Assembly (NCBI RefSeq): GCF_000223215.1
Contig: NC_017243.1
Coordinates: 744,001-808,000 of the forward strand
Source: Brachyspira intermedia PWS/A
GTDB lineage: Bacteria; Spirochaetota; Brachyspiria; Brachyspirales; Brachyspiraceae
Reading direction: 5' to 3'
DNA length: 64,000 nt
The notes under the pieces were generated by a model that saw only the letters and a program-made list of their open reading frames with translations, had not been told where the DNA came from and made no database searches. A program made the position numbers and the translations under genes. How positions within the stretch are numbered: position 1 is the first letter of the stretch; each line of letters begins with the position of its first letter. Of this stretch, positions 1 to 64,000 are shown in pieces.

Positions 1-1
1 T

Positions 2-526
2 GATAAGATCGCTACAGAAGCTGAATTCTTCTCATTCGGTACTAATGACTTAACTCAAATGGGAGGTGGTTTCTCAAGAGATGATGCCGGTAAATTCTTG
101 AAAGACTATGTAAATAAAGAGATATACGAGAAAGATCCTTTCCAATCATTGGATCAGGAAGGTATAGGAGAGCTTTTGAGAATTGGTGTTACTAAAGGTA
201 GAGCTGCTAATAAAAATCTAACAGTTGGTATCTGCGGTGAGCATGGAGGAGATCCTGCTACAGTTATGTTCTGCTACAGTATAGGACTTAACTATGTAAG
301 CTGTTCACCTTATAGAGTACCTATAGCAAGACTTGCTGCTGCTCAGGGAATAATAAGTTCTAAGCCGGCTAAAAAATCTGCTGCTAAGAAGCCAGCTGCA
401 AAAAAAGCCGCTTCTAAAACTGCATCTGCTAAAAAACCTGCAGCAAAAAAAACAGCTTCTAAAGTAACAGCTGCTAAGAAACCAGCTGCTAAAAAAGCAC
501 CTGCTAAGAAAACAAGCAAAAAATAA
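2..526 (+). CDS. ppdK: Pyruvate phosphate dikinase, C-terminal part (5' end outside window)
   Basis: This is the 3' end of PPDK, the cytoplasmic enzyme that interconverts pyruvate/ATP/Pi and PEP/AMP/PPi. The reading frame is open from base 2, so the gene begins outside the window. The PEP/pyruvate-binding barrel is recognisable from [31 protein letters not shown] and [19 protein letters not shown], which holds the catalytic Cys. The usual family end is just after this last motif. Here a further 54 residues follow (nt 362-523), made almost only of Lys, Ala, Pro, Ser and Thr in AAKKPAAKK-like repeats, resembling a histone-H1-type tail. A strong terminator follows. Family call is very secure; the role of the tail is unknown. 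Confidence 0.95.
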
Positions 527-557
527 TAGATAAAATATTTATATAAATAATTTTTAA

Positions 558-594
558 AGGGCTTGACTTTATATAAAGTTAAGCCCTATTTTTA
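558..594 (+). terminator. Rho-independent terminator after ppdK
   Basis: A 13-bp stem (558-570 with 575-587, one G-U pair) closes on a 4-nt loop and is followed by a T-rich run. Confidence 0.88.
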
Positions 595-599
595 TTATT

Positions 600-1130
600 A
601 GTTTGGACTAGTACTACGATGTACACATCGCGAAGCGTGCCTGTGGCAGCTACTTTGGCGAAGCCCGCCTGCGGGGTGTGCGACAAAAAAGTAGATAACA
701 TTTATATAAGTGAATCAGTTAACAAACTTAAATTTTTTAGTATATACTGAAAATTTTTAAGTTTGTCAATTTTTTTATTCAACTTTTTCCCGCCGCAAAA
801 AGTTGCTTATATCCTCGACAAGCTCGGATACGCTTCGCGAAAGTGCAAGTATAAAATTAGTACTAAATAATACTAAAATTGTCTTACATGTAAAATAATT
901 TATTACATTTAAGTTATAAATATAGCCTTTTTGCTTCTTTGTGGCAATACCATACCTACACTTACAGTGGACTTCGTCAGGTACTCCTTTCAGTCGCAGG
1001 CACTCCCTACGGTCGCAAAAGAAGTGGGGTCTGGGGCAAAGCCCCAGATATAAAAACAAAAATATAAATTTATTTTTGACAAAATATAATTGTTTAGGTA
1101 TATACTGAAAATTTTTAAGTTTGTCAACTA
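600..1130. repeat. GC-rich modular intergenic repeat, copy 1
   Basis: This non-coding stretch contains modules seen again at 1340-1640, 32185-32470 and 45640-46050: a GCGAAGCGTGCC-type segment followed by a CAAAAAAGT end (625-695), a 34-nt module with CTCGGATACGCTTCGCGAAA (809-842), a GGGGCAAAGCCCC palindrome (about 1033-1045) and an AT-rich edge containing TTGACAAAATATAATTG (1075-1095). A near-perfect 51-bp palindrome at 719-769 centres on AGTATATACT, and half of it recurs at 1099-1125. The short minus-strand reading frame at 775-1059 lies wholly in these repeats and is not considered a gene. Confidence 0.75.
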
Positions 1131-1339
1131 TTCGCCATAGAGGCTTTCCGCACGGTATTGCTTACTCTTATCAAAAGTCCTCTATATGTGCGGCTGATTA
1201 CTTATTACTATACAAAAATTAATACAGATAAAACATATTTAACCAACATTATATAATATTTTATTTATGAAAAATTATAATTTATATTTACAAAATAGAA
1301 AAATTTATAAAATGTAGTTCTTTAGATTTTTAATTTTAT
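1131..1339. other. Intergenic stretch without a gene
   Basis: AT-rich sequence between two repeat copies. The only structure seen is a short inverted repeat (TAGAGGCTTT near 1138-1148 against AAAGTCCTCTA near 1177-1187). No SD-preceded reading frame was found. Confidence 0.5.
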
Positions 1340-1640
1340 TGTTTGTGGTTGCTTTGCCCCAGCCCCCAGTTCTTTTACTGAGTAGGTACCTTTCGGTATT
1401 AGTATAAAAGAACCTTATATCCTCGATAAACTCGGATACGCTTCGCGAAAACGCAATTACTAGAACTTTATATTAAATATATACTTATTAAATATGGGAT
1501 ATAACCTAAATTTAGACTATAAATGCAGTTCTTTTGGTTCTTTTATACCAATAAAAGAACTGGGGGTGCGGGGGCTAGTCCCCGAAAATAATAACAATAT
1601 AAAAAATAAAATTGACAAAATATAATTGTTTATATACAAC
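1340..1640. repeat. GC-rich modular intergenic repeat, copy 2
   Basis: Modules shared with the other copies: GCTTTGCCCCAGCCCCCAG followed by TTCTTTTA, the 34-nt module (1417-1450), an internal inverted pair around AGTTCTTTTGGTTCTTTTA and AAAAGAACTGGGGG (1533-1566), and the AT-rich edge with TTGACAAAATATAATTG (1612-1628). It abuts the 3' end of selD. Confidence 0.72.
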
Positions 1641-1657
1641 TTTAAATATTTTGTAAT

Positions 1658-2733
1658 TTACTTCGTTAAATGTATATATTCTTTTTCTTTGTTTTTTACT
1701 TTTCCTATGATACAAGCACAGTCTATACCTTCACGCCATAAATCAGCTAGTATATTTTCTGCATTACTTTTATCAGCACATATAAATAAACCGCCGGAAG
1801 TTTGAGGGTCGAAAGAAAGCATTTTTAAATTATAGTCAACATTATCATCTACTTTAATATTATCTCCTACATAACGCATATTAGTAAAAGCAGCTCCCGG
1901 TATACAACCCATATCAAGTACTTCATAAGTTTTATTAAACATAGGCAATGCTGATGATTGAAGCTCTATAGTTACATTGCTTGCTTTAGCCATTTTATAA
2001 GCATGCCCTATGAGTCCGAATCCTGTAATATCAGTGGCACATTTAACATTATATTTATTCATAACAGCACATGCTTTTTTATTTAATGTTTTCATAGATT
2101 CAAAAACATCTTCTATATGAGATTCTTTTATAAGTCCCTGTCTCATAGCAGCCAAACAAGCACCTGTTCCAAGAGGTTTTGTAAATATTATAATGTCGCC
2201 TTCTTTAGCAGCTGAATTTGTAGTTATTTTATTAGGATTAGCAAAACCTATAACAGCCATTCCGTATTTTACTGATACATCTGTTATGGTATGTCCTCCT
2301 ACAACCAATACTCCGGCTTCTGTTGCTTTATCCTGTCCGCCTTTAAGCATATTAGCCAATATATTTAAAGAATCATCTTTTGGAAACATAGTGATATTCA
2401 ATGCTAATTTAGGTTCTCCTCCCATAGCATAAATATCGCTTATAGAGTTGCATGCTGCTATTTGACCGAATCCGTAAGGGTCTGCTATAACAGGAGGGAA
2501 ATAATCCACTGTAAATATTAAGGCATTATCATCTGAAATCTTATAAACTCCTGCATCATCTCCTATATCTACATCTGAAAGTAAATTAGAATCAGTTTTT
2601 ATTTGCATTAAAGGTGCAAGAGTTTTTTCAAGTAAATCAGGCGGAATTTTAGCGGAACAGCCTCCTTCCAAAGCACATGATAATAATTCGATTTGTTCTT
2701 TTTTTCTTCCGTATTATTTGTAATATTTGACAT
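1658..2733 (-). CDS. selD: Selenide, water dikinase; apparent -1 frameshift near the N-terminus
   Basis: SelD makes selenophosphate from selenide and ATP, the selenium donor for selenocysteine and selenouridine synthesis. The uninterrupted frame begins with a TTG at 2671, two residues before the active-site motif GGCSAKI, in which Cys and Lys sit three residues apart as in the family. The expected N-terminus is encoded upstream in another frame: ATG at 2733 with an upstream AGGTG, then MSNITNNTEEKK. The two frames join if the A7 run (minus strand, 2699-2705) had one more A. ATP-binding features such as DIGDDAGVY, TVDYFPP and VVGGHT are intact, and the length matches the family. Either the run is a sequencing error or slippage site, or translation starts at a non-ATG codon. 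Selenium-type genes lie at 32832-34758. Confidence 0.9.
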
Positions 2734-2971
2734 AATAAACACCTATAAATTAATTTTTGTAATGAATAGAATATATACTATACAATGAAAAATTCAAATA
2801 TTTTATTTAAATAATGTTTTTTAATAGTTTATATTATATTTGATTATCTATGAAAGTAAATTTTCTTTACCTTATTGAGGTTGTAGAAAATATATATGTT
2901 GTATTTGTATTGTAATATATATTAAAATCTATATTTTAGGTAAATTTTTTGTAAATTTAATGTAAATTATA

Positions 2972-2999
2972 TTGACAAATATCTGTTTTAGGCTATACT
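2972..2999 (+). promoter_or_regulatory. Sigma70-type promoter for the PepSY-like gene
   Basis: TTGACA (2972-2977), 16-bp spacer and TATACT (2994-2999), about 70 bp before the start codon. The rest of the 2734-3069 gap is AT-rich with nothing else recognised. Confidence 0.8.
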
Positions 3000-3069
3000 T
3001 ATAATTGTAAATATAATTTACATGGTTGCTGACAGCAATTAAATATTTATAAATTAAAGGAGATTTACT

Positions 3070-3501
3070 ATGACTAAAAAATTATTCGCTTTATTAATAA
3101 CTTTAACTATAATTTCTACTTCAAGTGCTTTTGCTGATTGGGTGGTTCCAGCTTCTTCACTTCCTCAAAAAGCTAGAAGTTTCATACAGCAAGTTTATCC
3201 TAATGTACAAATATGGATGGTAGAGAGAGACGGAGGAAAATTTGAAGTAAAATTATCAAATGGTACTCAAATAGACTTTTTGCCTAATGGTGATTGGCAT
3301 AGCATAGACGGTGAATATAATGCTGTACCTTTCTCTGCTTTACCTGCTAATATAGCAAACACTATAAGAAATACTTATCCTCAGGCTGCTGTAATAGATG
3401 TAGAAAAAGAGTGGGGTAATTATAAAGTAAAATTAAATAACTTTATGGAATTATTCATATCTTCTAACGGACAGTTAATGGGACAGAAATTTGATGATTA
3501 A
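3070..3501 (+). CDS. Secreted PepSY-like (BLIP-like fold) protein
   Basis: A 143-residue exported protein. A signal peptide (about residues 1-22, ending SAFA) precedes two tandem modules of about 55 residues. Each has a PxxxxxxIxxxYP opening and a [KN]F/Y-[EK]VKL-strand pattern (GGKFEVKLSNG, WGNYKVKLNNF), typical of PepSY-like/DUF2874 periplasmic proteins. The molecular function is not known for the family. It has its own promoter (2972-2999), an AAAGGAGA SD and its own terminator, so it is probably monocistronic and well expressed. Confidence 0.82.
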   Translation: MTKKLFALLITLTIISTSSAFADWVVPASSLPQKARSFIQQVYPNVQIWMVERDGGKFEVKLSNGTQIDFLPNGDWHSIDGEYNAVPFSALPANIANTIRNTYPQAAVIDVEKEWGNYKVKLNNFMELFISSNGQLMGQKFDD

Positions 3502-3580
3502 TCAATATTTATTAAATACAATTTCCTAAAGATTATTTATGGAAAGATACTAATTATTTATTGAAAAATACTACAAAATA

Positions 3581-3610
3581 GAGGGAGCTTAAAAAGGCTT
3601 CCTCTTTTTT
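3581..3610 (+). terminator. Rho-independent terminator
   Basis: GAGGGAGC pairs with GCTTCCTC (one G-U) across an A-rich loop, followed by a T6 run. It ends the PepSY-like gene. Confidence 0.85.
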
Positions 3611-3927
3611 ATTGAAGTAAAAATAGTTATATATAATAATTTTGTATTAAATTTTTTTTTAAAAAAAGCGAAAAATGGTGTAGTATATGTATAAAATTTT
3701 ATTTTTTTTAAAAAAATCAATTTTTTAGGTGTGAAATATAAGTATATAATATGTATTTAAGTAGTATAATAAATTAGTTTATAAATTATAATATTATTTA
3801 ATGATAAAAAATAAGAAAATACTTGCAAAAAAATTAGAAATATATTATATATTATACACAAATTCTTTGATGTTAATATGTAAAATATATATTAATGTGA
3901 AAAGAATATAATCGCTAAAAAATGGCA

Positions 3928-4260
3928 GTCTCGATACCCTCCTAAATGTAGGAAAGCGGGATTCAATGGATTGTTTTGAGATATTATTTAATGTCTCGAT
4001 ACCCTACTCAAAGGCTGTTTTGCCTTTGGCTATAAAAAATTGAGTGGCTGATAACTTTAGTTGGCAGCACCTTTCAGCTAGATTTTTTTATTAGTGATAT
4101 AGGAAAGCGGGATATATACCATTAACTTTTAATAATCTATAAGTCTTGATACCCTACTATGCACTCTGTGTGTCTTCAGCTATAAGAAATTGATTAAGTT
4201 GATAGGCTTAATGCGATAAACGAGCATATTATAACTTCAGTTATAGTGAGTTTATCAGTA
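3928..4260. repeat. Degenerate tandem repeat, period about 150 bp
   Basis: Within the 870-bp gap between the PepSY-like gene and the next gene, three landmarks recur in the same order: AGGAAAGCGGGAT (3950, 4101), GTCTYGATACCCTACT (3993, 4143, plus a partial copy at 3928) and CTATAARAAATTGA (about 4029, 4179). Spacing from first to second landmark is 43 and 42 bp, and from second to third about 36 bp in both units. The first two landmarks are partly complementary (CCCTCCT with AGGA..GGG), so a transcript could fold. No reading frame explains it. The flanks 3611-3927 and 4261-4374 are plain AT-rich DNA. Confidence 0.65.
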
Positions 4261-4374
4261 GCATAATGAAATAATATTTTTTGTATAGAGATAAGAATTT
4301 TTTATTCATATTTACTTAAAATTTTTATTATGATAGCCTTTGTATTATTGTATAAATATTATAAGGAGCATACA

Positions 4375-5379
4375 ATGTATCATTCAAGATTTAAAGGCAG
4401 TCATTATGAGGCAGGACTTAAATATGGTAAATTGCTTTCTAAAAATAATATTAATCCATTAGAAAAAATTAAAATCTCAGATGAAAGAAAATATTTTGCT
4501 AATAAATGCATGCCTATATACAATAAATTTTTTCCTGAAATAATAGAAGAGATAAAAGGATTAGCTGACGGATTAAATACGAATAATAATATAAAAATAG
4601 ATTATAAAGATATATGTGAATTTTTATTTACAATATACTCATTTACTTTTGATAATAAATGTTCATCTTTTGCCTTCAAAACAGATGAAGATATAATACT
4701 TGCCAAAAACAGTGATTTTTTAAAAGATATAAAAAACTATTGCGACAGTGTATATTATAAATTAAATGATTCATATTCATTTATAGGTAATACTACAGCA
4801 TTTATAGAAATTGAAGACGGTATAAATGAAAAAGGACTTACAGCGGCATTAACTTTTGTATATCCTACAATAATAGATTATGGTTTCAATGCAGGAATGA
4901 TAATAAGATATATTTTAGAAAAATGCTCTGCTGTTGATGAGGCTTTAGAGTTTTTAAAAAATATTCCTATTTCATCGGCACAGAATATAGTATTAGCAGA
5001 TAGAAACGGAGATATTGCATTGATAGAATGTAATTGCAAAAATATAGAAATAATAAAAAATGATTATGTATTTATATCGAATCATTTTGTAAGTAAGTCT
5101 ATGAAAGAATATAATACTGATATTGAAGATGATATTTATTCACAAGAAAGATATATTACTATGAATAATGCATTTAAAAATTATGATTATGATTTAGACT
5201 TTGCCAAAAAACTTATTTCAGGGGAATATGGTTTTTTATGTCAATATGATAGGAAACTTAATTTTGATACCGTTTGGTCTTCTATATATTCAATAAAAAA
5301 TAAAAAAATATACATATCTGAAGGAAACCCATCAAGAAAGAAATTCAAAGAAGATAAGAGATTGAAATTTGATTATTGA
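4375..5379 (+). CDS. C45-family peptidase / acyl-CoA:6-aminopenicillanate acyltransferase-like hydrolase
   Basis: A 334-residue member of the N-terminal-nucleophile C45/AAT-like family, which cleaves or transfers linear amides; the substrate is not predictable. Features include an N-terminal GSHYEAGLKYGKLL segment, the candidate nucleophile in NKCSSFAF (about residue 100), LAKNSDF shortly after, and the GINEKGL.AAL segment. No signal peptide is seen, so a cytoplasmic location is likely. The start was set at 4375 because AAGGAG (4363-4368) precedes it; the frame extends 45 nt further upstream without an SD. If the Cys is the mature N-terminus, the first 100 residues would be a propeptide, as in related enzymes. 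Confidence 0.75.
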   Translation: MYHSRFKGSHYEAGLKYGKLLSKNNINPLEKIKISDERKYFANKCMPIYNKFFPEIIEEIKGLADGLNTNNNIKIDYKDICEFLFTIYSFTFDNKCSSFAFKTDEDIILAKNSDFLKDIKNYCDSVYYKLNDSYSFIGNTTAFIEIEDGINEKGLTAALTFVYPTIIDYGFNAGMIIRYILEKCSAVDEALEFLKNIPISSAQNIVLADRNGDIALIECNCKNIEIIKNDYVFISNHFVSKSMKEYNTDIEDDIYSQERYITMNNAFKNYDYDLDFAKKLISGEYGFLCQYDRKLNFDTVWSSIYSIKNKKIYISEGNPSRKKFKEDKRLKFDY

Positions 5380-5427
5380 TTTTATTTTCTAAATAATTTA
5401 TTTTGTATAAAAATATTTTAGAGGTTT

Positions 5428-6819
5428 ATGATAGTGCTTTCATTAGAAGAAATTAACAACATAGTAGAAAAAAATTATAATAAAAAATTTGATAAAACAA
5501 CTTCATTTATAGATGATTCTATAATATCTAATGTTCTTATAAAAGATAAAAGTGCCGTAGTTTCAAGCAAAGTGATAAGATATATTTTAGGTGAATATTT
5601 AGATATAAAAGAGGCTTACAGATTAAGAAATGCTGATATGATAGGCAATTCTTTAGATAGTGAAAGTTTAAGCGAGACTCTTGAGAATGTATATAAATTA
5701 TGGGATGAAAATAATAAAACTAAATCAATACTTTATCCTTACTGTATATTTGCAAATAATATACAGCTTGATAATTTGTACAAAAGAGCGGTATCTATTG
5801 CAAGAGGAAGATTTAAATTGGCATGTTCTATGTTGGAGGCTATTGCTTTAAGCGGAACAAAAAAAGGTTTTTCATTAGTATATGAGGCTTCAAGGAAATT
5901 TAAGCAGGCTAGTGTAAAAAATACCTGCTCATTTATTATAGAAGATATTACTAAAAAATTAGGTATTAGTAAAGAGGCTTTTGCTGATAAGATCATACCG
6001 GATTTTGATTTTGATAAAAACGGACTGAGAATAATAGAAAGCGATAATAAAAAATTTAAAATAACATTGAAGCCTGATTTTACTATATCAATATTCGATG
6101 AAATGAAAAATAAAGAATATAAAACATTACCGAAAGATTTTCCGCAAACTCCAAAAAAAGAATTAACAAAATTAAAAAGCGATATAAATAAGATGCTTAA
6201 AACTCAGACTGAACGTTTGCAGTTGGTATTAATGGACGGAAGAAAATGGACTTTAAATGAATGGAAAGAGATATTTTTTGACAATCCTTTTATGAGGGCT
6301 TTTGCTGTTAAACTTATTTGGGGAGTATATGATAAAGATAATAATTTATTAAGTACTTTCAGATATATGGATGACGGCTCATTCAATAATGCTGATGATG
6401 AGGAAATGAATATAGAAGATAATGCTTTAATAACTTTATTAAGTCCTATGGAAACTAGTAGAGAACTGATAGAAAAATGGAAAAGTCAGCTTTCGGATTA
6501 TGATATAGTTCAGCCTTTCAATCAATTATCTTTAGAAACAAAAGGAGATTTAATTTCTAGAGTACCTAAAAAAGCAACAGCAAGAAGCATTAAAAATACT
6601 GCATTGAAATTGGGTATGGATAAAGTAGAAGATAGCGGATTTATAAGTTTTTATTTTTTATATGATTACTATAATAATGCTGTAGTATCAATAGAAACTT
6701 CAAATCTTTATTATGGTTCTAATACCACAGATGAAATTGATATTAAAATAAAATTCAAAAATGCTGATGAAAGATTTGAATATGGGGCTTATCTTATATT
6801 ATCTGATTATCTAAAATAA
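5428..6819 (+). CDS. DUF4132-domain protein
   Basis: A 463-residue soluble protein. The second half carries the DUF4132 signature: ERLQLVLMDGRKWTLNEWKE, then NPFMRAFAVKLIWGVYD, a FRYMDDGSF segment and SDYDIVQPFNQL. The N-terminal half is helical and reads like HEAT-type repeats. DUF4132 proteins are often found with WGR domains or MoxR ATPases, but neither is adjacent here. Function is unknown. The start has an AGAGG SD, and the gene lies 48 bp after the C45-type hydrolase, so they may be co-transcribed. Its stop codon directly abuts a half-copy of the nested palindromic repeat. Confidence 0.78.
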   Translation: MIVLSLEEINNIVEKNYNKKFDKTTSFIDDSIISNVLIKDKSAVVSSKVIRYILGEYLDIKEAYRLRNADMIGNSLDSESLSETLENVYKLWDENNKTKSILYPYCIFANNIQLDNLYKRAVSIARGRFKLACSMLEAIALSGTKKGFSLVYEASRKFKQASVKNTCSFIIEDITKKLGISKEAFADKIIPDFDFDKNGLRIIESDNKKFKITLKPDFTISIFDEMKNKEYKTLPKDFPQTPKKELTKLKSDINKMLKTQTERLQLVLMDGRKWTLNEWKEIFFDNPFMRAFAVKLIWGVYDKDNNLLSTFRYMDDGSFNNADDEEMNIEDNALITLLSPMETSRELIEKWKSQLSDYDIVQPFNQLSLETKGDLISRVPKKATARSIKNTALKLGMDKVEDSGFISFYFLYDYYNNAVVSIETSNLYYGSNTTDEIDIKIKFKNADERFEYGAYLILSDYLK

Positions 6820-6834
6820 ATTTCTAAATTTAGT

Positions 6835-7160
6835 ATCGCTTGGGCGGGTATGCTTTTTCAAATAAAGTTTTAAAATTAATTAAAATTATAATTAAAAAAT
6901 AAGCAGCAAAGAATAAAGGGCGGGGTATGTAAATAGATTTTTTGCCTATTTTGAATCCCACCCTCTAGACTTTTTAAATTTATCTGTTATTTTTATATTA
7001 TATTTTTTAGAATTTATTTCTGTAATTTCAGCTGCCCACCCAAGATTTTTTTAAATTTGTTGATATGTATACCGCACGAATAATTAAATTATATATAATT
7101 AGATTAATTATTAATAAGATTCTAATTAGATATAAAATTTTACTAACCGTGCGTTTAAAT
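6835..7160. repeat. Nested palindromic repeat, locus 1 (right half followed by left half)
   Basis: Fills the gap between convergent genes. A right half (GGGCGGG at 6842-6848, then 69 bp, GGGCGGGG at 6918-6925) is followed by a left half (CCCACCC at 6957-6963, then 70 bp, GCCCACCC at 7034-7041, then 31 bp, CGCACG at 7073-7078, then 69 bp, CGTGCG at 7148-7153). Box order and spacing match the complete copy at 22923-23238. Each half is cut off close to the neighbouring stop codon. Confidence 0.75.
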
Positions 7161-7176
7161 GAATTTTTGAATATAA

Positions 7177-7926
7177 TTAAATATCTAATTTCCAGCCTTC
7201 ATCATTATGATATATCATAAGTTTTGTCATACCGCCGTCTACTGTAATATTTTCTCCGTTAATAAAATCATTATTACAAAGAAACCAAGCGGTACTAGCT
7301 ATATCGGAAGTGTTTCCAACCTTTGCACTAGGATGCTGAAGTATGTCTTCTTTGCTGAATGAGGCATCATCAATGGTATTAATCCAACCCGGGCTAATAG
7401 AATTAACTCTCACTTTATGAGATAAACTTATAGCCATCGCATGAGTTAAAGCTATAATAGCACCTTTTGCAGCACTATAGCTTTCACTGTCTTTTTGCGA
7501 CATAAAAGCTCTTGTTGAAGCTATATTTATTATGCCGGCTTTTTCATTGAAATTATTCATAAGATTTTTTGTAATCTCATAAGGAGCGGCAGCACCTATT
7601 TTGAAAATCTCTAAAAAATCATCATAACTGCAATTACTTAAAAGTCCTTTATTTGAATAGCATGCATTATTTATTAAATAATCCACATTGCCGAATTTTT
7701 CTATTATTTTGTTTGTGAATGATTTTATAGATTTTTCATTGTCTATGTTGTCATTTATGAATAGGCATTCTCTGCCCATATCTTTTATCTGTTTCTGTAG
7801 TTTTAAACCGTTTTCATTGTCTTTATCAATAAATGCTATATCGCAGTTGTTTTTTGCAAATAATAATGCAATTTCTTTTCCTATACCGTTTGATGCTCCA
7901 GTTATAATACAAATTTTACTTGACAT
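7177..7926 (-). CDS. Short-chain dehydrogenase/reductase
   Basis: A 249-residue classical SDR, a cytoplasmic NAD(P)-dependent oxidoreductase of unknown substrate. The cofactor-binding TGASNGIGKEIA is at the N-terminus, LINNACYS stands for the NNAG motif, and the catalytic Ser/Tyr/Lys are seen in NIAST and SYSAAKGA, followed by VNSISPGWI and a C-terminal ENITVDGG. Length and motif order are typical. An acidic FIDKDN after the second strand hints at NAD rather than NADP preference (inference). It stands alone, convergent with the DUF4132 gene and divergent from the ABC transporter operon. Confidence 0.9.
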   Translation of the reverse strand: MSSKICIITGASNGIGKEIALLFAKNNCDIAFIDKDNENGLKLQKQIKDMGRECLFINDNIDNEKSIKSFTNKIIEKFGNVDYLINNACYSNKGLLSNCSYDDFLEIFKIGAAAPYEITKNLMNNFNEKAGIINIASTRAFMSQKDSESYSAAKGAIIALTHAMAISLSHKVRVNSISPGWINTIDDASFSKEDILQHPSAKVGNTSDIASTAWFLCNNDFINGENITVDGGMTKLMIYHNDEGWKLDI

Positions 7927-8031
7927 TAAGAAACTCCTAATATATTTGTTGTTTGTATTAATTATACATAATAATAATCAATATTAAAAGAATAAATATG
8001 TAAGTATTTTTGTATCAATTATCTTTTATTA

Positions 8032-8059
8032 TTGATATTTTTACAAATAACATTATAAT
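8032..8059 (+). promoter_or_regulatory. Sigma70-type promoter of the amino-acid ABC transporter operon
   Basis: TTGATA (8032-8037), 16-bp spacer and TATAAT (8054-8059). The predicted transcript starts near 8066, which argues against translation from the TTG at 8066 and for the ATG at 8099. Confidence 0.78.
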
Positions 8060-8098
8060 GCTATCTTGAAACTAAAAAATTATTATTGGTTGTATTTT

Positions 8099-8749
8099 AT
8101 GGATTATATAATATCTACTACTTTATATTTGCTTAAGGGAACATACACAACTTTATGTCTTTACTTTGTAACGGCAATATTTTCCCTTCCATTATCTATG
8201 CTTTTTGCAGCATTACAGTTTAGCTCTCCGAAATTTGTGAGATATATTTTTGATATATATGCTTGGATATTTAGAGGTACTCCTTTAATACTTCAGCTTA
8301 TATTTTTCTATTACGGACTTCCGCTTATGACCAATAATATGATAGCATTTCCTGCATTTACATCTGCAGCGGTAACATTTATTCTTAACTATTCAGCATA
8401 TCTTATGGAAATATTCAGAGCTGGTATTGAAAGTATAGAAAAAGGTCAGTATGAGGCAGGTTTCGCACTTAATTTGAGTTACAGACAGATTATGACAAGA
8501 ATAATTCTTCCTCAGGCTGTAAGAAGAGTTTTACCTCCTCTTTCTAATGAAGCTATTAACTTGATAAAAGATACTGCTTTGGTTATAGTTTTGGGAATAG
8601 GCGATTTAATGCTTCATGCAAGACAGATACTTACTAGAGATTATAAATTACTGCCTTTTTTAATAGCAGCTATTATATATTTATTATTTACTTCTATACT
8701 TGTGTTTGTATTCAGACAATTGGAGAAAAAGTATGTCATCAGAAACTAA
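8099..8749 (+). CDS. Polar amino-acid ABC transporter, permease subunit
   Basis: A 216-residue inner-membrane permease of the HisM/GlnP family. It has about five hydrophobic segments, an N-terminal GTYTTLCLY segment, IFRGTPLILQL after the third helix and the EAA loop EAGFALNLSYRQIMTRIILPQAVRRVLPPLSNE, given here only as position (about residues 118-151) and motif. It forms the channel with the ATPase encoded immediately downstream, whose start lies 17 bp inside this gene. A TTG at 8066 would lie at the predicted +1, so the ATG at 8099 was preferred, although its SD is weak. The substrate is probably a polar amino acid. Confidence 0.9.
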   Translation: MDYIISTTLYLLKGTYTTLCLYFVTAIFSLPLSMLFAALQFSSPKFVRYIFDIYAWIFRGTPLILQLIFFYYGLPLMTNNMIAFPAFTSAAVTFILNYSAYLMEIFRAGIESIEKGQYEAGFALNLSYRQIMTRIILPQAVRRVLPPLSNEAINLIKDTALVIVLGIGDLMLHARQILTRDYKLLPFLIAAIIYLLFTSILVFVFRQLEKKYVIRN

Positions 8750-9515
8750 AGAAACTAATTTAAAAGTTGTAAATATAAAAAAACATTATAAAGGAACTCC
8801 CGCCATAAATGGAGTATCATTTACAGTTAATAAAGGTGATATACTTTCTATTATAGGACCTTCAGGAGCTGGAAAAAGTTCTCTTTTAAGAAATATTATA
8901 CAGATAGAGCATCCTGATTATGGTGAGGTTTATATAGATAATGAAGTTCTATTTTGTAAGAGGGAAGGTGAGAAGGCACTTGATATAAGCCATGCCGATT
9001 TTATGAAAAGAAAAGAAAAAATAGGTATGATATTTCAGCATTTTAATTTATTTCCTCATAAAACAGCCTTAGAAAATATTATAGAAGCACCTGTTATAGT
9101 AAAGAAACAAAATAAAGATGAGGCCATAGAAGAAGCATTGAAACTTCTTGACAGTGTAGGGCTTAAACATAAAAAAGACAGCTATCCGAATGAATTATCC
9201 GGCGGACAGAAACAGAGAGTTGCCATTGCAAGAGCTTTGGCTATGAAGCCTGAAATACTTCTTTGCGATGAGCCTACTTCTGCATTGGATCCTGAACTTA
9301 TAGGAGAAGTTCTCACTGTATTAAAAGAGCTTGCTAAAGAAAAAATGACTATGATTGTTGTAAGCCATGAAATAAGTTTCGTACATGAATTATCTACAAA
9401 TATTGCTTTTATGGATGCTGGTAAAATTATTGCTATGGATACTTCTGATAATTTCTTTAATAATCAAAGCAATGAAAGAATTAAAGATTTTTTAAATAAA
9501 ATTTTCCATAAATGA
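8733..9515 (+). CDS. Polar amino-acid ABC transporter, ATP-binding subunit
   Basis: A 260-residue cytoplasmic ATPase that energises the permease encoded just upstream. Walker A is GPSGAGKSS, the Q-loop region is MIFQHFNLFPH, the signature is LSGGQKQR, Walker B is EILLCDEPTSALD, and the H-loop is VVSHE. The HFNLFPH sequence and overall size are typical of GlnQ/HisP-type subunits. The start at 8733 follows TGGAGA and overlaps the permease end by 17 bp, implying translational coupling. The frame could be read from 8700, but no SD is present there. Confidence 0.93.
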   Translation: MSSETKETNLKVVNIKKHYKGTPAINGVSFTVNKGDILSIIGPSGAGKSSLLRNIIQIEHPDYGEVYIDNEVLFCKREGEKALDISHADFMKRKEKIGMIFQHFNLFPHKTALENIIEAPVIVKKQNKDEAIEEALKLLDSVGLKHKKDSYPNELSGGQKQRVAIARALAMKPEILLCDEPTSALDPELIGEVLTVLKELAKEKMTMIVVSHEISFVHELSTNIAFMDAGKIIAMDTSDNFFNNQSNERIKDFLNKIFHK

Positions 9516-9567
9516 TTATTTTATCAAAGAAAGTTGAATAAATTGTAAATATATTTAAGTTTTTATA

Positions 9568-9595
9568 TTGACATTTTTGTAAATAGTATTATAGT
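9568..9595 (+). promoter_or_regulatory. Candidate promoter upstream of the binding-protein gene
   Basis: TTGACA (9568-9573), 16-bp spacer and TATAGT (9590-9595). It would give the binding-protein gene its own transcript with a leader of about 165 nt. Confidence 0.65.
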
Positions 9596-9630
9596 ATATA
9601 GTAATAAAAGTGTGTTAGGGAGTTCCTATT

Positions 9631-9705
9631 ATGAATAGTCTTTTTTTGAATTGTTTCTTTAATAATTCTTTTTCATTCCAACTTCATACCACCTTCGTAC
9701 ATTAA
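9631..9705 (+). CDS. Candidate 24-residue leader peptide
   Basis: A small open frame with an AGGGAG SD (9617-9622) eight bases before its ATG, located about 30 nt after the predicted transcription start and 63 bp before the binding-protein gene. The product MNSLFLNCFFNNSFSFQLHT... is rich in Phe (6 of 24) and Asn (5 of 24). Its 3' part uses ACC and TTC codons, less usual here. No clear terminator/antiterminator pair was seen downstream, so attenuation is speculative. It could also be a chance frame. Confidence 0.35.
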   Translation: MNSLFLNCFFNNSFSFQLHTTFVH

Positions 9706-9768
9706 TAAAAAAAATTCTAATAATTAATTTATCATATTATAAAAATCATAAAATTTAGGAGAAAAATT

Positions 9769-10605
9769 ATGAAACGTATATCAAGTATTTTATTATTTAT
9801 TATTTTTGCATTTATTGTAAGCTGCGGAGGCGGTGATAAAGCTGCTGCTGATAATACTGCAGAAAATAATACTGCTGCAGTAGAAGATAATTCATTGCAA
9901 AAAGTAAAAGATGCAGGAAAATTAGTATTGGGGTTAGATGATACTTTTGCACCAATGGGATTTAGAGATGAAAACGGTGAAGTGGTAGGTTTTGATATTG
10001 ATTTGGCAAAAGAAGTAGCAAACAGACTTGGTGTAGCATTAGAAATAAAACCAATAGAATGGTCTAGTTCAATATTAAGCCTTAATAAAGGTGATGTAGA
10101 TGTACTTTGGAATGGTGTTACTATCAATGAAGCTAGAAAACAACAAATTAATTTTTCAAAACCTTATCTTAATAACAAATTGGTAATAGTAAAAGCCATT
10201 GATGACAACACTATCAATTCTAAAGATGATTTATCAGGAAAAGTATTAGGCGTTCAGGTTGGAAGTAATGATGAAGCGTTAACTGCTGATCCTTCAAGTA
10301 AGAATGCTAAAGAGATTAGAAGATATGATGTTAATGTTAATGCATTCTTAGATTTACAGGCTAAAAGAATAGATGCTGTTGTTATAGATGAAGTTGCTGC
10401 TCAGTATTATATCTCTGAGAAAAAAGCACCTTTTGTTGTTGTAGATAACAGTCCTTTGACAGAAGAATTATATGGTATAGGATTTAGAAAATCAGACGCT
10501 AAACTTTTGGCGGAGGTTGATAAAATATTAGATGAGATGAGAGCTGATGGTACAGCTACTAAAATATCTGAAAAATGGTTTGCTAAAGACATAATGTTAA
10601 AGTAG
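9769..10605 (+). CDS. Amino-acid ABC transporter, substrate-binding lipoprotein
   Basis: A 278-residue family-3 solute-binding protein. A lipoprotein signal (FIVSCG, Cys at about residue 19) is followed by an Ala/Asn-rich linker and the SBP_bac_3 domain (LVLGLDDTFAPMGFRDENG, GFDIDLAKEVANRLG, WNGVTINEARKQQINFSKPY, VGSNDE). It would deliver amino acid to the permease/ATPase pair encoded upstream. A 253-bp gap with its own candidate promoter and leader peptide separates it from the ATPase, which would allow the binding protein to be made in excess. AGGAG SD; a strong terminator follows. Confidence 0.93.
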   Translation: MKRISSILLFIIFAFIVSCGGGDKAAADNTAENNTAAVEDNSLQKVKDAGKLVLGLDDTFAPMGFRDENGEVVGFDIDLAKEVANRLGVALEIKPIEWSSSILSLNKGDVDVLWNGVTINEARKQQINFSKPYLNNKLVIVKAIDDNTINSKDDLSGKVLGVQVGSNDEALTADPSSKNAKEIRRYDVNVNAFLDLQAKRIDAVVIDEVAAQYYISEKKAPFVVVDNSPLTEELYGIGFRKSDAKLLAEVDKILDEMRADGTATKISEKWFAKDIMLK

Positions 10606-10626
10606 TCATAAAATTCATATTGTACA

Positions 10627-10667
10627 AGTGCATATTATTAATTATTATAATAGTATGCACTTTTTTT
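10627..10667 (+). terminator. Rho-independent terminator after the binding-protein gene
   Basis: AGTGCATA (10627-10634) pairs with TATGCACT (10654-10661), and further A/T pairs extend the stem; a T7 run follows. Confidence 0.88.
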
Positions 10668-10758
10668 ATATTCTGTTATTAATAATTATTTGCTAAATAT
10701 AAATATTCAATATTTTTTAATCTATGTATTTCATTTTTTATATATGAAAAATCTCCTT

Positions 10759-11508
10759 CTATATATAATTTTTTAAGTTTTCTAAATAATAAAAATTATC
10801 AGCTGCTTTTATAGTATATTTACTGCTGAAATAAAATTCTTCAAGATTCTTTAACTTTCCTATATATTCATTAATATCCTCTAAATTATTATTTTTTAAA
10901 GATAGTATTTTTAATTTAGAAAGTTTTTCTATTATTTTAGGTATTTTATTTATATTGTTATTATTTAAATAAAGTTTTTCTAAATTTTGTAATTTAGAAA
11001 TTTCATTAGGTATATTTGCTATTTTATTATTAGATAAGTCCAATTTTTCTAAATTTGTTAGACTAAAAATTTCTTTTGGTATTTCATTTAAATAGTACCC
11101 TGAAATATTAATGCTTTTTAATTCTTTCAATTCATATATTTCTTTAGGAAAAGTTTTAAACATATTATTTGATATATCTATCTCTTCAAGATTTTGAAGC
11201 AATGATATTTTTTTAGGTAATTTTTTTAATTTATTGAAGCTGGCATCAATATATTTTAAATTTACTAAGGAGCATATACTATCTGGTATTTCTTCTATTT
11301 TATTATTGCATATATCCAAAATTTCAAGATTTGTTAATATATATATTTCTTTTGGAATATAAGTTAATTTTGAAGAGCTTAAATCTAATTTCTTAATATT
11401 TAATAGTTTTTTTCTGCTATAGTTACTATATTTATTTATATTATTGTTTTTAAAAAAATCATAAATATTATTCAGTTGATCTTCTATTTTTTTATCTATA
11501 TTTTCCAT
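10759..11508 (-). CDS. Leucine-rich-repeat protein
   Basis: A 249-residue protein built from about eight 23-residue leucine-rich repeats of the form L..LE.LDLSNNKI..IP..I..L, starting near residue 35, after a helical N-terminal segment. The P at the end of each repeat (IPKEI, IPDSI, LPKKI) marks the IPxx-type bacterial LRR class. No signal peptide or membrane segment is seen, so it should be cytoplasmic, presumably binding a protein partner. AAGGAGA SD. The gene stands between the ABC-transporter terminator and aroD and is probably separate from both. Confidence 0.85.
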   Translation of the reverse strand: MENIDKKIEDQLNNIYDFFKNNNINKYSNYSRKKLLNIKKLDLSSSKLTYIPKEIYILTNLEILDICNNKIEEIPDSICSLVNLKYIDASFNKLKKLPKKISLLQNLEEIDISNNMFKTFPKEIYELKELKSINISGYYLNEIPKEIFSLTNLEKLDLSNNKIANIPNEISKLQNLEKLYLNNNNINKIPKIIEKLSKLKILSLKNNNLEDINEYIGKLKNLEEFYFSSKYTIKAADNFYYLENLKNYI

Positions 11509-11583
11509 TTGTTATTCTCCTTTTATTTTATACTATAATAATAGGAGATAACTATGACAGATTTTGTCATTAAAAAAATAAAA

Positions 11584-12342
11584 TTAAATTTTTTCGTAAA
11601 TTGTATCTAATATATATTTTAATTTCATAGACTCTAATTGTCCCGGAGCAGATGAGCGTTTTGCAGATGCAAAAGTGAGTACAGAGCCGAATATTCTGCT
11701 TATAATTCCAATATTACCCATAGATATGGCTATTACAGGGAAATTTTTTATATCATTTGAAGCATCTAATAGAGTAATAACGTCTTTTTTATTTTTAGGC
11801 ATATAAGCAACTTTTGCTATATCGCATTTTAATTTTATCATTTTATTGATTCTTGATATTATTTCTTTTTTTGAAGGAGTTTTATTGAAGTCATGATTTG
11901 ATATTATAGTTTTTATATTGTTTGAAGATGCTGATTTAATTAATTTTTTTATATCATTTTCTTTTAATGTTAATAATTCTAAATCTATTGCCTCAAAGCA
12001 TTTGTTTTTTATAATATTATCATATAAGTTTATAATACTTTCATACGTATTATATTTAATGTTTCCGCCTTCTTTACTGCTTCTTAAAGTAAATAGTATT
12101 GGTTTACTGCTTAATTTTTTTATCTCTTTTGAAAATGATATTATATCATCAAAGTTATCATTATATTTTGCTATATCGTCTATAAAAAAATCGGCTCTCC
12201 ATTCTATAATATCAACAGGAAGTTTACTTATTTCTTTTATATATTTAATAATATCTTTTTCATTTTTCTCAACTACAGATATGCATATTTTTGGAATACC
12301 ATCGCCCAATTTTATATTTTTTATTTTTACTATATTTTCCAT
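11584..12342 (-). CDS. aroD: Type I 3-dehydroquinate dehydratase
   Basis: The third enzyme of the shikimate pathway, a Schiff-base-forming dehydratase. The 252-residue protein shows IIEWRADFF, FTLRSSKEGG, the catalytic His in SNHDFNKTPS, the Schiff-base Lys in CDIAKVAYMP, and the C-terminal ISMGNIGIISRIFGSVLTFA plus SAPGQ. All are diagnostic for AroD. A GAGGG SD precedes the ATG. It follows aroE on the same strand with a gap of 37 bp, so the two shikimate genes are probably one operon driven from the promoter at 13268-13295. Confidence 0.95.
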   Translation of the reverse strand: MENIVKIKNIKLGDGIPKICISVVEKNEKDIIKYIKEISKLPVDIIEWRADFFIDDIAKYNDNFDDIISFSKEIKKLSSKPILFTLRSSKEGGNIKYNTYESIINLYDNIIKNKCFEAIDLELLTLKENDIKKLIKSASSNNIKTIISNHDFNKTPSKKEIISRINKMIKLKCDIAKVAYMPKNKKDVITLLDASNDIKNFPVIAISMGNIGIISRIFGSVLTFASAKRSSAPGQLESMKLKYILDTIYEKI

Positions 12343-12379
12343 TTCTGCACCCTCACTCTATTAGATTGATTATATAATA

Positions 12380-13231
12380 CTATTTAAATATAATATTTTT
12401 TACATATTCTACAGGCATTTTTTTATTAGTCCAAAGTTCAAAAGCTAAAGCACCCTGATATAATAACATTCCCATTCCATTTATTATTTTGCATCCTTCT
12501 TTTTCTGCAATTTTTAATAATTTAGTTTTTGCAGGATGATATATACAGTCGCTTACTACAAGATCATTTCTAAAAAATGAAGTATCTTCTATAATAGAAA
12601 CATCTTCCTTCATACCTACACTTGTTGCATTTATCAATATATAACTATTATCTATTTTTGATTTTAATATATCTTTATTTTCTAAAGAATATAGAGTTAT
12701 ATTGCAATTAGTTTTTGAAGCAATATTATCTATAATTTTTTTCTGTTCATTCCAATTAGTATCTCTTTTAAATACATATATTTCTTTAACTCCATACAAT
12801 GCAGCCTGAGATATTATTGCTATAGAAGCTCCTCCAGTACCTAATATAGTGATATTTTTATCTTTTATAAATACTTGTTCTTCTTCTAATGATTTTATAA
12901 AACCTTCTCCGTCTGTGCTGTATCCTGTGAGTATTCCATTATCATTTACTATTGTATTTACACTTTGAGAAAGTTCTGCTGCTTCAGATATTTTGTCTAA
13001 ATATTTTATTACCTCTTTTTTATTAGGCATTGAAAGATTACCCCCCCTCATATTGAGAGTTTTTATAGAATTTACAGCTTCTTTTAAATTACTTTTATCA
13101 ACTTCAAAAGCTAAATATATATAATTAAGATTAAGTTTATTAAATGCTTCATTATGCATAATAGGTGATATGCTATGTTTTGAAGGAGATGCGAATAGTC
13201 CAGTTAATATAGTTTCAGCATTTATTTGCAT
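12380..13231 (-). CDS. aroE: Shikimate dehydrogenase (NADP)
   Basis: Reduces 3-dehydroshikimate to shikimate. The 283-residue protein has the substrate-binding SPSKHSISPIMHN, the catalytic Lys in NLSMPNKKEV, the NADP-binding GTGGASIAI, a VNATS-like INATSVGM and a C-terminal GMLLYQGALAFELW. The start was placed at 13231 (AAGG upstream). The frame stays open to 13447, but the added N-terminus is a hydrophobic, low-complexity stretch that overlaps the promoter at 13268-13295 and the divergent ridA start. It forms a likely operon with aroD. Confidence 0.93.
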   Translation of the reverse strand: MQINAETILTGLFASPSKHSISPIMHNEAFNKLNLNYIYLAFEVDKSNLKEAVNSIKTLNMRGGNLSMPNKKEVIKYLDKISEAAELSQSVNTIVNDNGILTGYSTDGEGFIKSLEEEQVFIKDKNITILGTGGASIAIISQAALYGVKEIYVFKRDTNWNEQKKIIDNIASKTNCNITLYSLENKDILKSKIDNSYILINATSVGMKEDVSIIEDTSFFRNDLVVSDCIYHPAKTKLLKIAEKEGCKIINGMGMLLYQGALAFELWTNKKMPVEYVKNIIFK

Positions 13232-13267
13232 ATTTGTAGCCTTATTATTTTTATAAGTATTATTATA

Positions 13268-13295
13268 CATAATAATATAATTTTTATTATTGTCA
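13268..13295 (-). promoter_or_regulatory. Sigma70-type promoter for aroE-aroD
   Basis: On the minus strand TTGACA (13295-13290), 16-bp spacer and TATTAT (13273-13268), giving a leader of about 30 nt to the ATG at 13231. Confidence 0.72.
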
Positions 13296-13342
13296 AATAT
13301 TAATATATATAATACAAATAAAAAAAATAGTATATAAATTAC

Positions 13343-13371
13343 TTGATATTTTGTCAAAAAATAATTATAAT
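13343..13371 (+). promoter_or_regulatory. Sigma70-type promoter for ridA
   Basis: TTGATA (13343-13348), 17-bp spacer and TATAAT (13366-13371), arranged divergently from the aroE promoter. Confidence 0.75.
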
Positions 13372-13430
13372 TAACATAATAAATAAAATGGAAAAAAATT
13401 AAAAAATATATATAAAAGGAGAATCGATAC

Positions 13431-13814
13431 ATGGATAAAAAAATCATTAAAACTCACAAAGCACCTCAAGCAATAGGACCTTATTCACAAGCAGTAAAAA
13501 GCGGAAATTTCATTTTTGCATCAGGTCAAATACCTTTGGATCCAGTAAGCGGAGAAATGGCTGAAAATGATATAAAAAAACAAACTGAAAGAGTTATGGA
13601 AAACATTAAAGGACTTTTAGAGTCAGAAAATTTAACTATGGCTAATATTATTAAAACTACTTGTTTCTTAACAGATATGGCTAATTTTGCAGCTTTTAAT
13701 GAAGTGTATGCAAATTATTTCCCAGAAAATCCGCCTGCAAGAAGCACTGTTGCTATAAAAGCTTTACCTAAAGATGCTTTAGTAGAAGTTGAAATAATTG
13801 CTGTTATAAGCTAA
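13431..13814 (+). CDS. ridA: RidA-family reactive imine/enamine deaminase
   Basis: A 127-residue cytoplasmic RidA/YjgF protein, which hydrolyses reactive 2-iminoacids released by PLP enzymes. Family motifs are visible along the whole length: PQAIGPYSQAVKSG, FASGQIPLDP, TTCFLTDMANFAAFNEVY, PARSTVAIKALPKDALVEVEIIA, which includes the Arg that binds the carboxylate and the late Glu. Length and ends are typical. AAAGGAGA SD. Divergently transcribed from aroE and followed by its own terminator. Confidence 0.95.
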   Translation: MDKKIIKTHKAPQAIGPYSQAVKSGNFIFASGQIPLDPVSGEMAENDIKKQTERVMENIKGLLESENLTMANIIKTTCFLTDMANFAAFNEVYANYFPENPPARSTVAIKALPKDALVEVEIIAVIS

Positions 13815-13826
13815 TTTTTTATTAAT

Positions 13827-13866
13827 AATAGCCATGAGTATGTATAATATTCATGGTTATTTTTTT
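13827..13866 (+). terminator. Rho-independent terminator after ridA
   Basis: AATAGCCATGA pairs with TTCATGGTTAT (including a G-U), followed by a T7 run. Confidence 0.85.
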
Positions 13867-13942
13867 ATAACTTTTCTTTAATTTATTATTCAAATATTTA
13901 ACTTATCTTTTTTATCAATATAAAAATCTTAAAGAGGAAATC

Positions 13943-14800
13943 ATGAGAAACTATATATCATATTTTATCAAAGGAATGGCTATAGGTATTGCAAATGCTA
14001 TACCAGGTGTATCCGGAGGTACTATAGCTTTTGTATTGGGTATATATGAAAAATTAACTTATTCTATATCTATTTTACCTAATGCATTAATAAAATTAAA
14101 ATGGGATGAAATTAAAGAAAGTTTAAAAGTTTTAATTCCTGTGGCATTGGGGGCTGCTATTTCTATAGTATTATTTTTAAAACTTATAAACTATACATTT
14201 ACTTATTATCCTATACCAACTAGAATATTTTTTGTAGGTTTAATATTAGGTTCTTTTCCATTTATTACTAAAACAGTAGAAGAATTTAATTTCAAAGTTT
14301 TTATAGCATTTTTTATAGGTGCTTTTATTATGGCGATATTTGTATACTTTGATATAAATAAGCCTGTAGGGGCAACTACTTATGCTGGAAATTTTTCACT
14401 TATTTACGGTATTAAATTATTTTTATGCGGTATAGCTGCTGCTGTTGCTATGGTAATACCTGGCATATCCGGTTCTTTGCTTTTACTTATATTGGGAGAA
14501 TATGAGAATATATCTTATTTTATATCTTCATTTGTAGATACTTTTAATTTCAGCCTTCTAATTCCTTTGATATTTTTAGGTTTAGGCGTTGTTATAGGAA
14601 TATTCGGAATATCAAAACTTGTAACTATATTACTTCAAAAATATAAATCTACTTTGTTTGGTTTTGTACTTGGTATTATAATAGTATCATTTTTAAGTTT
14701 ATGGCCTAATATGACAACTATGAGTCTTCCTATGTTAGCTTCTACAGTTATTTCTATGTGTGTGGGCTTCTTGGTTGCTATAGCTATGGAGAAAATATAA
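13943..14800 (+). CDS. DUF368 membrane protein (PopT-type polyprenyl-phosphate transporter)
   Basis: A 285-residue polytopic inner-membrane protein with about eight hydrophobic helices. It carries two copies of the family hallmark: GIANAIPGVSGGTIAFVLGIYE near the N-terminus and VAMVIPGISGSLLLLILGEYE in the second half, given as position (about residues 17-38 and 171-191) and motif, reflecting inverted internal symmetry. DUF368 proteins have been linked to recycling undecaprenyl phosphate across the membrane (PopT), which would serve peptidoglycan and polysaccharide synthesis. It has an AGAGG SD and its own terminator. Confidence 0.88.
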   Translation: MRNYISYFIKGMAIGIANAIPGVSGGTIAFVLGIYEKLTYSISILPNALIKLKWDEIKESLKVLIPVALGAAISIVLFLKLINYTFTYYPIPTRIFFVGLILGSFPFITKTVEEFNFKVFIAFFIGAFIMAIFVYFDINKPVGATTYAGNFSLIYGIKLFLCGIAAAVAMVIPGISGSLLLLILGEYENISYFISSFVDTFNFSLLIPLIFLGLGVVIGIFGISKLVTILLQKYKSTLFGFVLGIIIVSFLSLWPNMTTMSLPMLASTVISMCVGFLVAIAMEKI

Positions 14801-14844
14801 TTTAAGATATAATAAAAAAATATTATATTATTATAAATTTTTAT

Positions 14845-14876
14845 GAGCCGGAAAATTGATTTTTCGGCTTTTTTAT
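14845..14876 (+). terminator. Rho-independent terminator after the DUF368 gene
   Basis: GAGCCGGAAAA pairs with the TTTTCGGCTT region around a short loop, followed by a T-rich tail. Confidence 0.85.
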
Positions 14877-14986
14877 TTTTAAATCTCTTATTTATCATCA
14901 ATTATCATTCATTGTCATTAATTTTCTCCAATTAAATTTTATATATTTCATTTCCGAAAATTGAAAAAGCATTTAAGGACTATTAT

Positions 14987-15976
14987 ATGAACAGAAAAAG
15001 AAATAAAAAAAATGGTATTTATTTATTATTTGCATTTATAAGCATAATATTCTTTTATATATCAATAAATGTTTTATATACGCAAACACCTGCATATTAT
15101 GATGAAGATTTAATAAATAATCTGCCTAATGCTGAAAGGCTAGTGTCTAATATAAAAATTTCTACTTCAGAAACTAATAATAATATAGTATTGATAACTT
15201 GGGAAGGAATTACTGATAATAATTTAGTATATTATGTTTATAGAAGTAAAAGCCCTATAATAGGCAAGTCATCTTTTTCTAATTCTACAGTGGTTGATTA
15301 TGTAAAAGCGACTAATGATTCGAAATCATATATTATATCAGACAGTCCTATAATTACTTCTACATACTATTATGCTGTAGTTTCATATGTAAATGACTCT
15401 GTTTTTTATAATGCTAAAGAGAATATTGATACATCATCTTTGTCTTTTAATGGAATAGCAGAAAATAATACATTGAATAATAATTTGAAATATAATACAA
15501 ATATAAATAACAACATTATTACTAACACTATAACAGTTACTAATAATGTTATATTTACAAATAATATTTTATTAACAAACACTGTTACTCTTACTAATAC
15601 TGTAACATTAACAAATAATATTACAGTAACAAACAATGTTACTAGTTCTGTTCCATCGTCATCATCATCAAGCAAAGGAAGTGTTAATAATGTTTCTAAA
15701 ACTCAACAAAATGAGTATAGCAGATATAAAACTCAATATGACAGAGCATTGGCACAGTTTAAACTAAAAAATTATTCTCAGGCAGCTTCTATATTAGAGC
15801 CTATATCGAGAAAAAATATAAATAGAAATTTATATTATGATATTAATCTTCTTCTTGGAAAGAGTTATAAGTATTTAGGCAGAAAGAAAAATTCATTAGA
15901 TGTTTTTAATCGTATAAAATCTTATAACAGTCAGGAAGTTAATTTTTGGATAAATCAAGTTTTAAGTGATTTATAA
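14987..15976 (+). CDS. Membrane-anchored or secreted protein with Thr/Asn-rich linker and C-terminal TPR-like domain
   Basis: A 329-residue protein not matched to a named family. An N-terminal hydrophobic segment (residues 11-33) would act as a signal or anchor. A beta-rich region with ITWEG and YYYAVVSYVN resembles a fibronectin-III fold (about residues 50-140). It is followed by a low-complexity stretch of repeated TNNV/TNTVTLTN units and a Ser run (about 165-235), then a TPR-like helical end (YDRALAQFKLKNYSQAASIL, LLLGKSYKYLG). The next gene, 15 bp downstream, is also a TPR protein, so the two may act together in the cell envelope. AAGGA SD. Confidence 0.6.
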   Translation: MNRKRNKKNGIYLLFAFISIIFFYISINVLYTQTPAYYDEDLINNLPNAERLVSNIKISTSETNNNIVLITWEGITDNNLVYYVYRSKSPIIGKSSFSNSTVVDYVKATNDSKSYIISDSPIITSTYYYAVVSYVNDSVFYNAKENIDTSSLSFNGIAENNTLNNNLKYNTNINNNIITNTITVTNNVIFTNNILLTNTVTLTNTVTLTNNITVTNNVTSSVPSSSSSSKGSVNNVSKTQQNEYSRYKTQYDRALAQFKLKNYSQAASILEPISRKNINRNLYYDINLLLGKSYKYLGRKKNSLDVFNRIKSYNSQEVNFWINQVLSDL

Positions 15977-15991
15977 TTGGAGTATTGATTT

Positions 15992-17032
15992 ATGAAAACT
16001 TATGCAGCAGTTTTGGCATCTGTTATAACTATAGTAGCAATATTGGGCGGTGTGTTCATTACAAAAATATCGGCTTTATCATCTCCTGAAAGGTATTTCC
16101 AAAAGGGTAAAAGAAGCTATGAGATAGAAAATTATCAGGAAGCTATTAATAATTTAAATGAATATTTATCAATAGATAGCAAATCCAGACCTGTAAATAA
16201 TATAGCTGAAGCATATTTTATGGTTGCAGATTCTTTAAAAAGATTAAAAAAATATTCTCTAGCAAAAGAAAGACTTACAAGTATAATTAATAATCCGGAT
16301 TTTGCTCAATATTCTGTAAATGCCATTTTAGCTTATGCAGATATATCAAGATTAGAAAATCAGGCTGATCCTTATATAATATCAAAACTGCAAGAATATT
16401 TAAAAGTATCAGATTCAAATTTAGCTTCAAAAATAAATGTACAATATGGATATCAATTATTCCTTCAAAAGAAATACGGTGAAGCATTAAGCTATTTTCT
16501 AAGAAATGATGGAGAATTGGCTGTGCTTGGAAGAGCAAGAGTTTATTTCAATATGAATGAATATGACAGAGCATTTGAAACTTATGAGGATTTTCTTAAA
16601 TATAATAAAACAAGCATATATTATGATGAAGTTGTAAGAACTTATTTGATACAGGTTCCTGCTATGGCACATAAAACATTTGTGGAAGGTAATTATATAA
16701 AATCAAGAATGTATTATACAAAAATAGCAGAATTATTTCCTAGAACTGAATATGCTGAAGATGCTTTATTTAGAATAGCACAATCATATTATAATGAAAA
16801 AAATTATAATAAGGCATTGGATTATTATAACAGAGTAAGACTTAATAATGTTTATACACTAGATGCTGAGGCTTTGCTTTATATAGGTTTATCTTATTTC
16901 AAAGTAGGAAGATATTCTGATTCTTATAAAGTTTTAGATACTTTTATATCAGAATATCCTGCTAATCCTAATGTTTCAAGAGCAAGAGAATATATGCAGG
17001 CTTTACAGGAAACTTTACTTGCTATTAATTAA
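15992..17032 (+). CDS. TPR-repeat protein, BamD/YbgF-like outer-envelope type
   Basis: A 346-residue protein with an N-terminal hydrophobic segment (residues 4-25) and then TPR units through to the end. Clear ones are YFQKGKRSYEIENYQEAINN, DALFRIAQSYYNEKNYNKAL and ALLYIGLSYFKVGRYSDSY, the last ending with the IxEYPxNPNVxRAREY pattern common in BamD- and YbgF/CpoB-like proteins. It probably lies in the periplasm, anchored to the membrane, and binds protein partners. It forms an operon with the upstream TPR/FN3-like gene (15-bp gap). No BamD lipobox is present, so BamD itself is unlikely. Confidence 0.75.
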   Translation: MKTYAAVLASVITIVAILGGVFITKISALSSPERYFQKGKRSYEIENYQEAINNLNEYLSIDSKSRPVNNIAEAYFMVADSLKRLKKYSLAKERLTSIINNPDFAQYSVNAILAYADISRLENQADPYIISKLQEYLKVSDSNLASKINVQYGYQLFLQKKYGEALSYFLRNDGELAVLGRARVYFNMNEYDRAFETYEDFLKYNKTSIYYDEVVRTYLIQVPAMAHKTFVEGNYIKSRMYYTKIAELFPRTEYAEDALFRIAQSYYNEKNYNKALDYYNRVRLNNVYTLDAEALLYIGLSYFKVGRYSDSYKVLDTFISEYPANPNVSRAREYMQALQETLLAIN

Positions 17033-17188
17033 AAATATTATTTTTAATTAAATATAAATATTAATAATCAAGTTTATCATTTTTATAATTGTTGAAGTAA
17101 TAAAAGATCACTATAACTTTAAAGAGTTTATATAAATTTATTTTGTGATTATAAGCGATGATGAACAACAAAAATAAATAATTTTAAT

Positions 17189-17943
17189 CTATTTCATTGA
17201 TAGAGTAGCCCAAAATGTAGGTATATTATATTCATGAAGTATGCCGTATCCGTTTGTATCTTCATATATATCAATAAGTTTGAATCCTGCTTTCAATTGT
17301 CCTCTTACTTGTTCTTCTATTGTATGTGAAAATTGTACTCCGTCATTATTTTTTACAGCATTTTCTAATAGTTTGTTATCTTTCAAAGGATTAAAAGGAA
17401 GCTTATATTTTATTTCTTTTCCATTTTCTGAAGTTTCATCGAATATAAAATTTATTCCATTATCTAGACCTGACATAATTATTCCACCTCTTTTTAAAAC
17501 TCTGAAAGATTCTCTCCACACATGCATAACATCTTCTATATAACAATTTGATACTGGGTGAAAAATTATATCAAAACTTTCATTATCAAATGGAAATGTT
17601 TTTGACATATCAGCTTTTACTAGATTTATATTGTAATTTTCTCTTTTTGATACTAGTAAATCGCTGTCTATTTGTTTTTGAGAATAATCCATCAAAGTAC
17701 ATATTGAACCAAGTGCTGCAAAAATAGGCATTTGCTGTCCTCCTCCAGAAGCAAGCCCTAAAACTTTTTATCTCTTAAATCAGGATACCATTCTTTAGGT
17801 ACATATTTTGTAGGAGTAAGAAGCATATTCCATTTGCCATTTTTTGCATCTAAGAAAGTTTCATGAGTGATAGGTTTTCCCCATTCCCAGCCTTACTCTA
17901 TCCATTTATCTATTGTTTTAGAATTGATATCTGTATAATACAT
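17189..17943 (-). pseudogene. Class I SAM-dependent methyltransferase, disrupted
   Basis: The intact downstream part (17189-17731) encodes a type-11 methyltransferase end: DYSQKQIDSD, KADMSKTFPFDNESFDIIFH, a post-motif WRESFRVLKRGG and a C-terminal GYGILHEYNIPTFWATLSM. The missing N-terminus is encoded upstream from ATG 17943: MYYTDINSKTIDKWIE, then TAA at 17893-17895 where a Glu codon would fit, then GWEWGKPITHETFLD onward, and finally a frameshift at a five-A run (minus strand, 17765-17769) just before the SAM-binding LASGGGQQM. One more A restores VLGLASGGGQQ. Two independent lesions make a true pseudogene likely. Confidence 0.85.
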
Positions 17944-17961
17944 TTATATCCGTATTTTTTA

Positions 17962-18720
17962 TTAACTATTTGAAGGGATAGTTTGTTTATCTTTTTTAGT
18001 TGTAAGTTTTTCAAATAAAACTAATATCCAAAATCTTAAATAATCAATATATAGAAATATTCTGAATATATTCTTTTTAGTATAGAATGATTCATGTTTA
18101 TTTTTATTTAATATTTCCATGCTAGGAGCTTTTATTTTTCCTGCAAAACTATCTAATGGTTTTTTGAATGGAATAAAGAATTTCATGTCTAGATTTTGTT
18201 TATTATTATTAAACCAATATAAAGATTTTTTAAACTCCATATGCATTAAAAATACATCAGGCTCTATCTTTTTGAATCCTATAAATGCTTTATCCAATTC
18301 TGCTTTATCTTTGGTATTTTGATAATTACCAAGCATATAAATACCGGGATAAATCTTTTTAATTTTTTCAGATATAGTAAAGAAATATTTTTCTTCATCT
18401 CCAAACAAAAACATAGACATCTTTTTTTGTTCTATATAATCAAGAACTCTTGAAAATAAAAGAAATTCATTAATATAATTTAGTTCTTCTTTATGAATAA
18501 ATTTATAAGCTTTGGCTATAGATGGATGTGCCGCAATTACCAAAGATGAATTTTTTATTATTTCTTTTAATTTTTTATTATATCTTATTTTCAGTAATTT
18601 ATGCACATCCAAAGATATTATGAGTATGTTTTTTCCATATTTAAGGTAGTCTAGTATTTCTTCAAGACTAACTTTGAAATTATCTATTCTTATTCCTAAA
18701 ATGGATTTGTTTTCTATCAT
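17962..18720 (-). CDS. WecG/TagA/CpsF (GT26)-like protein with altered catalytic motif
   Basis: A 252-residue protein with the GT26 layout: ILGIRIDNFKVSLEEILDYL at the start, FLFGDEEKYF in the middle, KIKKIYPGIYMLG, EPDVFLMHMEFKKSLYW, and PLDSFAGKIKAPSMEIL. GT26 enzymes transfer ManNAc or similar sugars to a lipid-linked acceptor at the membrane. Here the usual ADG motif with the catalytic Asp reads IAAHPSIAKAY, and the GxPKQE motif reads MEFKKSL, so the normal chemistry is doubtful. Its C-terminal basic, aromatic tail is typical for membrane association. The SD is weak. It lies 29 bp after pfkA on the same strand. Confidence 0.65.
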   Translation of the reverse strand: MIENKSILGIRIDNFKVSLEEILDYLKYGKNILIISLDVHKLLKIRYNKKLKEIIKNSSLVIAAHPSIAKAYKFIHKEELNYINEFLLFSRVLDYIEQKKMSMFLFGDEEKYFFTISEKIKKIYPGIYMLGNYQNTKDKAELDKAFIGFKKIEPDVFLMHMEFKKSLYWFNNNKQNLDMKFFIPFKKPLDSFAGKIKAPSMEILNKNKHESFYTKKNIFRIFLYIDYLRFWILVLFEKLTTKKDKQTIPSNS

Positions 18721-18749
18721 AATAAATTATAGCCTTTATTTTTAATTAA

Positions 18750-19730
18750 TTATATAGCAAGTGTTCTGCATAATGCTAAGTCTATAGGATCTACTTTAGG
18801 TACTTTTTTTACAGCATCAGTTAAAGGAGTGTAAGTGTATTCTCCTTTCCAAATTCCTACAGCAACATTTTTCTTTCCTTCTAATAAAGCTTTAACAGCA
18901 ATATAACCGAATCTAGCAGCCATTAAACGTTCTCTTGAAGTAGGAGATCCACCTCTTTGCATGTGTCCTAATATAGTGACACGAGTATCGAATCCTGTTT
19001 TACCTTCTATTTGTTTAGCAACTTCCATAGCTCCGCCTGACTCATCGCCTTCAGCTACTACTATAATAGAAGATTTTTTACCTCTTTTTTTAGCGATTTG
19101 TAATTCTTCTACTATTTTATCCATATCAGTTGTAGTTTCAGGTATTAATATATCCTCAGCTCCTGAAGCTATACCTACTTCTAAAGCTATATAACCAGCA
19201 TGTCTTCCCATAACTTCTACAACGAAACATCTTCCATGGCTTGTAGCTGTATCTCTTAATTTATCTATGGCATCCATTGCCACATTAACAGCAGTGTCGT
19301 AACCTATAGTATAATCTGTACCGAATATATCATTATCTATAGTACCAGGTATTGCAACTATAGGATATTCAGGATGATGATTATAGAAATCTAAAGCTCC
19401 CTTATAAGTTCCGTCTCCGCCTATAACGATTAAAGCATCCATTCCATGATATTTCATATTATCAGCAGCTTTTTTCATACCTTCTTCTGTTTGAAATTCA
19501 GGAGATCTTGCTGAAAATAGTATTGTACCTCCATGATTAATGATGCCTCCTACGCTTCCAGCATTCATCTGATATACATCATTATACATAAGACCTTGAT
19601 ATCCTTCTTTTATACCCATTACTTCTAAACCATTGGCTATTGCAGTTCTGACAACACTTCTTATAGCAGGGTTCATTCCAGAAGCGTCTCCTCCGCTTGT
19701 TAATACCCCGATTTTTTTTATATCAGCCAT
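18750..19730 (-). CDS. pfkA: ATP-dependent 6-phosphofructokinase
   Basis: The committing glycolytic kinase; 326 residues, near the family norm. It has GVLTSGGDASGMN (Ser where Pro is usual), VIGGDGTYKGA, PGTIDNDI, TSHGRCFVVEVMGRHAGY and LGHMQRGGSPT. The Gly in GGDGT and the Gly in PGTIDND are the residues that mark ATP use; PPi-dependent enzymes carry Asp and Lys there. GGAG SD. It probably heads a transcript with the GT26-like gene. Confidence 0.95.
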   Translation of the reverse strand: MADIKKIGVLTSGGDASGMNPAIRSVVRTAIANGLEVMGIKEGYQGLMYNDVYQMNAGSVGGIINHGGTILFSARSPEFQTEEGMKKAADNMKYHGMDALIVIGGDGTYKGALDFYNHHPEYPIVAIPGTIDNDIFGTDYTIGYDTAVNVAMDAIDKLRDTATSHGRCFVVEVMGRHAGYIALEVGIASGAEDILIPETTTDMDKIVEELQIAKKRGKKSSIIVVAEGDESGGAMEVAKQIEGKTGFDTRVTILGHMQRGGSPTSRERLMAARFGYIAVKALLEGKKNVAVGIWKGEYTYTPLTDAVKKVPKVDPIDLALCRTLAI

Positions 19731-19868
19731 ATTAAAATAACTCCTTTATATTGATAATATTAAAAATTATATTATTGGTTTTTTTTATTATTAATATATA
19801 ATGTCTATATTATATAATAATAATAAAAGAATTGATATACATAAATATAAAAAAAATATGACAGAAGT

Positions 19869-21233
19869 ATGGTAGAAAATAAAGAATATACTGAAATTAT
19901 TAATATAATAGAAAATCAAAGATGGGATAAACTCAAATATTTACTTGCTAGCATGCATGCAGCTGAAATAGTTGATGTTATACGAATATTAGACAGCGAT
20001 AAAAATAGAAGCATAGTATTCAGACTTTTATCAAGAGAGATGTCTGCTTATGTATTTTCCGAATTAGAGCCGGAAGAACAGGAAAAAATTATAATTTCTA
20101 TGAATGAGAATGAATTAAAAGAACTTATTCATGAAATGAGTCCTGATGACAGAACATCGCTTTTTGAAGAACTTCCTTCCGACATCACAAAGAAAATTTT
20201 TTCTTTGATGGGTGAGAAAGATTTAAATATTACAAGGCAGTTATTAGGATATCCTGAAGACAGTATAGGACGTATAATGACTCCTGAATATGTTGATGTG
20301 CTTCCTGATTATACTGTTAAGCAAACTTTAGAGTATATTAGAAAATACGGTAAAGATTCGGAAACTTTTGAAGTTATATATGTAGTTCAAAAAGATGATA
20401 CTTTAATTGGTTATATTTTGTTAAAAGATTTATTATTTGCAAGTCAAGATGATAAAATAGAAGACCTTATGCATACTGATATAATATATTTGTCAGTATA
20501 TTCGGATCAAGAAGAAGCTGTTAGGGTAGGAAGAAAATATGACTTGCTTTATATACCTGTAGTTGATTCAAAAAATGCTTTGATAGGTATTGTTACTATA
20601 GATGATATATTCGATATAGCTGAAGAAGAGGATACAGAGGACTTTCATAAATTGGGTGCTATTAGTATTGATGATGATTTCGACAGCAATATAAAACAGG
20701 CTAATCCTATCGTACTTTATAAGAGAAGGATATTTTGGCTTTTTGTTTTGGTATTTGTTAATATTGTATCAGGATATGTAATAGGTATGTTTGAAGAGAC
20801 TATAAGCAAGTATGTTTCTTTGATATTTTTCTTACCATTACTTATAGATAGTGCGGGAAATGCTGGTGCTCAGTCATCAACTCTCATAATAAGAAGTTTA
20901 TCTGTGGGCGATGTTAAAAAAAGTGACTGGCTTTTTATGCTTGGAAAAGAGATATTAGTTTCTACTACTTTAGGGCTTACTATGAGTGTGGCTGTATCTT
21001 TGATTGCCATTTTTAGGGGAGGCTTAATCATAGCATTGGTTGTATCGCTTTCTATGATATTGGTTGTTGTTATAGGTAGTTTAATAGGTTTATGTCTGCC
21101 GTTTTTATTTGTTAAGTTTAAAAAAGACCCTACGACAAGCAGTGTGCCTCTTGTTACTTCTATATGCGATATCAGCGGTACTGCTATATATTTACTGCTT
21201 GCCACTACAATACTCACAAACTTTTCTAAATAG
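19869..21233 (+). CDS. mgtE: MgtE-type magnesium transporter
   Basis: A 454-residue Mg2+ channel of the inner membrane. It has the N-terminal superhelical MgtE_N domain (about 1-130; MHAAEIVDVI, LEPEEQEKII), two CBS domains (about 135-255; GRIMTPEYVDV, IPVVDSKNALIGIVTIDDI) and a C-terminal five-helix membrane domain with the hallmark LPLLIDSAGNAGAQSSTLII and TSSVPLVTSICDISG. The helix count and lengths fit. No Mg2+ riboswitch was recognised in the 140-bp upstream gap, where the SD is weak. Confidence 0.95.
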   Translation: MVENKEYTEIINIIENQRWDKLKYLLASMHAAEIVDVIRILDSDKNRSIVFRLLSREMSAYVFSELEPEEQEKIIISMNENELKELIHEMSPDDRTSLFEELPSDITKKIFSLMGEKDLNITRQLLGYPEDSIGRIMTPEYVDVLPDYTVKQTLEYIRKYGKDSETFEVIYVVQKDDTLIGYILLKDLLFASQDDKIEDLMHTDIIYLSVYSDQEEAVRVGRKYDLLYIPVVDSKNALIGIVTIDDIFDIAEEEDTEDFHKLGAISIDDDFDSNIKQANPIVLYKRRIFWLFVLVFVNIVSGYVIGMFEETISKYVSLIFFLPLLIDSAGNAGAQSSTLIIRSLSVGDVKKSDWLFMLGKEILVSTTLGLTMSVAVSLIAIFRGGLIIALVVSLSMILVVVIGSLIGLCLPFLFVKFKKDPTTSSVPLVTSICDISGTAIYLLLATTILTNFSK

Positions 21234-21368
21234 TTTTTAATATTTAAATAGCGAATATATTTTTAATAATTTTCAATAATAGACTTGTTTTAAAACTAAT
21301 TTTATTATAAAAAACAAAAATATAATTTTATTTTTGATAAAATATATTTGTTTCAGTATATATTAAAA

Positions 21369-21417
21369 ATGCATATAGTTATCAATATTTCCTTCATTAT
21401 TAATAAACTATATGCAT
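21369..21417. terminator. Perfect 12-bp hairpin between convergent genes
   Basis: ATGCATATAGTT (21369-21380) pairs perfectly with AACTATATGCAT (21406-21417) around a 25-nt loop, with A/T-rich flanks. It lies between mgtE and the SNF symporter and could serve both as a bidirectional terminator. Just upstream (about 21300-21355) lies a degraded piece of the AT-rich edge of the GC-rich modular repeat. Confidence 0.55.
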
Positions 21418-21440
21418 ATTAAATTTTTAATTCTAAAAAA

Positions 21441-22826
21441 TCATTTCAAGAAAAATCTGTTTATATATTCATATAAAAATATTGCTAATACTATAAAAGG
21501 AAGTATATAACTAATATAGAATCTTAATTGACGAGGGAACTTGATGCCTTCTCCTGTATTAGCTTCTTTTAAAAAGTTATCGAATCCCCATCCGAAATCT
21601 CTTGTACAGAAGAATAGAGTTACCAAAGCACCTAAAGGAAGTATATTATTTGATACTATAAAATCTAGTAAATCCATTATAACGGTACCTTCTCCTAGCG
21701 GATTTATATTAGATAATATATTAAAGCCTAAAGTTGTTGGCAGGCTAAGTATGAATAACATTACAAATAATATAATAGAAGTTTTTTGTCTTGTAATTTT
21801 GAATTTATCCATAATAAATGAATATATATTTTCTAATACACCTATTATAGTAGTAAGGGCTGCCATTGCTAGGAATAAGAAGAATAATGCTCCCCATAAT
21901 CTTCCAAGAGGCATAGAATTAAATATATTAGGTAATGTTACAAAAGCAAGTCCGGCACCTTCACCGGGATTTACACCGAAAGCAAAGCATGCTGGGAACA
22001 CTACAAGTCCGGCAAATAAAGCTACCATAGTATCCAATGCTATAATTATTAATGCTTCTCCTGTAAGTGATTGTTTTTTATCTATATAGCTTCCAAATAT
22101 TGCCATTCCTCCCTGACCAACACTCAAAGAGAAAAATGCCTGTCCGATAGCAGCATAAAATATTCCTATGAATCCTGTAAGTCCGTTTCCAAATAATTTA
22201 TTTAAATCTGGCACTAAATAGAATTTCAATCCTTCTATAGCACCTTTTAAAGTTAATGCTCTGATTATAAGAAGCATTAAAAGTGCAAACAATGATATCA
22301 TCATGAATTTACTTGCTCTCTCTACGCCTTTCTCAAGTCCGAAAGAACATATTATTATACCTATCAATAAACTTATTCCCATCCATAATGTTAATGTAGA
22401 AGCACTTCCTAAAACTCCGTTAAAAAAATTACCAACTTCATTTGCATTAAGTCCTTCAAATCTTCCTGAAAGCATAAAGTAAAAGTATGATAAACACCAT
22501 CCGCATATAGTTGTATAAAACAGCATAAGAAGAACATTACCAAGTATTTGAACATATCCTATTTTATGCCAATTATGTCCTTTCTTTTCAAGTTTTTGAA
22601 AAGATGTTGCTATATCATGACCGCCTGCTCTTCCAACAGCGAATTCCATTACCATAGGAGCTACACCTAATATAATTATTGATATGATATATAATATTAC
22701 AAAAGCACCGCCGCCGTATTGTCCTGTTATATATGGAAATCTCCAAACATTACCCATACCAACTGCACAGCCTGCAGATACTAGTATAAATCCGAATCTG
22801 CTTCCTAGTTTTTCTCTTTTTTTCAT
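21441..22826 (-). CDS. Sodium-dependent transporter, SNF/NSS family
   Basis: A 461-residue Na+-coupled symporter with 11-12 helices. The N-terminus shows the family signature LGSRFGFILVSAGCAVGMGNVWRFPYITG (about residues 7-35), followed by QYGGGAFV. The GQAFFSLSVGQGG segment matches TM6, where substrate and Na+ bind. Bacterial members carry amino acids or amines; the substrate is not predictable. The start was set at 22826 because TTGGAG precedes it by ten bases; the frame reads five codons further up without an ATG. Confidence 0.93.
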   Translation of the reverse strand: MKKREKLGSRFGFILVSAGCAVGMGNVWRFPYITGQYGGGAFVILYIISIIILGVAPMVMEFAVGRAGGHDIATSFQKLEKKGHNWHKIGYVQILGNVLLMLFYTTICGWCLSYFYFMLSGRFEGLNANEVGNFFNGVLGSASTLTLWMGISLLIGIIICSFGLEKGVERASKFMMISLFALLMLLIIRALTLKGAIEGLKFYLVPDLNKLFGNGLTGFIGIFYAAIGQAFFSLSVGQGGMAIFGSYIDKKQSLTGEALIIIALDTMVALFAGLVVFPACFAFGVNPGEGAGLAFVTLPNIFNSMPLGRLWGALFFLFLAMAALTTIIGVLENIYSFIMDKFKITRQKTSIILFVMLFILSLPTTLGFNILSNINPLGEGTVIMDLLDFIVSNNILPLGALVTLFFCTRDFGWGFDNFLKEANTGEGIKFPRQLRFYISYILPFIVLAIFLYEYINRFFLK

Positions 22827-22915
22827 CGGTATACACTCCAAATGATTATGACAATTTTTATTTAGATTATACTATATATTATAAATTATTAAAACTTATA
22901 ATCATAAAATTTTAT

Positions 22916-23245
22916 TCACATACCCCGCCCTTTATATTTTTAAGCTTAATTTACAATTTATAATTCAAATTATATTTTCTGTTTTTTATTAGAAATTTCA
23001 GCACCCACCCAAGTTGGGATTAGGGTTAAAAATCTATTTAACGCACGGTGAGCTTTGCTATGAATATAATTAAATTTGTATCATAATTTTATCTTTATTT
23101 TTTATTTTGCTTAGCGTGCGTTGAGATAATTTTTATTTTAATAAAAACTAGGGTGGGCTGCTATATTTTCTTGATAGGCTATAAAGGAATAGGAAGTTAA
23201 AATTTTATATTAAAGCAATAAAGAAAAAGGGTGGGGCGTTAGAAA
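22916..23245. repeat. Nested palindromic repeat, locus 2 (complete copy)
   Basis: Six boxes in mirror order: CCCCGCCC (22923-22930), CACCCACCC (23002-23010), CGCACGG (23042-23048), CGTGCG (23115-23120), GGGTGGGC (23151-23158) and GGGTGGGGCG (23229-23238). Spacers are about 71, 31, 66, 30 and 70 bp, symmetric about a centre near 23081. The element fills most of the 432-bp gap between two minus-strand genes. Transcribed RNA could fold into nested long-range helices. No reading frame is present. Confidence 0.8.
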
Positions 23246-23258
23246 AAAGTTTTATTTA

Positions 23259-23855
23259 TTATTTTGATGAATATATTTCTTTTATTTTAATTTCATCATA
23301 GAAAGAAATTCTATATGAATAATGCTTCATAACATTTTCTAAAGTATCCAAATCAGGTTTTATATATAATGATACGCTTGCAAGCTCTGATGACCACCAA
23401 ATTATATACTCTTCAAAAGGCTTTTTATAAAATGAGTAATGCTTTACATCCGTTTTTGTTATCTGACCATATTGAAAAGTAAGCTCTTCTTTTATATTGT
23501 TAATGTCGGCCATAGTTACAGGATTGTAGAATGAAGGATTATTGTATATATCACCTATATGATTGCATATCTCTATTCTATAAAGCTCATTATTGTAGAA
23601 ATATAAATAATATGCCAATTTTTGAGTATCATTTTTATATATATTAAGAACAGTATTATTTTTTAATTCAAATGATTCAAAAAAATCAGCATATACATTT
23701 AGATTATAATTAGTAATTTTATTATCAGCTTCTTCAATGCTCATTCCAAATTTTAAATCTTTATAACCATTTAAATCAAAAAGCTCCGGTAATTGAGCAA
23801 ATACTATATTTATGTTGATTAATAAAATTACTATTATATATCTTATATATTTCAT
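23259..23855 (-). CDS. Small secreted protein of unknown function
   Basis: A 198-residue protein with a signal peptide (residues 1-20, ending IVFA, then QLPELFDLNG). The mature part has LKFGMSIEEADNKI, a pattern seen in small periplasmic proteins that begin with a helix after a GMS motif, and is otherwise rich in Tyr and Asn. I recognise no named family. Its start overlaps the end of the LOG-family gene by 4 bp (ATGA), so it is the last gene of a four-gene operon with the YbjQ paralogues. Its 3' end lies beside the nested palindromic repeat. Confidence 0.6.
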   Translation of the reverse strand: MKYIRYIIVILLININIVFAQLPELFDLNGYKDLKFGMSIEEADNKITNYNLNVYADFFESFELKNNTVLNIYKNDTQKLAYYLYFYNNELYRIEICNHIGDIYNNPSFYNPVTMADINNIKEELTFQYGQITKTDVKHYSFYKKPFEEYIIWWSSELASVSLYIKPDLDTLENVMKHYSYRISFYDEIKIKEIYSSK

Positions 23856-24517
23856 TTTTGTTTATTTTGATGAAAAGAATTAATTATATCTAAAGCAGCC
23901 TGAGGAGTTTCAGCATATTTTATTAAGTTTAAATCCTCAACATCTATATAATTTTCTTTAATCATATCTTTTTTTATCCATTCTATTAAGTCAGTGTAAT
24001 AACTAGAATTCATAACTATTAGAGGCATTCTTTCAAGAACCTTTGTCTGTATTAAAGTGAGAGTTTCAAACATCTCATCCATAGTACCGAATCCACCGGG
24101 AAATATTATTACAGCTTTTGCATATTTTAAGAACATCACTTTTCTAGCAAAGAAGTATCTAAATTTCAATTCTTCTTTAACATAAGGATTAGTTTTCTGT
24201 TCAAAAGGAAGTTCTATACATAAACCTATAGAACCAGCATTAGCATCAAAAGCACCTCTATTTCCAGCTTCCATTATACCAGGACCGCCTCCAGTTATTA
24301 TATCATATTTATTTTCACCTAATAATTTAGCAGTTTCATAAGCTAATTTATAGTGTGGATGATCTTCTGAAGTTCTTGCACTTCCAAACATAGAAACGGC
24401 ATTTTTGTAGTAGGACATAGTTTCAAATCCTTCTACAAATTCTCCCATTATTCTAAATATACGCCAAGATTCATTAGGCATATCAGAATTCTGCAATTCA
24501 TAAGTTTCTCTTCTCAC
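23852..24517 (-). CDS. LOG-family protein (cytokinin riboside 5'-monophosphate phosphoribohydrolase type)
   Basis: A 221-residue cytoplasmic Rossmann-fold protein. Diagnostic motifs are MFGSARTSEDHP, ITGGGPGIMEAGNRGAFDANAG (at about 76-97) and FPGGFGTMDEMFE, the PGGxGTxxE signature of the LOG/TIGR00730 family; enzymes with it release ribose 5-phosphate from nucleoside monophosphates. The true substrate in this organism is unknown. The start is GTG at 24517, seven bases after AAGGAGG. The gene overlaps the secreted protein downstream and follows YbjQ copy A by 21 bp. Confidence 0.88.
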   Translation of the reverse strand: MRRETYELQNSDMPNESWRIFRIMGEFVEGFETMSYYKNAVSMFGSARTSEDHPHYKLAYETAKLLGENKYDIITGGGPGIMEAGNRGAFDANAGSIGLCIELPFEQKTNPYVKEELKFRYFFARKVMFLKYAKAVIIFPGGFGTMDEMFETLTLIQTKVLERMPLIVMNSSYYTDLIEWIKKDMIKENYIDVEDLNLIKYAETPQAALDIINSFHQNKQK

Positions 24518-24538
24518 TCATAAACCTCCTTATTTTTA

Positions 24539-24865
24539 TTATTTTATTATTACAGCAGTACCATAGGCAATAACTTCTGTAGTACCTTCCATTACAGATG
24601 AAGAAGAATAATGTATTCCTATTATAGCATTGGCTCCTAATTTTTTAGCTTCTTCTATCATTCTTTTAGTTGCTATTTCTCTAGCTTCATTAATCATTTC
24701 AGTGTAGCCTTCAACTTCACCGCCTACAATATTTTTAAGACCTGCAAGCAAATCTTTTCCTATATGTTTAGCCTGAGCTATATTTCCTTTAACTAAACCT
24801 AATAATTCATAATTATAATTGCTTGGTAAATAATCAGCTGTAAATAATTTTATATCGTTATCCAT
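24539..24865 (-). CDS. YbjQ/UPF0145 family protein, copy A
   Basis: A 108-residue protein of the YbjQ family (COG0393, small pentamer-forming domain). It has the conserved GGEVEGYTEMINEAREIA, a KKLGANAIIGIHY segment and the C-terminal EVIAYGTAV. The biochemical role of the family is unknown; a heavy-metal-binding name is based on little data. About 84 of 108 residues match copy B, 16 bp upstream, which marks a tandem gene duplication. It is the second gene of the operon. Confidence 0.88.
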   Translation of the reverse strand: MDNDIKLFTADYLPSNYNYELLGLVKGNIAQAKHIGKDLLAGLKNIVGGEVEGYTEMINEAREIATKRMIEEAKKLGANAIIGIHYSSSSVMEGTTEVIAYGTAVIIK

Positions 24866-24881
24866 TTTTACTCCTCATAAA

Positions 24882-25208
24882 TTATTTCAATACAATAGCA
24901 GTACCATAAGCAACAACTTCTACAGTTCCAGGAAGTACAGAAGATGAAGAAAAATTAATTCCTATTATAGCATTAGCATTTAATTTCTGAGCTTCTTCCA
25001 ACATTCTTTTTGTAGCTATTTCTCTAGCTTCATTAAGCATTTCAGTGTAACTTTCAACTTCACCGCCTACAATATTTTTAAGACCTGCAAGCAAATCTTT
25101 TCCTACATGCTTAGCTAAAGATACATTTCCTTTAACTAAACCTAACATTTCATAATTATAATTGCTTGGTAAGTAATTAACAGTAAACATTTTGATATCA
25201 GCACTCAT
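24882..25208 (-). CDS. YbjQ/UPF0145 family protein, copy B
   Basis: First gene of the operon, also 108 residues and collinear with copy A without gaps. Differences lie mainly at residues 2-11, 29-35 and the last 25. Copy A keeps KLGANAIIGI where this copy has KLNANAIIGI, a departure from the family norm. It has a good SD (TAGGAGA) and a plausible -10 in the AT-rich upstream region, though no full promoter could be defined. Confidence 0.88.
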   Translation of the reverse strand: MSADIKMFTVNYLPSNYNYEMLGLVKGNVSLAKHVGKDLLAGLKNIVGGEVESYTEMLNEAREIATKRMLEEAQKLNANAIIGINFSSSSVLPGTVEVVAYGTAIVLK

Positions 25209-25324
25209 TTGTGAATCTCCTAGTGTATTATAAAATATTATGTTAATTTCTCGGAAAAGTATAAATATACTTAATGATTTTTTATAATAATGATTATGAT
25301 TAAAAGTTTTGATAATTAAGGCTA

Positions 25325-25358
25325 TAAAAAAGGGCTACTGTCAGTGACAATAACCCTT
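25325..25358 (-). terminator. Rho-independent terminator on the minus strand
   Basis: A 13-bp stem (25330-25342 with 25346-25358, two wobble pairs when read on the minus strand) with a 3-nt loop, followed on that strand by a U6 run. It ends the secreted-protein gene at 25390-25938. Confidence 0.88.
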
Positions 25359-25389
25359 CTATATTTTATTATTCATTAATTAATATTTT

Positions 25390-25938
25390 TTATTTCATTA
25401 TGCCCCATTCTTTCCATAATTGAACAGTGTAATTTTCTTCTTTCTGAGAAACATCAGTATTTATGAATTTAGGATTATAAGCAGAATTAAATAAAGATTC
25501 TTTACTATAGCCTGAATTGAACAAGAATTCACTTTGTGAAGGTGCATTGATGAATAGTTCTAATTTTTGCTCATCTAATAAGATATTAATAAATAATTCA
25601 GGATTTTGATTAATAATATTAAATAGTTCAGGGTTATTGTCAAAAACTGTAAACAATTGAGGGTTTTTATCCATATTATTAAATAATATATCTGCCTCTT
25701 TTTCAGATTTAAACAATTGACTGTTATTTTCTAAAAAAGAAAATAAATATTCATTTTCATTGGCTGTATTAAAATTTCCAGTATTTTTTTTATCTTTAAA
25801 ACGATCTCTATATTTTTTTAAGAACGAATCAAACCAATCCCTATTTGTCGATTCTTTTTGAGCAACATCGTTTTGAGCATAACAGAACAATGAGAATAAT
25901 AAAACAAATAAAAATAAGAAAATTATAAACTTTTTCAT
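25390..25938 (-). CDS. Secreted protein with NxPELF repeats and a conserved C-terminus
   Basis: A 182-residue exported protein of unknown family. The signal peptide (residues 1-21, ending FCYAQ) is nearly identical to that of the 100-residue protein encoded at 26279-26581, and both end in V-x-LWKEWGIMK. Between these ends lie degenerate 11-13-residue repeats of the type NNPELFNIINQNPELFINI (about 80-130) rich in Leu, Phe and Asn. SD AGGAGG. It has its own terminator. Function unknown; the shared ends suggest a common export or anchoring role with variable middle parts. Confidence 0.65.
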   Translation of the reverse strand: MKKFIIFLFLFVLLFSLFCYAQNDVAQKESTNRDWFDSFLKKYRDRFKDKKNTGNFNTANENEYLFSFLENNSQLFKSEKEADILFNNMDKNPQLFTVFDNNPELFNIINQNPELFINILLDEQKLELFINAPSQSEFLFNSGYSKESLFNSAYNPKFINTDVSQKEENYTVQLWKEWGIMK

Positions 25939-26278
25939 TGTGATTCCTCCTATTATGATAAAAGTTTTAATTATATTCTATAAATATTAAATAAAAAAAT
26001 CAATATCAAAATATTTTGATAAAAATCTTCCTATTTATAATAAACAAAAATATAATATATTTGTCAAAAAAATAATAAATTATTATATGAATTTTTGTTA
26101 TTTTTTATGATTATAAACTAATAATTGTATAAATTTAATTTATTTTAAAAAACAGGATTGCAATTTTTACATTGCAATCCTGACAACCATTTCTAATTTA
26201 TAAAAAATTGATGTTAATTAGAATAAAAATAGGAATAAAAAAATAATAAAATAAAGTTGATAATATAAATTATATTTT
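25939..26278. other. AT-rich intergenic stretch
   Basis: It holds the SD and presumed promoter of the downstream secreted-protein gene and the hairpin at 26147-26182. Nothing else is recognised. Confidence 0.5.
26147..26182 (-). terminator. Rho-independent terminator on the minus strand
   Basis: CAGGATTGCAAT (26153-26164) pairs perfectly with ATTGCAATCCTG (26171-26182); on the minus strand a U6 run follows. It ends the 26279-26581 gene, about 100 bp beyond its stop. Confidence 0.85.
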
Positions 26279-26581
26279 CTATTTCATAATGCCCCATTCT
26301 TTCCATAATTTAACAGTTTCAGGATCATTTGGTAATGATTTATTTAAATTAGTATATGATACTCCTTTATATCTATTTGTACCAAATATATTATTTGAAT
26401 TGGAATATGGTTCAGAAGGAAAGAAAAAACCGAGTAATTTTGGTTGATAATCTATGTCACTAGGGTATTTATATAATTTGTCGTTTTTATAGGTTTCTGT
26501 ATTGTTGTTTTCTCTTTGAGCATAGCAGAATAATGAAAATAAAAGAATGAATAAAAATAAGAAAATTATAATTTTTTTCAT
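26279..26581 (-). CDS. Small secreted protein sharing both ends with its neighbour
   Basis: A 100-residue exported protein of unknown family. Signal peptide MKKIIIFLFLFILLFSLFCY differs from that of the 25390-25938 product at only two positions, and the last eleven residues differ at one (VKLWKEWGIMK against VQLWKEWGIMK). The middle 60 residues are unrelated and rich in Asn, Tyr and Pro. This pattern fits a duplicated gene whose centre was replaced or diverged quickly. AAGGAGA SD and separate terminator, so each gene is transcribed on its own. Confidence 0.65.
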   Translation of the reverse strand: MKKIIIFLFLFILLFSLFCYAQRENNNTETYKNDKLYKYPSDIDYQPKLLGFFFPSEPYSNSNNIFGTNRYKGVSYTNLNKSLPNDPETVKLWKEWGIMK

Positions 26582-26753
26582 AGTAATATCTCCTTATTAT
26601 AAAATTCATATTTAAAAGATAACAAAAAAATATTAAACTTAGTAAAAAAATAATGATAATGTATGGTATATTTTTATGTTGTTTTATAAATATTATGTAT
26701 AATAAATGTTATAAAAAATATACAATAATTATATAATTGTTTATGAATTTTAT

Positions 26754-26798
26754 AAAAAAACATCTCCTATATTTTAATAAATTTTATATAGGAGATGT
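26754..26798 (-). terminator. Rho-independent terminator on the minus strand
   Basis: ACATCTCCTATA (26760-26771) pairs with TATAGGAGATGT (26787-26798); on the minus strand it is followed by a U7 run. It ends the propeller lipoprotein gene. Confidence 0.87.
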
Positions 26799-26817
26799 AT
26801 ATAAGAAGTGATTTGTT

Positions 26818-27759
26818 TTATAATTGTACTTTTTTTATTAAACTAGTTGAAAGTTCAGGTATATAAATAACATTATTAACTAAATCTATATCAGCAACAC
26901 CACTTAAAGAACCTTCAATTTTTTCTAATTGTTCTTTAGTATTTAAATCAAATACATATATGCATGCATTATTATTAGCACCATTTTCACCCCAATCAGA
27001 GACATATAATTTACCGTTAGCTATAGCAATACCGTCTAAAGCACCGGCACCTAATCTTGAAGCTGTCCATTTAATTAAACCTGTGCCGTCTGTTTTTAAA
27101 GTATAAATATCTCCTCCGTTAGCATCGCCTCCGAATGTACTTCCAGCTATATATAAAACTCCGTTATCTAAGAAGATACCATTAGCTCCAACTACTCCTG
27201 TTACAGATGAAGTTATAGATAAAGCTGAATTGTTATCTACTTTAATAAAATGAACTGTTGAAGCTCCTGTATCAGTTAATGCTACAGTTGCAGGATCTAT
27301 TACTACAGTATCATTTAAGAATTTAGAACCTTCTATAGGAAGTTTTGTTATTATTTTATTTTCTTTAATATTAGCCAATACTAAATTTCCTGTCATAGAG
27401 CTGTCATTAACTTGATCAGGAATAATGATAATATCATCAGTTAAGAAAGAAAAACCTTTAGGGCTGTCTAATTGTCCTTCAAAAAGTTTCTGAGGATTAG
27501 AACCGTCTTCATTAGCTACAATTATAAATCCGTCTGCTGGGGCATTAGGATCTCCCAAGTTAGCTATATATAATTTTCCGTTTCTGAATTTAATACTTTC
27601 AGGTGCAGCTAGTCCTTCAACATTAATAGCTGCTGCTTCTTTTTTAGTTGGTTCTGCTTTTACTGTATTCTCAGTTGTTGTCGCTTTGTCTGCATTATTT
27701 GAACATGATACAGCAAATAAAAAAGCTGATAGAATTATAGCACTCAAAAATTTACTCAT
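26818..27759 (-). CDS. Beta-propeller lipoprotein (SMP-30/NHL-like)
   Basis: A 313-residue lipoprotein. The lipobox FAVSCS places the lipidated Cys near residue 19, followed by a Thr/Lys/Glu-rich linker. The rest is a six-bladed-propeller-like domain with repeating APESIKFRNGKLYIANLGD, SPKGFSFLTDDIIIIPD, GANGIFLDNGVLYIAG and DGIAIANGKLYVSDWG. SMP-30/NHL-like folds bind sugars, metals or proteins, so no reaction is assigned. SD AAGGAGA, divergent from an Rrf2 regulator across a 166-bp gap that contains a palindrome. Confidence 0.8.
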   Translation of the reverse strand: MSKFLSAIILSAFLFAVSCSNNADKATTTENTVKAEPTKKEAAAINVEGLAAPESIKFRNGKLYIANLGDPNAPADGFIIVANEDGSNPQKLFEGQLDSPKGFSFLTDDIIIIPDQVNDSSMTGNLVLANIKENKIITKLPIEGSKFLNDTVVIDPATVALTDTGASTVHFIKVDNNSALSITSSVTGVVGANGIFLDNGVLYIAGSTFGGDANGGDIYTLKTDGTGLIKWTASRLGAGALDGIAIANGKLYVSDWGENGANNNACIYVFDLNTKEQLEKIEGSLSGVADIDLVNNVIYIPELSTSLIKKVQL

Positions 27760-27842
27760 TTGTAAATTCTCCTTATTAGTAAAAATTTTTATTAAGACTT
27801 TATAATATTTTTATAATTATATCAATGAAAAAGTGTAAAAAG

Positions 27843-27865
27843 ATTGTTACCAAAATGATTACAAT
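27843..27865. promoter_or_regulatory. Imperfect palindrome between divergent genes; candidate operator
   Basis: A 23-bp imperfect inverted repeat with outer arms ATTGT and ACAAT, centred on CAAAATG. It lies in the gap between the propeller lipoprotein and the rrf2-type regulator, 24 bp upstream of the latter's -35. Control by that regulator is an inference. Confidence 0.4.
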
Positions 27866-27888
27866 TATTTTTTATTCTAATATATTTA

Positions 27889-27916
27889 TTGACTATTATT
27901 ATTTTTTGATTATATT
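27889..27916 (+). promoter_or_regulatory. Candidate promoter of the Rrf2-type regulator (leaderless)
   Basis: TTGACT (27889-27894), 16-bp spacer and TATATT (27911-27916), with the ATG at 27926 only ten bases later and no SD. The transcript may lack a leader. Confidence 0.5.
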
Positions 27917-27925
27917 TATAATACT

Positions 27926-28366
27926 ATGAAAATTAATACTAAATTATCAGTTGCTGCACATATAGTTTTGTGTATAGCATTTTTTGAAAATGAAGGCACT
28001 ACATCTCATTTGCTAGCAAAAAGTGTAAGAACTAATCCTTCTATAATAAGGAAGATTTTATTAAAACTTCAGGAGGCAGGAATAGTTGAAACCAATAAAA
28101 AAGGCAGCAGACTTATAAAAGATGAAAAAGATATAACTCTTCTTTCTATATATGAAGCTGTATTTACAGAGGAGGAGAGGGGGCTTTTCAATTTTCATGA
28201 GCCTAATCATATATGTCCTGTAGGCTGTGCTATGTTTGATGTTTTGGGTGAAGAGTTTAATAATGTAAGACTTGATTTTGAAAAGTCTATGTCTAAAATA
28301 ACTATTAAACAAATAGCCGATGAAGTGAGAAAAAGAAAAAAGCATTTAGATTTTATGAATAAATAA
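27926..28366 (+). CDS. Rrf2-family transcriptional regulator
   Basis: A 146-residue DNA-binding protein. The winged helix covers about residues 4-65 (LSVAAHIVLCIAFFE, TSHLLAKSVRTNPSIIRKIL, LQEAGIVET), followed by a helix and a CPVGC motif at about residue 92-96. Rrf2 proteins often sense Fe-S clusters, NO or thiols through Cys residues, but the usual three-Cys IscR/NsrR set is not complete here, so the signal is unknown. No SD precedes the ATG; see the promoter entry. It is divergent from the propeller lipoprotein, a candidate target. Confidence 0.88.
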   Translation: MKINTKLSVAAHIVLCIAFFENEGTTSHLLAKSVRTNPSIIRKILLKLQEAGIVETNKKGSRLIKDEKDITLLSIYEAVFTEEERGLFNFHEPNHICPVGCAMFDVLGEEFNNVRLDFEKSMSKITIKQIADEVRKRKKHLDFMNK

Positions 28367-28378
28367 TTTTAAAATAAA

Positions 28379-29047
28379 TTAATTTTTTATATTTATAATG
28401 CTTATTCTGTTGCCATCTAATTCTATAATATTTTCTTTTGATAATCTGTTTAATTCTCTTGATAATGCACTTCTGTCTGCAGATATAAACTCTGCTAATT
28501 TATCTCTATTGAATGGTATAATTATATTTTTAGATTTTTGAATATTTTCCATATATTTAATGTATATTATTATTTTGCTTCTTAAACTTTTTTGACTTAG
28601 AATATCATTTTTAAAAGCTAGGAATTTATTTTTATCAGATATCACTCTTAATAAATTATGAAGAAATATATTTTTAGTATTATTATCATTTGCATTAAAT
28701 ATATTTTGTATATTTATTTTAATTAATTCTGTATTTTCTAATGCTAAAGCTTGTATAGATGAAACTTTATTTGTAGAAAAAGCGAATGCTTCTGCAAATA
28801 TATCTCCCTGATTCAATATATTTACAATGTTTTTTCTAGTGTCATCATATTCCTTTGAAATTTCCACTTTTCCTTTCAATATAATATATATATTCTCTAC
28901 TATATCGCCTGTATCTATTATTATATTTGATTTTTTAAAAGATTTTTTTTGTATTTTTAAATCTTCTAAAATATTAATGATTTCATCTCTGCTTATATTA
29001 CTAAATACTTCTGATTTTATTAAAATATCTATATAGTCATTCATCAT
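28379..29047 (-). CDS. Crp/Fnr-family transcriptional regulator
   Basis: A 222-residue regulator. The N-terminal cyclic-nucleotide-binding-like beta roll spans about residues 15-120 (IIIDTGDIVENIYIILKGKV, NILNQGDIFAEAFAF), then a long dimer helix and a C-terminal winged helix (about 165-222) with FNRDKLAEFISADRSALSREL as recognition region. No N-terminal Cys cluster is present, so it is not an oxygen-sensing Fnr. The conserved cAMP-contact residues of Crp are not evident, so the effector is unknown. It ends 12 bp from the convergent Rrf2-type gene. Confidence 0.88.
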   Translation of the reverse strand: MMNDYIDILIKSEVFSNISRDEIINILEDLKIQKKSFKKSNIIIDTGDIVENIYIILKGKVEISKEYDDTRKNIVNILNQGDIFAEAFAFSTNKVSSIQALALENTELIKINIQNIFNANDNNTKNIFLHNLLRVISDKNKFLAFKNDILSQKSLRSKIIIYIKYMENIQKSKNIIIPFNRDKLAEFISADRSALSRELNRLSKENIIELDGNRISIINIKN

Positions 29048-29250
29048 ATGTTAATTTAAAATATTAATATTATTGTTAGCTAATACTAACATTTTTTAAC
29101 AAAAAATCAATATTTTTATTATTTAATTATGATTTTTTTATATAATTATGTTGATTTTTGCAACTTTAAGTAATAAATAAATGATTTTTAGTGCTTTTTT
29201 TGTATAATTCTAATTTTTTATTATAAAATTTAATTTATTTTAATATTTTA

Positions 29251-29279
29251 TTGACAACACAAATTTATTTGACTATACT
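29251..29279 (+). promoter_or_regulatory. Strong sigma70-type promoter of the sialic-acid operon
   Basis: TTGACA (29251-29256), 17-bp spacer and TATACT (29274-29279), 44 bp before the symporter start. Confidence 0.85.
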
Positions 29280-29282
29280 ATA

Positions 29283-29300
29283 ATTGTTCACGTGAACAAT
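29283..29300. promoter_or_regulatory. Perfect 18-bp palindrome at the transcription start; operator
   Basis: ATTGTTCACGTGAACAAT, a perfect inverted repeat, begins four bases after the -10 and covers the predicted +1. The position fits repression by blocking initiation. No obvious regulator gene is adjacent apart from the Crp/Fnr-type gene, and the site does not match the usual Fnr or Crp consensus; a LacI- or GntR-type regulator would fit better (inference). Confidence 0.75.
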
Positions 29301-29322
29301 ATTATTTATAGGAGAACTAAAT

Positions 29323-30855
29323 ATGGCTTGGCATTGGTTTGACTGGATAGTCATCGGACTATATTTCGTCGTAATGTTTTTAATTGGTATGTTCTTTGCT
29401 AGAAGAACAAAATCTACAGATGATTATTTCAAAGCTGGAGGAAGGGTTCCTGCTCTGGTAACAGCTATGAGTATTTACGCTACAGCTTTATCATCTATTT
29501 CATTTATAGCTATACCTGCTTCTGTTTATAATAACAGCTGGTTGCTTGGTATGGCTCCTTTAGGTATTATTTTAATGGTATTATGGGCTGCTTATACTTT
29601 TGTACCATTTTTTAGAAGAGTTAATGTTACTACTGCTTATGAATATTTAGGAAGAAGATTTGATAATTCTTTTAGACTTGTTGGTAGTTTGACATTCATA
29701 CTTTTTCACGTTGTAAGAATGGCAATAGTTATTTATCTTCCTACATTGGCAATACAGCAGGTACTTCCTGATCTTAACCCTGTTTTAATAACAGTTATAG
29801 TATCAATATTCTGTGTTGCTTATACATCTATGGGAGGTATAGAGGCAGTATTATGGTCTGATGCTATACAAACAGTTGTACTTCTTTTAGGTGCTTTCTT
29901 AGTAATCATAGTAGGTTTCTCATCTGCTCCTGAAGGAATAGGTCAAGGATTCAAGCTTTTAGCTGATGATGGAAAAATCATTAGCCCTGATTTCTTCTCA
30001 TTAGACTTAGCTAAATCAAGTATTTGGGTTATGATAGTTGGTGGATTTGTTAACTCTATTTACTCTTATGTTGGTAGCCAAGATATAGTTCAAAGATATG
30101 CTACAAACAAAGATGAAAACGAATCTAAAAAAAGTTTGTTTATGAACGTTCCTTTACTTTGTACTAGTGTAATAATATTCATAGGTATGGGTTCTGCTTT
30201 ATATATTTATTTCCATTTCAAAACTACATTACCAGAAAATGTTAATGGTAACGCTATACTTCCTTACTTCGTTGTAAACGCTTTACCAGTTGGTATATCA
30301 GGACTTGTAATTGCTGCTATATTCGCTGCTGCTCAATCTACAGTATCATCTAGTTTGAACTCTGTTTCTACTTGTATGACTGCTGACATATTAGAATACC
30401 TTAAACCTGGTATGGAAGATGCTTCAAAATTAAAATTTGCTAGATTATCAAGCTGGATAGTTGGTATATTCAGTACATTACTTGCTATTTACTTTATATT
30501 TAATGGTCAAGGTGATATGTTCCTATACTTCCAAGCTATAACAGGTCTTTTAGGTGGTCCTATAGCAGCTGTATTCTTGGTAGGTATATTCTTTGATAAA
30601 GTTGAAAGTAAAGCTGTATGGGTTGGATTTATACTTTCTGTCATAGTAGCATTCTATGTTAGCGATCCTGCTGGTATGCTTACTAAATTTATACCTGGCT
30701 ATGCTAAACCAAAAATCTTTGAGTTTATGATTTCATTCATAATCATAGGTGTTGGTGTAATTGGTTCATTATTAGCTTCTTTTGCTTTTGGAAAACCATC
30801 TGAAGAGAAAATAAAAGGTTTAACTTATTCTACTACTATTAAAAATAAAAAGTAA
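29323..30855 (+). CDS. Sodium:solute symporter (SSS family), probable sialic acid transporter
   Basis: A 510-residue inner-membrane symporter with about 13 helices. SSS signatures are seen in GMFFARRTKSTDDYFKAGGRVP (at about 22-43), AYTSMGGIEAVLWSDAIQT and the GLVIAAIFAAAQSTVSSSLNSVST segment (about 328-351), whose Ser/Thr cluster forms the second Na+ site. The gene 30 bp downstream encodes a NanM-like sialic acid epimerase, which makes N-acetylneuraminate the best-supported substrate; a related SSS protein does this in Salmonella and clostridia. GGAGA SD, promoter and operator immediately upstream. Confidence 0.85.
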   Translation: MAWHWFDWIVIGLYFVVMFLIGMFFARRTKSTDDYFKAGGRVPALVTAMSIYATALSSISFIAIPASVYNNSWLLGMAPLGIILMVLWAAYTFVPFFRRVNVTTAYEYLGRRFDNSFRLVGSLTFILFHVVRMAIVIYLPTLAIQQVLPDLNPVLITVIVSIFCVAYTSMGGIEAVLWSDAIQTVVLLLGAFLVIIVGFSSAPEGIGQGFKLLADDGKIISPDFFSLDLAKSSIWVMIVGGFVNSIYSYVGSQDIVQRYATNKDENESKKSLFMNVPLLCTSVIIFIGMGSALYIYFHFKTTLPENVNGNAILPYFVVNALPVGISGLVIAAIFAAAQSTVSSSLNSVSTCMTADILEYLKPGMEDASKLKFARLSSWIVGIFSTLLAIYFIFNGQGDMFLYFQAITGLLGGPIAAVFLVGIFFDKVESKAVWVGFILSVIVAFYVSDPAGMLTKFIPGYAKPKIFEFMISFIIIGVGVIGSLLASFAFGKPSEEKIKGLTYSTTIKNKK

Positions 30856-30885
30856 TAAAAGTAGAGTTATTATAAGGAAATAGAA

Positions 30886-32049
30886 ATGAAAAAAATTGGT
30901 TTAATATTTTTATTTATATTTACTATATTTGCTTTAAGCTGTTCAAGTAATACTGCAGCTTCTTCATCAAATACTAATGTATTGGATTCAAAAGTTGATA
31001 AAAAAATAGTTTGGGAAATGGGCGGACATTTGCCTGCTCAAACAGGAATGGAAAAAAACATTGGTACTGCTGGGGTTTTATATGGTTCTTTGGGTGGTAA
31101 ATATATAGTTGTCGGCGGCGGTGCTAATTTCCCTAATGAATCTGTACTTAATGGCGGAGCTAAAAAAACTTATTCTGATATTTATATGCTTGAAGATAAA
31201 AATGGAGTATTAGAAGTTGTTGAGCATATTAATTGGGAAAATGAGTTGGGATATGGTGCTTCTGTAACTGTTACAAATGGAATATACTATATCGGCGGTT
31301 CTTCTAATCCTGAAGCTGATGATGATATATTATTCATTACTTTAAAAGATAATAAATTGAATGTTGAAAAAATCGGAGATTTACCTTTCACATTACAAAA
31401 TGGTGTAGCTGTTTATAAAGATAATAAATTATATGTTATCACTGGTAAACAAGCAGGTAAAGGAAGCAATAAAGTTTATGAGTATGATTTAACTACTAAA
31501 GAAGCTAAAGAATTAGCTCCTGTACCTGGTGAGGCAAGCAGAACTCAGGCAGTTGCTCAGTTATTAAACGGTAATATATATGTATTTAGCGGCGGTGATG
31601 CTACTGCTTATACAGACGGATATAAATATGATTTTGAAAAAAATACTTGGGAAAAAATTGCTGATGTAGCTTTGAATAATGAAGGAATATCTTTACTTGG
31701 TGCTGTATCTGTTAAACTTAATGAAACAGAAATGCTTGTTATAGGCGGATTCAATAAGGCTGTTTATGATGATGCTGTTTATAATTTAGGAAATCTTAAA
31801 GATGCAGCATTAGCTGATTTCAGAGCTAAATATTTCGGTGCTGATCCTTATGAATTTAATTGGAACAGCAATATATTAATTTATAATTGTGAATCTAATA
31901 CTTGGAAGACAATAGGGGAAGTTCCTTTCGATGCTCCTTGCGGTGAAGGTTTAATATTGATAGGAAACAAAATATATTCTATCAATGGTGAAATTAAACC
32001 TGGTATTAGAACCGACAAAATGTATGTTGGTACAATTATGGCTAAATAA
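30886..32049 (+). CDS. nanM: N-acetylneuraminate epimerase-like Kelch lipoprotein (cyclically permuted mutarotase family)
   Basis: A 387-residue Kelch-propeller protein. It has a lipoprotein signal (FALSCSS, Cys near residue 19). The permuted-mutarotase/NanM pattern is clear: LPAQTGMEKNIGTAGVLYGS, YIVVGGGANFPN, YSDIYMLED, GYGASVTVTNGIYYIGGSSN and PLGEVPFDAPCGEGL-like ending (IGEVPFDAPCGEGLILIGN). NanM converts alpha- to beta-Neu5Ac, speeding uptake. It lies in the periplasm or on the membrane, working ahead of the symporter encoded upstream. Operon partner, with a terminator after it. Confidence 0.88.
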   Translation: MKKIGLIFLFIFTIFALSCSSNTAASSSNTNVLDSKVDKKIVWEMGGHLPAQTGMEKNIGTAGVLYGSLGGKYIVVGGGANFPNESVLNGGAKKTYSDIYMLEDKNGVLEVVEHINWENELGYGASVTVTNGIYYIGGSSNPEADDDILFITLKDNKLNVEKIGDLPFTLQNGVAVYKDNKLYVITGKQAGKGSNKVYEYDLTTKEAKELAPVPGEASRTQAVAQLLNGNIYVFSGGDATAYTDGYKYDFEKNTWEKIADVALNNEGISLLGAVSVKLNETEMLVIGGFNKAVYDDAVYNLGNLKDAALADFRAKYFGADPYEFNWNSNILIYNCESNTWKTIGEVPFDAPCGEGLILIGNKIYSINGEIKPGIRTDKMYVGTIMAK

Positions 32050-32080
32050 AGACACTATCTATTATTAAAAGTTTTCCATA

Positions 32081-32120
32081 AATAAGGGCTTACTTAATAA
32101 AAAGTAAGCTCTTATTTTTT
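32081..32120 (+). terminator. Rho-independent terminator after nanM-like gene
   Basis: AATAAGGGCTTACTT (32081-32095) pairs with AAGTAAGCTCTTATT (32102-32116, one G-U), followed by a T6 run. Confidence 0.9.
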
Positions 32121-32184
32121 ATTATTAATAGTAAATATATTTTAAATCCAAGCCTTTATGTTTTTTATTTATACCTAAACAACT

Positions 32185-32470
32185 ATATTTTGTCAAAAAT
32201 AAATTTATATTTTTGTTTTTATATCTGGGGCTTTGCCCCATACCCCAGTTCTTTTACGACCGAAGGAAGTACTGTAAGTATTGGTATAAAAGAACCAAAA
32301 ATGCATTTTTAGTCTAAATTTAGGTTATACCATACATTTAATACATATGTTTTTGATATAAAGTTCTAACAATTACGTTTTCGCAAAGCGTATCCGAGCT
32401 TGTCGAGGATATAGCTACTTTGACGAAGTCCGCAGAGCGTGTGCGGCAAAAAAGTTGATAATAATTATAT
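32185..32470. repeat. GC-rich modular intergenic repeat, copy 3
   Basis: Inverted relative to copy 1 in part: AT-rich edge (32175-32222), CTGGGGCTTTGCCCC (32226-32240) with CCCCAGTTCTTTTA, an inner GGTATAAAAGAACC, the 34-nt module on the minus strand (32379-32412), and CTACTTTGACGAAGTCCGC ending in a GCAAAAAAGTTGATAAT edge (about 32414-32463). It fills the gap between the sialic-acid operon and the selenium cluster together with the nested palindrome. Confidence 0.72.
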
Positions 32471-32589
32471 AATGTGTAGTACTCGGCAAAATGAAATCAT
32501 TTCAGTATATATACATATAAATGTTTTCATTATTTCTTTGTTTAATTTATAAAAGCATTACCATCCAAATTTTATTATATTTTTTATCT

Positions 32590-32800
32590 TATTCAACGCA
32601 CGGTAAATGGATTTTTATATTTAATGAAATTGAAAATTATTGTTTTGTTTATATATATAAAATTGCTTAACGTGCGGTGATGAATGCTATAATTTCTTTT
32701 AAATTTTGGGTGGGCAGCAAAAATAACAGATTAAAATTTAAAAGAAATATAATTTAAAAATTACATAAGCAGTAGAAAACCTAAGGGGCGGGATTACAGG
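32590..32800. repeat. Nested palindromic repeat, locus 3 (core plus right half)
   Basis: CGCACGG (32597-32603), CGTGCGG (32671-32677), GGGTGGGC (32708-32715) and GGGGCGGG (32785-32792), with spacers of 67, 30 and 69 bp as in the complete copy. The left outer boxes are absent or decayed (CCATCC near 32561). Confidence 0.75.
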
Positions 32801-32831
32801 AATAACCCAATAATTTAATTATGATTTAAAA

Positions 32832-33050
32832 TTATTCCATATCTTTAATAGTTACTACCAAACCGGCAGCTTCAAGTAATGATATAATATATAATTTATC
32901 TTTATCTTCTATATCTATAGCCATATTGCATACTCCAAATACAGGTTCAGGGGCAGGGCGAACAACAACTTCTATTCCTGCATCTAATAAAATTTTTTCA
33001 GCCTTAATCAAATCTCTTGGAGTCTGTAAATAACAAAAACTTTTTACCAT
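32832..33050 (-). CDS. DUF3343 protein (putative Se/S carrier-like)
   Basis: A 72-residue cytoplasmic protein with the DUF3343 pattern: KSFCYLQTPRDLIKAEKILLDAGIEVVVRPAPEPVFGVCNMAIDIE at positions 3-48, with Cys at residues 6 and 42 and the conserved RPxP segment. These small proteins are often encoded beside selenium- or sulfur-handling genes, and the name putative Se/S carrier rests on that context. It begins 2 bp after the desulfurase-like gene, whose end supplies AGGAAAG as SD, so the two are translationally linked. Confidence 0.8.
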   Translation of the reverse strand: MVKSFCYLQTPRDLIKAEKILLDAGIEVVVRPAPEPVFGVCNMAIDIEDKDKLYIISLLEAAGLVVTIKDME

Positions 33051-33052
33051 AA

Positions 33053-34168
33053 TTACTTTCCTAATACATTTATTAAATATTCTAAATCTTCTTTCGTTGT
33101 ATAAGGTGAAAAAGAAAATCGTAAAGCACCGTTATCATTTTTATAAAAGTTATGGGCTAAAAATGAACAATGAAAACCATATCGGCATTCTATATTATAA
33201 TCTTCATATAACATATGAGCAAAATTAGCCATATTTATATTGTTATTAATATCCGCTATAGAAAATAAAAATCCTTGCGTATCTTTATTTTTAGACCATA
33301 TAACTTTATATTTATTCATATTCTCTATTTTTTTTATTGTGTTTATAATATCATCTATATTTATATTCCAATTAGGTCTGTTTTTTAAAGCTGCTAAAAG
33401 TCCTATTATTCCAACAGTATTCGGAGTACCTGATTCGTATATTTCCGGTATACTGTAAGGTGTTTCATAACCATCACCAAAACCGCCTCCGAAATATGCC
33501 GGATTTAACTTTTCAGGATTTTTAACATAGAATCCGCCTGTTCCTGTAGGACCAAGAAGTCCTTTATGTCCTGTAAATGCTATAAAATCTATATTCCATT
33601 CATCAGCTTTTATATCATGTATGCCTACAGATTGAGTGGCATCTACAAGCAGAGGTATATCTCCTATAGTTTCTTTGATTTCTTTTATAGGCTGTATCAC
33701 TCCGCTTATATTGCTTTCCATATTAATAATAACTAATGATATCTTTTCTTTTTTTATTATTTCATAAAGAGCATTTATATCTATTATGCCTCCATCTAAA
33801 GAGGGTATTATTTTATACTCTACATTTTTATTTATACTTAATTTATGTATAGGTCTTACTACGGCATTATGCTCCAAAGAAGATATTAATACTTTACAGT
33901 TATTCAAATCAAGTCCTATAAGTATATCATTTATTGATCTTGTAGCACCTGGAGTAAATACTATATTTGAGGTATTTTTTACCCCCAAAAAAAATTCAGC
34001 TAGCAATTCTCGGCATTCTTCTATTTTTTGAGTAGTTTCTTTTCCTCTTTTAGTATTAACCCTTCCATAAGTGCCGCCTACATTAATTAAGAAATTATGC
34101 ATTTCTTCTGCAACTTCTTTAGGCTTTGGAAAACTTGTTGTAGAGTTATCAAAATAATAATTTTTCAT
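33053..34168 (-). CDS. Aminotransferase class V, cysteine desulfurase-like (selenium cluster)
   Basis: A 371-residue PLP enzyme. The start YYFDNSTTSFPKPKEVAEEM, ATRSINDILIG, SSLEHNAVVRP, VDATQSVGIHDI and the PLP-Lys motif FTGHKGLLGPTGTGG are typical. Cys near the C-terminal YGFHCSFLAHN is a candidate persulfide or perselenide carrier. It resembles the subfamily that occurs with YedF and DUF3343, suggesting delivery of S or Se from Cys/selenocysteine; this is inference from context. It lies 17 bp after the yedF-like gene; its SD is weak. Confidence 0.85.
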   Translation of the reverse strand: MKNYYFDNSTTSFPKPKEVAEEMHNFLINVGGTYGRVNTKRGKETTQKIEECRELLAEFFLGVKNTSNIVFTPGATRSINDILIGLDLNNCKVLISSLEHNAVVRPIHKLSINKNVEYKIIPSLDGGIIDINALYEIIKKEKISLVIINMESNISGVIQPIKEIKETIGDIPLLVDATQSVGIHDIKADEWNIDFIAFTGHKGLLGPTGTGGFYVKNPEKLNPAYFGGGFGDGYETPYSIPEIYESGTPNTVGIIGLLAALKNRPNWNINIDDIINTIKKIENMNKYKVIWSKNKDTQGFLFSIADINNNINMANFAHMLYEDYNIECRYGFHCSFLAHNFYKNDNGALRFSFSPYTTKEDLEYLINVLGK

Positions 34169-34185
34169 GATTATAAATAAATTAG

Positions 34186-34758
34186 TTATGCTCTTATAAC
34201 AGCAGAAGCATTGCCCATAGCCTCTATAATACCAAGCATATTAGTTTGTTCTTCTACTTTTATATCATTCAATTCATAGAATTTAACACAAGTACCGCAG
34301 AAAAATATTTTTATTCCAGCATCTCTTAATTCTTGTAATAAAGTTTTGTAAGGCTCTTCAACACCCAAATAAACCCCTCCATTATAGCAATATAATGCTT
34401 CAGGTTTTGGATTAGCATCTTTTAATGCTCCTAAAAATGCTTTTAATAATAATTCGCCTAATTCATCATTTCCCTGTCCCATAACTTTTTTATCTACAAC
34501 AGCTATAACAGGACCGGAAGATTTTTCTTTACTAGTATCATTAGAAGATAAATCTTTATTTTTAGTAATTTTAAAATTCATACCTTCATTTTTATATGTT
34601 ATACCATTATTATTTAAAAAGTCTGTAATATTGTGAAATGCCACATCATCATCGATTAATACTTCTATTTCTTCATTTAATGCGGCATTTGTTATTGCAG
34701 TTTTTGTTAAAATTAATGGTTTTGGGCAAGGTATGCCTCTAGCATCTACTGTTTTCAT
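34186..34758 (-). CDS. yedF: Selenium metabolism protein YedF-like
   Basis: A 190-residue two-domain protein. The N-terminal TusA/SirA-like domain carries DARGIPCPKPLI with the carrier-type Cys; the C-terminal domain (about 80-190) is DsrE-like, with FFCGTCVKFYELND. This is the architecture called selenium metabolism protein YedF (TIGR03527), found in genomes with SelD. Role: sulfur or selenium relay inside the cytoplasm. First gene of a three-gene unit with the desulfurase-like and DUF3343 genes; selD lies about 30 kb away. GGAAG SD. Confidence 0.87.
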   Translation of the reverse strand: MKTVDARGIPCPKPLILTKTAITNAALNEEIEVLIDDDVAFHNITDFLNNNGITYKNEGMNFKITKNKDLSSNDTSKEKSSGPVIAVVDKKVMGQGNDELGELLLKAFLGALKDANPKPEALYCYNGGVYLGVEEPYKTLLQELRDAGIKIFFCGTCVKFYELNDIKVEEQTNMLGIIEAMGNASAVIRA

Positions 34759-34882
34759 ATATTTACTTCCTTAAATAAAATTTGTAATGATTACTATATG
34801 ATATATTAAAAAAAATTTATTGTCAATTAATGTATTTTGTGTATTTGAATAAGATTTAATAAAATATGATAAATATTTTTTA

Positions 34883-35377
34883 TTATGCAATGAAATTATA
34901 TATAAAATACACCATGTAATTATCTTTTCCAAATGCTGAAAATACATTATGGAATATGGCAAATACATAATTTAATACAATTGATTGTGAGAATAATTGA
35001 GTATTTTCAGGTGATAAAGTGATGATTATACCAACTATAAAATAAATAACAGCACTAGATATAAATAATAATGCAGCTGCCCCAATTATTCTATCTACCC
35101 AAGAGAGATATATTATTTTTAAAATATCTTTTATACTTTTTTCTACTTTTGAAAGTATTATCCTTGTGATAGAGTAGGTAGCTATCAATGATATTATTTT
35201 TAATATAATAGAATGATCAAAATATTTAGACATATGATTATATATTAATGGCGCTATTATAAATGTTATAATTATTGCTATAACAGGAATAATTATTGAT
35301 ATTAGTCCCCTATATAATCCGTATATTAAAGCAAAAATTAATATTGCAATTAATAGTATATCAATATTACTAAACAT
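34883..35377 (-). CDS. CvpA-family membrane protein
   Basis: A 164-residue protein with four hydrophobic helices. The first segment DILLIAILIFALIYGLYRGL and the late WVDRIIGAAALLFISSAVIY fit the CvpA/colicin-V-production family, whose role is unsettled but touches envelope homeostasis. Its start overlaps the end of the 7TM receptor-like gene by 8 bp, so it is probably the last gene of a three-gene operon. The extra C-terminal residues after helix four are unremarkable. Confidence 0.8.
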   Translation of the reverse strand: MFSNIDILLIAILIFALIYGLYRGLISIIIPVIAIIITFIIAPLIYNHMSKYFDHSIILKIISLIATYSITRIILSKVEKSIKDILKIIYLSWVDRIIGAAALLFISSAVIYFIVGIIITLSPENTQLFSQSIVLNYVFAIFHNVFSAFGKDNYMVYFIYNFIA

Positions 35378-37340
35378 TTGATGATTTCTTCAATAAAGCT
35401 ATTATAGGAGCAAATGTAAAGCTGCTTTTCTTTCTATGTGTGTTAATAATATTTGATAATGCCTCTATATCAGTATGAGAGAATGAAGAATAATTTCCTA
35501 TTTTCTTAGTTATTTCATTAAGCTCATCTTTAGATTTTATAACATTATTAAAATTATTAAATATTTTATATACATCTTGGTTCTGATATTCTATTTTAGA
35601 GTTTAGATTATTTTGAACCTCAAGCATAGCAGATATATTTTCTTTTATAGACAAAACTATTAAATTCTGATTTACTAATATATTTGACATTACATCATTA
35701 TACTGTTCTAGAGATTTGAAATGACTTAATTTTTTAGAATCAGTATTTATATTATTTTCCATTTCTTCAATAAATTTATCTATAGTATCTGATATTCTAT
35801 TAATTTCTTTTGCTATTATTTTACATCTATCTTTGATATAAAATGAAGAATTTTCTATCATAACTAATCCGGCAAATATATCTGTAAGCATTTTTTCTAT
35901 TGAATCTGTACCTTTAGATATTTCAAATGATAAAGCACCTATTTCTTTAGCTACTACAGAGAAGCTTTTACCATAAAATCCAGCTTTAGATGCTTGAATT
36001 CCAGCATTAATTGATAAAAGATTAGTTTTATTAGTAATAGCTTTAATATATTCTATTGTATTATATATAGATTCTGTGATACTATTTACATCTTTGAATT
36101 GATTTGCAGATTCTACTATGGCATTCAAAAATTTACTTGAAGTTTCTTTAAAACTTTCTTTTATAAGTCTTAAATCATTTTTCAATGACATTATCTGCTC
36201 ATTAGAGAAATCAGATTCTTTCATATTAGAAATAGTTTGATTCAATACTCTAAAATGCTCCTGCATTTGTGATTTATATTTGTCAAAGAATGTAAATATA
36301 GTATTTGTGTATTTTAATCCGTCTTTAATAATATTCTTTTTACTATTTTTAGCATCCATTAATCTGTCATTAGCATCTAAAATAGAGTCTATTTTTGAAC
36401 TTATTATATTATAAGCATCTTTTGCTTCTTTATCTATTTCGAAAACGAACATAGATGTATCCATCAAATTCCTATCTATGATATTTAATTGTTCAGATAT
36501 TCTATCTATATTATTCAATGTTCTAAGATTTAGATGTAATTTATTATTTAATACACTTTCTTTCTTTATTGATTCCAAAGCGTTTTTAGCAAAAGATGAG
36601 AATATGGATATAGATCTAAATGATGATGATATTACTATGGCAAATCCTATTCTATCAAAACCAACATTCTCTATAGTCTTTTCTAAATATAAATATCTTA
36701 CTATTAACACTAATGCTATAACTACTGATATAGTCATAATAATATTAGATTTATAATCATAATTTATTATCATATCTGCCAAAGTTGATATAAACATAAT
36801 TGTAAATACTAATAATATGATATAGTTTTTAATTAAATAAAATAATCCAACAGATTTTATATAATATGAATTGCTTTCTGATTCATAGTAGTTAATTGTA
36901 GCTGTAAAAAATTTATTAGGATATATTATACTAACTATTATTAATGCTAAAGATAGTATAACTACAATTATAAATATAGTGTTATTTAAATTTATAAGAT
37001 TTTTATTTCTTGATATAAAACTTTTAGAGTTAATAGGCATTAAAGCCACAGCGATTAGTATTATTATATTATTGGTTAAATATAAAGCTATTGATAAATT
37101 AGGATTAATTTTATTTGCACCATAAGTACATAAAAATATTATAATAAGAGATATAATATTATATATAAGTATAAATGATAAAGTAACTGAAATAGTTATA
37201 TATATACCTTTTTTTGTTTTTATAGATAATAGTAAATATATCATAATAAAAACTGACATTAGTGAAATACCAATGATAGGTGCTAACAGCTGAATCACTG
37301 TTATATTGTATCCATATATTAAATTTGAAAATATATTCAT
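35370..37340 (-). CDS. 7TM chemoreceptor-like protein 1
   Basis: A 656-residue membrane protein. About seven hydrophobic helices (residues 12-250) replace the usual periplasmic sensor, followed by a long coiled coil with an MCP-like hairpin tip, ITNKTNLLSINAGIQASKAG (about residue 440-460), then SFSVVAKEIGALS. In standard chemoreceptors the tip reads NLLALNAAIEAARAGE; here the conserved Glu is Gln and the second Ala-Arg becomes Ser-Lys. No HAMP domain is apparent. It may signal to CheA/CheW in a changed way, or not at all. It overlaps the cvpA-like gene by 8 bp and follows its paralogue by 11 bp. Confidence 0.75.
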   Translation of the reverse strand: MNIFSNLIYGYNITVIQLLAPIIGISLMSVFIMIYLLLSIKTKKGIYITISVTLSFILIYNIISLIIIFLCTYGANKINPNLSIALYLTNNIIILIAVALMPINSKSFISRNKNLINLNNTIFIIVVILSLALIIVSIIYPNKFFTATINYYESESNSYYIKSVGLFYLIKNYIILLVFTIMFISTLADMIINYDYKSNIIMTISVVIALVLIVRYLYLEKTIENVGFDRIGFAIVISSSFRSISIFSSFAKNALESIKKESVLNNKLHLNLRTLNNIDRISEQLNIIDRNLMDTSMFVFEIDKEAKDAYNIISSKIDSILDANDRLMDAKNSKKNIIKDGLKYTNTIFTFFDKYKSQMQEHFRVLNQTISNMKESDFSNEQIMSLKNDLRLIKESFKETSSKFLNAIVESANQFKDVNSITESIYNTIEYIKAITNKTNLLSINAGIQASKAGFYGKSFSVVAKEIGALSFEISKGTDSIEKMLTDIFAGLVMIENSSFYIKDRCKIIAKEINRISDTIDKFIEEMENNINTDSKKLSHFKSLEQYNDVMSNILVNQNLIVLSIKENISAMLEVQNNLNSKIEYQNQDVYKIFNNFNNVIKSKDELNEITKKIGNYSSFSHTDIEALSNIINTHRKKSSFTFAPIIALLKKSSNV

Positions 37341-37351
37341 AGCTATTCCTT

Positions 37352-39286
37352 TTACATAACTTTAGAATATTCATCTACTTTAGTTTCTAAATCATTTGTA
37401 TATTCTAAGAATTTTTTCATTTCTTCATTAAGTTTATTTGTTATAGATTCCAAATCATCAGATGTCGCTAAAAGCTTATTCATATCTCTCATAAGGTTTT
37501 TTACCTCAGAGTTTTCAATAGATGCTTTTTCTGATATATCAATTACATAATCATTAATTTCTTCTATTCTAGTTTTAATATTTAAAAAATCATTTTCTTC
37601 ATTGATGATGATATTAGTCATATTTGATATAGAATTATGCATTTTATCAGTATTTTTTATGATATTCATATTATAATCATTTTGTCTTTCCATATTAATA
37701 TTAAATTTATTGATTCTATCATAATGCATAGAAACTTCTCCGGATAGCTGAGACATATTGTTATTAATATTGTTGCTGGAATAAGTAAATTTTTTAAATA
37801 TGTCTTCTATTTGAAACAATAAATCCTGCATTCTATTTGTAGCCTGAGATGTTTCACTTACTAATTCACTAACTTCTTTTGATACTACAGAGAAGTTATT
37901 ATACCATTCTCCTGCCTTTGAAGCTTGTATACTGGAATTGATTGCAAGAGTTTTAGTTTTATCTGACATATTTGTCATAAACGATATAATTCTATTTATC
38001 TGGAAATTTAATTGTCCGAAAGTTTCTGATTTGCTGAATTCTTTAATAAAATTACTTTTTTCTATTTCTAAATTCTTTTGCAAATCTTCAAACATAGTTA
38101 CTATATGTCTACTTTGAGATTGTAAAGCATATATTTTTTCCACTGAATCATGTAATTTTACATTAGATTCTTCAAGTGTTTTTTTCTGTAATTCTACAGA
38201 AGCCTGCAAATTAGGATATGTTTCTATTAATTCATTTATTTTTGTTATATTAATTTTTCCGTCATTTATTTGGAAATTTTCTATTGTAATAAATTCATTA
38301 GTATATTCTATAACTCTGTTTATATCATTTTTTAAATTATTGATAGTAGAGTATGTGTTTTCTACTTTGCTTACTAAATTATTAACTGCTTCAGAAAAAT
38401 TCACTTTTAATTCTGATAATTTCTCAGCTGTATTTATCGCAGTATTAATAATTATAGAATCTTGAGCTTTAATACTTTCTAAATCATAAGATTGTGTTGT
38501 TTTCTTATATACTGCTGAAATAAATCTGCTTACTGATGAATATATCATTATAATATTGAATATAGCATATACTAAAGTTATTCTAGTGAATGTGGAATTA
38601 TTAAAAAATAAGAAATTACTAGAATATTTTGTATATATTGATATTCCATTAAAGTCATCAAAGAATGCTAAAGATATTAAACACATTAATATTAATATAA
38701 GTACATTTTCTTTTACTTTTTTATTTACAGTCATCTCATATATAAAAGAACATATAATTACAAGACTGTATACAGTGAATACAAAATCTCTAAGTATATA
38801 TACAGCGCCCAATTCACCTCGGCTTTTTATACTATTTTTCATAGTTTCATTTAAAGTGCTTATAGGCATAGTTGTTGATATGAAAAGCTGAGGATATAAT
38901 AAAGCTATAGCAAATAAAAGTATTAATATAAATACAACAGCTATATATAATTTATCTAATACAAAATGAAAACGTTCACTTAAAGTTAATTTACCCCGTA
39001 TATACATCATCCATGGTATAATAGTTAAAGAGAAGGCTAATTGTTCAAATTTGTACATATTAAGTGCCAAACTATTATTAGGACTGTACAAAGAAGTTAT
39101 TATATTTGCTGCTTCTAATCCTGAAAATAAAAATGATAGAAAACCTATAAGCAATATAATAGCCTGAGTTTCTTCATATAATTGAAAATATATATAAGCA
39201 TATAATATTATACCAACTATTGATATGATAGTTGCTATAACAGGAATTCCTAATTCTAATGTTATAAGAGAAAAATTGTAATCCAT
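37352..39286 (-). CDS. 7TM chemoreceptor-like protein 2
   Basis: A 644-residue paralogue of the next gene with the same layout: seven hydrophobic helices (about 8-270), a long coiled coil and a hairpin tip reading MSDKTKTLAINSSIQASKAG, then FSVVSKEVSELVSETSQATN. The tip Glu is again Gln, and NLLALNAA has diverged to TLAINSS. First gene of the likely operon receptor 2, receptor 1, cvpA-like. The start was set at 39286 (AGAGG six bases upstream); the frame reads seven codons further up only from a TTG. Likely location: inner membrane. Confidence 0.75.
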   Translation of the reverse strand: MDYNFSLITLELGIPVIATIISIVGIILYAYIYFQLYEETQAIILLIGFLSFLFSGLEAANIITSLYSPNNSLALNMYKFEQLAFSLTIIPWMMYIRGKLTLSERFHFVLDKLYIAVVFILILLFAIALLYPQLFISTTMPISTLNETMKNSIKSRGELGAVYILRDFVFTVYSLVIICSFIYEMTVNKKVKENVLILILMCLISLAFFDDFNGISIYTKYSSNFLFFNNSTFTRITLVYAIFNIIMIYSSVSRFISAVYKKTTQSYDLESIKAQDSIIINTAINTAEKLSELKVNFSEAVNNLVSKVENTYSTINNLKNDINRVIEYTNEFITIENFQINDGKINITKINELIETYPNLQASVELQKKTLEESNVKLHDSVEKIYALQSQSRHIVTMFEDLQKNLEIEKSNFIKEFSKSETFGQLNFQINRIISFMTNMSDKTKTLAINSSIQASKAGEWYNNFSVVSKEVSELVSETSQATNRMQDLLFQIEDIFKKFTYSSNNINNNMSQLSGEVSMHYDRINKFNINMERQNDYNMNIIKNTDKMHNSISNMTNIIINEENDFLNIKTRIEEINDYVIDISEKASIENSEVKNLMRDMNKLLATSDDLESITNKLNEEMKKFLEYTNDLETKVDEYSKVM

Positions 39287-39518
39287 AAATCCTCTGTAAT
39301 AAATCAAATTATATATAATACTATATTATAAGTTAATTTTAATATATTAAAAGCAGAAAAATAAAATTAACAAAAAATAAAATACCGTTTATATAATCGG
39401 AATTAGTTTATTAAGTATTTACTTACTTATAATAATTTTTAAATTTGAATAATTATTCATATTATTTAGAAATAATATATATTTTTATTGAAAGCTTACA
39501 TATTAAACATAAATGATG

Positions 39519-40918
39519 TTATTCTGTAAGTTTTCTCACCCATCTTTCTTTTTTAAGCATTATAACACCAACAGTAATTTTAGCAAAATCTGTTAATTTG
39601 GCTATACCAAACATAGCTACAGGTCCAACTGTAGTAAATTTAGCTAGTATCAAAGCTAATGGTGCGAACATTAGTAATGATACAGGCACATCAACAGCAA
39701 ATCCGAATACAGTATCTCCGCCAGCCCTTGAAACTGCAAATTGAGCATTAATATATGTCCATACAGGCATATAACAGGCTATAAGTATTACCAAATTTCT
39801 TGTTATTGCTTGGGCATCTATAGTAAGTTTTGAGAATATAAAAGGTATTAATAGTGTAGATGACATTTGCACTAAACCAACTACTAAACCTGCTATAACA
39901 GAGCCGTTTAATATCCATCTTGCCTTATTTTTGGCATCTTCCAATTCTCCGCGTCCAAGAGTTCCTCCAACAACTACCATAGTAGATACAAATATCCCCT
40001 GAAAAACCAAATAGAATATATTAGCTATAGTAAATCCTGAAGCCATACCAGCAACTGTTTCAGCTCCGCCTCTGCTATTATATAAAGCCGTCATAAACAT
40101 TTCGCTTAGTCCCCAGCTTATTTCACTCAAAAATATTAAACTTGATTTTTTTAGCATTGAATAAAATACATTTAATTTTACTTTTAGTATTTCTCTAGTT
40201 CTTACATAAAATTTTTCTTTATGAAGTTTTATATACACTATAAATAAAATCATTTCTATTATTCTAGCTATTAATGTGGCAATGGCAGCACCTTTTTCTT
40301 CAAGTCTTGGAGCTCCAAAATTTCCATATATAAGTATATAATTTCCTATAGTATTACAGAATGTAGCTATAACAGATATTATAAGAGGAATATGAGGTTT
40401 TCCTATTTCTCTGTATGAAGTACCTATAGCACCGGATATTGATATGGGTATAAATGTAAATGCTATTATACTCATATATTTTGTGCTTGATAATAGTATT
40501 TCTTCCTGAGAGGCATTTCCTCTAGTCATTAATCTCATAAATATTTCAGGATTAACAAGCATTAATATCATATAAGAAATGGAAATAATAAGAGGAAGTA
40601 TTACTTTAAATCTGAAAGCCTGCTGCATACCTTCCTTATTATCAGCCCCATTATTCTGAGCCATATATATTCCGCCGGCACCATAACAAGTATTAAGTAT
40701 TACCAAATATATAAAGTTTAATTGATTAGATACATTTACAGCAGCCATTTTTATATCGCCAAGTTCTGCAACCATAAAGTTATCTATTAATGATACCATA
40801 CCCATTATAAGCTGCTGAAGCATTACAGGAACTGCAATGGATATGCATAATTTGTAAAAATCAAAATTTCCAAAAAGAGTTTTTTACCGCCATTAAATTT
40901 CATTGAATTGGTATTCAT
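39519..40918 (-). CDS. MATE-family efflux transporter with a frameshift near the N-terminus
   Basis: A 12-helix inner-membrane drug/Na+ or H+ antiporter of the MATE family. The intact frame (39519-40823, 434 residues) starts inside helix 1 with MLQQLIMGMVSLIDNFMV; GAPRLEEKGAAIATLIA and RAGGDTVFGF are further family marks. The missing start is encoded upstream: ATG at 40918, MNTNSMKFNGGKKLF, then a shift at a five-T run (minus strand, 40872-40876), after which GNFDFYKLCISIAVPV leads into the intact frame. One more T would fuse them into a normal protein of about 466 residues. Sequencing error, phase variation or pseudogene remain open. Confidence 0.85.
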
Positions 40919-41078
40919 AGTATAATCTCTGTTATATTAATAAAATTAAAGTATAAATTCGGTCTAATGAATAAAAACGAGATGTAATATATAGCTATTT
41001 TTATATTTGTCAATATGATTTATATATTTTTTGATGTTTTTATAAAAATAATTATATTGAATATTCACTATAATATAG

Positions 41079-41621
41079 TTATTTATTTTTTGATATAGCC
41101 TCTTGCATTTCATTATAAAGCCTTATCAAATCATTTGCGGCATCTTTTTTTACTTTTAAATTTTTGAATCCGTCAGCAGTTTCCACTCTTATATCCGTTA
41201 AAACTTTCATTTCTTTTATGGTGTTTTCAGCATTTATACTGTAGCTTCTATCTACATAAGCTGTATCCATAAAATATATAGAAGTTCCGTATATTATTTC
41301 ACTTTCTGTTTTTGGCATAAAAGATGTATAATGAAGAATCAAATAAGTATTATCCGAAAATTTTAATACAATTTTATTAGCATCTGATATATTAAATGAA
41401 CTGTCAGCAATATACTGTGCTTCCAATATTATATTATTAGGGTCATTTGCACTTTTTAGTCTGAATTTAATAGTTTCCGACCAATAACTCATAGAAATAT
41501 AATCTGTTTGATAAACTTTTTGCCCATAGAAAGTATCATTTATTAAATGTACTTTGGCAGCACATGATGATAATGATATAGTTAATATAATTAGTGAAAA
41601 TAGTGTAAATATTTTCTTCAA
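41079..41621 (-). CDS. Lipoprotein of unknown function
   Basis: A 180-residue lipoprotein: a signal peptide with lipobox SLSSCAA (Cys near residue 20) and a beta-rich mature domain (KVYQTDYISMSYWSETIKF, YLILHYTSFMP), with a helical end rich in charged residues. I recognise no family. The start is uncertain: an ATG at 41633 has no SD, whereas a TTG at 41621 follows GGAG by six bases and gives the typical K-K signal start, so the TTG was chosen. It is divergent from lepB. Confidence 0.6.
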   Translation of the reverse strand: MKKIFTLFSLIILTISLSSCAAKVHLINDTFYGQKVYQTDYISMSYWSETIKFRLKSANDPNNIILEAQYIADSSFNISDANKIVLKFSDNTYLILHYTSFMPKTESEIIYGTSIYFMDTAYVDRSYSINAENTIKEMKVLTDIRVETADGFKNLKVKKDAANDLIRLYNEMQEAISKNK

Positions 41622-41711
41622 TATTATCTCCATAAGATTTTATTTGCATATTATATAACCTATTTATTTTTTGTAAATAAAAATATTTATTATTAATTCA
41701 ATAATTAATAA

Positions 41712-41740
41712 TTGCTATTTTAATAGTTTTATTATATACT
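41712..41740 (+). promoter_or_regulatory. Sigma70-type promoter for lepB
   Basis: TTGCTA (41712-41717), 17-bp spacer and TATACT (41735-41740), about 37 bp before the start codon. Confidence 0.72.
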
Positions 41741-41777
41741 TTTACATCAATATTTATTATTGTAAGGGGTTAAATTA

Positions 41778-42827
41778 ATGGAGAATCCTATAAAAAATAT
41801 TACTGAAACAATAATAGGCGAATGCCGTAATTTTAAACATACATTAAAAGAGATATTATACGCTATAGTAATAGTGCTTCTTATAAATACATTTTTAATA
41901 CAGAACTATCAAATTCCTACAGGCTCTATGATACCTATAATAATGCCGGGTGATAGACTTTTTGCAAATAGATTCGTTTATGGAGTAAAACTTCCATTTA
42001 CAGATGGGCTTTTGGGATACAGACTTCCAAAGATAAAATCACCTCAAAGAGGAGATTTGGTAGTATTCAGAGCACCTCCTTCTGCTTCTTTCGGATGCGA
42101 ATCTGCTATGCCTTATTATGAGCCTTCACCTTTAGTGCAGATGCTTAAACTGCCTGTTATGATATTTTCTCTTACTCCTTTTACTTGGGATCCTAGATTC
42201 CTTTTTGCTGATTTTTTGGGAGAGAAACTCACAGGCGGAACACATATGGCGCCAGTTCCTTTATTTTTAGGGCTTAAAACCGTGGATTTAGACCCTAGAA
42301 AAGAATTTGTAAAGCGTGTTATAGCTACTGCCGGTGAAACTGTTGAAATTAGAAATAAAAAAATAATTATAAACGGAAATGAAATAGAAGATAAATGGGG
42401 ATATTTCTTTTATGGAGATGATAGAGAATTTGTACCTATTATAGATATTTACGGCCCTATATATGTACCTAAAAAAGGCGATGTTATAATATTTAAAAAG
42501 TTAGTTGACAGATCTGACTATTATAATGATCTTAGTTCTTTTGAAGTGTATATTAATGATAAAGTGGTAAGCGATGATATTAAATTATGGTATTGGATGA
42601 ATATATATGTTCCTAATACTAAAGACAGACCGGATGAATATATATACAATGTGCCTGAAGATTATTTCTTTGTAATGGGCGATAACAGAGATCAAAGCTG
42701 CGACAGCAGAATGTGGGGATTGGTTCCTTACAGACATATAAAAGGTCAGCCTATGATTGCTTGGATACAATCAAAAAGACCTGATGATGTGGAACAAGGC
42801 TTCTTCAAATATTTTATAATTAAATAA
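41778..42827 (+). CDS. lepB: Signal peptidase I
   Basis: Removes signal peptides from exported proteins at the outer face of the inner membrane. The 349-residue protein has an N-terminal membrane segment (residues 21-41), the catalytic Ser in QIPTGSMIP, the catalytic Lys in EFVKRVIATAGE and the late MGDNRDQSCDSRMWGLVP. It is longer than the minimal enzymes because of an insertion between the Ser and Lys boxes (about residues 85-165), as seen in other spirochaete enzymes. AAGGGG SD. The next two genes follow closely (16 and 24 bp), giving a likely operon lepB-unknown-queA. Confidence 0.95.
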   Translation: MENPIKNITETIIGECRNFKHTLKEILYAIVIVLLINTFLIQNYQIPTGSMIPIIMPGDRLFANRFVYGVKLPFTDGLLGYRLPKIKSPQRGDLVVFRAPPSASFGCESAMPYYEPSPLVQMLKLPVMIFSLTPFTWDPRFLFADFLGEKLTGGTHMAPVPLFLGLKTVDLDPRKEFVKRVIATAGETVEIRNKKIIINGNEIEDKWGYFFYGDDREFVPIIDIYGPIYVPKKGDVIIFKKLVDRSDYYNDLSSFEVYINDKVVSDDIKLWYWMNIYVPNTKDRPDEYIYNVPEDYFFVMGDNRDQSCDSRMWGLVPYRHIKGQPMIAWIQSKRPDDVEQGFFKYFIIK

Positions 42828-42843
42828 AAGTAAAGATAAAAAT

Positions 42844-44490
42844 ATGTATGATCAAATTTCTAAAGATACTTTAAAAGAATTATTCAAAATTTGGAAAGCT
42901 AAAAATATAGAAGATTTAGATATTAAGTCTTCAAATGTTTCATTAGTTTCTTTTAAATTTTATGCTTTATCCAAAGAAGCAAAAGACATTGTTCTTTATG
43001 TGCTTAAAAATGAAAGCAAAGAATTAAACTCTATAGATATAGCATATTCACTTAAGTATAGTCAGAAGCAAGTACCGGCATTTTTTGATTATATAAATGA
43101 AATAAAAAAATCAGGGCTTTTATATTTAAAAATAAAAAGAAGAAGATTAAATTCTCATGATGATACTTTGTATTTTTTGCCGAATGTAAAATCAATAATA
43201 GAAAGTATAATATTAAAAGATGATATTAAAATTCCTTATTATGTAGATGCATCATATACTGCTAATGCTTATAAAAAATATCTTCACAAAATTATTCATA
43301 TATATGAAAATGGTAATATTGTAGAATATAATAAAGCAAAAATAGATGATGATGAATTATTCACTTTATGCAAATCTAATATTCTTTCTGTTTATTTTCA
43401 TCAAAATGATCTTAAAGTTTATGTGGCTGTAAATAATAAAAATGTTGTAGAGAATTTAGAGAAGAGTTTAAAAGAAAATATTGAGAGTTCAGTTTTTATT
43501 TATAATCATTTTAATATATTGAATGATATTGAAACTTTTATATATGAATGCGATGTTCAGAAATTATCTACTGATGATATTAATATAAATTTTTTAACTA
43601 ATAATTTAGAATCTTCTACTATAATAAATATATGTTTAAAATTAGATTTAATTAAGTTAGATAATAAAAATTTTATATCATTAGAATATGATAATATAAA
43701 AAAATATCTTTCATCTTCTATAGAAGAGAGAATGGATTCTATAACAAAGATTGTTTATAAAAATTATTCAGATTATTATAAGCATATTTTTTCTATTATA
43801 GAAAATGAAAGCATATCAAAATCAGTGTTATTTATGAAATTGAAAGAAAAATATAATCTTTCTATAACAGCTGAAACGTATAATAATATCATTTATTCTA
43901 TGTTTATTTTAGGAATTGCTGAAGTTTCTTTTTATGAGAATGCTGTACTTGCAATCAGAAATATAAACCCTTATACAGAAGAAAATAATTTCAGAAAGTC
44001 ATTCATTAATGGAAATTTTGAACTCACATTGATAAATCATTATTTGTTTTCTAATAATTTTATTTATATGTGCAATTTATATTTTGAACTTGATAAGCAG
44101 GAAACAGTTTATACTTATACTATGACTGAAGAAAGCGTATTAAAGGGAAAAACAATTATAAGCGATGAAGAGTCAGAATATTGTTTTGATAAATTTTTGG
44201 TAGTATTAAAAAATATATTATTAGATAATAATGTGGAGATTCCAAAGCATATAGAAACTAGCATAAAGAGATGGTATGAGAGGGGAATTATTTCTTATGT
44301 ATATGATAATGTTACTCTTGTTATAATAAAAGATGCCAATAAATTAGAAGAAATTATTTATGAGGCTAAAAGAAAAGGTATTATTATAACAAAGATTAAT
44401 GATGAATATGCCATAGTAAAATCTAGTTCTTCAACTAAAAAAAGTCTTACAAAATTTTTAAGACAGAGAAAGATAATAGTAACATTCTAA
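42844..44490 (+). CDS. Unknown protein with a winged-helix-like N-terminal part
   Basis: A 548-residue cytoplasmic protein that I cannot place in a named family. Residues 50-115 (ELNSIDIAYSLKYSQKQVPA, then KIKRRRLNS with a beta turn) look like a winged helix. Middle and C-terminal parts are mixed helix/strand with several DD and EN clusters; the C-terminus ends in KSLTKFLRQRKIIVTF, a compact alpha/beta end that recalls accessory domains of helicases (a weak resemblance). No membrane segments. It lies 16 bp after lepB and 24 bp before queA, so it is co-transcribed with both. Confidence 0.55.
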   Translation: MYDQISKDTLKELFKIWKAKNIEDLDIKSSNVSLVSFKFYALSKEAKDIVLYVLKNESKELNSIDIAYSLKYSQKQVPAFFDYINEIKKSGLLYLKIKRRRLNSHDDTLYFLPNVKSIIESIILKDDIKIPYYVDASYTANAYKKYLHKIIHIYENGNIVEYNKAKIDDDELFTLCKSNILSVYFHQNDLKVYVAVNNKNVVENLEKSLKENIESSVFIYNHFNILNDIETFIYECDVQKLSTDDININFLTNNLESSTIINICLKLDLIKLDNKNFISLEYDNIKKYLSSSIEERMDSITKIVYKNYSDYYKHIFSIIENESISKSVLFMKLKEKYNLSITAETYNNIIYSMFILGIAEVSFYENAVLAIRNINPYTEENNFRKSFINGNFELTLINHYLFSNNFIYMCNLYFELDKQETVYTYTMTEESVLKGKTIISDEESEYCFDKFLVVLKNILLDNNVEIPKHIETSIKRWYERGIISYVYDNVTLVIIKDANKLEEIIYEAKRKGIIITKINDEYAIVKSSSSTKKSLTKFLRQRKIIVTF

Positions 44491-44514
44491 ATTTTAAAAA
44501 AGTGATAAAAAGTT

Positions 44515-45591
44515 ATGATAGATTATTTGAATAAAGAAACATATAATTTTTATTTACCGGAAAATTTAATAGCTACTACTCCAAATTACGAGAGAGATCA
44601 TTGTAAATTGATGATTTTAAATAAAGATACAGGAAAGCTGGAGCATAAAATTTTTTCTGATATAATTAATTATCTTAATAAAGATGATGTTTTAGTTCTC
44701 AATGATAGTAAGGTAATACCAGCTAGAATATACGCTAAAAAAAATACTGGCGGTAATGTTGAAATATTGCTTCTTAATAAATTCAATGATGATGAAAGTA
44801 CTTGGGAATGTTTAATAAAAGGTAAGAATATAAAAGAAAAAGATATATTATATTTGAATTATTCTCATTTAGAAAATGTAGGAGATATTGAGGCATTAAT
44901 AGAAAAAGACAATATATCAACTAAAATAATAAAATTTTCAAAACCATTAACAAGTGATATTTTAGATAGTATAGGAAAAGTTCCGCTTCCTCCATATATT
45001 ATTCAAAGCAGAAAGAAAAAAGGCGAAGAAGAATACAATGATAAAGACAAAGAATTTTATCAGAATGTATATGCCAAAAATGAAGGAAGTATTGCTTCTC
45101 CTACATCAGGACTTCATTTTACTAAAGAGCTTTTAGAGAAAATAAAGTCTATGGGAATTACTGTTTGTTATGTTACATTGCATGTAGGCTTTTCAACTTT
45201 TAATCCTTTAAAAGAAGATGATTTACGCAATCATGTTATGCATGAAGAGAAATTTATAATACCAAAAGAAAGCTATGATATAATAATCAATGCTAAAAAA
45301 GAGGGCAGGAGAGTTGTATCATGCGGAACTACTGTTGCAAGAGTTTTAGAAAGCGAATACGATAATTATGATTTTAAAAGAATGGAAGGCTCTACTGATA
45401 TATTTATTTATCCACCTTATAAGTTTAAATGCGTTGATGCTTTAATTACAAATTTTCACACACCTCATTCTACATTGCTTGCTATGGTAAGTGCTTTTGC
45501 AGGTTATGACAATATAATGAACGCCTATAAAACAGCGGTAGAAAATAATTACAGATTTTTTTCTTACGGCGACGCTATGTTTATGTATTAA
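44515..45591 (+). CDS. queA: S-adenosylmethionine:tRNA ribosyltransferase-isomerase
   Basis: Builds epoxyqueuosine on the wobble base of tRNAs, from preQ1-modified tRNA and SAM. The 358-residue protein covers the family: YNFYLPENLIATTPNYERD, DVLVLNDSKVIPARIYAKK, GNVEILLL, GKVPLPPYI, YQNVYAKNEGSIASPTSGLHFT and YVTLHVGFSTF, ending in LITNFHTPHSTLLAMVSAFAG. All expected segments are intact. No SD is strong here (AAAAAGTGATAAAAAG). Downstream begins the fourth copy of the GC-rich repeat. Confidence 0.95.
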   Translation: MIDYLNKETYNFYLPENLIATTPNYERDHCKLMILNKDTGKLEHKIFSDIINYLNKDDVLVLNDSKVIPARIYAKKNTGGNVEILLLNKFNDDESTWECLIKGKNIKEKDILYLNYSHLENVGDIEALIEKDNISTKIIKFSKPLTSDILDSIGKVPLPPYIIQSRKKKGEEEYNDKDKEFYQNVYAKNEGSIASPTSGLHFTKELLEKIKSMGITVCYVTLHVGFSTFNPLKEDDLRNHVMHEEKFIIPKESYDIIINAKKEGRRVVSCGTTVARVLESEYDNYDFKRMEGSTDIFIYPPYKFKCVDALITNFHTPHSTLLAMVSAFAGYDNIMNAYKTAVENNYRFFSYGDAMFMY

Positions 45592-45639
45592 TTTTTTATT
45601 TGTTATGATTATAAAATAATAATTAAGAAGTAAAAAATA

Positions 45640-46050
45640 TAATTGTTTAGATATACCTAAACAACCATATTTTGTCAAAAATAATTTTTTTAAATTTTAA
45701 ATATATGCAGGGCTTTGCCCTTACGAAGTACACAGCGTGCAGCACCTCACTTCTTTTGCCTACGCTCTGCGTGCCGTAGGCAAGGCACCTACTCGGTTGT
45801 GACCCAGGCGAAGCCCGCCTACGGCGAGAAGCTATATCCTCGACAGGCTCGGATACGCTTCGCGAAAGACTGCATTTTTAGGGTATATCCTATATTTAAT
45901 AGGAATGTTTTTGATATAAAGTTATAGCAGTTGCGTTTTCGCGAAGCGTGCCTGCGGCAGCAACTTTGACGAAGTCGCGGCAAAAAAGTTGATAATTCTA
46001 TATAAAGTGCATCGATTGATAAACTTAAAAATTTTCATCATATATTAATT
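45640..46050. repeat. GC-rich modular intergenic repeat, copy 4 (largest)
   Basis: Starts with a 38-bp AT-rich palindrome (about 45640-45676), then GCAGGGCTTTGCCC (45709-45722), a stretch of GC-rich segments (TACGCTCTGCGTGCCGTAGGCA near 45761-45782), the 34-nt module (45834-45867), a TTTTCGCGAAGCGTGCC block (45936-45952) and an ACGAAGTCGCGGCAAAAAAG edge (about 45969-45988). A short plus-strand frame at 45715-45927 lies wholly inside and has no coding character. The 523-bp gap holds no gene. Confidence 0.75.
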
Positions 46051-46114
46051 TTTTTATAATAATTACGGCAGGTATTTTATATACCCGCCGCATTCATTTG
46101 AAAAAAAGATGTGA

Positions 46115-47998
46115 TTAAGGTGTAACTATGTTAAACCAATAATTGAAAGTGTCAAAGTAGGATAAAAACTCATTAAATGCATCTTTATTGTTAATATTTA
46201 AATCATCAGCCTTTTTAGTAAATAATGCCTTTTTGAAATCTGACATATTAATATCTATCGCATAGTCAGTATTTTCATTATTATATTTTTTATATTTAAG
46301 TATAGAGTTTTCAATTTTTACAAGATATTTATTATCATCTGTAATATTAAAAAGTACTGATATATTTTTATCTTTTACTTTATCAGGATTTAAAGCAACT
46401 GATATATATTCAAACATGTTTTCAGCAGATAATGCATTTATCATATCCAATGATGTAGTTTGAGGAGCCTTCATATTTTGATCTATTTCATTTCTAAGTT
46501 CATAAGCACCAGTAAGTAAATAAGCTCTCCAAACAGCAGATTCGCTTTGATATCCTAATTGTTCCATAGCATCAGCACTGAGTTTTCTTGCATTTTCATT
46601 ATTAGGATTAGCAAATATTACATTATTGAGTACTTCAACAACCCATCTGTAATCGCCTTCATCATAAGATTTTTTAGCCATTTTTATAATATTGTTTTCG
46701 CCGCCCATAAACTCAACATATCTTTTTGCTGATTCTTCAGGAGGAAGTTTATATAAATTAGCAGGATTTCCATCCCACCAAGCACCGAAATAAAAATCAT
46801 AAACAGCTTTTACATCATGATTTACAGAACCATAGTAACCTCTATTATAAAATTCTTTTGCTAAATTATCCGGTATCTGTATTTTTTCTGCTATCTCTAT
46901 AGGAGTGTATCCCATATTAGCATATCTTAAAGTTTGATCATGAATATATTTATATAAATCTCCATGCTTATTTAGAAAATCATCTATATTGCTTTGTTCC
47001 CATATAGGCCAGTGATGAGAACCGAATAATACATCAGTTCTGTTTTTTAAGAATTCTTTTGATTTTTCTATAGCCTTGGCCCATACAATAGAATCTCTTG
47101 TTTTTGCTCCTCTTAATGTTGATAAATTATGAAGTGTATGATTCATTACTTCAGCACTTGATGCAGCTCTGTATTTTGGTATATAAATCATAAACTCTGC
47201 AGGAGCTTCAGTGTTTTGTGCCATTAAAAATTGAAACTCTACTCCGTCAATTGTGAATGATTCATAATCTTTAGATATTATTTTATTTGGTTTTATAATA
47301 CCGGGAGTTCCAGTTGCAACTAATTTACCAAGTCCAGCATCAACAGTACCTTTTTCGTCTTTTGGTAAAAGTCCTCCGTACATATAGGAAGAACGTCTGC
47401 TCATAGCATTGCCTGCCAAAAGATTTTCTGATACAGCTTCTTCAAAAAATCCTTCAGGTGCCACAATAGGTATATTACTGTTTTCAATGACTCCTCTTAT
47501 TCCTCCGAAATGATCAACATGGGAATGTGTAAATATTACTCCTGTTATTGGGTCATTTCCTTTATGCTTTCTGAATAATTCTATAGCTTTAGATGCTGAT
47601 TCTTTTGTTGTCAGTACGTCTATTATAATCCAGCCTGTATCGCCTCTTACAAAAGTTATATTAGCTAAATCAAAACCTCTTACCTGATATATATCCGGAG
47701 TTACTTCAAATAAACCTGATATATTATTTAATTGAGCCTGCCTCCATAGTGATGGATTTACTGTATCTGGGGCAGACTGATTTGATATGAAAGGAAAAGA
47801 TACATTACCGTCAGAAGTTTCTATGAATCCTTTGCTTGCATTTTCAAAATCAGTATTGTCATCAAATGGCAAATAGTTTTTTAATTTTTCATTTTCTTTT
47901 TTGGTATATTCTGTTGCATCTTTTCTTTCGGAATTGAAATTATTAGAAGAACAGGATACTAAAAAAATACAAAGTATTGAAGTTAATATTTTATTCAT
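46115..47998 (-). CDS. Alkyl/aryl-sulfatase lipoprotein (metallo-beta-lactamase fold), copy 1
   Basis: A 627-residue type III alkylsulfatase of the SdsA1/BDS1 kind, which removes sulfate from alkyl sulfates using two Zn2+. A lipobox (FLVSCSSN) puts the Cys at about residue 16. The Zn site is FTHSHVDHFGGI (HxHxDH), followed by further ligands in APEGF..SEN, AQNTEAPAEF and NHTLHNL. The dimerisation and C-terminal SCP2-like domains (from about residue 380; YFGAWWDGNPANLYKLPPEE, then the last 120 residues) complete the architecture. AAGGAGA SD. It lies 55 bp after its paralogue. Confidence 0.92.
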   Translation of the reverse strand: MNKILTSILCIFLVSCSSNNFNSERKDATEYTKKENEKLKNYLPFDDNTDFENASKGFIETSDGNVSFPFISNQSAPDTVNPSLWRQAQLNNISGLFEVTPDIYQVRGFDLANITFVRGDTGWIIIDVLTTKESASKAIELFRKHKGNDPITGVIFTHSHVDHFGGIRGVIENSNIPIVAPEGFFEEAVSENLLAGNAMSRRSSYMYGGLLPKDEKGTVDAGLGKLVATGTPGIIKPNKIISKDYESFTIDGVEFQFLMAQNTEAPAEFMIYIPKYRAASSAEVMNHTLHNLSTLRGAKTRDSIVWAKAIEKSKEFLKNRTDVLFGSHHWPIWEQSNIDDFLNKHGDLYKYIHDQTLRYANMGYTPIEIAEKIQIPDNLAKEFYNRGYYGSVNHDVKAVYDFYFGAWWDGNPANLYKLPPEESAKRYVEFMGGENNIIKMAKKSYDEGDYRWVVEVLNNVIFANPNNENARKLSADAMEQLGYQSESAVWRAYLLTGAYELRNEIDQNMKAPQTTSLDMINALSAENMFEYISVALNPDKVKDKNISVLFNITDDNKYLVKIENSILKYKKYNNENTDYAIDINMSDFKKALFTKKADDLNINNKDAFNEFLSYFDTFNYWFNIVTP

Positions 47999-48053
47999 TC
48001 ATTATCTCCTTTTATTTATTTTATTTGAAATTTTTTATATTATAAAAATTTGA

Positions 48054-49937
48054 TTATGGAGTTACCACGCCAAACCAAAATTCCGGCATATCAAATGATG
48101 ATAGAAAATCATTAAATTTGTTCTTATCATTTATATCTAAATTATCAATATTTTTTGTAAATAATGCTTTTTTGAAATTATTTATGTCTGCATTGATTTG
48201 TATATCAGTTTCTTCATTATTATAATTTTTATATTTCAATACAGAATTTTCTATTTTTATTAAATATTTATTTTCATCTGATAGATTTAAATATATGCTT
48301 ATATCTTTTGCCTTATCCGGATTTAATGAAACAGATAAATAATCTAAAACTTTATATATAGGCAGACTATTTATAATATCTTTAGAATCTGTTTTTTGAA
48401 TTTGTCTGTTTTCATCTATACCATTTCTAAGTTCATAAGCACCAGTAAGCAAATAAGCTCTCCAAACCGCAGATTCGCTTTGATATCCTAATTGTTCCAT
48501 AGCATCGGCACTGAGTCTTCTTGCTTCTATATTATTAGGATTGGCAAAAACAACATGATTTAGTACTTCAACAACCCATCTGTATTCGCCTTTATCATAA
48601 TATTTTTTAGCCATTTTGATGATATTCTTCTCTCCTCCCATAAACTCAACATATCTTTTTGCTGACTCTTCAGGAGGAAGTTTATATAAATTAGCAGGAT
48701 TTCCATCCCACCAAGCACCGAAATAAAAATCATAAACAGCTTTTACATTATGATTGACAGTACCATAATAATTTCTATTATAAAATTCTTTAGATAAACT
48801 GTCTGGTATTTGTATTTTTTCTGCTATCTCTAATGGAGTATATCCCATATTAGCAAGTCTTAAAGTTTGATCATGAATATATTTGTATATATCAGACTGC
48901 TTTGTTAAAAATACTTGAATATTTTCATCTCCCCATATAGGCCAAGTATGAGATCCGAATAATACTTCAGTTCTGCCTGATAAAAATTCCTTTGATTTTG
49001 ATATAACATCAGACCATAAAATTGCATCTCTTGTTTTAGCACCTCTCAATGTTGATAAATTATGTAATGAATGGTTCATCACGTCTCCTCCTGAAGCTGC
49101 TTTGTATTTTGGTATATAAACAATGAATTCGGAAGGTGCTTCAGTATTTTGTGCCATTAAAAATTCAAATTCAATTCCGTCAATGGAATATGATTCATAA
49201 TCTTTTGAAATAATTTTTGTAGGCTTTACTATGCTTGCTTCTCCTCCTGCGACTTTTTTGCCGAATCCTATGTCTACATTTCCTTTTTCATCTTCTTCAA
49301 GTAAATTTCCATACATATATAATGCTCTTCTTCCCATCACATTTCCAGCTAGAAGATTTTCAGATATTGCCTCTTCAAAGAATCCTTTAGGTGCGATTAT
49401 TGGTATATTTTTATTTTCATCTGTAATTACAGCCTTTATTCCTCCGAAATGATCTATATGCGAATGAGTAAATATTATGCCTGTTATAGGATCATCACCT
49501 AAATTCTTTCTGAAAAGTTTTAATGCCTTTTCTGCAGATTCTTTTACAGTTAATGGATCCATTACTATCCAGCCTGTATCTCCTTTTATAAAAGTGATGT
49601 TGGCAATATCAAAAGCTCTTATCTGGTATATGCCTTCTGTTACTTCAAATAATCCTGATATATTATTTAATTGAGCCTGCCTCCATAGGGAAGGATTAAC
49701 AGTATCTGGGGCAGGCTGATTCGATATGAAGGGGAAGGATATATTATCATCTGAAGTCTCTATAAAGCCTCTTTTAGCATTTTCAAAATCAGTATTGTCA
49801 TTAAATGGCAAGTAGTTTTTTAATTTTTCATTTTCTTTTTTTGTGTGTTCTGTTGCATCTTTTCTTTTGGAATTGAAATTATTAGAAGAACAGGATATTA
49901 AAAAAATACAAAGTATTGAAGTTAATATTTTATTCAT
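48054..49937 (-). CDS. Alkyl/aryl-sulfatase lipoprotein, copy 2
   Basis: First of the tandem pair, also 627 residues with the same lipobox (FLISCSSN), the Zn motif FTHSHIDHFGGI and the same C-terminal domains. Identity to copy 1 is very high through residues 60-550 and lower in the last 80 and in the helical segment around residue 200-240, where the two differ most. Both keep all Zn ligands. The gene is divergent from a TetR regulator whose operator-like repeats cover its promoter (TTGACA at 50019-50014 and TAGAAT, 16-bp spacer, minus strand), so expression is probably controlled by that regulator. Confidence 0.92.
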   Translation of the reverse strand: MNKILTSILCIFLISCSSNNFNSKRKDATEHTKKENEKLKNYLPFNDNTDFENAKRGFIETSDDNISFPFISNQPAPDTVNPSLWRQAQLNNISGLFEVTEGIYQIRAFDIANITFIKGDTGWIVMDPLTVKESAEKALKLFRKNLGDDPITGIIFTHSHIDHFGGIKAVITDENKNIPIIAPKGFFEEAISENLLAGNVMGRRALYMYGNLLEEDEKGNVDIGFGKKVAGGEASIVKPTKIISKDYESYSIDGIEFEFLMAQNTEAPSEFIVYIPKYKAASGGDVMNHSLHNLSTLRGAKTRDAILWSDVISKSKEFLSGRTEVLFGSHTWPIWGDENIQVFLTKQSDIYKYIHDQTLRLANMGYTPLEIAEKIQIPDSLSKEFYNRNYYGTVNHNVKAVYDFYFGAWWDGNPANLYKLPPEESAKRYVEFMGGEKNIIKMAKKYYDKGEYRWVVEVLNHVVFANPNNIEARRLSADAMEQLGYQSESAVWRAYLLTGAYELRNGIDENRQIQKTDSKDIINSLPIYKVLDYLSVSLNPDKAKDISIYLNLSDENKYLIKIENSVLKYKNYNNEETDIQINADINNFKKALFTKNIDNLDINDKNKFNDFLSSFDMPEFWFGVVTP

Positions 49938-49959
49938 TGCTTACCTCTTTGTGTTTGTA

Positions 49960-49998
49960 GAATTGATTCTATGAATAAATTCAATGAATTGATTCTAT
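49960..49998. promoter_or_regulatory. Operator: three GAATnnATTC palindromes at 13-bp spacing
   Basis: GAATTGATTC (49960-49969), GAATAAATTC (49973-49982) and GAATTGATTC (49986-49995) are each perfect palindromes and are repeated exactly every 13 bp. The outer two sit in a 13-bp direct repeat, GAATTGATTCTAT. They lie between the alkylsulfatase start and the tetR start, and the right-hand copy overlaps the predicted -10 of the alkylsulfatase promoter. Confidence 0.8.
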
Positions 49999-50005
49999 AA
50001 TATAA

Positions 50006-50034
50006 TTGCAATTTGTCAAGTTATTTGTTATAAT
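50006..50034 (+). promoter_or_regulatory. Candidate promoter of the TetR gene (leaderless)
   Basis: TTGCAA (50006-50011), 17-bp spacer and TATAAT (50029-50034); the ATG at 50041 coincides with the predicted +1 and has no SD. Confidence 0.55.
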
Positions 50035-50040
50035 TCTTTT

Positions 50041-50646
50041 ATGAAAAAGATAGAAAAAGTAACAAGAAAAGAACAAGCAGAGCAAACAAAGAAAAAAATA
50101 GTAGAAACTACTATGAATTTATTGAAAGAACATTCATTAAATGAGCTTCAAATTAAAGATATTTGCACTAATGCTGATATATCTATAGGAAATTTTTATC
50201 ATTATTTCACTAATAAGCAGGAAATAATATTTTATATTTTCAATACTAATGCTGAAGTATATAAAGAGAAAATATTATCAAGGGATAAGACTAATTCTTA
50301 TAAAGATATATTATATGCTTTTAAAGAATTTTCTAAATTGGTTGCGGAATTAGGCGGGGATTTAATACTTGAAATATTTAATTATAGTATTATGAATAGG
50401 AATAATGCTTTATTATCAAAAGATGCTTTTTTTTATAATCATATTTTATCTTTGGTTGATTCATTAAAAAAATCAAATTTAGTTATATATGATGACAGTG
50501 CAGAGTCTATAACTAAAAGGTTTATAGTGTTTTTTAGGGGATTTTTTTATGAATGGGCTTTATCAAATAGTAATTTTAATCTTGTGAAAGAAACTGAAAA
50601 AGAAATGAAATTATATTTATCTTTATTTATAAAAATAGATGATTAA
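50041..50646 (+). CDS. TetR/AcrR-family transcriptional regulator
   Basis: A 201-residue repressor-type protein. The N-terminal three-helix DNA-binding domain spans about residues 12-58 (TKKKIVETTMNLLKEHS, LQIKDICTNADISIGNFYHYFTNKQEI), followed by an all-helical ligand-binding domain. Its divergent arrangement with the alkylsulfatase pair and the palindromic array between them suggest it represses them and responds to an alkyl sulfate or similar amphiphile; this is inference. The ATG has no SD. Confidence 0.9.
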   Translation: MKKIEKVTRKEQAEQTKKKIVETTMNLLKEHSLNELQIKDICTNADISIGNFYHYFTNKQEIIFYIFNTNAEVYKEKILSRDKTNSYKDILYAFKEFSKLVAELGGDLILEIFNYSIMNRNNALLSKDAFFYNHILSLVDSLKKSNLVIYDDSAESITKRFIVFFRGFFYEWALSNSNFNLVKETEKEMKLYLSLFIKIDD

Positions 50647-50768
50647 TTTTTTTATTATTGTTATTTTTTATTGTTGCTAATAAAAATTGTTCTCTCTAAG
50701 GCTCTTCCAAGTAAACTTCTTAGAGGCTCATAATTGTTATAATTAGCTTTATAATATTTAGAAATCCA

Positions 50769-51722
50769 TTATTTAATAATTTCTTTTATTATTCTATGGA
50801 AATTTTTATATTCAATCTTTTCTATTTCTTCATCATTGAAACCGGCTTCTTTTAATTTTATTATAATATCATAAGATTTGGAGGCATTTTCTAAGCCTTT
50901 TACAGCAGGAGGAACTTCCTCATCTTCAAAATATTCATTATAATCAAATCCAAGTCCTATATGATCTATACCTATTTTATCGGCTATGTATTTTATATGA
51001 TCTACGGCTCTGTTTAAAGTTTGTTTATCTGTGTCTTCATCTGTAAAATCTTTGTATGAATTATATCCAATAACCCCATTTACATCTCTTATAGCTTTTA
51101 ATTGTTCATCTGTAAGATTTCTCATACTATTGCATAATGCTCTGGCATTAGAATGAGAAGCTATAATAGGGGCAGAGGTAATATCCATAATATCAAAGAA
51201 TGATTTATCATTAAGATGAGATACATCAACTATCATTCCTTTTTCCTGCATCTTTTTTACCGCTTTTTTTCCTAATGAAGTTAATCCTCTGTTTGAATCT
51301 CCTCTTGCTCCTGTTGCAAGTTTATTTTCTTCATTCCAAGTAAGGCTTGCATGCCTTGCTCCAAATTCATAATATTCATCTAATAAATTAATATTATCAT
51401 CGATAGATATAAGCCCTTCAAAACCTATAAAAATATATAATTTATTTTCTTTTTGTGCTTTTATTATATCATCATAGCTTTTTGCTATTAATATTACATC
51501 ATCAATGTATTCTAATTCTTTTTTTATTGCATCTTGTATTTCTCTTACTCTTTCTAATGCTCTATTGTAATTTTTAGGCTCAGTCCATATAACAAATATT
51601 GAACCTCCTATTTTTCCTTTTATTAAATTATCATAATGATATTTTTTTATGATATTATTTTCGCCTTTAGAAATTTTTACAGTTACATCTGTCCATATAT
51701 CTGAGTGAGCATCAAAAATCAT
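50769..51722 (-). CDS. Membrane dipeptidase (M19, renal-dipeptidase-like)
   Basis: A 317-residue zinc peptidase of family M19, which cleaves dipeptides. Zn-binding residues are seen in DAHSDIW at the start (HxD), the bridging Glu in IFIGFEGLISI, and the His motifs IVDVSHLND and PIIASHSNARA; GLGFDYNEYF supplies the late Asp. No signal peptide is evident, so it is probably cytoplasmic despite the family name. It follows an ECF S component by 20 bp on the same strand, suggesting the pair imports and processes a peptide or a small molecule. Confidence 0.92.
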   Translation of the reverse strand: MIFDAHSDIWTDVTVKISKGENNIIKKYHYDNLIKGKIGGSIFVIWTEPKNYNRALERVREIQDAIKKELEYIDDVILIAKSYDDIIKAQKENKLYIFIGFEGLISIDDNINLLDEYYEFGARHASLTWNEENKLATGARGDSNRGLTSLGKKAVKKMQEKGMIVDVSHLNDKSFFDIMDITSAPIIASHSNARALCNSMRNLTDEQLKAIRDVNGVIGYNSYKDFTDEDTDKQTLNRAVDHIKYIADKIGIDHIGLGFDYNEYFEDEEVPPAVKGLENASKSYDIIIKLKEAGFNDEEIEKIEYKNFHRIIKEIIK

Positions 51723-51742
51723 ATTTATTTACCTTTATTATA

Positions 51743-52324
51743 TTAGTTAATTTCATCATTATTTGATTCATTTGTAGACTCATTTTTTTGAAATAGAATA
51801 ATATTTCTTACTGCCGCATATACAACAAGGCATGATAATACTTTATCAATTATATTTGTTAATAATCTCATTAAGAAAGATGCCTGGAAGAACCCAAAAC
51901 CATTTTCATTTAATAGTCTTATAAAACTGTCTATTGTTGTACCTGTAAATCCATCAGATAAAATTATAGATATTGGAGTTCCTATCAAAGGTGATAATAT
52001 TCCAATTATAATTCCTGATATAATAGCTGTTATAATACCAAATTGAAATTTTTTAGCTGCAATGCCAATTATTATACCTATTAATGCATTTACTATTGCA
52101 AAATTTAAATGCGAATAGCTTAGAAATATTGATATTATAAGATTTGTTAATATTCCAACAATAGCGCCATAAATAGGGCCTAGAATAACAGCCGACAAAA
52201 TAGTACCCACTGAATCTAAAAATAAAAATGGTATTTTTAACAATAATACTATGAATGTTAAAGCAAAATTTATTACTATTGATATAAATACTATTAATAT
52301 ATTATATTTTAAATCATTATTCAT
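51743..52324 (-). CDS. ECF-type transporter S component, copy 1
   Basis: A 193-residue membrane protein with about six hydrophobic helices. The family pattern is FLFLDSVGTILSAVILGPIYGAIVGILTN (about 36-64), then LNFAIVNALIGIIIG. Such S components bind a vitamin or other micronutrient and join a shared ECF energising module encoded elsewhere; the substrate is unknown. The start was set at 52324 because a TTGAAA-17-TATATT promoter (52387-52359) ends just upstream; the frame reads 21 codons further from a TTG. Likely operon with the dipeptidase. Confidence 0.8.
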   Translation of the reverse strand: MNNDLKYNILIVFISIVINFALTFIVLLLKIPFLFLDSVGTILSAVILGPIYGAIVGILTNLIISIFLSYSHLNFAIVNALIGIIIGIAAKKFQFGIITAIISGIIIGILSPLIGTPISIILSDGFTGTTIDSFIRLLNENGFGFFQASFLMRLLTNIIDKVLSCLVVYAAVRNIILFQKNESTNESNNDEIN

Positions 52325-52358
52325 AATTTTAACCGAAAATATAATTGACTCATTCCTA

Positions 52359-52387
52359 AATATACAATGATAAACTTTATTTTTCAA
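52359..52387 (-). promoter_or_regulatory. Candidate promoter for the S-component/dipeptidase operon
   Basis: On the minus strand TTGAAA (52387-52382), 17-bp spacer and TATATT (52364-52359), about 30 nt before the ATG at 52324. Confidence 0.5.
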
Positions 52388-52438
52388 TATATTTATTTTA
52401 ATTATAATAATTTATTTTGTTAATTCAATTAGTATTTT

Positions 52439-53005
52439 TTATTTATAATGGTGATTGTTTTCCCTTTTTAAAAAAAGTATATGTTTAATAGCTAAGGTTA
52501 CCAATATTGAAGACAATAACTTATCTATTATAGCACTTGATATTGTAGTTATAGTTACAGATATAATAAAACTTTTTCCGCTATTTTGAATAAGCTGGAT
52601 AAAATTATCTATTGGTTTATTAGTAACTCCCTTAGCTGCAATTATCACTATGGGTAATGATACAATAGTAGAAATTAATCCTATTATTATACCTGATATG
52701 ATTGAAACTTTTATTTTTGAAAAATCATATTTCCTTGCTATTACTCCAGCAGTTAATCCTATAACTACATTTACTATTGCAAAATGTAAATTAACATAGT
52801 CTACTGTCATAGATATGATAAAATTTGTAGCAATACCTACAACAGCACTATATATAGGTCCAAGTGTAACAGCGGTTAATATAGTACCAGCAGAATCCAT
52901 AAATAAAAATGGTATTTTTAATATTATTACCAAATGCCCCATTATAATATTTGCTAAAATACTAATTATCATTATAGTGATATCATATATAATCTTATTT
53001 TTCAT
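52439..53005 (-). CDS. ECF-type transporter S component, copy 2
   Basis: A 188-residue paralogue of the neighbouring S component with the same helices and a matching core (FLFMDSAGTILTAVTLGPIY, then LHFAIVNVVIG), but diverged loops and C-terminus. The two genes are 114 bp apart with a promoter between, so they may be expressed separately. The start at 53005 is an ATG inside a longer frame that begins with TTG; the SD is weak (TTGGAT). No riboswitch was recognised upstream. Substrate unknown. Confidence 0.78.
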   Translation of the reverse strand: MKNKIIYDITIMIISILANIIMGHLVIILKIPFLFMDSAGTILTAVTLGPIYSAVVGIATNFIISMTVDYVNLHFAIVNVVIGLTAGVIARKYDFSKIKVSIISGIIIGLISTIVSLPIVIIAAKGVTNKPIDNFIQLIQNSGKSFIISVTITTISSAIIDKLLSSILVTLAIKHILFLKRENNHHYK

Positions 53006-53088
53006 AAAAAAATCCAATATGTTTTCTTTACGCTATAATTTTCGTTTTTAAAATTTATAAATTTATATATATGAGTGAAAATATTTAT

Positions 53089-53121
53089 AAAAAAACCTCT
53101 AATAAAATTATTTATTAGAGG
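53089..53121 (-). terminator. Rho-independent terminator after nox
   Basis: CCTCTAATAAA (53096-53106) pairs with TTTATTAGAGG (53111-53121) around a 4-nt loop; a U7 run follows on the minus strand. Confidence 0.88.
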
Positions 53122-53156
53122 GAATGTATTATTAATACTAATTATATTTTTTATGA

Positions 53157-54515
53157 TTATTTAGCAGTATAAGCAACCATAGTCATCCAAGATAATGGTT
53201 TATTATAATGAGGTAGGAAGAAGAAGTCTGATAAAGCAAATTCCTGAACAGTCATACCTCTTTGTATAGCAATAGAGAATGCATGTATAGCTTCAGCATG
53301 GTTGTTTTTAGAAGCAATTTGAGCACCTAATAAACGTCCAGTATCTTCTTCATAAACTATTTTTACTAATACTTCTTCATGAGTAGGCATAAATTCTGGT
53401 CTTTCAGAATCTTTGAAGAAATTAGATTTTGCTTTTAATCCTTTTTTCTTAGCAGTCTCTTCAGACCAACCAGTAGAAGCCATATTATATCCAAATACGC
53501 ATATAGCATTAGAACCTTGAGTTCCGCAGTATTCAACATGTTTGCCTAAAGCATTGTTAGCAGCAACAATACCCATTCTTACAGCATTAGTAGCTAAAGC
53601 AATATATTCTTGCTTTTCAGAAGCTCTTGAATATACGCTAGCACAGTCACCTATAGCATAAACATCAGGATCTTTGCTAGTTTTCATAGTAGTATCTACT
53701 ACAATAGCACCATTAGGAAGAGTTTCTAAATAGTCTTTATAAAGGTCGCTATTAGGTTTGAAACCAACAGACATAACTACCATATCTACTTCATAAGAAC
53801 CTTTGTCAGTAACAACTTTTTTAACTCTGTCATCACCTTCAAATTTCTTAACAGTTTCACCTAAATGCATTTCTATACCAGCTTCTTTGATTCTTTTTTC
53901 AGCTTCATCAGTGATTTCTTTATCGAAGTAATTACCCATAACTCTAGGCAAAGCTTCCATCAATATAACTTCTTTACCATGATTTTTGAATGCTTCTATA
54001 AGTTCAACACCTATATAACCAGCACCAACTACCATAACTTTTTTTACTTCAGGTTTTTTTAATTCTTCGATAATTTCTTGACCTTGCTGATAAAGTTTAG
54101 AGAAGAAAATACCTTTTTTAAGGCCATAAGTAGTTCCTTCCTGTTTTAATCCTTCTATAGGAGGAGTTACAGGCCAAGAACCAGTAGCAAGAATAAGTTT
54201 GTCATAAGTGTCTTCAAACTCTTTTCCTGTTTTTAGTTCTTTTACATATAATTTTTTGTTAGCCCAGTCTATTTTAGTAACATCATGTCCCATATGAACT
54301 TCTACGCCTTCGCTTTTTAAGCTTTCAGGACTAGCATAAAATAAACCTTTAGGATCTTTAACTACTCCTCCAACCCAAAGTGCGATACCGCAAGCTAGGA
54401 AAGATATATTATCGTTTCTATCATAAGTAACTACCTGACAATTAGGATCTGTAGCTTTCAAAGTTTTTACTGCCCATGTACCAGCATGGTTACAGCCTAT
54501 TACAATCACTTTCAT
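53157..54515 (-). CDS. nox: NADH oxidase, water-forming
   Basis: A cytoplasmic flavoprotein that reduces O2 to water with NADH, giving this anaerobe tolerance to oxygen. The 452-residue protein starts MKVIVIGCNHAGTWAVKTL (FAD-binding), has the catalytic Cys in NISFLACGIALWVGG (near residue 42), the NAD-binding VMVVGAGYIGVELIEAF and the second FAD motif VYAIGDCASV. Sequence and length match the Brachyspira enzyme widely used to type species. It has a strong promoter, an AAGGGG SD and its own terminator, so it is an isolated, well-expressed unit. Confidence 0.97.
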   Translation of the reverse strand: MKVIVIGCNHAGTWAVKTLKATDPNCQVVTYDRNDNISFLACGIALWVGGVVKDPKGLFYASPESLKSEGVEVHMGHDVTKIDWANKKLYVKELKTGKEFEDTYDKLILATGSWPVTPPIEGLKQEGTTYGLKKGIFFSKLYQQGQEIIEELKKPEVKKVMVVGAGYIGVELIEAFKNHGKEVILMEALPRVMGNYFDKEITDEAEKRIKEAGIEMHLGETVKKFEGDDRVKKVVTDKGSYEVDMVVMSVGFKPNSDLYKDYLETLPNGAIVVDTTMKTSKDPDVYAIGDCASVYSRASEKQEYIALATNAVRMGIVAANNALGKHVEYCGTQGSNAICVFGYNMASTGWSEETAKKKGLKAKSNFFKDSERPEFMPTHEEVLVKIVYEEDTGRLLGAQIASKNNHAEAIHAFSIAIQRGMTVQEFALSDFFFLPHYNKPLSWMTMVAYTAK

Positions 54516-54561
54516 AATAATTTAACCCCTTATTAAAAAATTCAATTTAAAATTGCTGTTT

Positions 54562-54590
54562 ATTATAGTACAAAAAAAATACTTAGTCAA
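54562..54590 (-). promoter_or_regulatory. Strong promoter of nox
   Basis: On the minus strand TTGACT (54590-54585), 17-bp spacer and TATAAT (54567-54562). Leader of about 40 nt. The rest of the 404-bp gap to the next gene is AT-rich apart from the opposing promoter at 54858-54885. Confidence 0.82.
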
Positions 54591-54857
54591 GTTATATTAT
54601 ATGTATCTTAGGAATTTTAATATCTTTTGTATGTTTTTTATATAATGTTTTCACTAATTAGAATAAATTATGATAATAAAAAGTATTAAATGTATATAAA
54701 TTTTACAAAAAATATTTATATTATATAATATTAGCATTTATGTTTATAAAATATAGTTTTAATATTCTTTTATGGCTATATGAATAGTAGTATTTATATG
54801 TATAATATTATGTGATATTGTTATATTATATAATAAAAATATTATAGGTATAATGTA

Positions 54858-54885
54858 TTGATATTTATACTTTTTATGCTATATT
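54858..54885 (+). promoter_or_regulatory. Candidate promoter of the mtnK operon
   Basis: TTGATA (54858-54863), 16-bp spacer and TATATT (54880-54885), about 28 bp before the predicted leader of the kinase gene. Confidence 0.6.
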
Positions 54886-54919
54886 ATTAAAAAATTGAAA
54901 TTTATTATGGGTTTTGATT

Positions 54920-56134
54920 ATGACAAATTTTAATGAATATTTTTTAATGGAAGAGAAAGATGTGCTACTTTATGTAAAAAATAAATTAAAATATTTTTCT
55001 CAAAATGATAATATCACTTGCAAAGAGATAGGCGATGGCAATATTAATTATGTATATAGAATAAGTAATGGTAAGGATTCAATAATACTGAAACAGGCAG
55101 GAGTCCATACTCGAAGTAATTCATCAGGAAGAATACTTGATATTAACAGAAATGCAAGGGAGGCAGAGATTTTATCATTTTATGGAAGTATACTACCAGA
55201 TTTAGCACCGAAAATCATTTATATAGATAAAGTTATGAATTTATTTGTAATGGAAGATTTAAAGTCTTTTCTTATACTAAGAGATGCTCTTATGAAGGGA
55301 CAAATATATCATCATTTGCAGGAACAAATAACAGACTTTTTAGTTGAAACTACATTGTCTACAGCAGATTTTTTTATGGATCCGTTTACTAAGAAAGAAA
55401 ATGTTATTAAATACACAAATAAAGAGCTTTGTAAGATAAGCGAAGAGCTTGTATTTAGAGAACCATTTTTTAATGTACTTAAAGAGAATGTATTTTCAGA
55501 ATCATTAAATAAATTTGTTGAGGATAACCTTTATAATAATAAACAGATTCAATTAGAGGCTGCAAAATTAAAGTATGAATTTATGAATAATCCTCAGGCT
55601 TTAATACATGGTGATTTACATACAGGTTCTATATTTGTTGATGATGATTATATAAAGGTTATGGACTGTGAATTTGCCTTTTACGGCCCTATAGGCTATG
55701 ATTTAGGCACTATTATGGCAAATTTTATATTTTCTTATGTGTATCATTTGTATGTTACTAAAGACAGAAATTATACTTCATTCCTTTTCAAGGTTATTGA
55801 TGATATTTTAAGGCTTTTTAAAAATAAATTTATTACTAAGTTTCTGCATGAAAGTAATGATATATCAGCACAAAATGATTATTTTATAGAATATTATTTG
55901 CTTGAAGTATTAAAAACAGGCTTTGGTATATGCGGACTTGAATTGTTAAGAAGAACTACAGGCTGTGCTAGAGTAAAAGAGATAGAATCTGTTACCGATC
56001 CGGATATAAGAAGAAATATAGAATTCACACTTTTGAATATAGGTATTGAATGTTTATCATATAGAGACAGACTTTCTGAAGAAGAAAAGTTTATGAAATT
56101 TGTAGATAATATAATTGATAATATAGACTTATGA
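54920..56134 (+). CDS. mtnK: S-methyl-5-thioribose kinase
   Basis: A 404-residue kinase of the aminoglycoside-phosphotransferase fold, which phosphorylates methylthioribose in methionine salvage. It has EIGDGNINYVYRI and the ATP-binding Lys in SIILKQAGVHTR, the hinge LFVMEDL, the catalytic loop LIHGDLHTGSIFV and the metal-binding VMDCEFAFYGPIGYDLG; the HGDLHTGS and EFAFYGP forms are typical of MtnK. The ATG at 54920 follows TTGATT in a longer frame; the SD is weak (ATGGG). The isomerase-like gene 48 bp downstream supports the assignment. Confidence 0.88.
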   Translation: MTNFNEYFLMEEKDVLLYVKNKLKYFSQNDNITCKEIGDGNINYVYRISNGKDSIILKQAGVHTRSNSSGRILDINRNAREAEILSFYGSILPDLAPKIIYIDKVMNLFVMEDLKSFLILRDALMKGQIYHHLQEQITDFLVETTLSTADFFMDPFTKKENVIKYTNKELCKISEELVFREPFFNVLKENVFSESLNKFVEDNLYNNKQIQLEAAKLKYEFMNNPQALIHGDLHTGSIFVDDDYIKVMDCEFAFYGPIGYDLGTIMANFIFSYVYHLYVTKDRNYTSFLFKVIDDILRLFKNKFITKFLHESNDISAQNDYFIEYYLLEVLKTGFGICGLELLRRTTGCARVKEIESVTDPDIRRNIEFTLLNIGIECLSYRDRLSEEEKFMKFVDNIIDNIDL

Positions 56135-56182
56135 TTTAGTTCATTGCTGTCAAGATAAAAAATAAATATTTTGGAGTTTTTT

Positions 56183-57238
56183 ATGATTAATAGGGTAGAT
56201 AAAGAATTGGCTTTTATGCTTCAATTTGAAAATATAGCTTGGTATGATGACGGATGTGTTAAAATATTGGATAGGAGAGTTTACCCTAATAAAGTGAATT
56301 TTGTAGAATGCAAAACTCATAAAGAAGTTTCAAAAGCTATAGCAGATATGGTGACTCAAAGTGCCGGACCTTATTTGGCAGTTGCTATGGGTATGGCATT
56401 AGCCGGATATGAATCAAGGCATTTGGAAGGAAATGATAGAATAGATTATTTAACCCATGCATGTAATACATTGGCAAATTCAAGACCTACTACAAGCGGA
56501 AGAATGATGTTAATAACTAAATCCTGTTTGGAGGCTGGTACAGAGGCTATAAAATCTAATAAAGACCCTATAGAAGCTATGTTCAATAGAGGTATAGAGC
56601 TTTCCACTAAAAGATATTCAAAAATAAAAAAAATAGCAGAAAATCTAGTATCTATGTATCCTGATAAAGGAACTATACTTACTCAATGTTTTGGTGAGTC
56701 TATAGTAGGATTTATGATACAGGAATTTCAAAAAAAGAATAAAGATATAAAAGTGGTATGTGCTGAAACTAGACCTTATTTTCAAGGAGCAAGGCTTACA
56801 GCAACAGTTGCTTATGATCAGGGAGCAGATGTTACAGTTATTACTGATAATATGGTGGCATATACTATGCAGGAGAAGAAAATAGATGTATTCACCTCTG
56901 CTGCAGATTTAATATGCTTAAATGGGGCTGTAGTTAACAAAATAGGTACTTTTCAAATAGCAATAGTGGCAAAATATTTAGGAATACCATATTTTGTAAC
57001 GGGAGCACCAGATAAAGGTTATCATGGTCTTGAAGATGTTCATTTTGAATTCAGGGATGAAAAACTTGTTACTGAAGCTATGGGGGTAAAAACATCTAAG
57101 GAAGGCGTAAAAGGTTTTTATCCTGCATTTGATTATACGCCTCCTCATTTGGTTAGTGCAGTTGTAACAGATTTAGGTATTTATTCACCTTATGATGTAT
57201 TTAAATATTATATAGGAAATGATGAAGGAGAATATTAA
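56183..57238 (+). CDS. mtnA: S-methyl-5-thioribose-1-phosphate isomerase-like protein
   Basis: A 351-residue member of the eIF2B-alpha/MtnA family. MtnA converts methylthioribose-1-P into methylthioribulose-1-P. The N-terminal RRVYPN region and ANSRPTT segment fit; the catalytic Cys is in GTILTQCFGES, and VITDNMVAYTM plus VNKIGTF match the active site. The usual GADRI reads SAADLI, keeping the catalytic Asp but changing its neighbours, so a variant substrate is possible. GGAG SD seven bases before ATG 56183; 48 bp after mtnK, one operon. Its stop codon abuts the stop of the convergent HD gene. Confidence 0.78.
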   Translation: MINRVDKELAFMLQFENIAWYDDGCVKILDRRVYPNKVNFVECKTHKEVSKAIADMVTQSAGPYLAVAMGMALAGYESRHLEGNDRIDYLTHACNTLANSRPTTSGRMMLITKSCLEAGTEAIKSNKDPIEAMFNRGIELSTKRYSKIKKIAENLVSMYPDKGTILTQCFGESIVGFMIQEFQKKNKDIKVVCAETRPYFQGARLTATVAYDQGADVTVITDNMVAYTMQEKKIDVFTSAADLICLNGAVVNKIGTFQIAIVAKYLGIPYFVTGAPDKGYHGLEDVHFEFRDEKLVTEAMGVKTSKEGVKGFYPAFDYTPPHLVSAVVTDLGIYSPYDVFKYYIGNDEGEY

Positions 57239-58690
57239 TTAATCTCTTAATGGATTTTGTATATTTTCCTTTTTTATATCTATTAAAAAGTCTACAAATA
57301 ATTCAAATAGTATTGGATCTAATTGAGTTTCTTTAACTATATAATTATCATATATCAGTTTTATAGCATCTTCTGTATTCATATCTTTTCTATTATAGCT
57401 TTTTTGCGGCATTACAGTAGTATCAAATAAATCTATTATTTCTAATACTTTAGCAGGAAAAAATGCTAAACTTTGAAGTGTTTGAACATCGTCAGAGCTA
57501 TCTGATATAAGAGATGAAGGATTTAATGATCTATTTTCATTAAATTGTTTGTTTATTATTTCTATTACACCATTTCCATAACCATAATATTCATGGTGCA
57601 TTCCTACAATTAATGATATATTATCATTATAGTTTCTGAAAAGTTTTAAAAATTGATATCCTTTAATAGCATGAGATGTTGATCTTTTAGCATACTCTTT
57701 TGATTTATTAATATTAAGATAGTCTAATTCTTTTATTTTAACAACATCATGCCAAAATGCTCCTGCAGCAAAAGAGGCTATATTTTCTATTGATATTTTT
57801 TTCAGTCCGTTTTTAAATATGTCATTAAATTTTATATTGGTTTTATTTAATTTATATTTTTCAAAAACTTTTTCATAAAAAAATTTATATTTTTTATTGA
57901 AATTAATAATAGTTTTTAAATTTAAATGATTATCTATCTGTTCATTATAATAAAGCATAAATTCTATGAATATTATAAAAACTCTGTTTCCATGTCCTAT
58001 GACATTTCTACATCCAAAATTATCGAATCCGTAAAATAAACTTATATTAGGATATATTTTTTCTACTAATTTAGTAATTGATAATATTAAATCATTTGCT
58101 ACTATTTGAGTATCGTAATATTCTAAATTATCAAAATACATTTGATTCATTTGATCTTTCGATGCATTTACCAAATGAATTAAATTGATTCTTTCTATAA
58201 AAGCTAATTGAGTTATTATATCTAATATATACTGAATAGCTTCGGCATATAATTGTTTATTATAATATTGATTTAATATATCAATATAGTTTTTTATAGA
58301 TATAAATCTTTCTTTAGGTGTTTCTTCTAGAATTATTTCAAGTATTTTATATTCAAATACTTTTGTATTTTCAGAATCAGGCATACAGTCTTTATATACT
58401 TTAAGAAACTGATTTATACTATCAATTTGTTTATACTGATCATTATCATTTTTTTCAATAACTAAATCTACAATTGATTTTGAATTCTTTGCTATATAGA
58501 AATTATCAAAAATGTCACTGTTTATAGAATTTTTATCAAAAAGAATATCTATTTTATAGTTAGGTATTGACAAATATAAGTTATCATTGCTTGTGCATAT
58601 AATTTCCGGAGAATTAAATTTAATGATATCTATATTGTCTTTTATAAAATTTAAATCTATCGATGTATATTTATCTAAATCAATATCCAT
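57239..58690 (-). CDS. HD-GYP-like phosphohydrolase domain protein
   Basis: A 483-residue cytoplasmic protein. An unassigned N-terminal part (about 1-200) precedes a C-terminal HD-type domain: VIGHGNRVFIIF, GAFWHDVVKIKELDY (HD pair), RSTSHAIKGYQFL and HHEYYGYGNGV, with late SLAFFPAKVLEIIDLFDTTV. The arrangement follows HD-GYP phosphodiesterases that break down cyclic di-GMP, but GYP is altered to GYG, and FWHDVVK departs from HDIGK. Activity is therefore uncertain. Convergent with mtnA without any gap, so the terminators must lie inside the neighbours. Confidence 0.75.
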   Translation of the reverse strand: MDIDLDKYTSIDLNFIKDNIDIIKFNSPEIICTSNDNLYLSIPNYKIDILFDKNSINSDIFDNFYIAKNSKSIVDLVIEKNDNDQYKQIDSINQFLKVYKDCMPDSENTKVFEYKILEIILEETPKERFISIKNYIDILNQYYNKQLYAEAIQYILDIITQLAFIERINLIHLVNASKDQMNQMYFDNLEYYDTQIVANDLILSITKLVEKIYPNISLFYGFDNFGCRNVIGHGNRVFIIFIEFMLYYNEQIDNHLNLKTIINFNKKYKFFYEKVFEKYKLNKTNIKFNDIFKNGLKKISIENIASFAAGAFWHDVVKIKELDYLNINKSKEYAKRSTSHAIKGYQFLKLFRNYNDNISLIVGMHHEYYGYGNGVIEIINKQFNENRSLNPSSLISDSSDDVQTLQSLAFFPAKVLEIIDLFDTTVMPQKSYNRKDMNTEDAIKLIYDNYIVKETQLDPILFELFVDFLIDIKKENIQNPLRD

Positions 58691-58825
58691 ATTCAGCCTT
58701 TAAAATTAAACTGATATTGTATTAATAATGATATACCTTTTTTATTTTTATCAATAATTTTAAACTATTAAATTAATTTTTTTTATTTATAATACAAAAT
58801 AAATTTAAAAAATCATTTTAGGGTA

Positions 58826-58853
58826 TTGACAAAATTTATTTATATAGTAGAAT
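58826..58853 (+). promoter_or_regulatory. Promoter of the tRNA-Gln gene
   Basis: TTGACA (58826-58831), 16-bp spacer and TAGAAT (58848-58853), 37 bp before the tRNA. Confidence 0.75.
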
Positions 58854-58890
58854 ATGAAACTCATAGAACTTAAAGTTCATTTATTGATAC

Positions 58891-58962
58891 TGGGGTGTCG
58901 TCAAGCGGTAAGACAATTGGTTTTGGTCCAATTATTCGAGGGTTCGAATCCTTCCACCCCAA
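58891..58962 (+). tRNA. tRNA-Gln (anticodon UUG)
   Basis: A complete cloverleaf of 72 nt. The acceptor TGGGGTG pairs with CACCCCA, the anticodon loop TTTTGGT between ATTGG and CCAAT holds TTG, and GGTTCGAATCC forms the T arm. The 3' CCA is not encoded. It has its own promoter and may read through into prs, which starts 23 bp later. Confidence 0.96.
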
Positions 58963-58985
58963 CTTTTCTCTTATATGGTACTTAA

Positions 58986-59939
58986 ATGGGAATAACAGAC
59001 GAAATATTAATATTAAGTGGTACAGCAAATCCCCAATTGTCAGAAGATGTTGTTAAAAATCTTGGACTCAAATTGGGTAATATGGAAATACGTAAGTTTG
59101 CTGATGGAGAGACTTTTGTTCAGGTAGAGGAAACTGTTAGAAACAAAGATACTTATGTAATACAGCCTACAGGACGTCCTTCCAGCAGTGAAAGTTGGAT
59201 GGAGCTTTACTGCATTATAGATGCTTTGAAAAGAGCTAGTGCTAAAAGAATTACAGCAGTTATTCCATATTATGGTTATTCTAGACAAGATAGAAAGAAT
59301 GAACCTAGAGTGCCTATAACAGCTAAATTAGTTGCTAATCTTTTATCAGAAGCTGGAGCTCATAGAGTTTTAGCTTTAGATTTGCATGCAGCTCAGATAC
59401 AAGGTTTTTTTGATATTCCTGTGGATCATATGCTTTCAAAAAATGTTTTCTTGGATAAAATCAGAAAAGATCTTGATATGTCTAACTCTATTATTGTTTC
59501 TCCTGATATAGGAGGAGTTGGCAGAGCTAGAGCGATAGCTAAACAATTAAATCTTGATATAGCTATAATAGATAAAAGAAGAGACAGAGCTAATGAATGT
59601 GAAGTAATGAATATTATAGGCGATGTTAATGGCAAAGATGCTATTATTATAGACGATATAATAGATACAGGCGGTACTCTTATAAAAAGTATGCAGGCTT
59701 TGAAAAAAGCTGGTATGAGAAGAATATATGTGTTCATAACTCATGCAGTATGTTCTGGCGATGTTTATGAGAGAATTAATGCCAGTGATATAGAAAAGCT
59801 TTATATAACAGATAGCTTAAAAGTGATGAAAGATAGATTAGGCAGTAAAATAGAGGTTCTTTCAGTTGCTCCTGTTATTGCTGATGCTATCAGACATATA
59901 CATATGGAGCTTTCTATAAGTGTTCTATTTGATAAGTAA
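58986..59939 (+). CDS. prs: Ribose-phosphate pyrophosphokinase
   Basis: Makes PRPP for nucleotide, His and Trp synthesis. The 317-residue protein shows ILSGTANPQLSEDVV, RKFADGETFVQVEETVR, VIPYYGYSRQDRK, ALDLHAAQIQGFFDIPVDHM, VVSPDIGGVGRA-like IVSPDIGGVGRARA, and the PRPP loop IIDDIIDTGGTL. All catalytic segments are present. The SD is weak. First gene of prs-rplY-pth-pth, a common bacterial order. Confidence 0.97.
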   Translation: MGITDEILILSGTANPQLSEDVVKNLGLKLGNMEIRKFADGETFVQVEETVRNKDTYVIQPTGRPSSSESWMELYCIIDALKRASAKRITAVIPYYGYSRQDRKNEPRVPITAKLVANLLSEAGAHRVLALDLHAAQIQGFFDIPVDHMLSKNVFLDKIRKDLDMSNSIIVSPDIGGVGRARAIAKQLNLDIAIIDKRRDRANECEVMNIIGDVNGKDAIIIDDIIDTGGTLIKSMQALKKAGMRRIYVFITHAVCSGDVYERINASDIEKLYITDSLKVMKDRLGSKIEVLSVAPVIADAIRHIHMELSISVLFDK

Positions 59940-59956
59940 AATTAAAGGAAAGAAAA

Positions 59957-60547
59957 ATGAGTGAGAATTATACTATTAAAGCTTTGCAAAGAGATACTAA
60001 ATTTAAAAGTGTTGGTCGTAAATTAAGAAATGAAGGTTACGCTTTAGCTACTCTTTATGGTAGAGAAAATCAATACTCTATTGCTGTAGAGTTGAAAGAA
60101 TTTGTTAAAGTTTTTTCTTTAGCAGGTCAGCATGATATAATCACTTTAGATATACAAAATGATAAAACAAGAGAAGTATTGGTTAAAGATTATCAAATAG
60201 ACGGTATCAAAAGAAGTATAAGACATATAGATTTTTACGAAATAGATAGAAATAAAAAAATCAAAACTTATGTTCCTATTCACATTGAAGGTACTCCTGA
60301 AGGTGTTCGCTTAGGCGGAGGTACTTTAGAGCAGGTTGAATACGGTTTGAATATCAAAGCTTTCCCAGGTTCTATACCTAGAGAATTAGTTGTTGATGTT
60401 AGCGAATTAAAAGTAGGTGATAGTTTGCATATTAGCGATATAAAATTCCCAGAAGGTGTTGATCCTGTTGGTGATGCATCTAAAGCTATTGTTACTGTTG
60501 TTACTACTCAAGATGATGACGCTAACAAAGGTGCAGCAGAAGCATAA
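59957..60547 (+). CDS. rplY: 50S ribosomal protein L25 (CTC form)
   Basis: A 196-residue general-stress CTC-type L25 that binds 5S rRNA. The N-terminal L25 domain (about 1-95) has RNEGYALATLYGRENQYSI, KVFSLAGQHDIITLDI and RHIDFYEIDRNKKIKTYVPIH; the C-terminal TL5-type domain has GTPEGVRLGGGTLEQVEY, and IPRELVVDVSELKVGDSLH. The short acidic end is usual. AAAGGAAAG SD, 17 bp after prs. Confidence 0.96.
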   Translation: MSENYTIKALQRDTKFKSVGRKLRNEGYALATLYGRENQYSIAVELKEFVKVFSLAGQHDIITLDIQNDKTREVLVKDYQIDGIKRSIRHIDFYEIDRNKKIKTYVPIHIEGTPEGVRLGGGTLEQVEYGLNIKAFPGSIPRELVVDVSELKVGDSLHISDIKFPEGVDPVGDASKAIVTVVTTQDDDANKGAAEA

Positions 60548-60572
60548 AATATAGTTCTAGGATTACTACTAT

Positions 60573-61163
60573 ATGATGAAATTAGTAATGGGACTAGGCA
60601 ACCCAGGAGAACAATATAAAAATCATAGACATAATGTCGGATATATGATTTTAGACAGAGTTGCTAAGAAACTTAATGTAGAACTTGACATTAAAAAGAA
60701 AAAGACAGTTTTTGGAAAAGGTAAGTCTGGTAAATTAGAGTATTTACTTCTTAAGCCGCAGACTTTTATGAATCTTTCTGGTGAAGCTGCTCTTTATATG
60801 GCAAGTTTTATGAAAATCACTGTTGAAAACATTATAGTTATATATGATGATATGGATATACCTATAGGTGAATTTAGAGTTATCCCTTCAAAAAATGATG
60901 ATTCTGAAGCCGAAGTTGATGATGTTGAAATAGATCATAATGGTATAAAAAGCATAAAAGATTCTTTAAAAAGCTATAATTTTACTAAAATAGGTGTTGG
61001 TATAGGAGCATGTCCTGAAGATGAAGAGAAAGCTGATTTTCTTTTAGCTCCTTTTTCAAAAGATGAAAGAAAAAAAATCAGAGATATATCTGATGATGTT
61101 GTAGATGCTGCTTGTATTGCTTTATTTGAATCTCCTCAGGCTGCTAAAAAGAAATATCCATGA
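60573..61163 (+). CDS. Peptidyl-tRNA hydrolase paralogue with altered lid
   Basis: A 196-residue Pth-like protein. The catalytic set is kept: LVMGLGNPGEQY, NHRHNVGYMI (catalytic His), LKPQTFMNLSGEA, IYDDMDIPIGEFR (Asp) and the HNGIKS segment. The usual KKGGSSGGHNG loop, however, is replaced by PSKNDDSEAEVDDVEIDHNG, adding acidic residues and losing the Gly/Ser-rich lid that guides the tRNA. So activity may be changed, and the canonical paralogue is the next gene (ATGA overlap). Likely product of a tandem duplication. Confidence 0.8.
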   Translation: MMKLVMGLGNPGEQYKNHRHNVGYMILDRVAKKLNVELDIKKKKTVFGKGKSGKLEYLLLKPQTFMNLSGEAALYMASFMKITVENIIVIYDDMDIPIGEFRVIPSKNDDSEAEVDDVEIDHNGIKSIKDSLKSYNFTKIGVGIGACPEDEEKADFLLAPFSKDERKKIRDISDDVVDAACIALFESPQAAKKKYP

Positions 61164-62056
61164 TAACTAAATTAATTATTGGACTAGGAAATCCCGGAGA
61201 TGAGTATAAAAACAATAGACATAATGTAGGTTTTATACTCATTGATAAAATAGCCGAAAATTTTAATATCAATTTTGATAATAATAAAAAGAAATCATTA
61301 TATGCAAGAGCAAAAGAGAAGGATATAGAATATATACTTCTCAAGCCTCAGACTTTCATGAATCTTTCCGGCGAATCTGCAATTTTTATATCAAAATTCT
61401 TTAATATAAAACCAGAAGATATAATAGTTATATATGATGATATGGATATACCTTTTGGTACTTTTAAAATCAAAAAAGGCGGAAGTTCAGGCGGACATAA
61501 TGGTATAAAAAGCCTTATTTCTCATTTACAAAGCGATGATTTTACAAGAATTAGAATAGGTATAGGAAGACCTAGTGCCGGTAAAAAAGTCAATGATTAT
61601 GTGCTTTCCAATTTCAGTAAGAAAGAAAGAGAAGATTTAGATACTGTAATAGCAAATGATATAATAGATGCTGTTAAAATATCTTTATTTGAATCTCCTG
61701 TAATAGCTCAAAATAAATACAATAAAAAAATAGGTAAAGAAAATTCTGATAAAAGTAAAGGTAATAAAAATATGATTAAAATAGTAGCTAGAAATCCTGT
61801 AAGCAGCGAAAATAAATCAAAATTCATTGAAACAGCTAAAGAACTTATTGAAAAAAGCAGAAAAGAAAAAGGTTGTATTTCTTATAATTTATATGAAAGT
61901 GTAGACGGAAAATATCTTACTTTTATAGAAGAATGGAAAGATGAAAAAGCTATAGAAAGTCATAATAATTCAGAACATTTCAAAGCAATAGTTCCTAAAT
62001 TGGGAGAATTAACTTCAGGCGATAAAGATGTTATTTTATACAAAGAAGTAAAATAA
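61160..62056 (+). CDS. pth: Peptidyl-tRNA hydrolase fused to an ABM-type monooxygenase domain
   Basis: A 298-residue protein. Residues 1-190 form a standard Pth: LIIGLGNPGDEY, NNRHNVGFIL with the catalytic His, LKPQTFMNLSGES, IYDDMDIPFGTFK and KKGGSSGGHNGIKS, which rescues peptidyl-tRNAs. After a Lys/Asn/Ser linker, residues 205-298 form an antibiotic-biosynthesis-monooxygenase (YgiN-like) domain: MIKIVARNPVSSENKSKF, KEKGCISYNLYES and YLTFIEEWKDEKAIESHNNSEHF. An internal ATG at 61772 with AAAGG ten bases earlier could also start the ABM part separately. The start overlaps the previous gene by 4 bp. Confidence 0.9.
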   Translation: MITKLIIGLGNPGDEYKNNRHNVGFILIDKIAENFNINFDNNKKKSLYARAKEKDIEYILLKPQTFMNLSGESAIFISKFFNIKPEDIIVIYDDMDIPFGTFKIKKGGSSGGHNGIKSLISHLQSDDFTRIRIGIGRPSAGKKVNDYVLSNFSKKEREDLDTVIANDIIDAVKISLFESPVIAQNKYNKKIGKENSDKSKGNKNMIKIVARNPVSSENKSKFIETAKELIEKSRKEKGCISYNLYESVDGKYLTFIEEWKDEKAIESHNNSEHFKAIVPKLGELTSGDKDVILYKEVK

Positions 62057-62068
62057 TATTTAAATTTT

Positions 62069-63229
62069 TTATTTTATCTTAAATGCTGCAATAGTAAAAT
62101 CATCATCAGGCGACATATATGAAAGATAATCATAAAAATCTTTTTCTATATTACTTATAATATTTTCAGCTTTATTATTCCTATTATTAAATAAAACCTT
62201 TTTAAATCTCTCTATACCATAAAAATCATATTTATTTTTTGATCTTGATGCTTCTGTTACTCCGTCAGTATAAAATATCAATATATCATCTTTTTTTATA
62301 TTTATACTTTCTTCTTCATAATATGCCTGAGGGAAAAGCCCTATTATAGTACCGCCTTTATTGTATTCTTTTATTTGAGAATTTTCTAATACAAGCATAG
62401 GGGTATGTGAGGCATTAGAATATTTTACTACTTTATTTTTTAAATCTATTTCTGCCACTGTCATAGTAAGATAATAGTTTATAGGCAATATTTTAATTAT
62501 ATAATTATTAATATCATATATAAAAGAAGCTGGGGATTTGAATGATGCTGCAAAGTTCCTAAAAACAGTTTTAAACATAGCTGTTATAATAGCAGCCTCA
62601 ACTCCATGTCCGCTAATATCCGAAATTATAAAAAGTATTCTGTCATCATCAAGATATATATAATCAAAAAAATCTCCACCTATAGTTTCAAGAGGTTTAT
62701 ATAATGATGCTGAATTTACTCTATCATTATTAGGCATTTTTTTGGGCATCATATTTTCCTGAAGTTTTCTTGCCTTTTTCATATCTTTTTTATATTGCTT
62801 TTTTATATCATCTAAAACATCATATCTGCCCAATATATAACTGTTTTTTTCTTTCAAATCTTTTATTGCTATTTGATAATCATTTATTATAGTGCTGTTA
62901 ATCTTTGAGAATCTATATATTTTTCCGTCAGATGTTTTTTCTTCTACCTGTTTATAATCTTTAATAATATATAGGTTTATTAGGTTCTTATATAAAATAA
63001 TGCCTGGTATAAAGAATAATATAAATAGTACAAATAAAAGTATAAAAGTAAATTTATTTTCATAATATGATATGCATGCTATATTGAGTAGTAAAAATAG
63101 TATGAGAAATACCATAGAAATAAATTTAAAAAGCATTAAAACACGTTCATTTTTCATATTAATTGTTTGTTTTGTATAAAAATAGCTACTTATTATATAG
63201 ATTATAACAATAAAGATTATAGTTTGCAA
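62069..63229 (-). CDS. SpoIIE-type PP2C serine phosphatase, membrane anchored
   Basis: A 386-residue protein. An N-terminal region with about four hydrophobic segments (1-100) leads into a coiled coil (KKQYKKDMKKARKLQENMMP) and a SpoIIE/RsbU phosphatase domain (about 165-386): ETIGGDFFDYIYLDD, IISDISGHGVEAAIITAMFK, ILIFYTDGVTEA and DDFTIAAFKIK, whose Asp residues bind Mn2+. Such enzymes act in partner-switch regulation of sigma factors or cell processes. The start is uncertain: a TTG at 63229 keeps the first hydrophobic helix, an ATG at 63157 drops it; neither has an SD. Confidence 0.88.
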   Translation of the reverse strand: MQTIIFIVIIYIISSYFYTKQTINMKNERVLMLFKFISMVFLILFLLLNIACISYYENKFTFILLFVLFILFFIPGIILYKNLINLYIIKDYKQVEEKTSDGKIYRFSKINSTIINDYQIAIKDLKEKNSYILGRYDVLDDIKKQYKKDMKKARKLQENMMPKKMPNNDRVNSASLYKPLETIGGDFFDYIYLDDDRILFIISDISGHGVEAAIITAMFKTVFRNFAASFKSPASFIYDINNYIIKILPINYYLTMTVAEIDLKNKVVKYSNASHTPMLVLENSQIKEYNKGGTIIGLFPQAYYEEESINIKKDDILIFYTDGVTEASRSKNKYDFYGIERFKKVLFNNRNNKAENIISNIEKDFYDYLSYMSPDDDFTIAAFKIK

Positions 63230-63383
63230 ATATTTTTAAAAAATAATAAGTATTGATATTGCAAAAATTATACATACTTTATACAATATATGTAATCAGT
63301 AATTATTAAATACTTTAATTTTTACATTTGTTCTCGAGTGCATAATAGCACTTAATTATATATTAAAAAACGGAGGAGTTATT

Positions 63384-63848
63384 ATGATATTAAAACCAAT
63401 AAAAAGCGAATTCAATCAGGATTTTCATGATTCTATTTGGAAAGCAAAAAATTATATAAGGGATCATTATGATGAATTAAAAAAACTTCCTAATGGTAAG
63501 CATTTACTAGACAAAGAAATTTGCGAAGGTGCTTTTATCAATGTTACAGAATATGATAATAAAGATAATCCGCCTTGGGAATCACATTTAAAATATGTTG
63601 ATGTTCAGATAATATTTGAAGGATCTGAAGATTTTATAATAGCAAATACTTCTACATTGAAACCTAAAAGTTATGATGAAGCAAGTGATTATCATGATTG
63701 GGAAGGAGAAGGAACTGTTCGCTTAACTTTATCACAAGGAGAAATTTTAATACTTCTTCCTTATGATGCTCATAGAGTAGGACTTCCTCCAAAATCAGGT
63801 AAAAATCATGTTAAAAAAGCTATAGTTAAAGTTCCTTATAAAGGTTAA
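63384..63848 (+). CDS. YhcH/YjgK/YiaL family (DUF386/TabA-like) protein
   Basis: A 154-residue cupin-like protein. Motifs are GKHLLDKEICEGAFINVTEYD, WESHLKYVDVQIIFEGSEDF, then GEILILLPYDAHRVGLPP and KKAIVKVPY, which supply the His/Glu metal ligands of the family. Relatives (YhcH in the nan operon, TabA, EbgC) are linked to sialic acid and sugar metabolism, and YhcH has been proposed to act on sialic acids. Here it stands alone with a strong GGAGGAG SD; the region upstream contains a short AGTGC...GCACT inverted repeat (63336-63351). About 34 kb separate it from the symporter pair. Confidence 0.85.
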   Translation: MILKPIKSEFNQDFHDSIWKAKNYIRDHYDELKKLPNGKHLLDKEICEGAFINVTEYDNKDNPPWESHLKYVDVQIIFEGSEDFIIANTSTLKPKSYDEASDYHDWEGEGTVRLTLSQGEILILLPYDAHRVGLPPKSGKNHVKKAIVKVPYKG

Positions 63849-63875
63849 TGATTAATAATCAATAATTGAAATATT

Positions 63876-63912
63876 AAAGACTGATGCTTATTTTAAGTGT
63901 CAGTCTTTTTTA
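63876..63912 (+). terminator. Rho-independent terminator
   Basis: AAAGACTGATGCTT pairs with AAGTGTCAGTCTTT (two wobble or mismatched positions) around a 5-nt loop, followed by a T6 run. It ends the YhcH-family gene. Confidence 0.85.
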
Positions 63913-63927
63913 TATGTTAAATTGATA

Positions 63928-63956
63928 TTGACAATAATTAAAATATATTGTATGCT
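63928..63956 (+). promoter_or_regulatory. Promoter for a gene beyond the window
   Basis: TTGACA (63928-63933), 17-bp spacer and TATGCT (63951-63956), pointing out of the window. Confidence 0.6.
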
Positions 63957-64000
63957 ATATATTAAAAATAAGGTAGGGCTTGTATCAGTTCGCTGATATT

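Follow-up and report, generated by a model that had tools for sequence, protein, structure and literature searches.

The closest described enzymes to those considered here are the type III alkylsulfatases SdsA1, YjcS and PSdsA, and the regulator of SdsA1 is of the LysR type. At the Psychrobacter slf locus the regulator is of the AraC type (PMC3346939). TetR-type regulators with operators long enough for several dimers include QacR, where one operator is bound by a pair of dimers, and EthR, which occupies its operator as an octamer, according to titles cited in PMC5895659. In the open-access literature, we found no report of the 13-bp operator described below or of TetR control of alkylsulfatases. 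The Brachyspira papers name 'sulfatases' without a family, and these may or may not be the genes described here.

We analysed a stretch of 64,000 nucleotides from Brachyspira intermedia PWS/A (the window), in which two tandem alkylsulfatase genes and a divergent tetR gene flank a short array of palindromes. The features of the locus are as follows.

46064–46092, minus strand: terminator-like stem-loop with a 12-pair stem, closing the sulfatase operon
46115–47998, minus strand: alkylsulfatase copy 1, 627 aa, putative lipobox FLVSC; PF00753, PF14863, PF14864; 76% identical to copy 2
48054–49937, minus strand: alkylsulfatase copy 2, promoter-proximal, 627 aa, putative lipobox FLISC; PF00753, PF14863, PF14864
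49960–49969, no strand: candidate operator box 1, GAATTGATTC, exact match; +17 to +26 relative to the predicted sulfatase transcription start
49973–49982, no strand: candidate operator box 2, GAATAAATTC, exact match; +4 to +13
49986–49995, no strand: candidate operator box 3, GAATTGATTC, exact match; −10 to −1, overlapping the sulfatase −10 hexamer TAGAAT
49992–50019, minus strand: predicted sulfatase-operon promoter, TTGACA-16-TAGAAT; 11/12 bases match the consensus, tied for best in the region
50006–50034, plus strand: predicted tetR promoter, TTGCAA-17-TATAAT with TG; conserved in the six-genome alignment, prediction only
50041–50646, plus strand: TetR-family regulator, 201 aa, proposed box-reading repressor; PF00440 at 36.4 bits (cut-off 24)

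The sulfatases are ordinary members of the known alkylsulfatase family, and no pointer to mucin was found. The substrates named in the original prediction, namely host-derived sulfated lipids, steroids and mucin-associated compounds, are conjectural. Both copies are full-length SdsA1-type enzymes, with the metallo-beta-lactamase, dimerization and SCP2-like C-terminal domains in order. They share full-length homology, the three Pfam domains, the THSHxDHFGG motif and the metallo-beta-lactamase fold with PSdsA, YjcS and SdsA1, the solved structures nearest to both; for copy 2 the closest is PSdsA (4nur). They differ from these enzymes in their lipobox-like N-termini, their tandem arrangement and the TetR type of the regulator. 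Each N-terminus is a short signal ending in FLVSC or FLISC, plausibly the lipobox of a sulfatase lipoprotein, and the original prediction of two tandem lipid-anchored sulfatases is borne out to the extent that both are of lipoprotein type and carry all three domains. The metal-site features THSHxDHFGG, NTEAP and a distal His (GSHHW/GSHTW) are present in both copies, with residue roles that we take to be those of SdsA1. The second acidic metal-site residue is Glu in copy 1 and Asp in copy 2. This Asp is also found in the copy 2 orthologue of genome G014; unlike the Glu of SdsA1, YjcS and PSdsA, it resembles the secondary alkylsulfatase Pisa1 (4av7), and a division of labour between a Glu-type copy 1 and a Pisa1-like copy 2 is possible. 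In the copy 1 orthologue of G014 (L032), Arg replaces the distal metal His (GSRHW for GSHHW); the copy may be damaged, or the sequence of this metagenome-derived genome may be in error there. Downstream of the operon, at 45710–46000, lies a GC-rich interspersed repeat mosaic with 54 matches across the genome and inverted arms, ACGCTTCGCGAAA, 69 nt apart.

Three perfect GAATnnATTC boxes at an exact 13-bp period had been claimed, and checking of the coordinates confirmed them: all three are exact matches, at steps of 13 and 13 bp, in an array at 49960–49995 between the tandem sulfatases and the divergent tetR. Single boxes are not special in this AT-rich sequence, because the window holds five exact ones where 2.8 are expected; an enrichment of single boxes with up to one mismatch was likewise rejected (73 observed, 72.5 expected). 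In 12.8 Mb of simulated DNA no box pair at a 13-bp step occurred, and chance would be expected to produce the triple array 2.6 × 10−7 times in 3.3 Mb. The search for boxes elsewhere that had been proposed was run on the organism's own genome and returned the tetR–sulfatase array as the sole exact pair or triple. When the pattern was loosened to GAAYnnRTTC with as many as two mismatches, no further operators of the TetR stood above the control in this genome (12 matches against 13).

The promoters, both consensus predictions, are interleaved. The range of the original prediction, 46115–49998, does not reach tetR and takes in little of either promoter. Relative to the predicted sulfatase promoter the array runs from −10 to +26, with box 3 sharing bases with the −10 hexamer, and this position argues for repression. 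The same type of promoter element occurs in all Brachyspira orthologues examined and at the distant loci L127 and L053, and where a locus has a good promoter the boxes nearly always begin between about −10 and +11 relative to the predicted start. Counted from the predicted tetR start, the array stops near −46, which is a typical position for an activator, and repressing one of two interleaved promoters could favour the other. TetR might thus be an activator, or might mainly regulate itself, and the array would then serve the tetR promoter from upstream. We regard this as quite improbable, since in every well-resolved relative the array lies on or just after the −10 element of the target gene and not that of tetR, and since tetR at L049 and L053 is not divergent but lies further down the same gene cluster. 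For a repressor acting on the sulfatase promoter, these positions suggest that tetR autoregulation would probably be mild or indirect. At 50029–50043, the predicted tetR start falls on the first base of its ATG in 6/6 genomes, and because this is kept in all six, the tetR mRNA may be leaderless.

The assignment of the divergent gene to the TetR family was upheld by its PF00440 match and by an all-helical, TetR-like predicted structure of nine helices with a C-terminal ligand/dimer domain (mean pLDDT 86), which matches Thermus FadR with a TM-score of up to 0.77. The nearest solved relatives are FadR-type TetR repressors, as known from Bacillus and Thermus, both by profile (5gpa, 5gp9 and 3whb) and by fold (3anp and 3ang). 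Unlike these, the Brachyspira regulator is not accompanied by a fatty-acid degradation gene set, and its proposed operator is a 13-bp tandem array. It passes no cut-off among the curated subfamily profiles, scoring 24.1 bits against a cut-off of 200 for the Bacillus-type FadR family (NF053878), and no subfamily-level relation to QacR or EthR was found. The FadR-type relatives hint at a hydrophobic ligand but do not prove one.

Within the order, a TetR orthologue is present in 6/31 genomes, with 86–96% identity outside the window, and the array is present in exactly those six, the other 25 being without it. In the aligned promoters neither the GAAT and ATTC letters nor the 13-bp step changes, whereas the spacers and box centres do. 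Boxes 2 and 3 are kept in 6/6 Brachyspira loci and box 1 in 5/6; in G010 one 13-bp unit is missing, leaving two boxes between preserved outer flanks. Conservation of the boxes with the gene pair, on which the original prediction was to stand or fall, was found for tetR (6/6) but not for the tandem sulfatases, which occur only in G000 and G014 among the genomes. A single sulfatase gene orthologous to copy 1 is present in G007, G025 and G010 (96, 96 and 89% identity), and G024 is fragmentary. Since the single genes of G007 and G025 carry copy-2-like residues near their 5′ ends, the sequences suggest that an earlier pair collapsed by recombination. The gene order queA, sulfatase, tetR, M19 dipeptidase is common to most array-bearing Brachyspira. 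Beside the dipeptidase gene in the window are two adjacent, similar genes of the ECF-transporter S-component type (51743–53017), the first scoring 170 bits, just below the CD3073-family cut-off of 180.

Beyond the order, a scan of GTDB contigs for the triple gave nine places, two of them Brachyspira. Three of the seven others adjoin a TetR with a C-terminal R-G...W motif: in L047 tetR is divergent from an FMN/FAD flavoprotein gene, in L049 it shares a gene cluster with a Na:solute symporter and an amidohydrolase, and in L053 with an amidohydrolase/peptidase. The remaining four (L045, L046, L050 and L052, from a Deltaproteobacterium, a cyanobacterium and two Lachnospiraceae) were set aside as coincidences or local repeats, no subfamily TetR being seen nearby. 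Viral contigs gave 17 box-pair matches. A scan for 13-bp pairs in 391 Clostridia-class genomes found them in 8 genomes, against 1 with a reversed-pattern control; at L078, L080 and L081 a TetR of the R-G...W type is divergent from an enoate-reductase-like or fumarate-reductase-like gene, and the pairs at L077, L079 and L082, where there is no such TetR, were judged to be chance.

As a blind test, the 391 Clostridia genomes were searched with the TetR protein alignment alone. The array was present beside 13/13 of the best TetRs, five known beforehand and eight (L088–L095) not chosen by pattern, although L092–L095 are close relatives of one another. For the next 17 TetRs the count was 0/17, the background level, and GAATnnATTC arrays were absent beside the more distant TetRs L096–L112. 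Among 393 Spirochaetota genomes, the array accompanies the three best non-Brachyspira TetR matches (L113–L115), L127 and L141, with 0–1 of 100 simulated sequences per locus scoring equally high. These counts are not fully independent, because several tested loci are related to each other. The array-bearing distant TetRs, from Clostridia and other spirochaetes, are 19–44% identical to the Brachyspira regulator, and their arrays mostly lie over promoters of other genes (flavoprotein, enoate reductases). Conservation with the gene pair was thus again divided, the array being kept beside TetR and the genes below it being unrelated. L127 is a second TetR–alkylsulfatase pair, from another spirochaete family (TetR 44%, sulfatase 71% identity), with a TTGACA-17-TAGAAT promoter and boxes at the same place as in Brachyspira. 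Its sister L126 is a real exception that keeps the TetR–sulfatase pair without the array. The L126 spacer (1380–1480) has other AT-rich palindromes (TACAATATATTGTA), which may be a replaced operator.

A letter-blind scan for any tandem palindrome was applied to the relatives and recovered 13-bp arrays with another half-site in the GC-rich L130, L133 and L134. The boxes of this branch read TGACCnnGGTCA, three each in L130, L131, L133 and L134 and two in L140, and adjoin GC-rich Spirochaetota TetR relatives; most of the candidate target genes there have no assignment, that of L140 encoding an SDR-like dehydrogenase. In the AT-type proteins the recognition helix reads VS[IV]G nearly throughout (VGIG in L053), followed by [SNTA] and an aromatic pair, and the 56 pooled boxes have the half-sites [TAC]GAAYN and NRTTC, with the two A's invariant. 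In the GACC-type proteins the helix reads TAKG-[SN]-F-Y in L131, L133, L134 and L140, where it is readable. GAAY is thus paired with VS[IV]G and GACC with TAKG, whilst the spacing stays at 13; L096 and L126 have a similar helix without an array. Because letters and helix change together with the spacing kept, this covariation argues that the TetR protein reads the array DNA and that the spacing itself matters. On this comparative evidence it is the regulator rather than the sulfatases that the array accompanies, because distant TetR relatives carry it over other genes and because half-site and helix covary. There is about an even chance that these proteins form a TetR subfamily of Spirochaetota and Clostridia with a fixed 13-bp ruler, two or three palindromes and a half-site that tracks the helix.

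These comparisons also bear on whether the array could be something other than a TetR site, such as a minisatellite, a repeat that arose by chance or an element of the leader RNA. Some triple matches do resemble repeats or within-gene coincidences, namely the four set aside above. We nevertheless find such an origin scarcely credible, given the strict co-occurrence of array and regulator (six genomes with both, 25 with neither), the blind recovery of arrays beside distant TetR relatives, the joint change of half-site and helix, and a sulfatase leader in which no RNA structure was detected (fold z −0.23).

The original prediction also held that neighbouring dimers would be rotated around the DNA. 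The arithmetic is right, as 13 bp computes to 1.24 turns, 86 degrees and 44 Å, and 26 bp to 2.48 turns and 171 degrees, but the rotation is not anomalous: it is expected, because rotation is the only way for dimers with footprints longer than 13 bp to fit on the same DNA. Across the arrays the outer half-sites are weaker than the inner ones (11/46 against 5/70 degenerate, p = 0.014), and this leaves room for a dimer register centred on either the boxes or the spacers. The same TetR might bind two spacer-centred palindromes (ATTCnnnGAAT) with flanking half-sites, as the more degenerate ends suggest and as L113 illustrates, where both outer half-sites are degenerate and both spacer-centred palindromes intact. 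We think this rather unlikely, since the box centres are strictly 2 bp, the box letters are more constant than the spacers, the GACC-type arrays have inner and not only outer degenerate half-sites, and cooperative binding would explain weaker ends as well.

Very probably, then, the array serves as operator for the divergently encoded TetR repressor, whose dimers would shut off the sulfatase operon until released by a ligand. The analysis thereby supports a TetR operator and a regulatory unit shared by these genes. This explanation builds on the anatomy of the array, its conservation, regulator–operator co-occurrence and helix–operator covariation, from which we infer binding, repression, cooperativity and the ligand. 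TetR dimers would bind the 13-bp-spaced palindromes, with the consensus TGAAYnnRTTCA, neighbours lying 44 Å apart and ∼86 degrees round the helix and three sharing 36 bp, probably cooperatively. They would cover the −10 element, the start site and the first ∼26 bases, keeping the operon off, and a small, probably hydrophobic, ligand would free the repressor so that the two lipoprotein alkylsulfatases are made. The proposed system resembles QacR and EthR in a TetR-type regulator and an operator with room for several dimers, and differs from them in that its operator consists of two or three separate palindromes with a fixed 13-bp period.

The enzyme family and multi-dimer TetR operators are known; the 13-bp operator grammar of a TetR subfamily seems to be new. 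TetR is among the largest regulator families, and most of its members have no known operator. One subfamily would gain an operator signature that can be read and used for prediction in two phyla, together with a switch of helix specificity. The signature could help to find targets for many regulators as yet unassigned, including several encoded next to flavin reductases in anaerobes. The array would also offer a clean test of dimer packing on DNA at a non-integral helical spacing. If the 13-bp ruler is true, a conserved spiral stack of dimers, held by protein–protein contacts, would control various genes of anaerobic bacteria, those for sulfatases and flavin reductases among them. For Brachyspira the prediction is that alkylsulfatase production is inducible.
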